Shown one piece after another: positions 1-34,910 of a DNA stretch of 34,910 bases (position 1 is the first letter of the stretch; each line of letters starts with the position of its first letter). The translations under genes were made by a program, and so were the position numbers. Location of the stretch: the NCBI GenBank assembly GCA_947498315.1, contig CANMLD010000020.1:1-34910 (forward strand), written 5' to 3'. This DNA comes from Pseudomonadota bacterium (GTDB taxonomy: Bacteria > Myxococcota_A > UBA9042 > GCA-2863065). Below the pieces are notes generated by a model, which did no database searches, was not told the DNA's origin, and saw only the letters and a program-made list of their open reading frames with translations.

Positions 1-386
1 TCGCCCTCCTCGCCGGGCGCTTCGCTTTGCCCGCCTCCGGGGGGCTCCGGCTGACACTTGACGAGCCCTGCGCTCGCCAGATGGCGATATGTGCTTGGAG
101 GTCCAGCATGTTCCGGCTCATGGGAGGGAGGGCCCGGACCGGGATGGCGAATTCGTCACGAAATCGACAGCGTGGGCTTGACGGGATTTCGAACCTCCAC
201 AAATGCCCCCAGAAGCCTCTAAACGTGGTCGAGGCGACGAAAACGGCGGAATGGGTCGCGAAGGGGCCTTGTGGGCGGCCGGAGGGGCCGTCTCGGACGT
301 CCGGGTGCCGATATGTCGCTTTGGGTGAAAATGCGCTGAAAATCGGTGTGTTACACTCATTCAGCAAGCCCCCCAGGAGGTCCCAG
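1..386. other. Left-edge stretch without a recognisable gene
   Basis: I find no convincing gene in these 386 bases. Open frames run through it on both strands, but their translations are low-complexity Arg/Pro/Ser strings with no family resemblance. The last bases hold a strong Shine-Dalgarno sequence (AGGAGG at 375-380), six bases before the ATG of the HNH remnant at 387. A short interrupted palindrome, GTGT-T-ACAC, lies near 347-356 and could belong to its old promoter. The first ~50 bases could be the tail of an upstream gene, but no frame is recognisable. Confidence 0.5.
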
Positions 387-1560
387 ATGAGTGTCGAAGC
401 CCCCACCGTCACCCGCGTTCACCTTCGCAAGCGTCTCTCGGATTCGGAGCTCTCGGTCGAGCTCGCCGCCACTGCCCGTCGTGAGCGCGCGGCCCTCGCG
501 GCGCTCCTCGGCTACCTCGGTCAGTTCGACGAACGGAAGGTCTATGCGGCCGCGGGCTTCAGCTCGCGTGCTTCACCTCGACCACCGCATACGCCGTCCA
601 CCATTTCGGCTGGTCCGAGGCGTCGTCGTGGAGCTGTACCCAGGCGAGCGCATCCAGGCGGCTCGACTCTGCGTCCGATTCCCGGTGTTGCTCGGCGTCA
701 TTGCAGACGGCGGGCTTCACCTCTCGGGCGTCTGCATGCTCGCGCCCATCACGAACGACGAGACGCTCCCGCGCATCCTCGCCGACGCGCCCGGGCTGAA
801 GCGGTGGGAGCTCCAGATGTACATCGACGCGCTGCGCCGGGAACGGACGCCGACAGAGCCGCTGCCGCCTTCGCCGCCTCTCCAACTCGACCTGAGCGTC
901 GTCGAGACAACGAACGCGGAGGCCGATCGCTACGGCGCCGCCCCGGTCGCCCGGCCGGCGCCCGAGCCGCCTGACCCGCGTTGGCGTCGGCCGCTCCTGC
1001 CGCCCCCGCGATCCGCGACGACTCACGCACTCGGTGTGAAGGTCGACGCCGCCTTCGAGGGCACTCTCGCCCGCGCCCGCGCGCTCCTCGCGCACACCGA
1101 CGCGGGTCGGGACGACGCCGTCCTGCTGAAGCGCGCCCTCGACCTGCTCATCGAAACCGAGCAACGGCGGCGCTTTGGCTCCACGTCGTCGCGCTCCCGG
1201 GCGGGAGGCTCCACCCCGAAGGCTCGAAGCGAGCGGAGGGCCGTGCCCGTCGTCGTCCGAAACGAGGTCTTCGTCCGCGACGGCGGACGCTGCACCTTCA
1301 CGAGCGACGACGGTCACGTCTGCGGCTCGGACTACCTAATCCAGCTCCACCACCCCGCAGGCCTCGCGCGTCCACGACGCTTCCGGTGGCTCACCGCCGC
1401 AGAATGGCCCGATAGGGCCACTCTGCGAATGAGCCCGCTTTCGCCACCCGAAACGCCGTGGCCATCGCGAGTACAGTCGATTGGCCGTCGAGGCCAATCG
1501 GCGGGAGGGCGACTTCGCAGCACCTCCGGCCGACGATTCAGGGCTATCTGCGCGATGACC
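387..1560 (+). pseudogene. Decayed HNH endonuclease gene
   Basis: This is the remnant of a DUF222-like/HNH endonuclease of the type common in myxobacteria. Translation starts well at ATG 387 behind AGGAGG and reads a normal N-terminus (LSDSELSVELAATARRERAA, then YAAAGFSS) in one frame to about 570. The expected continuation (TTAYAVHHFGWSE) is in a second frame. From about 628 a third frame carries VVVELY, RFPVLLGVIADGGLHLSGVC and the HNH core (VRDGGRCTFTS, then QLHHP) to about 1370. The conserved Gly-Gly/Leu-Cys segment (ASGGSPP, then LCE) is again in another frame and meets a TGA at 1430-1432. At least three frameshifts plus a stop make a functional product very unlikely. Neighbouring genes are intact, so assembly error is a less likely cause than real decay. 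Confidence 0.8.
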
Positions 1561-1756
1561 GCATGGTGGCCGACCACGTCCGGCGCGATGGAACAGCGCT
1601 TACGCCATCAGACGGTCGGGTCGAACCAGTCCTCGATATCAGGTCCGTTGGCCTGAAGCGAGGGCGTGCGGTTGCGGGTCGGGTCTGCGAGCGTTAAGCT
1701 CCCGCGCTCGAAAGCTGCCGCTGGCCCAGCCAGCGTCACTCACGCAGGAGAACACG

Positions 1757-3292
1757 GTGATCCTCTTCGGATTCGATCCCTCGAAAGCCATGGTGGGCCT
1801 CATGGGGCTCTTCTTCGCGCTCGGCTATACGGTCGCCAAAGTCGCTGATAGGGCCGACCCGCGTCAGATCGGTGCGGCTCCTACTGCGGCGGCACCCATG
1901 GCTGCGGCGCCTGTCGTCGTGCCTGCCGCCGCTCCGGCTCCCGCGGCTGCCGCTGCGCCGGTCGCTGCACCGGCTCCCGCGCCCGCGCCCGTCGTCGCTG
2001 CGGCGCCCGTCGCACCGCCCCCGGTATCACCTCCGCCGGCTGCCCCTCCGCCGGCTGCCCCTCCGCCGGCTGCCCCTCCGCCGGCTGTCCCGGCCACCCC
2101 GCCGCCCGCCGCGCCTGCCGCCGCACCCGCGCAACCACCGGCCGACCCGAACCAGGTCTGGAAGGTGTCCGTTCGCGCGGAAGACGCGCAGTTCGGCCCG
2201 GAAGACGCTCCCGCGACTGTGGTGCTCTTCTCGTCCTTCGGCTGCTCGCCCTGCACGCCCTTCGCCGAGGCCCGAACGAAGCTGAAAGAGAAATTCGGCG
2301 ACAAGGTGCGCCTCGTCTGGAAGCACAAGGTCGTGCCGGCGCAGCACCCGGACGCCATCGCCGCCTCGACCGCGTCGCTGGCGGCCAAGAACCAGGGCAA
2401 GTTCTGGGAATACCACGACAAGCTCTTCGCGACTCAGGCGCTCGACCCGGCCAGCCTCGAGCAGCACGCGAAAGACCTCGCGCTCGACCTCGACAAGTTC
2501 AAGGCCGACATGGCGTCCCCCGCGCTGCGTGGTCAAGCACTGACCGACGCGCTCCTCGCGAATGAAGTCGCGGCACACAGTATGCCAAACGTGCTGGTGA
2601 ACGGCGTCCGCATGGCCGGCGACAAGTCGGTGGACAACATGATGACCGTCGTCGAGGCCCAGCTCGCCAGGGCGGAGGCGGCCATCAAGGGTGGCGCTGA
2701 CGCCAAGACCTACTACGACAAGGCAGTGTCTAGCGGGAAGACCTTCCCGCAGATGGACCCCGTCAAGATCACGGTCAGCGACGTGAACACGCCCATCCTC
2801 GGCAAGAAAGACGCGCCCATTACGGTGACGGCTTTCGAAGACTTCGAGTGCCCCTTCTGCGCCCAGATCGCGCCTGCCATCAAGGCCTTCCACTACGCGA
2901 ACCCCGATCAGGTGCGCATCCTCTACAAGTTCACGCCGCTGCGGGACATCCACCCGAAGGCGCAGCTCGCTTGCGAAGCCGCGGCGGAAGCCGAAGCGCA
3001 GGGTAAGTTCTGGGAATACAAGGACGCGCTCTATCAGAACCAGAAGGCCCTCGACCGGGCCGACCTCGAGCGCTATGCCGAGCAGCTCGGCCTCGACATG
3101 GCCGCGTTCAAGGCGGCGCTCGACACCGGCAAGCACAAAGCGACCATCGACGCCCACCTCGCGGAAGCGGGTCGCGCCCAGGTGAGCGGCACGCCCTCCA
3201 TCTACATCAATGGGCAGAAGTACCAAGGTCCACGCGGCTATCCGCCCGAGGGCATGGAGGCCATCGCGCGCGCCTACTTCGGGATGAAGTAG
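1757..3292 (+). CDS. Membrane-anchored protein with two DsbA-like thioredoxin domains
   Basis: A 511-residue protein starting at GTG 1757, preceded by GGAGA. Residues ~10-30 form one hydrophobic segment, best read as a signal anchor, so the rest should be periplasmic. An Ala/Pro-rich linker (~40-130) follows, including four PPAAP-type repeats. Two DsbA/DSBA-like thioredoxin domains come next. The first has a CSPC active site at residues 163-166 and a Met-Pro cis-proline loop (SMPNVLVNG). The second has CPFC at 365-368 and SGTPSIYING. Both pairs of cysteines are intact, so both domains should be redox active in disulfide formation, isomerisation or delivery. Single-domain relatives are roughly half this length, and the tandem layout suggests internal duplication. 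The helicase gene follows nine bases downstream, probably only as a transcriptional neighbour. Confidence 0.9.
   Translation: MILFGFDPSKAMVGLMGLFFALGYTVAKVADRADPRQIGAAPTAAAPMAAAPVVVPAAAPAPAAAAAPVAAPAPAPAPVVAAAPVAPPPVSPPPAAPPPAAPPPAAPPPAVPATPPPAAPAAAPAQPPADPNQVWKVSVRAEDAQFGPEDAPATVVLFSSFGCSPCTPFAEARTKLKEKFGDKVRLVWKHKVVPAQHPDAIAASTASLAAKNQGKFWEYHDKLFATQALDPASLEQHAKDLALDLDKFKADMASPALRGQALTDALLANEVAAHSMPNVLVNGVRMAGDKSVDNMMTVVEAQLARAEAAIKGGADAKTYYDKAVSSGKTFPQMDPVKITVSDVNTPILGKKDAPITVTAFEDFECPFCAQIAPAIKAFHYANPDQVRILYKFTPLRDIHPKAQLACEAAAEAEAQGKFWEYKDALYQNQKALDRADLERYAEQLGLDMAAFKAALDTGKHKATIDAHLAEAGRAQVSGTPSIYINGQKYQGPRGYPPEGMEAIARAYFGMK
2031..2090 (+). repeat. Four 15-bp in-frame tandem repeats in the linker of the DsbA-like gene
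   Basis: The unit CTCCGCCGGCTGCCC occurs four times head to tail, the last copy with one substitution. Each copy adds five residues of PPAAP type to the periplasmic linker. Its length is a multiple of three, so copy-number change keeps the frame. Confidence 0.9.
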
Positions 3293-3301
3293 CGAGCCGC
3301 C

Positions 3302-6300
3302 GTGCCGCCACTTCCGGGCTCGCCGGGGCCATCCTCACGAGCCCGTATCGACGAGGTTCTACGCTATTGGCTCCTCATGATTCGTCACGAGGAGGCGCTG
3401 GCGGCGACGATAAAATCGGCCCCACCGGCCCCGGAAAGCGGCGTCCCGAACCTCCTCGATCCGTCACGAGGGCAGACCTACTTCAAGCTCCCTCCCGAAA
3501 AGAGCGACAGTGGGCAGGCCGAGCTTCTGAGCGTGCTCTTGCGCGAGAAGCGCCTCCACACGCTGCCGCTCACGGGCGACCGCGTCCCCTTCTTCGAGCA
3601 CTGGCTGCAGAACCAATATCGCCGGCAACGCTTCGCGAAGGGCGAGACCGACGCGCTCGGCGAGGTCCTCATCGGCTTCCCGACCTTGTACTCGTCACGG
3701 CGGGGCGAGCTCGCGACCTTGCTCCGCTTTCCAGCCGAGAAGCTGCGTTTCCTCACCGAGACTGGTGAGGAGTTCGTGCCGCCCAAGCGCCGAGCGCGGG
3801 AGAACAAGCTGCTCCCGCCACCGCCCATCACGCTCGAACTCCTGCTCCCGGAGCTCGACGTCGAGGTGCCCTACGCCGTCGACGAGAACGCGCTCTCCCG
3901 GCTGCTCGGCTGTCAGGAGGAGCAGGTCGGGATGTTGGCCCGCTATCTTCGCGACGACGGTCCGCACACACCGCGCGACGTCATCAGCGCTGTCCTGCGG
4001 CTTCTGAACGCGTCGCCCGAGGTTGAGATTAGCCGCACGGCGTGGTTTGACGAAGGACCCGACCCGCTCGCGAGCCCAGACGACGCCGACTCCGTCGCTC
4101 ACGATTGGCTGAGGGTCCTGTCGGCGGCCGTGGATCGTCGCGCGATAGCGCTCGTGCGGAGCTTCCCGCTCGGCCTCGTCTGGGATGGCGGTGCTGTCTA
4201 TGCGACGCATCATTTGCAGCGAGATTTTGAGGATTTGCTCGACGGCCTCGACATCGACCTGAACGCGCCGCTCGGTCGCTATCTCACAATGCGCCCCGGC
4301 GGCATCGCGAAGGCGTCGCACTACGGCCACACCGGCAAAGCGCCGACGCCCGACCAGCGCGCCGTGGCCGACCGCTTCCTCGGCTCGACGCTGACGGTCG
4401 CCGAAGGCCCGCCGGGCACGGGCAAGACGGCGCTCATCTTGAACCTCGCGGCCCACACGCTCATCGAGCAGTGGTCGAAAGTCACGGGGGACGACGACCC
4501 GCCTGAAGCGCCGCTCCTCCTCGTCACGTCGACCAACAACCGCGCGGTCGACAACGTCACTGACGCACTCGCGCTCGAACCGGGCCCTGATCGGTTGCCG
4601 CTCGCCCTTCGTGTCGGCAGCCGTGTCGTGCTGGCGACGACCACCCGTGACTTGCTCGAGCGCACCCTCGTGTGGCTCGAGACGACACCGAAGCCGGACG
4701 CGGCGTCGGCCGCCGAGATACGGCGCGACTTCCGCCAGCGCATTGCCGACATCCGCGACGCCATGAAGCCCGTGCGCGCGGCGCGGGCTGCCGACGAGAC
4801 GATGAAGGAGCTCCATCAGGAGCGACTCGAGCTCGAAGAGCGCCTCGTAGTGGCCGATCGCGCCCGAGCCGATCGCGACCGCGAACGCGGCTCCGCCCTG
4901 CCGGGCGACGCGGACGCGAGCCTCGTAGCGGAGTGCCTGCTGTGGGTGCGCAGCGCGTCCCGTGCCGCGTCGAAGGCCCTCCGTCGCCACGTCCGCTTCA
5001 GTGAGAAGCCGCGCGTGGACAACCCGCTCGCTCCGGCGGACCTCGACCGCGCCATGAAGTCGTGGGCCGAGGTGTGGTCTGCTGTCCCCGAGCCGGGCCG
5101 GGAGCTCTTGGAATCGTGCGGCTTGTTGCTGCTGCCCGACCCCCCCGACGACGAAGCGACCGGCGACGAGTGGCACGAGGCCTTCGAGTCTTTGGACGAC
5201 CTGTTCGACGACGCCACGCACGACCTACAGGGCCGGCTGACGGTCATCGACGTGAGCCGGGAGGACGACCCCGAGTTCTTGCGTGAGCGGCTCGACGCGG
5301 TCGACCTCCGCATCGCCGCGTTGAAGAGTGGCGGCGCGCCCATCGAGGTCCTCGAGAGCCATTTGCGGGCGACGCTCGACGAGCTCGAGAGCGGCCTCTT
5401 CGATCACGCGCGCCTCGTCCGGGAGCTGTGGGCTGCCGAGAACCGGGACCGCCTCGTCGACGCGGTTCGCCAGATCATCAAAGAGGTCGAGGGGCGCGGC
5501 TCATTGCGCACGCTCGCCGAGCGCGGCGGACCTTTCCGCGAGCTCCTGCGCCTGTTCCCGGTCTGGGGCTGCACGCTCCTGTCCATCGCCAACGTCTTCC
5601 CGGCCACCCCACGCAGCATCGCGCGCGTCGTCGTCGATGAAGCCGGGCAGGTCCATCCTGCACACGTCGTCTCGGCGCTCTATCGAGCCGAGCAGGCACT
5701 CATCGTCGGCGACACGAACCAGCTCGAGCCGGTCGTCGAGGTCGACGCGCGAGAGGAGGCCCGCGTCATCCGGCGCGCCCGTGGACAGCTCGACCTCGCT
5801 CGACTCGAGCCCTTCCGGACGCTCTCGACGCGGCTCACCTCAGCCCAATCGCTCGGTCGCCTCGCCGTGAAGAACGTGCCGCGCCTGCGAGACCACTTTC
5901 GCTGCCAACCCGAGATCATCGCCATCTCGAACCGCCTCTGCGACTACGACCTGCGGATCCACACCGAGCCCGGTTCCCTGCACTGGATCGCCCCGCGCCT
6001 GAAGACCCCGGTCCTTGGCGTCCACGTCACCGGCCTTCAGGAGTCCTTCCTCGGCTCCTGGCGCAACCCGGCCGAGTGCCGCACCGCCATCGCGCTGGCT
6101 CAGGACCTCATCCACCACGGCGTGAGCCCCAGCCAGATCGCGCTCCTCACCCCTTATCGCGGCCAGCTACGGGCCCTTCGCGACGGCCTGAGGGCCGCCG
6201 GCCTGCCTTTCGACGACGGCGACACCGAGCTCGAGAACCCCCAGGGCAACCTCTTCGGCGGCTTTCAGGCCGGCACCATAACGACCGGCACGGTCCACCG

Positions 6301-6514
6301 CTTCCAGGGCGGCGAACGCGACGTCGTCATCTTCTCTGCCGTGGTCACTGAAGACCGATCTTTACCCTTCCTGAACCAGCGCAAGAACCTGGTGAACGTC
6401 GCGGTCTCGCGCGCCCGGCTCCACTTCGTCCTCATCGGCCACGGCGACGTCCTGGCGCGTGGCCCCGTGACGGCGGAGCTCGTGCGATCGGTGCCGGAGG
6501 GGAGTTGGCTCTAA
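3302..6514 (+). CDS. UPF1-like superfamily 1 DNA/RNA helicase
   Basis: A 1070-residue SF1 helicase of the AAA_11/AAA_12 (UPF1/Dna2-like) type. Motif I is GPPGTGKT at residues 369-376, motif II is VVVDEAGQ (DEAG at 779-782), motif III resembles IVGDTNQLEPV, motif V is TGTVHRFQGGERDVVIF, and motif VI is NVAVSRAR at ~1032-1039. All residues needed for ATP hydrolysis appear present. About 400 residues separate motifs I and II. They are rich in Arg/Glu heptad-like sequence and probably form an inserted helical subdomain. The ~360 residues before motif I resemble no family I can name. GTG 3302 is the first in-frame start, nine bases after the preceding stop, with no clear Shine-Dalgarno, so the true start may be slightly downstream. 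The nucleic-acid substrate cannot be told. No nuclease motif was seen. Confidence 0.88.
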   Translation: MPPLPGSPGPSSRARIDEVLRYWLLMIRHEEALAATIKSAPPAPESGVPNLLDPSRGQTYFKLPPEKSDSGQAELLSVLLREKRLHTLPLTGDRVPFFEHWLQNQYRRQRFAKGETDALGEVLIGFPTLYSSRRGELATLLRFPAEKLRFLTETGEEFVPPKRRARENKLLPPPPITLELLLPELDVEVPYAVDENALSRLLGCQEEQVGMLARYLRDDGPHTPRDVISAVLRLLNASPEVEISRTAWFDEGPDPLASPDDADSVAHDWLRVLSAAVDRRAIALVRSFPLGLVWDGGAVYATHHLQRDFEDLLDGLDIDLNAPLGRYLTMRPGGIAKASHYGHTGKAPTPDQRAVADRFLGSTLTVAEGPPGTGKTALILNLAAHTLIEQWSKVTGDDDPPEAPLLLVTSTNNRAVDNVTDALALEPGPDRLPLALRVGSRVVLATTTRDLLERTLVWLETTPKPDAASAAEIRRDFRQRIADIRDAMKPVRAARAADETMKELHQERLELEERLVVADRARADRDRERGSALPGDADASLVAECLLWVRSASRAASKALRRHVRFSEKPRVDNPLAPADLDRAMKSWAEVWSAVPEPGRELLESCGLLLLPDPPDDEATGDEWHEAFESLDDLFDDATHDLQGRLTVIDVSREDDPEFLRERLDAVDLRIAALKSGGAPIEVLESHLRATLDELESGLFDHARLVRELWAAENRDRLVDAVRQIIKEVEGRGSLRTLAERGGPFRELLRLFPVWGCTLLSIANVFPATPRSIARVVVDEAGQVHPAHVVSALYRAEQALIVGDTNQLEPVVEVDAREEARVIRRARGQLDLARLEPFRTLSTRLTSAQSLGRLAVKNVPRLRDHFRCQPEIIAISNRLCDYDLRIHTEPGSLHWIAPRLKTPVLGVHVTGLQESFLGSWRNPAECRTAIALAQDLIHHGVSPSQIALLTPYRGQLRALRDGLRAAGLPFDDGDTELENPQGNLFGGFQAGTITTGTVHRFQGGERDVVIFSAVVTEDRSLPFLNQRKNLVNVAVSRARLHFVLIGHGDVLARGPVTAELVRSVPEGSWL

Positions 6515-6574
6515 GCCAGCTCGACCTCGAAAGATCGTTGGGTGAGATCGACGGGAAGGGACGCAAGTTCGAGA

Positions 6575-7669
6575 TTACGGCGACTCGGTACTCCTCATTC
6601 GCAGGAACAGCCTCTCCGCGAGCCCCGGATTCGACCCGTCCATCCGCCAAATGAAGCCGTCGAGCACATAGTGTGTCGCCTGAGGGACGCTCAGCAGCGG
6701 GATAGCGAGTAACGCGACGATGTCGCCGGTGGGGAGCCAGTCCTGGGCATTTAGGAACCAGGCGCCGTGTTCGTGCCAGACGAGGCCGTCCCAGAGCAGC
6801 TCTTCGGCGAAAGCGAGCGCGAGGACCAGCGCCAAGAAGGTCAAGGCGCGGCGGCCGAGGCGGGTGAGCGTCGGTGCCACGAGGCCGGGCTCGCGGACGC
6901 GGCGGTCCGTGACGTGCCAGACCAGCGCGAGATACGGGACGCCATGGAGCAGTACGTTCGTGAGCGTGTAGGTGAGGTCGCCGTTCAGGAGCACGATGCC
7001 GACGAGCCAGTTGGCCCACGTCGTCGCCATCACCAAATCTTTCATGGGGTTACGCGGACCCCGTAAGCGGCTGGCTAGCCACAGCAGCGCCGTCGCGCCA
7101 TAGACGGGCCATGCGAGCTGCATGATGGTGGCGTCGAGCGGGCCGGCGAAGTCGCCTTCGATGAACCAGTGGAAGGCGCGCGGGTTCGTGTGCCAGTCGA
7201 GGACGGGGACCGCCGTGCCGACCCAGACCGCGGCTTGATCGAGGCGCCGCGTGGTCGGGTCCCGCTCGCCGGCGGCGTGGCGGTAGAGCATGACCATGCC
7301 GACCTGTTGCTTGATGAAGTGGTGGACCGCGACGTAGGCGAGCGCCCGCCAGAACCACAGGGGATCGACGGCCACGAGCAGGAGCGAGGCGAACGCGATC
7401 GCTGTTGGGAGTCCGAAGTAGACCCAAGGCCGTCGGCGACGCTCGACCGGGTCGAGGTAGACGCGGTAGAGCGTGGACCAGACGTGGGCGACGTCGACGC
7501 CCACCACGATCAGGAGGAAGGCCCACGCGGGGGTCTCGGCGTGCTGAAGGCCGGTGCCGGCGAGGCCGAGGACCAGAACCAGCGGGACAATCCCGGGCGC
7601 GGCGATGAAGGCGAGGTCGAACGCGGGCGAGCGTAAGGTGGGGAAGGTCACGCGCCTGTCGCTGGTCAC
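6575..7669 (-). CDS. Multi-pass membrane protein of unknown function with conserved-looking histidines
   Basis: A 364-residue protein with about eight hydrophobic segments. The GTG start at 7669 overlaps the TGA of the patatin gene (GTGA), so translation is probably coupled. Histidines sit in or beside membrane segments: DVAHVWSTLYRV, AVHHFIKQQVGM, LLHGVPYLALVWHV and ATHYVLDGFIWRM. That pattern recalls membrane enzymes that bind metal through histidines, such as desaturase or hydroxylase-like folds, but I do not recognise the family and the classic HxxHH boxes are absent. It is the last gene of the slyD-apaG-patatin run and faces the helicase gene, with 60 bases between their ends and no strong terminator. 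Confidence 0.75.
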   Translation of the reverse strand: MTSDRRVTFPTLRSPAFDLAFIAAPGIVPLVLVLGLAGTGLQHAETPAWAFLLIVVGVDVAHVWSTLYRVYLDPVERRRRPWVYFGLPTAIAFASLLLVAVDPLWFWRALAYVAVHHFIKQQVGMVMLYRHAAGERDPTTRRLDQAAVWVGTAVPVLDWHTNPRAFHWFIEGDFAGPLDATIMQLAWPVYGATALLWLASRLRGPRNPMKDLVMATTWANWLVGIVLLNGDLTYTLTNVLLHGVPYLALVWHVTDRRVREPGLVAPTLTRLGRRALTFLALVLALAFAEELLWDGLVWHEHGAWFLNAQDWLPTGDIVALLAIPLLSVPQATHYVLDGFIWRMDGSNPGLAERLFLRMRSTESP

Positions 7670-8433
7670 AGGATGAGCGCGTCTCCGGACGCCGGGATGG
7701 GGCGCGAGAGCGCGGCCTCGAGCGCGCGGCGCGCGGTGGCGATGGCCGCCGGGCCCGCTTCGAGGCGGAAAGGCCCCACGCGCGGGAGGTCGTTCACCAC
7801 GACCGTGAGCATGGACTCGCGAGCCGCGTAGAGCGAGAGCCGCCGGATGTGGCGCCTGACTCGGGACCGGGTCGAGAGGTGGTGGTAGAGAACGCGGCGG
7901 CCGTGCGGCATGCCGTCGAGGCCGGAACGGTCGAGGACCCCGCCGTCGATATGCGGGCGGCCGTCGATGGCGACGGGGTGGAAGAGCCCCGGGAAGGTGC
8001 ACGAGGCGCGGATCGCGCGGGCGAGCGGGCCTTCCGTCACGACGTTGGTCTCGCGGCGCATCACGTCAAAGGTCGAGACTGCCAGTGGTCTCGCGCAGCT
8101 CTCGAAGTTCGCCGCGCCGAGCTCGCGTTCGAGGAGCGCCTCGAAGAGGGCCCCGCGCAGGAGGCCGAGACCCGGGCTCGGATCCCAGAAGTCTCCTCGG
8201 CGCACGCCGGTGAAGAGGCGCTCGAGCTCGCTCATGCGGCGTCCGCTGGCCCAGAAGCCCGCGACCATGGCGCCAGCGCTGGAGCCAGAGAGGCGTTCGG
8301 GTTCGAGCCCCGCGTCTTCGAGTGCCATGGCGAAGCCAGTGTGCGCGAAGAAGCCGAAGAATCCGGCCGAGAGCGTCAGGCCGTAGGGGGCCTCGGCCAG
8401 CCACTCGTGGAGAGTCGGGCGTGCTCTGCTCAA
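7666..8433 (-). CDS. Patatin-like phospholipase
   Basis: A 255-residue patatin-family hydrolase. The nucleophile elbow GSSAG is at residues 50-54 (Ser52), and the dyad aspartate is in HIDGGVLDRSG (Asp163). The glycine-rich oxyanion loop that usually reads GGGxRG is here SAGFFGFFAHTG, a divergent form. No signal peptide or membrane segment is seen, so it is probably cytoplasmic or membrane-peripheral and acts on acyl lipids. The start is TTG at 8433, overlapping the apaG stop (TTGA). A matching GTGA overlap at its 3' end links it to the membrane protein gene. The tight coupling suggests the two proteins work together, perhaps on a lipid, but that is inference. Confidence 0.88.
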   Translation of the reverse strand: MSRARPTLHEWLAEAPYGLTLSAGFFGFFAHTGFAMALEDAGLEPERLSGSSAGAMVAGFWASGRRMSELERLFTGVRRGDFWDPSPGLGLLRGALFEALLERELGAANFESCARPLAVSTFDVMRRETNVVTEGPLARAIRASCTFPGLFHPVAIDGRPHIDGGVLDRSGLDGMPHGRRVLYHHLSTRSRVRRHIRRLSLYAARESMLTVVVNDLPRVGPFRLEAGPAAIATARRALEAALSRPIPASGDALIL

Positions 8434-8843
8434 TTGACGGCGGTCGGGACGCGCAGGCTGAAGGGCGCGATCTGCGCACGGAAGGTCTCCGTGTCACCAG
8501 AGGTCACGCGGATCATGCCGTAGCTGCCTTCCATGGTCCCGAACTCGGTCCGGAGTGGGCAGAAGCTCGAGTACGAGTGGCTCTTGCCGGGAGCGATGGT
8601 GGGGGTCTCGCCCACCACGCCGACCCCTTCGACGCGTTGGGTGTCCCCAACGGCGTCTTTGATGACCCAGTGCCGGGTGAGCAGCTTCACGGCAGTGCGA
8701 CTGCGATTGACGATGGTCACCGTGTAGGAGAACAGGAACTGACGGTGCGACGGCGTCGACTGCTCCGGCACGTAGCGGGCTTCGACTCGGACGACGACGT
8801 CTTCCGTGATGGCTTCGGATCGGCCCGTGATCGTGTGGCTCAC
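8430..8843 (-). CDS. apaG: ApaG domain protein
   Basis: A 137-residue ApaG (DUF525) protein, a compact fibronectin-III-like beta fold of about 125-130 residues. Typical segments are present: HRQFLFSYTVTIVNRS, LLTRHWVIKDA, VEGVGVVGETPTIAPG and MEGSYGMI. ApaG is associated with metal (Co/Mg) tolerance in enterics, and the same domain binds partners in F-box proteins. Its biochemical role is unclear. I chose GTG 8843 because AGGAG lies seven bases upstream and the resulting length fits the family. An ATG 54 bases further upstream would add a basic tail unlike ApaG. It lies between slyD and the patatin gene and overlaps the latter. Confidence 0.92.
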   Translation of the reverse strand: MSHTITGRSEAITEDVVVRVEARYVPEQSTPSHRQFLFSYTVTIVNRSRTAVKLLTRHWVIKDAVGDTQRVEGVGVVGETPTIAPGKSHSYSSFCPLRTEFGTMEGSYGMIRVTSGDTETFRAQIAPFSLRVPTAVN

Positions 8844-8858
8844 GTCGGCTCCTGTGCT

Positions 8859-8886
8859 GCGGGGCCCGACTCTCGTCGGGCGCCGC
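8859..8886 (-). promoter_or_regulatory. Intercistronic hairpin between slyD and apaG
   Basis: A strong stem: GCCCGAC and GTCGGGC pair perfectly around the loop TCTC, extended past one G:G mismatch by four more pairs (GCGG/CCGC). It lies in the 66-base gap after slyD, just before the apaG ribosome-binding site. There is no T-run on the minus strand, so it is more likely an attenuator or mRNA-stability element than a full intrinsic terminator. Confidence 0.6.
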
Positions 8887-8909
8887 GGGTGGGGCATTTA
8901 GGGGGGAGA

Positions 8910-9404
8910 TCAGTGATGGTGGTGGCCGCCCGGTCCGTGGACGTGGCCGTGGCTCAGTTCGTCCGCGGTCGCTTGACGGACGGCCGTGACCTCGGCCGTG
9001 AAGTGCAGGATCTTGCCCGCCAGCGGGTGGTTACGGTCGATGAAGACCGTCTGACCGGAGATCCCTGCGATCCAGATGGGGAAGGGCGAGCCGTCCGGGG
9101 CGCGTGCGATGAACTGCGTGCCCGGCTCTAGGACTGCCGACGCCGGGAAAGCCGAGCGGTCGATAGGCTGCGGCGTGCCGTCGCGTAGGCCATAGCCCTC
9201 TTCAGGCTGCACCTTGACCTCGACCTTGTCGCCGACGGTCTTGCCGAGCAGCGCGTTCTCGAGCCCCACGACGATCTGGTGGTGACCGTGCATGTAGGTG
9301 AGGGGCTCTCCCGGCTCCGACTGGTCGATGACCGCGCCGTCGTCGCCGCGGAGGACGTAGTTGATCAGGACGACGGAGTTCTGGGCGATGGTCTCGTGGC
9401 TCAT
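8910..9404 (-). CDS. slyD: SlyD-like FKBP-type peptidyl-prolyl isomerase
   Basis: A 164-residue SlyD-type FKBP: VLINYVLRGDDGAVIDQS, then PLTYMHGHHQIVVGLENALLG, an insert-in-flap region (GYGLRDG), and the final strand ILHFTAEVTAVR. The protein ends in a His-rich tail (HGHVHGPGGHHHH), the expected metal (nickel-type) binding tail. SlyD catalyses prolyl isomerisation, acts as a chaperone and in some bacteria supports nickel-enzyme maturation. ATG 9404 is chosen because AAGGA lies upstream at normal spacing and the protein then starts at the family position. It heads the slyD-apaG-patatin-membrane protein run. A HupE-like domain is encoded nearby, but no nickel enzyme is seen in the window. Confidence 0.92.
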   Translation of the reverse strand: MSHETIAQNSVVLINYVLRGDDGAVIDQSEPGEPLTYMHGHHQIVVGLENALLGKTVGDKVEVKVQPEEGYGLRDGTPQPIDRSAFPASAVLEPGTQFIARAPDGSPFPIWIAGISGQTVFIDRNHPLAGKILHFTAEVTAVRQATADELSHGHVHGPGGHHHH

Positions 9405-9484
9405 GGGCGTTTCCTTTTCGCGGGGCACTTTTGCGAGCACGGGGCGCCGTGTCGCTTGGTTCAAGGGAGTAGGCCTTCTCAGTC

Positions 9485-9780
9485 GTGGTTCCCGTGAACT
9501 GGAGCCCGCGGATGAGCAGAGTCGGCACCACGTTCGCTCCGAGCGAGGACCACCACGCCGGGACCGCGCTGCGGGCCGCCGTGACGCCCTCGATGCGGAC
9601 GAACGCGGAGAGGATGCTATCTGTGAATCGCAAGTTCTGCACGCCCTCAGAGAGGCGACCGTCTTCGATGAGGAAGGTCCCGTCTAGCGTGACGCCCGAA
9701 TCTACCAGACGTTCGTTCTCCAGCGCATCAACGCGGGTCTGCAGCGCGGCGACCTGGGCCTCGACGAACGACTCTGTGCC
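9485..9780 (-). pseudogene. 5'-truncated TldD/PmbA-type C-terminal remnant
   Basis: Directly upstream of slyD, one minus-strand frame reads TFLIEDGRLSEGVQNLRFTDS, then ILSAFVRIEGV, and VPTLLIRGLQFTG. This is the C-terminal pattern of TldD/PmbA-family metalloprotease subunits (an FLIExG turn, NLRFTxS, and RGxxFTG near the end). Only about 98 codons remain of a usual 430-480. The frame opens after a TGA at 9781-9783 and has no start codon before GTG 9642, and no stop follows the family end, so the frame runs on into slyD. The 5' part seems to have been lost where the HupE-DUF3604 gene now begins. Family assignment is by motif memory, hence moderate confidence. Confidence 0.6.
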
Positions 9781-9833
9781 TCACGAGCGTCGGTCCTGGC
9801 CTCGACAGCCAGCGACCTGCTAGCGTGCCGCGG

Positions 9834-12782
9834 ATGGCCCTCCCGATCGCGCTCCTCGCCGCCCTCCTCGGCTCCCATCCCGCCGACCCACTGCACGTGA
9901 TCGTTCAGGAAGTTGCACCTGATCGCTGGATCGCCACAGTGTCCGATCCCGCCCGGGGGACTCGGCGAATGGGGGCGTCGATCCCGCTCCCGACCGGCTG
10001 CACCGTAGAGAGCCCTGGAGAGCCCGGCGAAGCCGATGGGCACGGCGCGGCTCACTCGAGTGGTGGCTGGTGGTATTGCCCTAGCGGGCTCACGAGCCTT
10101 GGAGTCACTGGGCTCGACGCGCGTCGCATCGCGCTCGTGCGGCGTGTGGACCAGCGCGGCGTCGAACAGTCGCGTGTCGCGAGCGCCACGGCGCCGCAAG
10201 TACAGTTCGAGTCCGTCAGCTCGGACGCTGCTCGCGGCGGGCTCTTGTCGTACGGTCGGCTGGGGGTGGAGCACATCCTGGGCGGCATCGACCATCTGCT
10301 CTTCCTGGTCGGGCTCTTCATCCTCGTGCCGGCGCCACGGCGGCTCATCACCACGATTACGGCCTTCACACTTGGCCACAGCGTGACGCTCGGAGCGCAA
10401 GCGCTCGGCGTCATCGAGCTTGCCCCCGCGCCCGTCGAAGCGCTCATCGCGCTGAGCCTAGTCTTTGTGGCCGCCGAAGCGCTTCGTCGCGGCGCCGCAG
10501 CAACCGCCCGCTTCAGCCCAGAGCTCGCCGCGGGCACCTTCGGGCTCCTCCACGGCTTCGGGTTCGCGGGCGCGCTCGCCGACATTGGCCTGCCCGATCG
10601 CAACGTCTTTGCTGCCCTTCTCGGCTTCAACCTCGGCGTGGAGCTCGGGCAACTGCTCTTCGTCGCCGGCGCCCTCCTCATCGCGCTCGGGCTACGCGCG
10701 TGGCTACCGACGGCGCTACCCGGCGTCCGCGTCGCCTCGGGATATGTCGTCGGCTGCGCGGGGGCCGCGTGGTTCTGGGAGCGAACCCTCGTCGTGTTCG
10801 GAGTGGCGCTACTCTGCGCCTGCGGATCAGATGAGCCGAGCTCTGAGCTCCCCTCAAGCTCCGAAGATGTCTCTGAAGTCGTTACCGTCGAGGTCACCGA
10901 ACTCATCTCCACGCCAGACGCATCCGGCCCCGACATCGCCATGCCACCCGGGACCTGCGCCGACTACAGCCCGCTGCGAAACCTCTACTTCGGCGACCTG
11001 CACATTCACACCGGACTCTCGTTCGACGCCTGGACCTATGAGGTGCGCACCGGTCCTTCCGACGCGCTCGCCTTCGCCAAGGGGGGTGCCTTGAAGCTCC
11101 CGCCGCTCGACCGTAACGGCGACGGCACCCGCGAGGTGAAGCTCGAGCGCCCTCTCGACTTCGCCGCCGTCACCGACCACGCGGAGTTGATGGCCGAGGT
11201 CGTCTCGTGCACGACCCCCGGCAACGCCGCGTACTCGTCGACGCTCTGTGTGGCGTACCGCGAAGAGGGTCAGATCGGGCTGGCAAAGCTCGCCGGGATC
11301 ACCTTCGATCCCGAGCCCGAACGTTATGAAGAGATCTGCGGCGCTGTGGATTGTGCCGCCGTCGTGGGCGACCTCTGGCAGCGCACGCAGGACGCCGCTG
11401 CCGCCGCCGATGATGCGACCGACGCCTGCACCTTCACCGCCTTCATCGGCTATGAGTACACAGCGGCCCCCGGTGGCTCGAACCTCCACCGCAACGTCAT
11501 CTTTCGCGGTGAGACCGTGCCCCCCCTGCCCATCACCTTCTTCGAAGCGCCAACCCCGGACGAGCTCTGGCGCGCCCTCGAAGCCCAATGCCTCGACGCC
11601 GGCACCGGCTGCGACGTGCTCGCCATCCCGCACAACTCCAATTGGTCAAACGGGAATCTGTTCAAGGTCGAGGCGGGTCCCGACGGCGTCGCCGCTGGCC
11701 CGGGGACGGCCGAACAGGTCGCCGAGGCCACCAGGCGGGCTCGGCTCGAGCCGCTCGTCGAGATCTTTCAACACAAAGGCGACGGCGAGTGCATGAACGG
11801 GTTCCCCGGGATCGGTAACGACGAGCTCTGCAACTTCGAGAAGCTCCACCCGCCCGGATTTCAGGATTGCGGCGAAGAGACCGGCGTCGGCGGGACCGCT
11901 GGAATAGGCTGCGTCAGCAAGCGCGACTTCGTCCGCAACGCCCTTGCGGAGGGCCTCCGCCAGGAGACTCGTTTCGGTGTAAACCCCTTCCAAGTCGGGA
12001 TCATCGCCAGCACCGACACGCACGCGGCCCTCTCCGGCAACACGAGCGAGAGAGGCTACCCCGGGCACCTCGGCCTCCGGGACGCCACGCCGGCAGGTCG
12101 GCTCGCCAAACCCAGCGCCACGCCCGGCAGCTTCGCCGAAGGTCCCGGTGGGCTCGCCGCCGTTTGGGCCACGGAGAACTCGCGCCAGGCCCTCTTCGAC
12201 GCCCTGCGCCGACGCGAGACCTACGGCACGAGCGGCCCGCGGATGCAGGTGCGCTTCTTCGGCGGCGCACTCCCCGAGGGCCTTTGCGACGACCCACAGC
12301 TCCTCGAGAAGGCCTACGCAACTGGCGTCCCGATGGGCGGCGAGCTCACTGCCACTGCTGCCGCTCCTCGCTTTCTCATTCAGGCCATCGCCGATCCGAC
12401 CTCGCACCCCTTCGCCCACGTGCAGGTCATCAAAGGCACGCTCGACGCTCAGGGCGAACCAGTCACGCGGGTCTTCGACGTGAAAGCCGCAGAGGACGTC
12501 GTCGCGCCGAACGCCGAGGACTGCGTGCTCGGGCAAGCGCCGCCCCCATCGTCAGGCGGCTTCGCCGAGCTCTGCAGCGTGTGGACCGATCCCGACTTCG
12601 ATCCCGCCATCCCGTCGCTCTACTACGTCCGGGTCGTCGAGCGGCCGAGCTGCCGCTGGAGCACCTGGGAATGCAACGCGCTCCCCGCCGAAGAGCGTCC
12701 AGCGGGGTGTACCGATCCTCGGCTCGAGAAGCTCGTCTTCGAGCGCGCCTGGACCTCACCTATCTGGGTCGCGCCGCTCTAG
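9834..12782 (+). CDS. HupE/UreJ-like membrane domain fused to DUF3604 domain
   Basis: A 982-residue fusion (ATG 9834; GTG 9825 is also possible). Residues 1-20 are a signal peptide. After a short extracytoplasmic region, residues ~135-325 form a HupE/UreJ_2-type membrane domain with its hallmarks: GGIDHLLFLVGLF, AFTLGHSVTLGA, LLHGFGFAGALADIG and FNLGVELGQLLFVAG. These proteins are thought to handle metals such as nickel or cobalt. The last helix runs into GVALLCACGSDE, a perfect lipoprotein lipobox with Cys330. DUF3604 then fills the C-terminus, with GDLHIHTGLSFDA (GDLHIHT 387-393), AVTDHAE, IPHNSNWSNG, IIASTDTHAALSG and ETYGTSGPRM. It is a PHP-like putative metal-dependent hydrolase, probably extracytoplasmic. 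No good start codon precedes the lipobox, so one polypeptide is predicted. Confidence 0.88.
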   Translation: MALPIALLAALLGSHPADPLHVIVQEVAPDRWIATVSDPARGTRRMGASIPLPTGCTVESPGEPGEADGHGAAHSSGGWWYCPSGLTSLGVTGLDARRIALVRRVDQRGVEQSRVASATAPQVQFESVSSDAARGGLLSYGRLGVEHILGGIDHLLFLVGLFILVPAPRRLITTITAFTLGHSVTLGAQALGVIELAPAPVEALIALSLVFVAAEALRRGAAATARFSPELAAGTFGLLHGFGFAGALADIGLPDRNVFAALLGFNLGVELGQLLFVAGALLIALGLRAWLPTALPGVRVASGYVVGCAGAAWFWERTLVVFGVALLCACGSDEPSSELPSSSEDVSEVVTVEVTELISTPDASGPDIAMPPGTCADYSPLRNLYFGDLHIHTGLSFDAWTYEVRTGPSDALAFAKGGALKLPPLDRNGDGTREVKLERPLDFAAVTDHAELMAEVVSCTTPGNAAYSSTLCVAYREEGQIGLAKLAGITFDPEPERYEEICGAVDCAAVVGDLWQRTQDAAAAADDATDACTFTAFIGYEYTAAPGGSNLHRNVIFRGETVPPLPITFFEAPTPDELWRALEAQCLDAGTGCDVLAIPHNSNWSNGNLFKVEAGPDGVAAGPGTAEQVAEATRRARLEPLVEIFQHKGDGECMNGFPGIGNDELCNFEKLHPPGFQDCGEETGVGGTAGIGCVSKRDFVRNALAEGLRQETRFGVNPFQVGIIASTDTHAALSGNTSERGYPGHLGLRDATPAGRLAKPSATPGSFAEGPGGLAAVWATENSRQALFDALRRRETYGTSGPRMQVRFFGGALPEGLCDDPQLLEKAYATGVPMGGELTATAAAPRFLIQAIADPTSHPFAHVQVIKGTLDAQGEPVTRVFDVKAAEDVVAPNAEDCVLGQAPPPSSGGFAELCSVWTDPDFDPAIPSLYYVRVVERPSCRWSTWECNALPAEERPAGCTDPRLEKLVFERAWTSPIWVAPL

Positions 12783-12815
12783 GAGCCTCTAGCACCCATG
12801 ACATCCCCGTGACAT

Positions 12816-12833
12816 CCGTCAAGCCGGTGACGG
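12816..12833 (+). terminator. Possible weak hairpin after the HupE-DUF3604 gene
   Basis: CCGTCA and TGACGG form a six-base perfect stem around a six-base loop, 34 bases after the stop. No T-run follows, so termination here is uncertain. Confidence 0.3.
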
Positions 12834-12903
12834 CCAGGAGCCCTTTAGGATCGCGTCACCGCCGTGACCTCGCGCGGCACGCCCCTGGCAAGGGCCGTCC
12901 GCC

Positions 12904-13737
12904 GTGCCTTTCGCCTCCGATACCAAGAGCCACCCGCCGCGCGCTACAGCGCTGACGCCAAGCGTCCTCTTCGGGCTCGTAGTCCTCGGGGCCGTACTCC
13001 TGCCAGCGCTGGCGCTCGGAGAAGCCGCGCCGCTCGATAGCGGCGCCCCGCGGCCTGTCTTCGAGCTGACGGTCGGCGGCTCGTCCGGCAACTACGCGAC
13101 CGCCATCAAGATCTTCCTTCTGGTGACCGCGATGTCGATGGCGCCTGCCATCCTCATGAGCGTCACGAGCTTCACGCGCATCGTGGTGGTCCTCTCGCTG
13201 CTCCGTACGGCCGTCGGCGTGCAGCAGCTCCCACCCAACCGCGTACTCATCGGCCTCGCGCTCTTCATGACCCTGTTCACGATGGCGCCCATCTGGACGG
13301 ACATCAACACGAACGCCCTCGAGCCCTACGAAGCCGGCGCCATAACGGGCAAAGAAGCCGCCGCGCGGGCCCTCACGCCGCTCCGCGAGTTCATGCTGGT
13401 CCACACGCGCGAGCGTGACCTCGAGCTGTTCATGGGCTTGTCCGGCGCCGCGCGCCCCGAGACCGTCGAAGCCGTTCCGACGCTCACCATCGTGCCAGCC
13501 TTCATGCTCTCGGAGATGAAGACCGCCTTTCAGATGGGCGCGATGCTCTTTTTGCCTTTCCTCATCATCGACCTCGTGGTCGCCAGCATCCTCATGAGCC
13601 TCGGTATGATGATGCTCCCGCCGATGATCGTGAGTTTGCCATTGAAATTATTCATCTTCGTGCTTGCCGATGGCTGGGGGCTCGTCCTCACATCCCTCGC
13701 CAAGAGCGTCATGCAGCCGCTCGGAATCGGCGGTTAA
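12904..13737 (+). CDS. fliP: Flagellar export apparatus protein FliP
   Basis: A 277-residue FliP. A hydrophobic N-terminal segment (~22-41) looks like the signal peptide typical of flagellar FliP and usually absent from the injectisome SctR. Family segments are clear: MSVTSFTRIVVVLSLLR, LPPNRVLIGLALFMTLF, HTRERDLELFMGL, VPTLTIVPAFMLSEMKTAF, and MMLPPMIVSLPLKLFIFV. FliP forms the core of the export gate with FliQ and FliR in the inner membrane. The GTG start at 12904 is the first in-frame start, with a poor Shine-Dalgarno. It is followed 28 bases later by fliQ. Confidence 0.93.
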   Translation: MPFASDTKSHPPRATALTPSVLFGLVVLGAVLLPALALGEAAPLDSGAPRPVFELTVGGSSGNYATAIKIFLLVTAMSMAPAILMSVTSFTRIVVVLSLLRTAVGVQQLPPNRVLIGLALFMTLFTMAPIWTDINTNALEPYEAGAITGKEAAARALTPLREFMLVHTRERDLELFMGLSGAARPETVEAVPTLTIVPAFMLSEMKTAFQMGAMLFLPFLIIDLVVASILMSLGMMMLPPMIVSLPLKLFIFVLADGWGLVLTSLAKSVMQPLGIGG

Positions 13738-13765
13738 TCTCACCCCAACGCGGGAGGTCCAGAAC

Positions 13766-14044
13766 GTGGAAGACGGGTCGTTAAGCCTCATCAAACAGGG
13801 CCTCGAAGTCCTGCTCGCAGTCTCGATGCCGATGCTCCTCGTCGGCCTCTTCGTCGGCGTCGGCATCAGCCTCGTTCAGGCCGCGACTCAGGTGCAGGAA
13901 CAGTCGCTCCAGTTCGTGCCGAAGCTCATCGCGCTCGGTGCCACCTTCTGGTTCACGGCGCCCTGGTGCGGCGAGAAGCTCATCGACTACTGCCGCCAGA
14001 TATTCACTCAGATGTCCGACGTCGGCATCGCGTCGGGCTTCTAG
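13766..14044 (+). CDS. fliQ: Flagellar export apparatus protein FliQ
   Basis: A 92-residue FliQ (family ~89) with two hydrophobic hairpin helices: VLLAVSMPMLLVGLFVGVG, then SLVQAATQVQEQSLQFVPK, and ALGATFWFTAPW. The central QAATQ-QE-L-FVPK motif is the FliQ/SctS signature. The start is GTG 13766 behind GGGAGG at 13751-13756. Four FliQ chains wrap the FliP5-FliR1 core of the export gate. It lies between fliP and fliR. Confidence 0.93.
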   Translation: MEDGSLSLIKQGLEVLLAVSMPMLLVGLFVGVGISLVQAATQVQEQSLQFVPKLIALGATFWFTAPWCGEKLIDYCRQIFTQMSDVGIASGF

Positions 14045-14063
14045 CCTCGCTGCCTGCGCCGCC

Positions 14064-14873
14064 GTGGACCTCAACTCCCCAGTCTGGGCCTTGCTCGAGC
14101 CCTTCGTGTTCGCGGCCGTACTTCTCGGCTTTCGAATGTTGGGGCTCGTGCTCGGATTGCCCGGCATGGCCGCGGGAGGCTCCTTTCCGGCACCATCGCG
14201 GATGGTCTTCGTCATATTTTTGACGACCTTCGTCTACACCGCCCTCGGGATGCCCCTGGTGCCGCTCCCGAGGGAACTCTTTACCGCCGCGTCGATGTTG
14301 CTCAAGGAGGTCATGATCGGCGCTGGCATGGGCTTCACGGTCTCGTTGCTCTTCATGGCGGCCGAGATGGCTGGCACGCTCATCAGCAACAGCACTTCGC
14401 TGTCGATGGCGACCATGATGGACCCGACGTCCGGGCAAGACAGCAGCACGGTGTCGACGCTGTTCACCATCACCGGGATGACGCTCTTCATCTCGCTCGA
14501 CGGCCATCACCACGCGATCGGTGGCCTCATGGACAACCTCGTCCTCTTCCCTCTCGGTGGCTACGCGCCCGTCGGCTTCAACGTCTCCGCGCTGATTCAG
14601 ATGGTCGACGGCGTCTTTCTAGCCGCGCTCAAAGTCGCCGCTCCGATGCTTCTGGTGGGCTGTCTCATCAACGTCGGGCTCGGCGTGATGGCGCGCGCAG
14701 CTCCTCAGCTCAACATCTTCGTGATGGGGGTCTCGGTCATCCTCATGATCAGCCTCCACTTCCTCGACCGCAGCTTCTTGGGGCTGCGGGAGGTCTATGA
14801 AGACCGGCTCCCCGAGCTCGGGGAAGAGCTCAACCGGAACTTGGTGGGTCTCGGAGAACCGCCCGCCCCTTGA
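14064..14873 (+). CDS. fliR: Flagellar export apparatus protein FliR
   Basis: A 269-residue FliR/SctT-family membrane protein with about seven hydrophobic segments. Signature stretches are EVMIGAGMGFTVSLLFMAAE, then GTLISNSTSLSMATMMDP and VGLGVMARAAPQLNIFVMG. The last two match the ..G..ID...G and A.P.LN.F..G motifs of the family, here with substitutions. GTG 14064 starts 19 bases after fliQ. No strong Shine-Dalgarno is seen and the exact start is uncertain. The stop TGA (14871-14873) abuts the inverted-repeat element and doubles as one copy of its flanking 3-bp repeat. No flhB, flhA or other flagellar gene follows, so this is a detached three-gene export-gate operon. Confidence 0.9.
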   Translation: MDLNSPVWALLEPFVFAAVLLGFRMLGLVLGLPGMAAGGSFPAPSRMVFVIFLTTFVYTALGMPLVPLPRELFTAASMLLKEVMIGAGMGFTVSLLFMAAEMAGTLISNSTSLSMATMMDPTSGQDSSTVSTLFTITGMTLFISLDGHHHAIGGLMDNLVLFPLGGYAPVGFNVSALIQMVDGVFLAALKVAAPMLLVGCLINVGLGVMARAAPQLNIFVMGVSVILMISLHFLDRSFLGLREVYEDRLPELGEELNRNLVGLGEPPAP

Positions 14874-15050
14874 GTGGGTCAGGCAAAACTCCGATCGGCA
14901 TCCGCCGGCGATTTTCTAGCATCGAGTTGCTCTCGCTCCTCGACGGGCGATGCAGCCCGCCTTCGTCGCTCGAGTACGAGCCTATCGGCGACAGCTCGCT
15001 GCGTCGAAAATCGCACGACGTATGCTCAATCTCCATGCTGTCTGACCCAC
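14874..15050 (+). mobile_element. Non-coding inverted-repeat element, copy A (MITE-like)
   Basis: A 177-bp element bounded by inverted ends GTGGGTCAG and CTGACCCAC (9 bp perfect, continuing imperfectly for about 15). It is flanked by the direct repeat TGA (14871-14873 and 15051-15053), which looks like a 3-bp target-site duplication and includes the fliR stop codon. Inside are a second inverted pair, GCGATTTTC (14908-14916) and GAAAATCGC (15006-15014), and a hairpin CGGGC-GATGCA-GCCCG (14944-14959), so one strand can fold over most of its length. There is no open frame of note. The first ~117 bases match copy B (33029-33261, opposite strand) at roughly 85-90 % by eye. It lies between convergent fliR and infC. 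Confidence 0.82.
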
Positions 15051-15080
15051 TGAGCTAGATCAAGAGGCTGGCGCCGTTCT

Positions 15081-15752
15081 TTACGCGGGGCCTTGGGGGG
15101 CCTCGCCCTCGTCGTCATCATCATCGTCGTCGTCATCGAGATCGACGTCGAGCGTCTCGTCGGGCTCGTCGTCATCGTCCGGCATCGAGCCGTCCGCTTT
15201 CGGTTCGGGCTTCTTGATGATGTGCTTCAACGGCTCGACCACGGCCGAGATCCCCTTGCCATCCGGCTGGGGGCGCTGCGTGATGGTCGACATGTCCTTC
15301 AGCCGGTCGAGCAAGCTCGAGAGCTGATTGGCCCACATCTCAGGGCGGGACTTCTCGCGGCCCTTCATGCGGACTTCGAAACGCACCTTGTCACCGCGCA
15401 CCAGGAACTTGCGCGCCTGATTCAGCTTGACCTCGATGTCGTGTTCGCCGGTCTTCGGGCGTAGCGTGATCGTCTTCATCTCTGAGCGGGTCTTCGGTGC
15501 GGAGCGCTTCGACTCCTGGTACCGGAAACGTCCGTAGTCCATCACTTTGCAAACGGGAGGACGGGCGTCTGGTGCGACCTCGACGAGGTCAAGACCACGC
15601 TCGCGTGCCAGATTGAACGCCTCGAGGGGCGGCATGATGCCGAGCCGCTCTCCGGTGTCGGAGATGACGAGGACGGTGTGGGAACGGATCTCACGATTGA
15701 CTCGGTTGCGCCGCTCCGTGGGGAGCACGGGCTTCTGAAGCTTGGGATTGAT
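15081..15752 (-). CDS. infC: Translation initiation factor IF-3 with acidic C-terminal tail
   Basis: IF-3 selects the initiator tRNA/start codon on the 30S subunit. The two domains are complete: N-terminal (RRNRVNREIRSHTVLVISD, then ARERGLDLVEVAPDARPPVC and MDYGRFRYQ) and C-terminal (TITLRPKTGEHDIEVKLNQA, then RKFLVRGDKVRFEVRMKGRE). A tail of about 45 residues follows, holding DDDD and a run of nine aspartates. The best start is the rare codon ATC at 15752, giving 223 residues. AAAGGA lies eight bases upstream and the family N-terminus extends to it, whereas GTG 15728 has no Shine-Dalgarno. AUU/AUC-type starts let IF-3 repress its own synthesis. Myxococcus IF-3 (Dsg) is known for such a start and a C-terminal extension. 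The usual partners rpmI and rplT are not downstream. Confidence 0.93.
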   Translation of the reverse strand: MNPKLQKPVLPTERRNRVNREIRSHTVLVISDTGERLGIMPPLEAFNLARERGLDLVEVAPDARPPVCKVMDYGRFRYQESKRSAPKTRSEMKTITLRPKTGEHDIEVKLNQARKFLVRGDKVRFEVRMKGREKSRPEMWANQLSSLLDRLKDMSTITQRPQPDGKGISAVVEPLKHIIKKPEPKADGSMPDDDDEPDETLDVDLDDDDDDDDDEGEAPQGPA

Positions 15753-15766
15753 GGCTGTGTTCCTTT
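15750..15766 (-). promoter_or_regulatory. infC ribosome-binding site and non-canonical ATC start
   Basis: On the minus strand, AAAGGA (15766-15761) is followed after eight bases by ATC (15752-15750), in frame with IF-3. No ATG, GTG or TTG lies at suitable spacing. The arrangement fits IF-3 autoregulation by start-codon discrimination. Confidence 0.7.
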
Positions 15767-16022
15767 GCCGTGATGGCGTAGTTGCGATGAATCGCGGCTA
15801 GAGGAGGTCTCCAGGACCGCGTGGTTGTGCGCTTTGGCGCTCCAATCGAGCGGGGTACATGCGCTCGGTCGTCATGCACCGTACCCGTTCACCCGGCCGG
15901 CTCGACGACGGGCAGGATGTGTCTTGCACATCGCGCCGCTTGGATGATGCTGGAATCTCGATGAGAACGCAATCGCGAGATACGCGCGATCGCTGCCGCA
16001 GCACGCGAGCGCATGCTTCGGG
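15767..16022. other. infC/dprE1 divergent intergenic stretch
   Basis: The divergent gap carries the leaders and promoters of infC (minus) and the dprE1-like gene (plus). I see no open frame with family resemblance and no tRNA. Short palindromic pieces such as TCGCG-AGATA-CGCGA near 15976-15990 are present but GC-biased sequence makes them weak evidence. Confidence 0.4.
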
Positions 16023-16049
16023 TTGCGGACACCCTCAGTGAGCTATAAA
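16023..16049 (+). promoter_or_regulatory. Candidate promoter giving a leaderless dprE1 transcript
   Basis: TTGCGG (16023-16028) and TATAAA (16044-16049) are separated by 15 bases. The predicted transcription start falls on or next to the ATG at 16058. No Shine-Dalgarno precedes that ATG, so a leaderless mRNA is plausible. The spacing is short of the ideal 17. Confidence 0.4.
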
Positions 16050-16057
16050 AACCGCTC

Positions 16058-17461
16058 ATGGTGACCTGGACTCAAAAGCGTGTCGAAGGGTGGGGCCGCT
16101 TCCCCACGACCGAAGCTCTCTGTGCGCGGCCTGAGCGGTGGTCCGAGGTGCAGTCTGCGCTGACCGACCGAAACGGCGACCACATTCTCGCTCACGGTCT
16201 AGGCCGCAGCTACGGTGACGCAGCGCTCCTTACCGGTGGCCGCATCGTCCTCACCCGCCGCCTCGACCGTCTCCTGGCCTTCGATCCCGACTCCGGCTGG
16301 ATCCGGGCTGAGGCTGGGGTCTCGCTCGAGGAGGTGAACAACCTCTTCGTCCCGCGCGGCTTCTTCCCGCCCGTCGTGCCTGGCACGCAGTTCGTCACCC
16401 TCGGCGGCGCGCTGGCCGCCGACATCCACGGCAAGAACCACCACGTTCACGGCAGCTTCGGCGACCACGTGCGCAACGTGGAGCTGCTGACCGCCGACGG
16501 CCGCGTCGTCCTCACCGACAGGGAGCACGAGCCCGAGCTCTTCGAAGCGACCCTCGGCGGCATGGGGCTCACCGGCGTCATCCTCGCGATGGATCTCCAG
16601 CTCATGCGCATTGAGAGCCCGGCCATCGAGATCGAGACGGTGCGCGTCGAGAACCTCGATCACTTCTTCGAGGTGAGCGCCGAGAGCGCGAAGTGGCCCT
16701 ACACGGTCTCCTGGATCGACTGCCTCGCCCGCGGTCGTCACATGGGCCGCGGCGTCTTCATGCGCGGCCGTCACGCACCGGCGGGCGCCAAACCGGGCGG
16801 CGCCTTGCTCGAACGGCTGAAGAAGTTCGCCGACCCGATCCTCGATGTCAGCGCGTTCGAGACGAACTGGCTCCTGAACCGCTTCAGTATTCAGGCCTTC
16901 AACGAGACCTACTTCCGCCTTCACCGTCCCGGCACCGAGTCGGCCGTAGTGCCTTATACGCCGTTCTTCTTCCCGCTCGACATGGTGCGGGGCTGGAACA
17001 AGCTCTACGGATCCCGCGGCATGATGCAGTACCAGCCCCTCGTGCCCCACGATCCCGAGCGCCGCGCGATGCGGGCGATTTTGGAGTCCATCTCGAAGTC
17101 TGGCTTTGCATCGTTCCTCGCCGTCATCAAGGAGTTCGGCGAGGTACAGCATGGCGGCCTCTCCTTCCCGAGGCCGGGCGTGACGCTGGCGCTCGATTTC
17201 GCCAACCATGGCAAGCCCTTGCACGATCTGATGGACCACATGGACGACATCGTCTTGGACGCTGGTGGCCGTCTCTACCTCGCCAAAGACGCGCGGATGA
17301 CGAAGGACCGCTTCCAGCGAATGTACCCCGAGTGGCAGGCCTGGAAGGCTGTGCGTGACCGTTGGGATCCGAACGGGGTGTTCTCCTCCGACCAAGCCCA
17401 GCGGCTCGGCCTCGTGGACACCAGCGTCGCAGCCCGGTCGGCAAAGGCGGTCGCCTCGTGA
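16058..17461 (+). CDS. dprE1: DprE1-like FAD-dependent oxidase (decaprenylphosphoryl-ribose 2'-oxidase family)
   Basis: A 467-residue FAD-linked oxidase matching mycobacterial DprE1 along its length (~461 residues). Shared segments include AHGLGRSYGDAA, then GGALAADIHGKNHHVHGSFG, DHVRNVELLTADG, FFFPLDMVRGWNKLYG, and GGRLYLAKDARMT with the active-site Lys410. DprE1 oxidises polyprenyl-phospho-ribose to the 2-keto form, which DprE2 reduces to polyprenyl-phospho-arabinose, a donor of D-arabinose to cell-surface glycans. The residue matching the benzothiazinone-target cysteine (M. tuberculosis Cys387, in NICVDF) is Ala378 here (TLALDF). The downstream SDR gene overlaps it by GTGA, exactly the partner expected. 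FAD binding should be non-covalent as in DprE1. The true lipid and sugar substrates are inferred. Confidence 0.87.
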   Translation: MVTWTQKRVEGWGRFPTTEALCARPERWSEVQSALTDRNGDHILAHGLGRSYGDAALLTGGRIVLTRRLDRLLAFDPDSGWIRAEAGVSLEEVNNLFVPRGFFPPVVPGTQFVTLGGALAADIHGKNHHVHGSFGDHVRNVELLTADGRVVLTDREHEPELFEATLGGMGLTGVILAMDLQLMRIESPAIEIETVRVENLDHFFEVSAESAKWPYTVSWIDCLARGRHMGRGVFMRGRHAPAGAKPGGALLERLKKFADPILDVSAFETNWLLNRFSIQAFNETYFRLHRPGTESAVVPYTPFFFPLDMVRGWNKLYGSRGMMQYQPLVPHDPERRAMRAILESISKSGFASFLAVIKEFGEVQHGGLSFPRPGVTLALDFANHGKPLHDLMDHMDDIVLDAGGRLYLAKDARMTKDRFQRMYPEWQAWKAVRDRWDPNGVFSSDQAQRLGLVDTSVAARSAKAVAS

Positions 17462-18192
17462 GCGCCGTCGTCATCGGGGCGACGTCTGCCATCGCACGCG
17501 CCATGGTCCGTCAGTGGGCGTCGCGTGGGCACGCCGTCGCCGTCGCAGCGCGCGATGTCGCCGAAGCCGAACGCATCGCCCAAGACGCCGCCGTACGCTA
17601 CGGGGGCGCTCACGTCGCGGTGCCTTTCGACGCGCTAGACTTCGACGGACACAAGGCCTTCGTGGAGAACGTCGCCGAGCGGCTCGGCGGCATCGACACC
17701 GCCATCATCGCCTTCGGCGACATGGGTGAGCAGGCCGAGTCCGAGCTGGACTTTGGCGCTGCCCGCCGGGTCATCGACACGAACTACACCGCTGCCGCCT
17801 CTGTCGCCGAGGCGCTGATGGCCGTGATGGGGCCTCGCCACACCGGCACCATCGTCGGCCTCACGTCCGTGGCCGGCGAGCGTGGGCGACGCAGCAACTA
17901 CATCTATGGCAGCGCGAAAGGCGCGTTTACGTTGTACCTCGACGGCCTGCGCGGCAGGGCGCACGGGGAAGGCGTTCATGTACTCACGGTCAAGCTGGGC
18001 TTCATCGACACCCGGATGACGTGGGGGCTCGGTGGCAAGATCCCCATCGCGTCACCCGATGACGCGGCGCGCGCTGTCTATGACGCGGCGCGTACCGGCA
18101 CGGAGTCGATGTATTACCCGCACTTCTGGGCGCCGATCATGGCGACGATTCGCGCGATCCCGCCCGCTCTGATGAAGCGGCTGCCGCTGTGA
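17458..18192 (+). CDS. dprE2: DprE2-like short-chain dehydrogenase
   Basis: A 244-residue SDR. The nucleotide-binding motif is GATSAIARA at 7-15 (the TGxxxGxG variant seen in DprE2). The catalytic residues are Ser137 (LTSVAGERGRRSNYIYG) and Tyr150/Lys154 (YGSAK). DprE2 is the NADH-dependent reductase completing the 2'-epimerisation begun by DprE1, at the cytoplasmic or inner-membrane face. The GTG start at 17458 overlaps the dprE1 stop, and the stop overlaps the GTG of the next gene, so all three are translationally coupled. A hydrophobic C-terminus (FWAPIMATIRAIPPALMK) may be membrane-associated, as expected for an enzyme acting on a polyprenyl lipid. Confidence 0.85.
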   Translation: MSAVVIGATSAIARAMVRQWASRGHAVAVAARDVAEAERIAQDAAVRYGGAHVAVPFDALDFDGHKAFVENVAERLGGIDTAIIAFGDMGEQAESELDFGAARRVIDTNYTAAASVAEALMAVMGPRHTGTIVGLTSVAGERGRRSNYIYGSAKGAFTLYLDGLRGRAHGEGVHVLTVKLGFIDTRMTWGLGGKIPIASPDDAARAVYDAARTGTESMYYPHFWAPIMATIRAIPPALMKRLPL

Positions 18193-18914
18193 CACAGGGT
18201 GGTATGGCGAGCACCGTCAGGTGGCCTTGCAAGCCGCTGACGCTGCTCTGGTTTGCCGTGGCCTGCACTCAGCCAGAGGAGCGTGCCCTCGACCTGCTCA
18301 GCCGCGTGCGGATCGCCTATGACGTCGCCGCACCCATCGCAGGGGCCCTCGTCGGGCTCGCTGCCGAGCTTGACCGGCTCGTTCCGAATGCCGAACAAGC
18401 CCTCGCAGACACGCGCCGAGAGGTCGCCGCGGAGTCCAATAGCGCGTCGCGCGCCGAGCGAGCGCGCGCCATCTTGGCATGGCTGGTCCCTGATTCGGCC
18501 GCCGTCGACAACGCCGAACGCGCGTTCTTCGGCCGCTTACTCGAGTCGGCTCCAGACGTCGTTCACGCGGGGCCGAGCACGCACGATGAGTCTCCTCTCG
18601 AGGTCTTGAGGCGGCTCACGGAGCGACGCTCGGCCGCAACGACTGCTACCGTGGGTGCTCTCGAGGAGGGGCTCGCGCGTCTCGACGAACCTGCGCTGCC
18701 AGGCCGGGTCACTACCAGCGCGGACGCCGCATGCACCTGCACGAGCCGCTCGTGCCTGCTGGCCTCTCGTGAAGCGCTCCGCGCTCTCACGACTCAAACG
18801 CTCCGGTACACCTCACCGCCGGTGAGGGCGGCGCTCGACGCCGACCTGAAGCGCTGGCGAGGTTGCGTCAAGGCGCTCACCCAGGACGAGCTCGAACGCG
18901 CACCCCTCGACTGA
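18189..18914 (+). CDS. Hypothetical lipoprotein coupled to dprE1-dprE2
   Basis: A 241-residue protein I do not recognise. The N-terminus has a signal sequence ending in LLWFAVAC, a plausible lipobox with Cys26, so it should be an exported lipoprotein. The mature part is Ala/Arg/Leu-rich and mostly helical in appearance, with a cysteine cluster (CTCTSRSC) near residue 185. GTG 18189 overlaps the dprE2 stop (GTGA); ATG 18204 is an alternative start. The tight coupling suggests a role in the same glycolipid pathway, but nothing in the sequence proves that. Confidence 0.65.
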   Translation: MTQGGMASTVRWPCKPLTLLWFAVACTQPEERALDLLSRVRIAYDVAAPIAGALVGLAAELDRLVPNAEQALADTRREVAAESNSASRAERARAILAWLVPDSAAVDNAERAFFGRLLESAPDVVHAGPSTHDESPLEVLRRLTERRSAATTATVGALEEGLARLDEPALPGRVTTSADAACTCTSRSCLLASREALRALTTQTLRYTSPPVRAALDADLKRWRGCVKALTQDELERAPLD

Positions 18915-18954
18915 GTGTTCCGACCAAGTGCCCCGACCAGGTGCTTCGCCTGAG

Positions 18955-19019
18955 GGCTCGGTCCTTCATCCAGAAAAACGAAACCGCGGGGACTTCATCG
19001 GAAGACCGAGCCGTTGACA
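18955..19019 (+). promoter_or_regulatory. Inverted repeat next to a consensus -35 upstream of the secreted-protein gene
   Basis: GGCTCGGTC (18955-18963) and GACCGAGCC (19004-19012) form a 9-bp perfect inverted repeat, extended by TTC/GAA past one bulged base, with a ~40-base loop. TTGACA, a perfect -35 hexamer, follows at 19014-19019, but no good -10 lies 16-18 bases on. Just upstream, CGACCAAGTGC and CGACCAGGTGC (18921, 18934) are near-identical direct repeats. It may be the terminator of the lipoprotein gene or a regulator site. Confidence 0.35.
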
Positions 19020-19093
19020 ACGCGGCCCGAGGCATCGACCTTTGGCGCCCGGCTCGAAGAGTCGGACCTCATCACACTCGAAGGTAGGAACCC

Positions 19094-19579
19094 ATGCAGA
19101 TGCGCTCCGCTCTCGCTGCTCTCGCCCTGCTCGCCCTAGTCCCTTTCTCGGCGTTCGCGAAGACCCACACGCTCGCTGACGCCAAAGTCACCTTCGACGC
19201 ACCGGATTCGTGGAAGGTGGAGAAAGACGAAGGGATGACGGCAGTCGGCAATGAGGCCGACGACGCTGGGGTCGTCATTTTGACCCTCGACGCCGAGAAT
19301 ATCGACAAAGGCCTCGAAGCCGCGGCGGCTGAGCTCGAGAAGCTCGTGAAGGACCCCCAGCCCTCTGGCGAGCCCTCCGAAGCGCCGATTGGTGGCATGA
19401 AGGCGATGCTCGCGTCGGCGACCGCCAAAGTCGACGGCGAAGACGTGAAGGTCGACCTGCTCGTCCTCGAGTCCAAGTCCGGCAAATTCCTCATCGGGAT
19501 CGGGATCACCAAGAAGTCGAGCAAGGACGCCAGCGAGAGCCTGAAGCTTCTGAAGAGCTTCAAGGCGGCGGCGAACTAA
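19094..19579 (+). CDS. Small secreted protein, PsbP/DcrB-like in outline
   Basis: A 161-residue protein with a clear signal peptide (cleavage after SAFA, ~residue 22) and no lipobox. The mature part (VTFDAPDSWKVEKDEG, then DAGVVILTLDA, and a closing FLIGIGITKKSS segment) has the strand-helix outline of PsbP/DcrB-type periplasmic proteins, a guess from pattern only. ATG 19094 is preceded by AGGTAGGA. The gene stands alone, has a candidate promoter upstream and a strong hairpin just after its stop. Confidence 0.75.
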   Translation: MQMRSALAALALLALVPFSAFAKTHTLADAKVTFDAPDSWKVEKDEGMTAVGNEADDAGVVILTLDAENIDKGLEAAAAELEKLVKDPQPSGEPSEAPIGGMKAMLASATAKVDGEDVKVDLLVLESKSGKFLIGIGITKKSSKDASESLKLLKSFKAAAN

Positions 19580-19587
19580 AACTACCG

Positions 19588-19614
19588 GTGGCGGGTCTGC
19601 TTTGGACCCGCCAC
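19588..19614. terminator. Bidirectional hairpin between convergent genes
   Basis: A ten-base perfect stem, GTGGCGGGTC with GACCCGCCAC, around a seven-base loop TGCTTTG. It begins nine bases after the secreted-protein stop and faces the convergent marR gene. T-runs are weak on both sides, so Rho-independent termination is likely but not certain. Confidence 0.7.
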
Positions 19615-19636
19615 TCCCCGTCTCCGCACCGGTCGG

Positions 19637-20143
19637 TCAGGAGCCGCGCCGTTTCGGGGTCGTCCGGGACGGCGCGTTTCGGTTCAACTCCGACTCGAGC
19701 GCCTCGAGGACCTGCCTCGCGCTGGTTGCAACGTCCTCCGGAATGCCAGCCAGCGTCGTCGCGACGGCCGACTCGACTGTGGCGACCGCCGGTACGTCGA
19801 AGGCCTTCCCCTCGGGCGTCAGGTGCAACATGACTTTCCGACGGTCGTCCGCACTCCGGCGTCGCTCCACCAGCTTGCGCGCTTCGAGCCGCTTCAGCGC
19901 GGCAGACAGCGTGCCGGCATCGATCCAGAGCGCCCGTGCCAACTCGCCGGCCGTGATGGCGGGGTAACGCCCCACAATCCGTATGATCATGCGCTGTTGG
20001 CCCGTCACGCCGAGCACGGACTCCATGTGCTTGGAGGCGCGCTCGAGGGCGTGATTCAGACGCCAAACGGCGCTCATGAAGCCGAGGGTTGGCCCGAGGT
20101 CGAGTATGGCCACTTCGGTCGACGTTGAAGCTTCATCTTTCAT
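19637..20143 (-). CDS. MarR-family transcriptional regulator
   Basis: A 168-residue MarR-type winged-helix regulator. The DNA-binding core reads ITAGELARALWIDAGTLSAA (helix-turn-helix), then LKRLEARKLVERRRSADDRR, the wing with the family's DxRRK signature, and VMLHLTPEGKA. MarR proteins act as dimers, usually repressing nearby or divergent genes and responding to small ligands. The upstream neighbour in the same direction is the tail-tube gene, cut off by a strong terminator, so this regulator has its own promoter in the 250-base gap. Its ligand and targets are unknown. Confidence 0.9.
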   Translation of the reverse strand: MKDEASTSTEVAILDLGPTLGFMSAVWRLNHALERASKHMESVLGVTGQQRMIIRIVGRYPAITAGELARALWIDAGTLSAALKRLEARKLVERRRSADDRRKVMLHLTPEGKAFDVPAVATVESAVATTLAGIPEDVATSARQVLEALESELNRNAPSRTTPKRRGS

Positions 20144-20318
20144 TGGCGGTCCAGATACGAGGATGCGGGGAACATGTCAACGTGGCCAGAAGCAGTCTTG
20201 GGGGAGGCAGTCCACTTTTCGGCCGGTAGGACGCCCCACGGAGGCCCTGGGGCCACGAGTCAGCCCTATACTCCACAGGTAGCTCGGAGCGCGCCAACCG
20301 CCACGCCAGAGAGCGCTT

Positions 20319-20351
20319 AAAAGACAAAGCCCCCGACCGAGGTCGGAGGCT
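20319..20351 (-). terminator. Rho-independent terminator of the tail-tube gene
   Basis: On the minus strand a GC-rich stem AGCCTCCGAC / GTCGGGGGCT, with one mismatch and loop CTCG, is followed by TTTGTCTTTT. The stem ends about 43 bases beyond the tail-tube stop. This is the clearest intrinsic terminator in the window. Confidence 0.82.
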
Positions 20352-20393
20352 CTGTGCGTGCGCTAGAGTGCCCTAAGGCCCCCGAGCTAACGA

Positions 20394-20825
20394 CTAGCCG
20401 CGCTCGATCTTCTCGACCGCGAGCTCGAGCTCTTCGACGGTGACGTCAGCGCCCTTGCCGTCGAGCGTGAAGCCCTTCCACTTGGCCGGCCACGCTTCGA
20501 AGAAGTTGTAACGCATGACTTCCGAGCCATCGTCACCGCAGAGGATGATCGAGCCAGCCTTGCGCTCGACCGTGCCCTCGATGACCTTCTTGCGCCAGTC
20601 CCAGAGCTCGGTGTTGTTGATGTACCCGCGCTTCAGGGTGATGTTCGAGTACTTCGTGCGGCCCGGGCGCTTGCGGAGGATGATGTCGTCACCATCCTGG
20701 AACTCGACGATCTCGGTCTCGCTGTCGAGGCCTTCCACGTTCTTGAACGCGCCTTGGGTCACGCCTTCGATCTCAACCTTGAAGTTGAAGGCGCCAATGT
20801 GGTCGAACGGACGACGATTCGGCAT
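20394..20825 (-). CDS. Contractile-tail tube protein (phage gp19/eCIS Afp1-like)
   Basis: A 143-residue tail-tube protein of the T4 gp19-like / 'conserved phage tail region' family (pfam06841/TIGR02241). This family also forms the inner tube of extracellular contractile injection systems such as Afp and PVC. Diagnostic segments are FNFKVEIEGVTQGAFKNVEG, then GLDSETEIVEFQDGDD, GRTKYSNITLKRGYI, LWDWRKKVIEGTVERK, and the end FFEAWPAKWKG plus VTVEELELAVEKIE. The length is typical. ATG 20825 has GAGGAG eight bases upstream. No sheath, baseplate, spike or ATPase gene is near, so it is an orphan or works with a system elsewhere. A sigma-54-type promoter precedes it and a strong terminator follows it. 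Confidence 0.9.
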   Translation of the reverse strand: MPNRRPFDHIGAFNFKVEIEGVTQGAFKNVEGLDSETEIVEFQDGDDIILRKRPGRTKYSNITLKRGYINNTELWDWRKKVIEGTVERKAGSIILCGDDGSEVMRYNFFEAWPAKWKGFTLDGKGADVTVEELELAVEKIERG

Positions 20826-20838
20826 CTGTGAGACTCCT

Positions 20839-20850
20839 CGGGATATCCCG
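20839..20850 (-). promoter_or_regulatory. 12-bp palindrome at the ribosome-binding site of the tail-tube gene
   Basis: CGGGATATCCCG is a perfect palindrome that touches the Shine-Dalgarno of the tail-tube gene. It could be a DNA operator or an mRNA element masking translation. It may also be chance. Confidence 0.35.
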
Positions 20851-20950
20851 CGGTGGTGCCCCGCGCACGCTGAGGTGGACGAGGTCAGGTTCGGTCAGGG
20901 CCCCACGGGTCACATCGGACGACGGGCTCGTCAGGGTGGCCACTGCCAGA

Positions 20951-20965
20951 GCATGAAGCGTGCCA
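20951..20965 (-). promoter_or_regulatory. Sigma-54 (-24/-12) promoter of the tail-tube gene
   Basis: Read on the minus strand the site is TGGCACGCTTCATGC. This matches the sigma-54 consensus TGGCACG-N4-TTGC at 14 of 15 positions, counting the four free bases, with GG and GC exactly at -24/-12 spacing. The transcription start would lie near 20940, giving a ~115-base leader. No competing sigma-70 promoter of similar quality was seen in the gap. Confidence 0.65.
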
Positions 20966-20983
20966 GTGACTACGCACAAGAAA

Positions 20984-21001
20984 CGGACATTTCGGACATT
21001 C
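20984..21001 (-). repeat. Tandem 9-bp repeat upstream of the sigma-54 site
   Basis: CGGACATTT and CGGACATTC stand head to tail about 20 bases upstream of the -24 element. They could bind an activator (bacterial enhancer-binding protein), though such sites usually lie further upstream. Confidence 0.35.
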
Positions 21002-21019
21002 GCGGGAGCGAGGGCGCTC

Positions 21020-22567
21020 TTACTCGGGCGTCGCTGGTCCCCGCGCCGCCTCTTCTCGCCGTTGGCGTTCGATGAGGCGACCGTTCCTTGACCGCTCGAC
21101 GGCGTCGAGGATGGCACCGATTCTGGGAGCCTCGATGGCGTTTCGGCCGGCGAACTCCTTGTCCCAGGTCTTCTCGGTGCGGTCATAGAGAGACTTCGCT
21201 ACGGCGTCGTCGGTGATCGCCGCGATGCTCTGGACGAGCGTCAGCGCCGCATCGGGGTGCACGTCAGCTCGCCCGAGCGCGGTCTTCAAGACCTCGGCGA
21301 ATCGGGTGGCGCCCTCTGGGGTCTGGGCGAATGGGGCCATCAGTCCTACCCACGCGCCCAGCTCGGGGAGTGTCGCTCTAGGGCTGGCGAGAACCGCCGT
21401 GACCCACACGTCAAGGCGCTTCAGAGCCTCTGGCGTTCCCAGCCGAACGAGCGCGCTGCGACAGCCGGCGCCCACGGCGGCGTCGTCGAGGAGCCCGTCG
21501 CACCATCCGAGGACGGCCACCAGCTTGAGCTTGCCGGCGAGAGCCAGGGCAGCCGCCCGGACCGGTGCCTCGGATGTCGCTGCTGCCCACGCCGTCACCT
21601 TCGCTTCATCGATTAAGCAGCGGTCACTCGGGCACGCGTCGAGCGCAAGGATGGCGGCGGCGCGAACGGCCGGGGCCTTCTCGAGCTCGGCTACGGCCAA
21701 GAAGAAGCCTGCCGCTGCGGGTCCCGCGCCGGCGCTTGCGGACTCCACGAGGGCGAGGCGCTCCTTGTTTTCGGCCGTCGCATACCGCTCATACAGAACC
21801 TCGCGAACCGGTTCGGCGGCATCGAGATCGGGCGATCGCGCGATGGTGTGCAGGACCAGCTCGAGGGTACGATAGGCCGCATGGCGGACGGTCACGCGGT
21901 CATTAGTCACCAGCTCGGCGGCCGCTGCGGCGATTTCGAACAACGGTGCGAGCGTGTCAGGCGACCCAGGGACGAAGGACCCGATCGGGGTCGCGACCTC
22001 TTGGGTCAGCGCACCCCAGCTTGGGGTCTCGGTGATCTCCGACGGCGATCCTCCGTCCAGGTCACGCGCCGTGGCGACGGCCTCGACCGCCGCTTTCACC
22101 GACGTGACGAGTGGCGTCGCGCCGACCTTGCTCATCAGGGCGGCACGCGCTCCCTCGCCTTTCGGGATGGTCAGGGCAGGGGCCTCCGCTGTCTCTGTGG
22201 GGGCGCTCGGCACCTCGACGATGGGGGCTGGTGCGCCGTCCGTCGTCGGCTCGGCTGTTGCGGCGTCCGTCGTCGGCTCGGCTGTTGCGGCGTTCGCCAC
22301 CACCGGCTCCGCTACCACCGGCTCCGCCGCTGCCAGTGCAGCGGCAGCAGGTTCAGCGGCAGCAGGCGCTTTGCTCGCGGGCTCGGCCCGATCAGGTTCA
22401 GCAACGGCGCCGCTCGAGGGCGCGGCGGCGTTCGATTCGGCCGGCTCGCTCGACTTGCAGCCGGGTAGACCTGGCGCGAGCAGGCACGCCGACAGGGCAG
22501 CCGCGAGAACGCGAGACGCCACGCCGGCATCTGGACGCGCATCGCAACGAGAGGGGGTGGTCTTCAT
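21020..22567 (-). CDS. Lipoprotein with Ala/Glu/Pro repeats and HEAT-like C-terminal region
   Basis: A 515-residue predicted lipoprotein. ATG 22567 overlaps the srkA stop (ATGA), so the two are coupled. The signal peptide ends in LLAPGLPGC, a lipobox with Cys37. Residues ~40-140 are low-complexity Ala/Glu/Pro/Thr with short repeats. The remainder is helical and reads like repeated ~35-residue helical pairs (for example VREVLYERYATAENKERLAL, then AVRAAAILALDACPS and APVRAAALALAGKL), as in HEAT/armadillo repeats. That suggests a protein-binding scaffold in the periplasm or outer membrane. I know no specific function. Coupling to a stress kinase is suggestive only. Confidence 0.75.
   Translation of the reverse strand: MKTTPSRCDARPDAGVASRVLAAALSACLLAPGLPGCKSSEPAESNAAAPSSGAVAEPDRAEPASKAPAAAEPAAAALAAAEPVVAEPVVANAATAEPTTDAATAEPTTDGAPAPIVEVPSAPTETAEAPALTIPKGEGARAALMSKVGATPLVTSVKAAVEAVATARDLDGGSPSEITETPSWGALTQEVATPIGSFVPGSPDTLAPLFEIAAAAAELVTNDRVTVRHAAYRTLELVLHTIARSPDLDAAEPVREVLYERYATAENKERLALVESASAGAGPAAAGFFLAVAELEKAPAVRAAAILALDACPSDRCLIDEAKVTAWAAATSEAPVRAAALALAGKLKLVAVLGWCDGLLDDAAVGAGCRSALVRLGTPEALKRLDVWVTAVLASPRATLPELGAWVGLMAPFAQTPEGATRFAEVLKTALGRADVHPDAALTLVQSIAAITDDAVAKSLYDRTEKTWDKEFAGRNAIEAPRIGAILDAVERSRNGRLIERQRREEAARGPATPE
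22240..22293 (-). repeat. 27-bp in-frame tandem duplication in the lipoprotein gene
   Basis: Two identical 27-bp units (22240-22266 and 22267-22293) each encode nine residues (TTDAATAEP-type) of the low-complexity linker. Shorter imperfect repeats continue on both sides. Confidence 0.8.
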
Positions 22568-23625
22568 TTCTCGTCCCAGTCCCAAAAGAAGTCCTTGTTC
22601 GTCAGCTCCTGACCGCGGGAGTCGTCCGGCATGATCATACCGTCTTCTTCTTCGAGGAGCGTTCGGGTCTCCATCAAGACCCGCGTTTCGTTCATCCAGT
22701 ACTCCTCGGTCCCGAAGTGTGGCCACGTCGCAGGGAAGGCGGGGTCGTGCCACCGGCGAGCGAGCCAAGCCGAGTAGTGGACGATGCGCATGGCGCGCAG
22801 CGGCTCGATGAGGCGCAGGGTGCTCCGGTCGAAGCTGCGGAGCTGTTCGTAGCCTTCGAGGAAGACTTCGCGTTGCCGTCGCGCTTCTCCGTCACGCCCG
22901 GGGAGCACGAGCCACATGTCCTGAGCGACGGGCCCCATGCAGGAGTCGTCGAAGTCCAGGACGTTCAGAATGCCACCGCGCTCCACCAAGTTGCCGAGAT
23001 GCAGGTCGCCGTGGATGCGCTGAAGAGGCACTCCAGCCAGACGGCGGTCAGCCACGTCAGCAATGGCGAGCGCGGCTTCGACGTAGGCGTCACGCCACCC
23101 CTCGGGCAAGAGCCGCTTCTCCTTCAAGACCGCGACGCTGTCACGAATGAAACGGTCCGGCGTTAGCCCGTGGCGATGACGGGCAGGCCTTTTGGCGCCA
23201 GCGTTGTGGAGCCGCGCGACCAACATGCCGAGGCGCTCGAGCATCTCATCGGAGAGCTCCTCAGGCGCCCGGCCACCGCGCCGTTCGAAGAGCGCATAGA
23301 AGATGCCGCCGGCGTCTTCCGTGCCCGGGCAGATCTCGAGTGAGCTGCCGTTTGGAAAGCGGCGAAGCGTCGTGACCGGGATCTCGTCTTCGTGGCAATC
23401 GTCGATGAAGGCGTGCTCCTCGAGGATCTGCTCGCGCGTCCAACGGTGCGGACGATAGAACTTGGCGATGACCCGGTCTCCGTCTTCGAGGCCGACCTCG
23501 TAGACCCGGTTCTCGTAAGAGTTCAGCGGGTTACAGGCTGACGCGCAGCGAAGCCCGGCGGCCTCGACCGCGTCGAGGACGGCTTCGGGAGTGAGGGACA
23601 AGAAGAGGTCGGAGACAGCGCGCAT
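22564..23625 (-). CDS. srkA: Stress response kinase A (SrkA/YihE-like Ser/Thr kinase)
   Basis: A 353-residue aminoglycoside-phosphotransferase-fold kinase closely following E. coli SrkA. Key segments are NPLNSYENRVYEVGLEDGD, then VIAKFYRPHRWTREQILEEH with Lys55, IHGDLHLGN (Asp207, Asn212), the metal site LDFDD (224-227), and PLRAMRIVHYSAWLARRW. SrkA protects cells during stress by opposing toxin-driven death and envelope-stress damage, and acts in the cytosol. Relative to E. coli it has a longer charged C-terminus (~20 residues). ATG 23625 lacks a good Shine-Dalgarno; a leaderless start is possible. It overlaps the downstream lipoprotein gene, and diverges from the cyclase gene. Confidence 0.9.
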   Translation of the reverse strand: MRAVSDLFLSLTPEAVLDAVEAAGLRCASACNPLNSYENRVYEVGLEDGDRVIAKFYRPHRWTREQILEEHAFIDDCHEDEIPVTTLRRFPNGSSLEICPGTEDAGGIFYALFERRGGRAPEELSDEMLERLGMLVARLHNAGAKRPARHRHGLTPDRFIRDSVAVLKEKRLLPEGWRDAYVEAALAIADVADRRLAGVPLQRIHGDLHLGNLVERGGILNVLDFDDSCMGPVAQDMWLVLPGRDGEARRQREVFLEGYEQLRSFDRSTLRLIEPLRAMRIVHYSAWLARRWHDPAFPATWPHFGTEEYWMNETRVLMETRTLLEEEDGMIMPDDSRGQELTNKDFFWDWDEK

Positions 23626-23668
23626 CGCCACTAGGCTACCACGAAAGTGGGAGCGCACCGCGAGCCGG

Positions 23669-23697
23669 TTCGCATCCACACCGAATGTCGTTATGAT
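23669..23697 (+). promoter_or_regulatory. Sigma-70-type promoter upstream of the adenylate cyclase gene
   Basis: TTCGCA (23669-23674), a 17-base spacer and TATGAT (23692-23697) give four and five of six consensus matches. Transcription would begin near 23704, about 25 bases before the chosen ATG. Confidence 0.5.
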
Positions 23698-23727
23698 GAC
23701 GCATGGCGGGCCGCCAGACGGCTGCCG

Positions 23728-25377
23728 ATGTCGAAGGAGCAGCTTCAGTTCCACATGGCACGCCTCGTCTCCATGACGGAAGGCCGGCAGGGCCGGTCTT
23801 ATGATCTCGTCAACCACGCCTCGATCGGGCGCAACTCGACGCAGACCGTTCAGATCCTCGACCGTCTCTGTTCGAAGGAGCACGCGATCCTCCGCCTACA
23901 GGGTGGGCAATGGACTCTGCGTGACCTCGGTAGCCGCAACGGCACCTTCGTGAACGGTCAAGCGGTGGCGTCGGACCATTGGATGATGGAGGGAGACGAG
24001 ATCACCATCGGCAGCTCGACGCTGGTCTTTCGCCTCGATTCGCCGACGTCGAGCACCTCGGCGGGGCCTGCTCAGAGCCGCGTCACCTTGGCATCCGATA
24101 TTCTCCGAAGCGCAATCTCGGCTAGCCTGAGCTACACCGGCGAGCAGGACTTCCGCCCGGCTCACCTCATCAGCGACGCTGGTGAACTTCGACGCGACTA
24201 CGAGAAGCTGCGGATGGCGTACACGCTGCAGCGCGACATCTCGCTCGAACATGACCTCGAGAAGCTGCTGCCTCGCATCCTTGCGAGCCTCTTCGCGAAC
24301 CTCGAGTGTGACCGAGGCGCGATCCTGCTTGTCACACCGCCGAACGACGAGCTCGTCATCAAATGCGTCCGCAGCCGCAACGAAGACGACACGTCGGAGA
24401 TTCGTATCTCGGACTCCGTCATCCGCGAGGTCGTGAAGGGTCGAAAGGCCATCGTCAGCTCGAACTTGCTCGAGGACTCTCGCTTCGACCACGCCCAGTC
24501 GGTCATTCTGCAGGGCATCCGCAGCTCGATGAGTGTCCCGCTGCTTCACCGAGAGAAGGTGCTCGGCGTCATCTATCTCGACAGCCTCATCGCAACGAAC
24601 GCCTTCGCACAGCGCGATCTCGAGCTCGTCGAGGGCCTCGCCAATCAGGCCGCACTGGCCATCGACAACAGCGTGCTCATGAAGCAGCGCGAGGAAGACA
24701 TTCGAGTCCGCGAGAAGTTCTCCCGCCTTCTGTCTCCGCGTGTCGTCGATATGCTCGTCGACCAGCGCGTAGAGCTGACCAAGGGCGGCGCGAGCCGCAT
24801 CTCGACCGTGCTCTTCTCAGACCTTCGCGGCTTCACGTCCATGAGCGAGCGGCTCGGGCCGGAGGAGATCGTGGCAATGCTCAACGAGTACTTCGAGCTC
24901 ATGGTCGAGGTGCTCTTCGAGTTCGAAGGCACCCTCGACAAGTACATGGGCGATGGGCTCATGGCTGTCTTTGGTAGCCCCGTCGATATCGAAGAGGCCC
25001 CGCTCAAAGCCGTCGCTGCCGCCCTCCGCATGCGAGAGGCGCTCGCCCAATACAACGTCTTCCGACGCGCCGACGGCAAAGAAGCCCTGAACGTGGGCAT
25101 CGGCATAGACACTGGACCGCTGGTCGCCGGGTACATGGGCTCGTCCAAGACCATGAACTACACGGTCATCGGTCCCCCGGTAAATCTCGCTAGCCGCCTT
25201 TGCGGCGCGGCTCAAGCCACCGAGATCCTCATCTCGAACCGGACCCATGCCGAGCTCAAAGATTGGCTGCAGGTCGAGACCAAGCCCGCGATGGCGCTCA
25301 AGGGCATCAGCGAACCCGTGATCCCACACAACGTAACTCGGCTGACGAAGCGACCGGCTTGGCTCAAGTACGACTGA
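23728..25377 (+). CDS. FHA-GAF-class III adenylate cyclase
   Basis: A 549-residue signalling protein. Residues ~20-105 are an FHA domain (ASIGRNS, CSKEHAIL, RDLGSRNGTFVNG) for phosphothreonine binding. Residues ~150-325 are a GAF sensor (DRGAILLVTPP, SMSVPLLHREKVLGVIYLDS). Residues ~355-520 are a class III nucleotide cyclase: metal-binding Asp365 (LFSDLRGFT) and Asp409 (DKYMGDGLMAVFG), adenine-specifying Lys405, and the transition-state Asn/Arg pair in VNLASRL. The usual GDxVN turn is GPPVN here, but the catalytic set is otherwise complete, so cAMP production is predicted. There is no membrane segment. ATG 23728 was chosen; the later ATG at 23755 (MARLV) is also plausible. Threonine-kinase signalling through FHA is common in myxobacteria. 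Confidence 0.9.
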   Translation: MSKEQLQFHMARLVSMTEGRQGRSYDLVNHASIGRNSTQTVQILDRLCSKEHAILRLQGGQWTLRDLGSRNGTFVNGQAVASDHWMMEGDEITIGSSTLVFRLDSPTSSTSAGPAQSRVTLASDILRSAISASLSYTGEQDFRPAHLISDAGELRRDYEKLRMAYTLQRDISLEHDLEKLLPRILASLFANLECDRGAILLVTPPNDELVIKCVRSRNEDDTSEIRISDSVIREVVKGRKAIVSSNLLEDSRFDHAQSVILQGIRSSMSVPLLHREKVLGVIYLDSLIATNAFAQRDLELVEGLANQAALAIDNSVLMKQREEDIRVREKFSRLLSPRVVDMLVDQRVELTKGGASRISTVLFSDLRGFTSMSERLGPEEIVAMLNEYFELMVEVLFEFEGTLDKYMGDGLMAVFGSPVDIEEAPLKAVAAALRMREALAQYNVFRRADGKEALNVGIGIDTGPLVAGYMGSSKTMNYTVIGPPVNLASRLCGAAQATEILISNRTHAELKDWLQVETKPAMALKGISEPVIPHNVTRLTKRPAWLKYD

Positions 25378-25420
25378 ACTAATTGGCCGGGAATCAGGTC
25401 AGGCCTCCTCGGGGCGAGCC

Positions 25421-25448
25421 CTTCGGTCCACAGTTCAGCGGACCGAGG
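25421..25448. terminator. Hairpin between convergent cyclase and cysteine-rich genes
   Basis: TCGGTCC (25423-25429) pairs with GGACCGA (25440-25446), extended by one GU and one CG pair, around a ten-base loop. It lies in the 90-base convergent gap and could stop transcription in both directions. No T-run is present. Confidence 0.45.
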
Positions 25449-25467
25449 TTCGCAGAGTCAGCCCCGC

Positions 25468-27444
25468 TTAAATCATACGCCGACGGCCGATCCCCAGCAG
25501 CATTAGGGCGACGAACAGCATTGTGATGACGCTGACTTGGCCCGTGGCGCCTGTCGTGCAGCCGCCAGCGGCGGCCTTGGCGGTCTTCTCGATTGGGCCC
25601 GCGAGGCCCGGATCCAGCACGCACTCGCCATAGCTTGGGACCATGGGCGGCGTGCACTCGGGCGTCACCGGTAGCTCCGTGCCGTCGGGGTTCACGGCGC
25701 CGTCAGCACCGTCTGCGCCATCGGACGTTCCGTCACTGGACCCGTCACTGGCCCCGTCAGTCGCATCGGAACCAACCCCCGCGTCATCGCCGTCGCTAGG
25801 CGCGTCGCTACACTGGCCCTCTTCCAGGCAGGTCGCGCCGGCGCTGCACTCGCCGCACGTCGCGCCGCAGCCATCCCAGCCGCACGACTTGCTCGCGCAG
25901 GCTGGCTCACACGTCTTCGGATCGTAACACTGGCCTGCGTCGGGATTGCATTGGAAAGGCGGAAAGCAACTGCCGCAAGAGCCGCCGCAGCCGTCCGCGC
26001 CGCAGACATGGCCGTCGCATGACGGGACACACGCGCCACCGTCGGCCTCGCAGAGCCCAGCGCCGCTGCAGATGTATCCCGGAACGCACTGGCCACACAC
26101 GCCGCCGCAGCCGTCGCCGCCGCAGACCTTCCCGGAGCAGCTCGGGGTACAAGTGCTCCCGCCTTCGCACTTTCCTGCCGCGCCGCACGTCTGGCCGGCG
26201 CCACAGACCCCACAGGAGCCGTTGCAGCCGTCGCTACCGCAAAGCTTGCCGAAGCAAGACGGTGTGCAGGTGCCGCCAGTGCACTGACCGTTGTTGCAGG
26301 TCTCGCCGCTGCCGCAGCTGCCGCAGACTCCGCCGCACCCATCGCTGCCGCACGCTTTGCCGATGCAGCTCGGCGTGCACGCCGCCTCGCACTGACCAGC
26401 ACCGTTGCAGGTCTTCCCACCCCCGCAACTGCCGCAGATTCCACCGCAGCCGTCCGCACCGCAAGTCTTGCCGGCGCAGCTCGGGGTGCATCCCCCACCG
26501 CCTTCACAGAACCCGAAGCTGCAGGTCTGGCCTGCACCGCACAAACCGCAGGAGCCGCCGCAGCCGTTGTCGCCACAGTCAGAGAACGTGCAGTCTGGGA
26601 CGCAAACGCCGCACTCTTCGAAGATAGGGTCGCAGCAGTAGCCCTCGAAGCAGACTTCGCCGAAGAGCGCGTCGCATTCGCCACACAAGCCACCGCAACC
26701 GTCGTCGCCGCAGGTGTTGAACGCGCAGCTCGGGACGCAGTTGCACTGGCCGGAGGCGTTGCACGACTGTGCTCCAGGGCACGAGCCGCAGGTTCCGCCG
26801 CAGCCGTCCGGGCCACACGCCTTGCCGTTACAGTTCGCCGTGCAAGCTTGGCACGAGCCGCCGCCCGGAGCACAAGCCTGACCGCCCGGGCAGATGCCAC
26901 AGATGCCGCCGCAGCCGTCTGGGCCGCAGATCTTGCCGGAGCAGCTCGGGGTGCAATTGCCGCACATCATCGGGTAGGTGCCCGACGGGTCGGCCGATGC
27001 GAGCTCAGGGGGCCGACAGTCGTAAAACGACTCGCCCGCAGGAGTGGTCGTCCAACCACACGCCGTGGCGGGGCTACCGCACCCCATGGGGCAGGTGCCG
27101 CAGCCGAAGGTCTCGACCTGGGACGCGCAGAAGCTGTCCCACTGGTTCTCGCAGCAATAGGGGTCCTGAGCACAGACGCAGGCGGTGACATCCGCATTGC
27201 AGGAGCCGGGTGTCGAATCGACTGATCCTTCACACGGGTTGTTGCCCGTCGCCGTCGACGCATTTTGAGTGCAATCGAGCTGGCAGAGCGAACCGCCGTC
27301 GCAGAAGAGCACGGTGCCGCCCTCGCAACAGCCCTGGTAGACCACGCTTCCACAATCGGTTCCGACCTCGACGCCGGCCGAACACAGGGCCATGGAATCG
27401 GCTGCCCACATAGCCACAATGCCGGCAATAGCTAAACCACGCAT
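25468..27444 (-). CDS. Cysteine-rich repeat surface protein with MYXO-CTERM-type tag
   Basis: A 658-residue exported protein. Residues 1-~20 are a signal peptide. Residues ~21-120 are a Cys-rich domain ending in the myxobacterial motif DPYCCENQWDSFCASQV. From ~164 to ~545 come ten repeats of about 37 residues with the core C-P-C-GK-CG-DGCGG-CG-C--G--C---G-C. A Ser/Asp/Gly-rich spacer follows (SDGSSDGTSDGADGADG). The end is GGCTTGA, a hydrophobic helix and GRRRM, the layout of MYXO-CTERM sorting signals, which are processed for outer-surface anchoring. The many paired cysteines imply a disulfide-stabilised rod. ATG 27444 gives a clean signal peptide. The in-frame start 78 bases upstream would add a charged extension. 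Confidence 0.87.
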   Translation of the reverse strand: MRGLAIAGIVAMWAADSMALCSAGVEVGTDCGSVVYQGCCEGGTVLFCDGGSLCQLDCTQNASTATGNNPCEGSVDSTPGSCNADVTACVCAQDPYCCENQWDSFCASQVETFGCGTCPMGCGSPATACGWTTTPAGESFYDCRPPELASADPSGTYPMMCGNCTPSCSGKICGPDGCGGICGICPGGQACAPGGGSCQACTANCNGKACGPDGCGGTCGSCPGAQSCNASGQCNCVPSCAFNTCGDDGCGGLCGECDALFGEVCFEGYCCDPIFEECGVCVPDCTFSDCGDNGCGGSCGLCGAGQTCSFGFCEGGGGCTPSCAGKTCGADGCGGICGSCGGGKTCNGAGQCEAACTPSCIGKACGSDGCGGVCGSCGSGETCNNGQCTGGTCTPSCFGKLCGSDGCNGSCGVCGAGQTCGAAGKCEGGSTCTPSCSGKVCGGDGCGGVCGQCVPGYICSGAGLCEADGGACVPSCDGHVCGADGCGGSCGSCFPPFQCNPDAGQCYDPKTCEPACASKSCGWDGCGATCGECSAGATCLEEGQCSDAPSDGDDAGVGSDATDGASDGSSDGTSDGADGADGAVNPDGTELPVTPECTPPMVPSYGECVLDPGLAGPIEKTAKAAAGGCTTGATGQVSVITMLFVALMLLGIGRRRMI

Positions 27445-27776
27445 CTCAGGACCTCGCTCTTGCTGACCTGCGAAACGCCGGTCGGTCTGGATTGACCGGG
27501 TCCGACTGAACTCAGGACTCAATCGACCGCCCTACGCGAGCCGATCAGGATGACGCAAGATAGTCGAGCGATTCGGCCCGAAGCAAGAGTGATTTCCGAA
27601 CCTACGTTCCTTTCGAGCCAGCGGCACCCGCGCGTCATTAGCGCCGAACCCCCGCAACGTGAGCCCCGAGCCCGGTCTGTGGAGAAATGTGGCATCGTCT
27701 CGGCCGGCGCCGGAAGTGGCGCCTCTGCTAGTGCGTTACCGCTTTCCAACCGCAATTTTGGCTGTAGAGTCGCGCC
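27445..27776. other. Divergent intergenic stretch, 332 bases
   Basis: It separates the cysteine-rich gene (minus) from the AsmA-GT51 gene (plus). Small open frames occur on both strands without family resemblance. A possible -10 (TAGAGT, 27765-27770) lies six bases before the GTG at 27777 with TTTCCA at 27743-27748, which would make that transcript leaderless. I see no hairpin or RNA gene. Confidence 0.35.
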
Positions 27777-30700
27777 GTGTCGAGCCCTGAACCTACCCCC
27801 ACTCGCCCGCCCCGAGTCGTCCGGGACGCCCAGCCCGAGAGCCTGGGTCGCTTCGACCGCCGGCGCTCACGTCGTCGCCGAACCTGGCTTCTCGCGCTCG
27901 GTCTCGGCGTTCTTGGCCTCGCCGTGCTGGCTGTCGCCGCCGTCCTCGCGGGCGCGTGGTACGCCGAAGACAAAGCGCGCACCAAGCTCGCCGAGCTCGG
28001 CGCCCGCGCGGGTCTCCAACTCGGCGTCGGTGCCGTCGTCCTCGAACCGGGCAGCAACGTCGAAGTGCGCGATCTCGTCGTTACCGATCCCGACGGTGAC
28101 GTCGTCCTCGCTCGAATCGGACGCGTCGTCACCGACCTGACGCTCGGTGCCCTCCGCGACGGGCAGCGGATGCCCGGACGGATCGTGCTCGACGGCCTCG
28201 ACGTCGACTTCACAGACCTCGAGCGTTGGAAGCGCGCCCTCGAGCGATACCGCGGCAGGCCGAAAGAGAAACCCGTGGGCCCGGAGAAAAATGTGCTCCC
28301 CTCACTGGCGTTTGCCGGAGCCACCTTCCACATCCCCGACCCGATCAGCGGCGTCCCGCTGACCCTCACCGACGTCGACGTGCGTCTCGAGCCGCCCGGC
28401 CGTGACGGCGATCCTCGGGCCAGGCTCGCCTTTCGTGGGCTGCTCGAAGGGAAGCATCGAATCGTCCTCGACGCGCTCCTCGACCCCCAGAACCTCCGCA
28501 GCGAAGGAGGCGTCACCTTCGACCCGCCTCTCGAAGTAGCGCTCGGTGAGCTCGACGCGAAGGTGCGTGTCGGGAGCGTGTACGCCAAGCAGAACGAGCA
28601 GTTCAGGGCGCGCGACCTCGCCATCACGCTGCCAGGGCCAGCCGTCAAGGGCGAGACCGTCAAGGGCGAGGCCGTCAAGGGCGAGGCCGTCAAGGGCGAG
28701 GCCGTCAAGGGCGAGACCGTCAAGGGCGAGGCCGTCAAGGGCGAGGCCGTCAAGGGCGAGACCGTCAAGGGCGAGACCGTCAAGGGCGAGCCCGTCAAGG
28801 GCGAGACCGTCAAGGGCGAGACCGTGGTGACGGTGGGATCGGTCCAGGTCTCTTCGCCGCTCGAAGGGACCCACGCTTTCCTCGGTCGTCCACTTCGCAT
28901 AGTCGTGAGCGACGTCACAGCGAGGGACACGAGCGGCCGGTTCAAGGACCTCGTCGGCACGGCTGCGAAGGTCACCATCGAGCTGGGTTCGGGCCCGCTC
29001 AATCAGCTGCCAGCGCGACTCCGGAAGGTGGTCATTGAGAACGCGGCTGGCGAGCTCGGTGCGTGGCTGGTCGGTTCCACCGTCCACCGAATCGACCTCG
29101 AGACCGACGGCGTCCTGTTGGACTCGCCCCTCGCGAAGCTCACGTCTCTCGTCGTCACCGGTGCCGACCTCGCCGCGGTCATGCCGGCGCCGGGCACGGG
29201 CATGTCGAACAACCCTCTCTACCGCAAGCTAGAGGCGCTGCTCGCTCCCACGGCCTCACCCGGAGGCCCTACGCAAGAGCGGCCTCCGCGCAAGGCCACT
29301 GGGAGGCGAAGAGCGGGCAAGCCGCCCCGCGTAGACTCCGACGCCGTCCCTGCCGCGGGAGCGCCGGTGCCGGAAGACGAAGCGCTCCCAGACGCGATAG
29401 AACCGACTGCGCCAGAACCGACTGCGCCAGAACCGACTGCGCCAGAACCGACTGCTCCAGAACCGACTGCGGCTCGGCCGGCCTCGGCCAATGAGGTTGG
29501 ACCACCGCTCCCCGTCGGCAAAGTCAGTCAGGCCGCCGACGCCGCCGCACGCTCGATTCACACCCGCCTCCGAGGCCTCTTCGGGGACCGAGATCCGCCG
29601 CTTCTGGTGCTGAAGGAGAGCGCCCTCACGGTCCTCGGTCGGTCGCCCAACTGCGATCCGGCGTTCGACACCGGCTGCGATCCTTTCACGCCGGCGTTCG
29701 AGCTACAGGGCTTCAGCGCTGGCTTGACCGCGGATCCTGAGACTGGCGCCCTCGTCGGAACCGTCACGGGCCGCTTCTACGAACCCGTCCCTGGGGCCGC
29801 TGGCGCTCCTGCACCGGATCCGGATGACGGCGTCTTCCTCATCGAGGGCCGCATCGCGCGTGGGGGCGGCTTCGATCGCGCCAAGGTCAAGTTCAAGGGC
29901 AAGAAGCTCGCCGGCCAACTCACTCGGGTCTGGGACTCGTTCCGCGTGTCCGAGAACTCGGCGGTCGACTTCGACCTCACGATCACGCCCAGCGCCACGG
30001 GGCGCGGCGTGACCCTGACCGGTACGGGCGGTGTCAAAGACCTCGGCTTCTTCGCGCCACGAATTCACGGCAGCCCAGTCGACGGTCTTCAGGTCGAGTC
30101 CGACTTGACCGCCAGCTACGACTTCGACTCCGACACCCTCTCGCTCGAAGTGCCTCGGCTCGTCATCGCCGACCAATTGTCGTTGCGCGTCGCCGCGACC
30201 GTGGCGCGCGTTCGCGCGACCTTCTTCGGCGAGGCGTCGTCCGACGCCGGCGGCACCGAGCCGACGGGGCCCGCGCGACGCCGCCGACCGCGGCTCGACT
30301 TCAAGGTCGAGATGCCTCGTCAGGACTGCGATCACATCATCGGCGCCATCCCCAAGGTCATGGCGCCACGCCTCGACGGGCTCGTGCTCGACGGCACGGC
30401 TGAAGGCCACATCCACGTCTCTGTCGACCTCGAGCAGCCGCGCACTTACGAGCAGGACCTCGACATCGACATGCGCAGTTGCCGGCCCACCGAGTTCGGC
30501 AACGCGGACGTACCGAGGCTGAACACCGGCTTCGTTCAGGAGGTCGTCGAGAAGGGCCTCCCGATCGGCGTGACGGTCGGCCCGGGCACCTGGCACTACC
30601 GTACGCTCGACCGCATCCCCAAGTACGTGCAGCTTGGAGCCCTCTGGACCGAAGACCATTCCTTCTATCAACACGCGGGCTTCCGGCCGCCGCTCATACG

Positions 30701-31364
30701 GCGCGCCGTCATCATGAATCTCGAAGGTGGGCGCTATGTCTACGGGGGGTCCACCATCACGCAGCAGCTCGTGAAGAACCTCTTCCTCAGCCGCGAGAAG
30801 ACGTTGACCCGAAAGCTCGAAGAGGCCGTCATCGTTTGGCTACTCGAGCGCACGCTCACCAAGGACCGAATCCTCGAACTCTACCTCAACTGCATCGAGT
30901 ATGGACCGTCGATCTACGGCATCGAGAACGCCGCGCGAGCCTACTTCGGTCGCCATGTCGAAGAGCTCGAACCTCTCGAGATGGCTTTCCTGATGGGGCT
31001 GAAGCCCTACCCGTGGGCCGGTTGGGACCAATTCGAGCGTGGCTTCGTCAAGTCCTGGTGGCACCGCCGCATCAGCAAGATCCTCATTGGGATGGAGCGC
31101 ACGGGCTGGATCTCCGCAGAGCAGCTCGCGGCAGCACAAGCAGCGGGGTGGGAGCCCACCTTCTTGACCTCAGCGCACCGGCCCCGCGTCGCGCCGCGCT
31201 CCGAGCCACCCGCGGGAGGCGACGGCGAGCTCCCCGTCATGCCGAACGAGCTCGGCGATGAGCCAGCGCCCCGTCCGGGGACCCGGCCGCGCGCAGAACC
31301 GGTAGACGAGGACGAACCGGCGCCGCGCGACCCTCGCGGCCTCTTCGACACCGACGACCGGTAA
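27777..31364 (+). CDS. AsmA-like domain fused to GT51 peptidoglycan glycosyltransferase
   Basis: A 1195-residue protein. Basic residues precede one membrane helix (~36-58), so the rest is periplasmic. Residues ~60-850 resemble AsmA/TamB-type proteins (VEVRDLVVTDPDGDVVLARI, then GRIVLDGLDVDFTDLERWKR), interrupted by a VKGE repeat and a PTAPE linker. The C-terminus is a GT51 domain: WTEDHSFYQHAGF (Glu959), GGSTITQQLVKNLFLSREKT, and ILELYLNCIEYG (Glu1034). It should polymerise lipid II into glycan strands. No transpeptidase domain follows, unlike class A PBPs. Monofunctional GT51 enzymes are ~230-270 residues, so this is a large fusion. GTG 27777 is the first in-frame start and lacks a Shine-Dalgarno. 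Confidence 0.87.
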   Translation: MSSPEPTPTRPPRVVRDAQPESLGRFDRRRSRRRRTWLLALGLGVLGLAVLAVAAVLAGAWYAEDKARTKLAELGARAGLQLGVGAVVLEPGSNVEVRDLVVTDPDGDVVLARIGRVVTDLTLGALRDGQRMPGRIVLDGLDVDFTDLERWKRALERYRGRPKEKPVGPEKNVLPSLAFAGATFHIPDPISGVPLTLTDVDVRLEPPGRDGDPRARLAFRGLLEGKHRIVLDALLDPQNLRSEGGVTFDPPLEVALGELDAKVRVGSVYAKQNEQFRARDLAITLPGPAVKGETVKGEAVKGEAVKGEAVKGETVKGEAVKGEAVKGETVKGETVKGEPVKGETVKGETVVTVGSVQVSSPLEGTHAFLGRPLRIVVSDVTARDTSGRFKDLVGTAAKVTIELGSGPLNQLPARLRKVVIENAAGELGAWLVGSTVHRIDLETDGVLLDSPLAKLTSLVVTGADLAAVMPAPGTGMSNNPLYRKLEALLAPTASPGGPTQERPPRKATGRRRAGKPPRVDSDAVPAAGAPVPEDEALPDAIEPTAPEPTAPEPTAPEPTAPEPTAARPASANEVGPPLPVGKVSQAADAAARSIHTRLRGLFGDRDPPLLVLKESALTVLGRSPNCDPAFDTGCDPFTPAFELQGFSAGLTADPETGALVGTVTGRFYEPVPGAAGAPAPDPDDGVFLIEGRIARGGGFDRAKVKFKGKKLAGQLTRVWDSFRVSENSAVDFDLTITPSATGRGVTLTGTGGVKDLGFFAPRIHGSPVDGLQVESDLTASYDFDSDTLSLEVPRLVIADQLSLRVAATVARVRATFFGEASSDAGGTEPTGPARRRRPRLDFKVEMPRQDCDHIIGAIPKVMAPRLDGLVLDGTAEGHIHVSVDLEQPRTYEQDLDIDMRSCRPTEFGNADVPRLNTGFVQEVVEKGLPIGVTVGPGTWHYRTLDRIPKYVQLGALWTEDHSFYQHAGFRPPLIRRAVIMNLEGGRYVYGGSTITQQLVKNLFLSREKTLTRKLEEAVIVWLLERTLTKDRILELYLNCIEYGPSIYGIENAARAYFGRHVEELEPLEMAFLMGLKPYPWAGWDQFERGFVKSWWHRRISKILIGMERTGWISAEQLAAAQAAGWEPTFLTSAHRPRVAPRSEPPAGGDGELPVMPNELGDEPAPRPGTRPRAEPVDEDEPAPRDPRGLFDTDDR
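28641..28820 (+). repeat. Twelve 15-bp tandem repeats encoding VKGE-X
   Basis: Twelve head-to-tail copies of 15 bases (xCCGTCAAGGGCGAG) differ only at the first base, which is G, A or C. They encode (A/T/P)VKGE twelve times inside the AsmA-like region. The near-identity at synonymous positions points to recent slippage or unequal exchange. Confidence 0.97.
29401..29470 (+). repeat. Four and a half 15-bp tandem repeats encoding PTAPE
   Basis: AACCGACTGCGCCAG occurs three times exactly, a fourth time with one change, then as a partial copy. The product is an Ala/Pro/Glu linker between the AsmA-like region and the next domain. Confidence 0.93.
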
Positions 31365-31400
31365 TCAGTCACCCTCATCTCACTGCCTGGAGCCCCCGCT

Positions 31401-32201
31401 ATGAACGAGCTCGCCCCGACCCCGAGTGACGTCCTCGTCGAACGCCGCGGCGCGGTCTACACCGTGCGCCTGAACCGCCCCGAGACCCGCAACGCGCTCC
31501 TGCCGTCCACGACCCTCCGTTACGCCGAGGCCATCGAAGCGGGCGCTGCAGACCCCACTGTCCGCGTCATCATCATCACGGGCGCCGGCCCCGCTTTCTG
31601 CTCGGGCGCTGATCTGGTCGCCGGGATGGCCGAGGCCCAGAAGCGCCCCTATGCAGAGGTCATCCGCGACGGGTTTCATCGGCTCATCAAAGCCGTCGTG
31701 AACGCCCCGAAGCCGGTCGTCGCGGCCATCCGTGGACCCGCCGTCGGGTTTGGCTTTGACCTCGCGCTCGCCGCCGACCTCCGCATCGGCTCGCGCGCCA
31801 GCAGCTATGGAGCCGTCTTCTCCAAGATCGGCCTCGTGCCCGACGGCGGTTCGAGCTTCACGCTCTCCCGCCTCGTCGGCCTCGGCCGCGCCATGGAGCT
31901 TATCCTTCTCGGCGACACCTTCGACGCGGCACGCGCCGACGCCCTCGGGCTTCTGAACCGGCTTGTTGACGATGACGCCCTCGAACGCGAGACCGACGCG
32001 CTCGCCGACCGCCTCGCAGGTGGGCCACCCATGGCCTACCGCCTCGCCAAGCGAAACCTCCACGGCGGACTCACGGGCGAGCTCCAAGGCGCGCTCGACG
32101 CTGAGATCGAAGCGCAGGTGCAGTGCCTCGCCTCGGCCGACCGGGTAGAGGGCGTTCAAGCCTTTCTGCAGAGGCGGAAGCCGAACTTTTCGGGACGGTG
32201 A
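31401..32201 (+). CDS. Enoyl-CoA hydratase/isomerase family protein, PaaG-like
   Basis: A 266-residue crotonase-fold enzyme. Oxyanion-hole segments are CSGADL (67-72) and GPAVGFGFDLALAADLRIG. In the second catalytic position KIGLVPDGGSS has Asp148 in place of the usual glutamate, the pattern of PaaG-type isomerases rather than classical hydratases. Substrate is unknown, likely an acyl-CoA in beta-oxidation or aromatic-acid breakdown. ATG 31401 follows TGGAG at fair spacing. The metallopeptidase gene begins six bases after its stop, so they form an operon. Both are cytoplasmic by sequence. Confidence 0.9.
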   Translation: MNELAPTPSDVLVERRGAVYTVRLNRPETRNALLPSTTLRYAEAIEAGAADPTVRVIIITGAGPAFCSGADLVAGMAEAQKRPYAEVIRDGFHRLIKAVVNAPKPVVAAIRGPAVGFGFDLALAADLRIGSRASSYGAVFSKIGLVPDGGSSFTLSRLVGLGRAMELILLGDTFDAARADALGLLNRLVDDDALERETDALADRLAGGPPMAYRLAKRNLHGGLTGELQGALDAEIEAQVQCLASADRVEGVQAFLQRRKPNFSGR

Positions 32202-32207
32202 AGCCAC

Positions 32208-33017
32208 ATGAACTACGCCACGCTCGAAGAAAGAGTCCGCGCCGTCGCCGACATCGCGACCGTGTCCGAGTACGGTCGCGTCACTGAAGGTGGACGGCAA
32301 TACGCGCTCTTGCGCGTCGACACGCCCGGCGAACGCCGGCTCCTCATCACCTCGGGCTTTCACGGTGAGGAGCCCGCCGGGCCTCGCACTCTGGCGTTGC
32401 ACCTTCGCGAGATCGTGGAGGCCGCCCGCGCGCTCAAGGTTGGGGTCAGCATCTTCCCGTGTGTGAACCCGTCCGGCTTCGAGCTCGGCACTCGATACAA
32501 CGCCAGCGGACACGGCCCCAACAACGATTTCATGCGCTATGAGGGGCTAGACGGCGAATCGATCCCGCTGCTTCGTCCCGGTCAACCGTTCAGGGCGGTA
32601 CACTTGGCGCAGGGTGTCCCGGCCGAGACCGCTGCGCTCCGTGCTGCGCTCGCTAACGAGCCGACCCCGGACGCCGCGCTCGACATCCACCAGGACGACT
32701 ACATCGAAGAGCCTTGCTTCTATGTCTACGTATTCGGTGAGCGCGCCGCCTTTCGGCCGGTGCTCGACGCCTCGGTGTCGCTGGTCCGCGCGCTCGCGGA
32801 CACGGACGTCGACTCCGGCTACGCACCAGGCGAAGGGCTCGCTTCTGATGGGGACGCGTGCATCGAGTTTCAGGACGGCAGTATAACCGACTGGGTTCGC
32901 CACCGTGGCACCCCGTTCTGCGCGGCGCTCGAGACCACCACCGCCACGCCGTTCAGCACCGTGAGCGCCGTCAATATGGCGTGGGTCCACGCGTTTTTGC
33001 GGCTCGCCGCCGGTTGA
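32208..33017 (+). CDS. M14-type zinc metallopeptidase / aspartoacylase-like
   Basis: A 269-residue zinc hydrolase with an M14/succinylglutamate desuccinylase-like fold. Zinc ligands are His52 and Glu55 (GFHGEEPAG) and His161 (LDIHQDDY). The substrate loop is NPSGFELGTRYNASG, followed by NND where carboxypeptidases have NRD. The catalytic glutamate is probably Glu242 (ALETTTA). No signal peptide is seen, so it may act in the cytoplasm on small peptides or N-acyl amino acids. It is coupled to the enoyl-CoA hydratase gene. The downstream neighbour is repeat element copy B, starting 12 bases after the stop. Confidence 0.82.
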   Translation: MNYATLEERVRAVADIATVSEYGRVTEGGRQYALLRVDTPGERRLLITSGFHGEEPAGPRTLALHLREIVEAARALKVGVSIFPCVNPSGFELGTRYNASGHGPNNDFMRYEGLDGESIPLLRPGQPFRAVHLAQGVPAETAALRAALANEPTPDAALDIHQDDYIEEPCFYVYVFGERAAFRPVLDASVSLVRALADTDVDSGYAPGEGLASDGDACIEFQDGSITDWVRHRGTPFCAALETTTATPFSTVSAVNMAWVHAFLRLAAG

Positions 33018-33028
33018 GCCTCGTCAGA

Positions 33029-33261
33029 GTGGGTCGGACAAAATGGAGATTGAGCGATCGCCGCGCCCGCCGGGGGTGTGGGGGTCGTCCCCCACCCGCA
33101 AGCGCACGCACTGCCGACGCAGCCGCCCTCTTGCTTCGACTGGGCGCCGATAGGCGCGTACGCGAGAGACGAAGGCGGGCTGCATCGCCCGCCTTTGAGC
33201 GAGAGCAACTCGATGCCAGAAAACGGCCGGTGGACGCCAATCGGAGTTTTGTCCGACCCAC
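33029..33261 (-). mobile_element. Non-coding inverted-repeat element, copy B (MITE-like)
   Basis: A 233-bp relative of copy A in the opposite orientation. Its ends, GTGGGTCGGACAAAA and TTTTGTCCGACCCAC, are a 15-bp perfect inverted repeat, and AGA flanks both sides (33026-33028 and 33262-33264), a likely 3-bp target-site duplication. Read on the minus strand, its first ~117 bases follow copy A closely, including the block GCATCGAGTTGCTCTCGCTC and GCCTATCGGCG, and the 3' end shares GCTCAATCTCCAT. It has two strong internal hairpins: GGCGGGC-TGCATC-GCCCGCC (33174-33193), and GTGGGGG-TCGT-CCCCCAC (33078-33095) within a ~55-base segment absent from copy A. It sits between convergent genes (M14 and M50). 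Confidence 0.85.
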
Positions 33262-33272
33262 AGAGAGGACTC

Positions 33273-34313
33273 CTACCGCCGCAGCGCCGTGACACACCGC
33301 GCTCGGGCGGCTTCGACTGCTTCGGTGTTTGGGGCGCGTTGCAGGTAGGCGAGCGCGTCGTCGTAATCCCCGAGCTCGGTCGTGGCGAGGCCCAGCAGGG
33401 TCCACATCCGGTCAGTCTGTTCACGGCTGAGCCGGCTTACCGCCTTGACCTGATAGGCCAATCGCACGGCTTCTCGAGCGTCACCCCGTCCCAGCGCCGC
33501 TTCTCCATCGGCGAGCAGGTCGTCGCCGTGATGGTTGTGAGTCGGGGCGGGGCCCGGGGCGGCGTCGCCCCACAGAATCTTCACGTTCTCCCAGATCAGC
33601 AGGACACCCAGGAACGCGCCGAAGCGCATGCCGGCGTTCCACGCCAAGAGCACGGCGCCGAGGCCCAGCGCCGCGCCGACGCCATGGACGATCTGGGTGT
33701 TGCGTTTTCGGTCGCGCTTGTAGCGCATCAGGCCAACGCGAAGGAGGTGTCCACCGTCGAGTGGGAAGATGGGGAGCAGGTTGATGAGGCTCCACCAGAT
33801 GTTGATGTAGATCGCGAGCGTGTAGCCCTCGCCTAGTAGAGGATTCTTACGGAAAAAAAGCGGATCGGCGCTCTGTAGCGACTGCCCGATCCCCCAGATG
33901 ACGGCTCCGAACGCGAGCCCAGCGGCAGGCCCTGCCACGATGACCTGGGCCTCCGCTCTGGTGTCCGGTGCCGGCTGGTGAAAAGTGAGGCCCCCAAGCG
34001 CCCATAGCACCACACGCGGCTCGAGCCGGTACTTCGCCGCGACGAGCGCGTGCCCGAACTCGTGGACCAGCAGGCTCGCTGTCAGCACGATGAAGTAGAC
34101 GACGGGGAGCATTACCGAGATCTGAATGGTCTCGAGGCCATAGAGGACCACGGGGAATAGATACGAAAACGAGAGCGCGACCGGGATCCCCCGGATGACC
34201 ATCAACTGAAACAACGTGGAGTTCCTCCCATGATTGAAGGACGAGAGCGGGTAGCGCCGGGATGGCGGCTGTGTGTGCCGGCCCTCACGATCCGGGGCAA
34301 TCCGAGCGAGCAT
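33273..34313 (-). CDS. Site-2 protease (M50) with TPR-like C-terminal region
   Basis: A 346-residue M50 intramembrane metalloprotease. The zinc motif HEFGH is at 84-88 and the third ligand is in NLLPIFPLDGGHLLR (Asp186). About six membrane segments surround the active site. After residue ~270 a soluble tail reads like a degenerate TPR pair (ADGEAALGRGDAREAVRLAY, then LLGLATTELGDYDDALAYLQ). This resembles minimal rhomboid-adjacent or SpoIVFB-like S2P families that carry regulatory soluble domains. ATG 34313 lies seven bases after the PDZ-lipoprotein stop; a longer start would overlap it with a charged extension. The neighbouring PDZ lipoprotein suggests a regulated proteolysis unit, by inference. 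Confidence 0.88.
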   Translation of the reverse strand: MLARIAPDREGRHTQPPSRRYPLSSFNHGRNSTLFQLMVIRGIPVALSFSYLFPVVLYGLETIQISVMLPVVYFIVLTASLLVHEFGHALVAAKYRLEPRVVLWALGGLTFHQPAPDTRAEAQVIVAGPAAGLAFGAVIWGIGQSLQSADPLFFRKNPLLGEGYTLAIYINIWWSLINLLPIFPLDGGHLLRVGLMRYKRDRKRNTQIVHGVGAALGLGAVLLAWNAGMRFGAFLGVLLIWENVKILWGDAAPGPAPTHNHHGDDLLADGEAALGRGDAREAVRLAYQVKAVSRLSREQTDRMWTLLGLATTELGDYDDALAYLQRAPNTEAVEAARARCVTALRR

Positions 34314-34320
34314 ATCTGAA

Positions 34321-34755
34321 TCACTCGAGGGGTGCGAACGTGGCGGGATTGTAGGTGAAACGCCAAAGCTCACCACTTCGCTCCACGATGAGGTCGAAGG
34401 GCTTACCGCGTCGCAGCGCTGACTCCATGGCGGCCGCGCCCGCTCGGCAGCCCAAGAGATCGTCGCACGCGATGCCTACCAGCTCACGCAGCACGTCGCC
34501 TTCTCTGAGCTCCAAGAGCTCGACCACAGTCCCAGCGCGTACTCGCCGAAGCTGAAGCCCACGCCGCTGCGAGTTGCGGTACAGCGGCGCGGCTTCGTCG
34601 AAGCCACTCAGGCCCGCGTCGGTGGTCACCAGCGCGACCTCAGCGGGGGAAAGCTCGATGACGCGGCCGAGACTCGGGCCGCAGCCCAAGAGGAGCCCCA
34701 CCATGGTGCCGACGAGGACGCTCCCACAGGTAAGTTTTTGAGATTCCCGAGTCAA
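34321..34755 (-). CDS. PDZ-like domain lipoprotein
   Basis: A 144-residue lipoprotein. The signal peptide ends in MVGLLLGCG (lipobox LLGC, Cys25). The rest fits a PDZ fold: GLQLRRVRAGTVVELLELRE, then GDVLRELVGIACDD, and PFDLIVERSGELWRF. The start is TTG 34755, overlapping the upstream gene's TGA (TTGA). No in-frame ATG gives a workable signal peptide. A PDZ lipoprotein directly before an M50 protease could restrict substrate access, as separate PDZ domains do in RseP-like proteins, but that link is inferred. Confidence 0.78.
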   Translation of the reverse strand: MTRESQKLTCGSVLVGTMVGLLLGCGPSLGRVIELSPAEVALVTTDAGLSGFDEAAPLYRNSQRRGLQLRRVRAGTVVELLELREGDVLRELVGIACDDLLGCRAGAAAMESALRRGKPFDLIVERSGELWRFTYNPATFAPLE

Positions 34756-34910
34756 TCGAGACGATCAGGGAGGGAGGGGATGGTGCCAAAGCGTTCCTCG
34801 AATCGTCCGCTGAGTCGCGTCAACAGCGCTTCCGGATCATCTGCTAACCGGAAACGGAGGGAGAGGCTTCGAGTCGACCAAGGTAGCTCTGCGCAAATCG
34901 CCGTCGCGAC
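34752..34910 (-). CDS. Partial hypothetical protein at the right edge
   Basis: The last 52 codons of a gene that begins beyond the window. The frame is open from the edge and ends in TGA at 34754-34752, overlapping the TTG start of the PDZ lipoprotein gene by four bases. The visible part (LSLRFRLADDPEALLTRLSG, then RFEERFGTIPSLPDRLD) looks soluble and amphipathic. I do not recognise it. It probably heads the operon containing the lipoprotein and M50 protease. Confidence 0.6.
   Translation of the reverse strand, partial: VATAICAELPWSTRSLSLRFRLADDPEALLTRLSGRFEERFGTIPSLPDRLD

What the first reader, a model, noticed from the sequence alone, without database searches (positions are those of the whole stretch)
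14874..15050. MITE-like element family with 3-bp target duplications, sitting between convergent genes
Two copies (14874-15050, and 33029-33261 on the other strand) share GTGGGTC-type terminal inverted repeats, a ~117-base 5' block at roughly 85-90 % identity by eye, and a common 3' end. Each is flanked by a different 3-bp direct repeat (TGA, AGA), the mark of transposition rather than shared ancestry of the locus. No transposase is encoded. Both lie a few bases from the stop codons of two convergent genes; copy A starts right after the fliR stop. I cannot match the ends to a known insertion-sequence family.
Basis: partly seen in the sequence, partly recalled or inferred. Interest (0 to 1): 0.78.

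Follow-up and report, generated by a model that had tools for sequence, protein, structure and literature searches.

The report
New 3-bp-duplicating MITE family
The two sequences are copies of a small, transposase-less jumping DNA element present about 100 times in this one bacterial genome (a probable Myxococcota draft genome); it inserts at TCA/TGA triplets and duplicates them, and two branches of the family insert into that triplet in opposite orientations.

Summary
Copies A (177 bp) and B (233 bp) belong to a family of at least 100 copies in the window's own 5.0-Mb draft genome (112 left ends and 104 right ends). Of 82 two-ended copies, 53 carry an identical 3-bp flanking repeat (shuffled expectation 21, maximum 32). 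Three copies inserted into other repeats have uninterrupted 'empty' counterparts that match without gaps once element plus 3 bp is removed. The family was not found in 52 related genomes. 'Between convergent genes' is not general (21 convergent, 29 tandem, 10 divergent), and insertion at stop codons is no more frequent than TCA/TGA sites predict (9 against 8.3). The duplicated triplet depends on the branch of the family: elements with GTGGGTCGG ends sit in TCA, those with GAGGGTCAG ends in TGA (p = 3e-8; 2 changes on the tree against 14 shuffled). IS1-family (ISMhu11-like) elements sit exactly inside the same ~43-bp ends and are the only transposase found there. They keep their own ends, and relatives make 8-bp duplications, so they are a candidate mobiliser, not a proven one.

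The parts
14874..15050 (+). Copy A of the element, 177-bp class, ends GTGGGTCAGGCA / TGTCTGACCCAC
14871..14873 (+). Left copy of the 3-bp target duplication (TGA); also the fliR stop codon
15051..15053 (+). Right copy of the 3-bp target duplication (TGA)
14874..14916 (+). Left ~43-bp end ('L' end, up to ...ATTTTC), shared with the IS1-containing elements
15006..15050 (-). Right ~45-bp end ('R' end, read inward GTGGGTCAGACAGCATGGAGATTGAG...CGATTTTCG)
33029..33261 (-). Copy B of the element, 233-bp class, ends GTGGGTCGGACAAAA / TTTTGTCCGACCCAC
33026..33028 (+). 3-bp target duplication (AGA; TCT in element orientation)
33262..33264 (+). 3-bp target duplication, other copy (AGA)
13938..14873 (+). 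fliR, neighbour of copy A
15081..15728 (-). infC, convergent neighbour of copy A
32208..33017 (+). M14-type peptidase gene, neighbour of copy B
33273..34376 (-). M50-type peptidase gene, convergent neighbour of copy B

Best explanation
The two stretches are copies of a non-autonomous transposable element family (a MITE) that spread by transposition in this genome. Shown: at least 100 copies; imperfect ~43-bp terminal inverted repeats whose outer 15 bp are nearly invariant apart from positions 2, 8 and 10; length classes of about 177, 191 and 233 bp; exactly 3 bp duplicated at a palindromic preference SNYTSARNS; precise empty sites. Inferred: a transposase supplied in trans binds both ends as a symmetric pair and joins them to target strands cut with a 3-base stagger, most likely by ordinary DDE chemistry. 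The only transposase found between such ends is a DDE transposase of the ISMhu11-like branch of the IS1 family. I rate it about one in three that this enzyme mobilises the family and about one in two that an unassembled or lost transposase does. Unexplained: which of the two orientations of the TCA/TGA triplet is used is fixed by the branch of the family. The confidence given is for the MITE reading, not for the identity of the transposase.
For: Copy number. TSD statistics: 53 of 82 identical 3-mers, shuffled mean 21.3, maximum 32 in 5000; no matches at 2, 4, 5, 6, 8 or 9 bp and 5 at 1 bp. Empty sites: a 190-bp copy at C266:243 against uninterrupted C1:226-390 (159/165, 0 gaps); a 233-bp copy at C16:29100 nested in a 176-bp copy, against C56 (140/146, 0 gaps); a copy at C26:14964 against C266 (93/99, 0 gaps). 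Both ends of a copy change together at positions 2, 8 and 10 (64, 69 and 63 of 76 matched, against 37, 45 and 51 shuffled), as expected if one protein reads both ends. The 233-bp class is a median 97% identical to its consensus, the 177-bp class 92%. IS1-type transposase inside the same ends.
Against: No empty site could be shown for the two window copies: fliR-infC adjacency is absent around infC in the 14 relatives where infC was found, and no close strain is held. No intact autonomous partner is assembled. The only candidate keeps its own ends (GGTGGTGTCC) 43 bp inside, and its relatives make 8-bp duplications. Ordinary DDE transposition does not by itself predict that triplet orientation follows the branch of the family.
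Confidence: 0.93

Rival explanations
1. The 3-bp flank is not a staggered-cut duplication but a core carried by the element: a recombinase inserts a circular form (GACCCAC-TCA-GTGGGTC) into a matching TCA or TGA, so the triplet and its orientation are inherited.
For: TCA or TGA follows the element's branch: per element 23:3 (T at position 2) against 1:17 (A), p = 2.7e-8; per end 80:11 against 2:47. Only 2 changes on a tree built without the outer 15 bp, shuffled mean 14.2, minimum 9. Five of six R ends with C at position 16 sit in TCC, against 6 of 95 with T.
Against: TCC/TCT against TCA is not clustered on the tree overall (6 changes against 6.5 shuffled). The target preference is palindromic over 9 bp, typical of a DDE complex. 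No recombinase gene was found between the ends.
Confidence: 0.15
2. The autonomous partner is the IS1-family (ISMhu11-like) element: its ends have been extended outward by 43 bp, its duplication changed from 8 to 3 bp, and the MITEs are its deletion derivatives with a new core.
For: A 1448-bp element at C129:12408-13855 has a 53-bp perfect inverted repeat ending GGTGGTGTCC and an IS1-like transposase. IS ends of several sequence groups sit at exactly the MITE's inner boundary CAATTTTC|. Junctions with the outer end outnumber junctions with the MITE core, about 15 to 2 (read by eye). No other transposase was found between these ends.
Against: About 11 IS copies of the same groups lie outside such ends. 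Relatives have GGTRGTG ends and 8-bp duplications. The C129 copy itself lacks a 3-bp duplication.
Confidence: 0.35
3. The IS1-family elements are unrelated passengers that repeatedly inserted at an A+T-rich octamer, CAATTTTC, present in both MITE ends; the real transposase is lost or unassembled.
For: IS copies outside MITEs sit next to A+T-rich octamers such as GAAAGTTC and AAATTTCT. Two MITE cores end in ...AAAATTG next to an IS end (C98, C79). Several IS groups occur both inside and outside.
Against: A simple 8-bp-duplicating insertion gives one core junction for each outer junction; observed about 2 to 15. C129 has CAATTTTC on one side and its complement GAAAATTG on the other, not a duplication.
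Confidence: 0.45
4. The element is a functional intergenic structure (a bidirectional terminator or structured RNA) kept at gene ends.
For: Both window copies lie between convergent genes and fold strongly (z -5.4 to -6.9).
Against: Only 21 of 60 classified copies are convergent. The RNAalifold covariation term is about zero (0.49 kcal/mol), with paired changes mostly in the terminal repeat. No T-rich tail at the element's outer stem; of the two terminator-like sites found around copy A, one lies outside it and one is a weak 5-pair stem inside it. Fold strength follows from inverted repeats.
Confidence: 0.04

Closest known systems
Bacterial MITEs such as RUP (IS630-Spn1 derived), Correia/NEMIS and ERIC (review PMC2229807)
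   Same: Short, no protein, terminal inverted repeats, target duplication, ~100 copies, mostly intergenic, mobilised in trans
   Different: Those reviewed mostly have TA-type ends or duplications and are A+T-rich; this one has GWGGGTC ends, a 3-bp TSA target, is G+C-rich, and shows branch-specific triplet orientation. Their sequences were not compared here.
IS1 family, ISMhu11-like branch
   Same: Transposase between identical outer ends: 59% to a Myxococcales MAG, 41-44% to Methanospirillum, 31-34% to Acaryochloris/Deinococcus copies, several annotated IS1; two reading frames joined at a conserved CCCCCCCGTCTTGA
   Different: Relatives end in GGTRGTG and duplicate 8 bp; here the outer ends are GWGGGTC with 3 bp
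IS5-group / PIF-Harbinger elements with 3-bp TNA or TWA duplications (own knowledge, not tested)
   Same: 3-bp duplication centred in a 9-bp palindromic target
   Different: No IS5-type transposase was found between these ends; the genome was not searched for one by family
IS110/IS1111 (seekRNA-guided; PMC11187229, abstract only)
   Same: Element-specific target choice
   Different: Subterminal or no inverted repeats and a DEDD transposase; none found here

Membership tests
MITE (miniature inverted-repeat transposable element) | Short (under ~600 bp) and without a transposase gene | tested here: met
   172-234 bp in the main classes; no transposase ORF
MITE (miniature inverted-repeat transposable element) | Terminal inverted repeats | tested here: met
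MITE (miniature inverted-repeat transposable element) | Many dispersed copies with unrelated flanks | tested here: met
MITE (miniature inverted-repeat transposable element) | Target-site duplication of fixed length | tested here: met
   3 bp, 53 of 82
MITE (miniature inverted-repeat transposable element) | Empty sites | tested here: met
   Three cases, 0 gaps; not for the window copies
MITE (miniature inverted-repeat transposable element) | Autonomous element with the same ends | tested here: inconclusive
   IS1-like elements inside the same ends, but the relation is ambiguous
IS1 family (as source of this MITE) | Transposase of the IS1 type | tested here: inconclusive
   NCBIfam NF033558 39 bits, cut-off 100; Pfam DDE_Tnp_IS1 below gathering; best annotated tblastn hits 'IS1 family' at 32-34%
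IS1 family (as source of this MITE) | 8-10-bp target duplication | tested here: not met
   3 bp; no 8- or 9-bp match in 82 copies
IS1 family (as source of this MITE) | GGT..TG-type outer ends | tested here: not met
   Outer ends are GWGGGTC; GGTGGTGTCC lies 43 bp inside
REP/RAYT palindromes | Single-strand (Y1) transposition without target duplication | tested here: not met
   3-bp duplication present

The most novel reading that the evidence does not exclude
The element itself determines and transmits its 3-bp target: the triplet and its orientation are inherited along the family tree, so the '3-bp duplication' is a carried recombination core or is specified by the element's ends, not a neutral by-product of a staggered cut.
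Probability: 0.2. Interest if true: 0.7.

Novelty: new variant of a known kind. Interest (0 to 1): 0.45.

Why it matters
It is a new MITE family, so far seen in one genome, with direct proof of transposition from nested empty sites. Its sister branches use the same trinucleotide target in opposite orientations, with matching paired changes in both ends. That gives a natural experiment on how transposon ends and target choice evolve together, and on whether short target duplications can be inherited. It also shows how a strict target (TCA/TGA) makes insertions appear to prefer stop codons without any real preference.

Tried and rejected
Stop-codon targeting: 9 observed against 8.3 (sd 1.9) expected from available TSA sites. 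Convergent-gene niche: 21 convergent, 29 tandem, 10 divergent by a crude codon-usage caller. Structured RNA or terminator: no Rfam match; fold strength explained by inverted repeats; covariation mostly in the terminal repeats. Copies in relatives: none in 52 genomes; an exact 26-base pattern has no match in 84,980 species. Syntenic empty site at fliR-infC: adjacency not seen in relatives. Inheritance of TCC/TCT: not significant over the whole tree. Papers on IS1-derived MITEs with 3-bp duplications: none found.

Full report
What is there. Copy A (14874-15050, 177 bp) starts directly after the fliR stop codon, and that TGA is the left copy of its 3-bp flanking repeat. Copy B (33029-33261, 233 bp, minus strand) lies 11 bp from the stop codons of two convergent peptidase genes. 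The neighbours were identified by Pfam as fliR, infC, an M14 peptidase and an M50 peptidase.

A high-copy family. DNA searches of the window's own genome (5.02 Mb, 328 contigs, 91% complete) returned dozens of copies for each query. A 15-base end pattern has 233 matches, against 6 for the control. Longer patterns find 112 left ends and 104 right ends, so there are at least about 100 copies. I fetched 403 kb around them and paired 83 copies. Length classes cluster at about 177, 191 and 233 bp. The 233-bp class is the youngest (median 97% to its consensus; 177-bp class 92%). None was found in 52 related genomes at up to 2 mismatches, nor by an exact 26-base pattern in 84,980 species. The organism is probably a myxobacterium-related MAG: the same-class genome G028 and the record 'uncultured Myxococcales bacterium' (L255) appear to be the same locus (inference).

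Transposition is shown. Of 82 copies with both flanks, 53 have identical triplets on the two sides (shuffled mean 21.3, maximum 32 in 5000), and there is no match at 4, 5, 6, 8 or 9 bp. The triplets are TCA (25), TGA (20), TCC (5), TCT (2) and AGA (1) in element orientation; flank composition gives a 9-bp palindromic preference SNYTSARNS. Removing an element and one triplet restores uninterrupted repeats present elsewhere: C266:243-432 against C1:226-390 (159/165, no gaps); C16:29100-29332, nested in another copy, against C56 (140/146, no gaps); C26:14964 against C266 (93/99, no gaps).

Using a crude codon-usage gene caller, 21 of 60 classified copies lie between convergent genes, 29 between tandem and 10 between divergent genes. 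The stop-codon coincidence of copy A is not a special targeting: given the TSA sites available downstream of genes, 8.3 stop-codon insertions are expected and 9 are seen.

An unexpected rule. Both ends of a copy change together at positions 2, 8 and 10. The end type also predicts the triplet in element orientation: ends with T at position 2 and G at position 8 are flanked by TCA 77 times and TGA 4 times, while ends with A and A are flanked by TGA 31 times and TCA never. Per element the split is 23:3 against 1:17 (Fisher p = 2.7e-8). On a tree made from the interior only, TCA/TGA needs 2 changes, against a mean of 14.2 and a minimum of 9 in 400 shuffles. TCA and TGA are the same double-stranded triplet, so the two branches insert in opposite orientations into the same target. 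Five of six right ends with C at position 16 are flanked by TCC, but TCC/TCT is not clustered overall. A plain staggered-cut duplication does not predict this. Either the transposition complex reads the triplet asymmetrically and this reading changed together with the ends, or the triplet is carried with the element. I could not decide between them.

The possible partner. At C129:12408-13855 a 1448-bp element has the same ends, extended to a 53-bp perfect inverted repeat, and encodes a DDE transposase. It is a distant IS1-family protein (NCBIfam IS1 39 bits, below the cut-off of 100). Relatives: 59% in a Myxococcales MAG, 43-55% in several Planctomycetota MAGs, 41-44% in Methanospirillum, 31-34% in Acaryochloris and Deinococcus plasmids. 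That points to the ISMhu11-like branch (the branch name is from memory). The C129 gene and the 59% relative share the sequence CCCCCCCGTCTTGA where the frame changes by -1, reminiscent of IS1's programmed frameshift (inference). The C129 copy also has a small duplication that breaks its N-terminal frame.

Why the partner is not proven. The relatives end in GGTRGTG and duplicate 8 bp (for example GGAGGAAG, CCGTCTGG, GTCATGGA; read by eye from the outputs). In the window's genome the same GGTGGTGTCC lies 43 bp inside the outer ends, at exactly the point where the MITE core begins (CAATTTTC|). Several IS groups occur in this position, about 15 junctions with the outer end against 2 with a MITE core, but about 11 IS copies lie outside such ends. 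So either the IS1-like element extended its ends and now mobilises the family, or it repeatedly inserted at an A+T-rich octamer in the MITE's ends. No other transposase was found between these ends, but the draft assembly breaks in them and I did not search the genome for other transposase families.

Function. I see no evidence for a host function. Strong predicted folds (z -5.4 to -6.9) follow from the inverted repeats; the alignment fold has a covariation term near zero, with paired changes mostly in the outer repeat.

Verdict. A genuine, new MITE family of ordinary general kind, with one unusual and well-supported property: branch-specific orientation of its 3-bp target.

Noticed in passing
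window 1-78; C22:27489-27639, C125, C208 and others: A second dispersed repeat (CATCGAGTTCGCCGTCCTCGGCGGGCG...GATGCCCGCC, ~150 bp) has 29 matches in the genome, one at the window's left edge.
   Followed up: partly
C211:1788-2183 and C230:4429-4865: A ~220-bp repeat (CTGTTTTTCCGACCGAG...GGGAGAAAAACAG) is nested inside two copies of the MITE, probably another mobile family.
   Followed up: no
C1:226-390, C26:~14850, C266:433-531, C319: A G+C-rich repeat (GTCAGCCCCGGCTGAAGCCGGCAACGCCGGCGCTGGGGCTGA) serves as insertion target and gives the empty sites.
   Followed up: partly
C129:~13190 (L131) and L255/L171: Conserved CCCCCCCGTCTTGA at the -1 frame change of the IS1-like transposase in two genomes about 60% identical, a likely programmed frameshift signal.
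   Followed up: partly
L067:1640-1822 (C22): An HNH-endonuclease-like reading frame (MEIHHRIAWAHGGSNTADNLTLHCGPHNRL) starts inside the right end of a 1218-bp composite copy.
   Followed up: no
R ends with C at position 16: C4:19063, C67:16844, C114:15830, C251:1569, C255:5796: This end variant is flanked by TCC in five of six cases, unlike the usual TCA; unexplained.
   Followed up: partly
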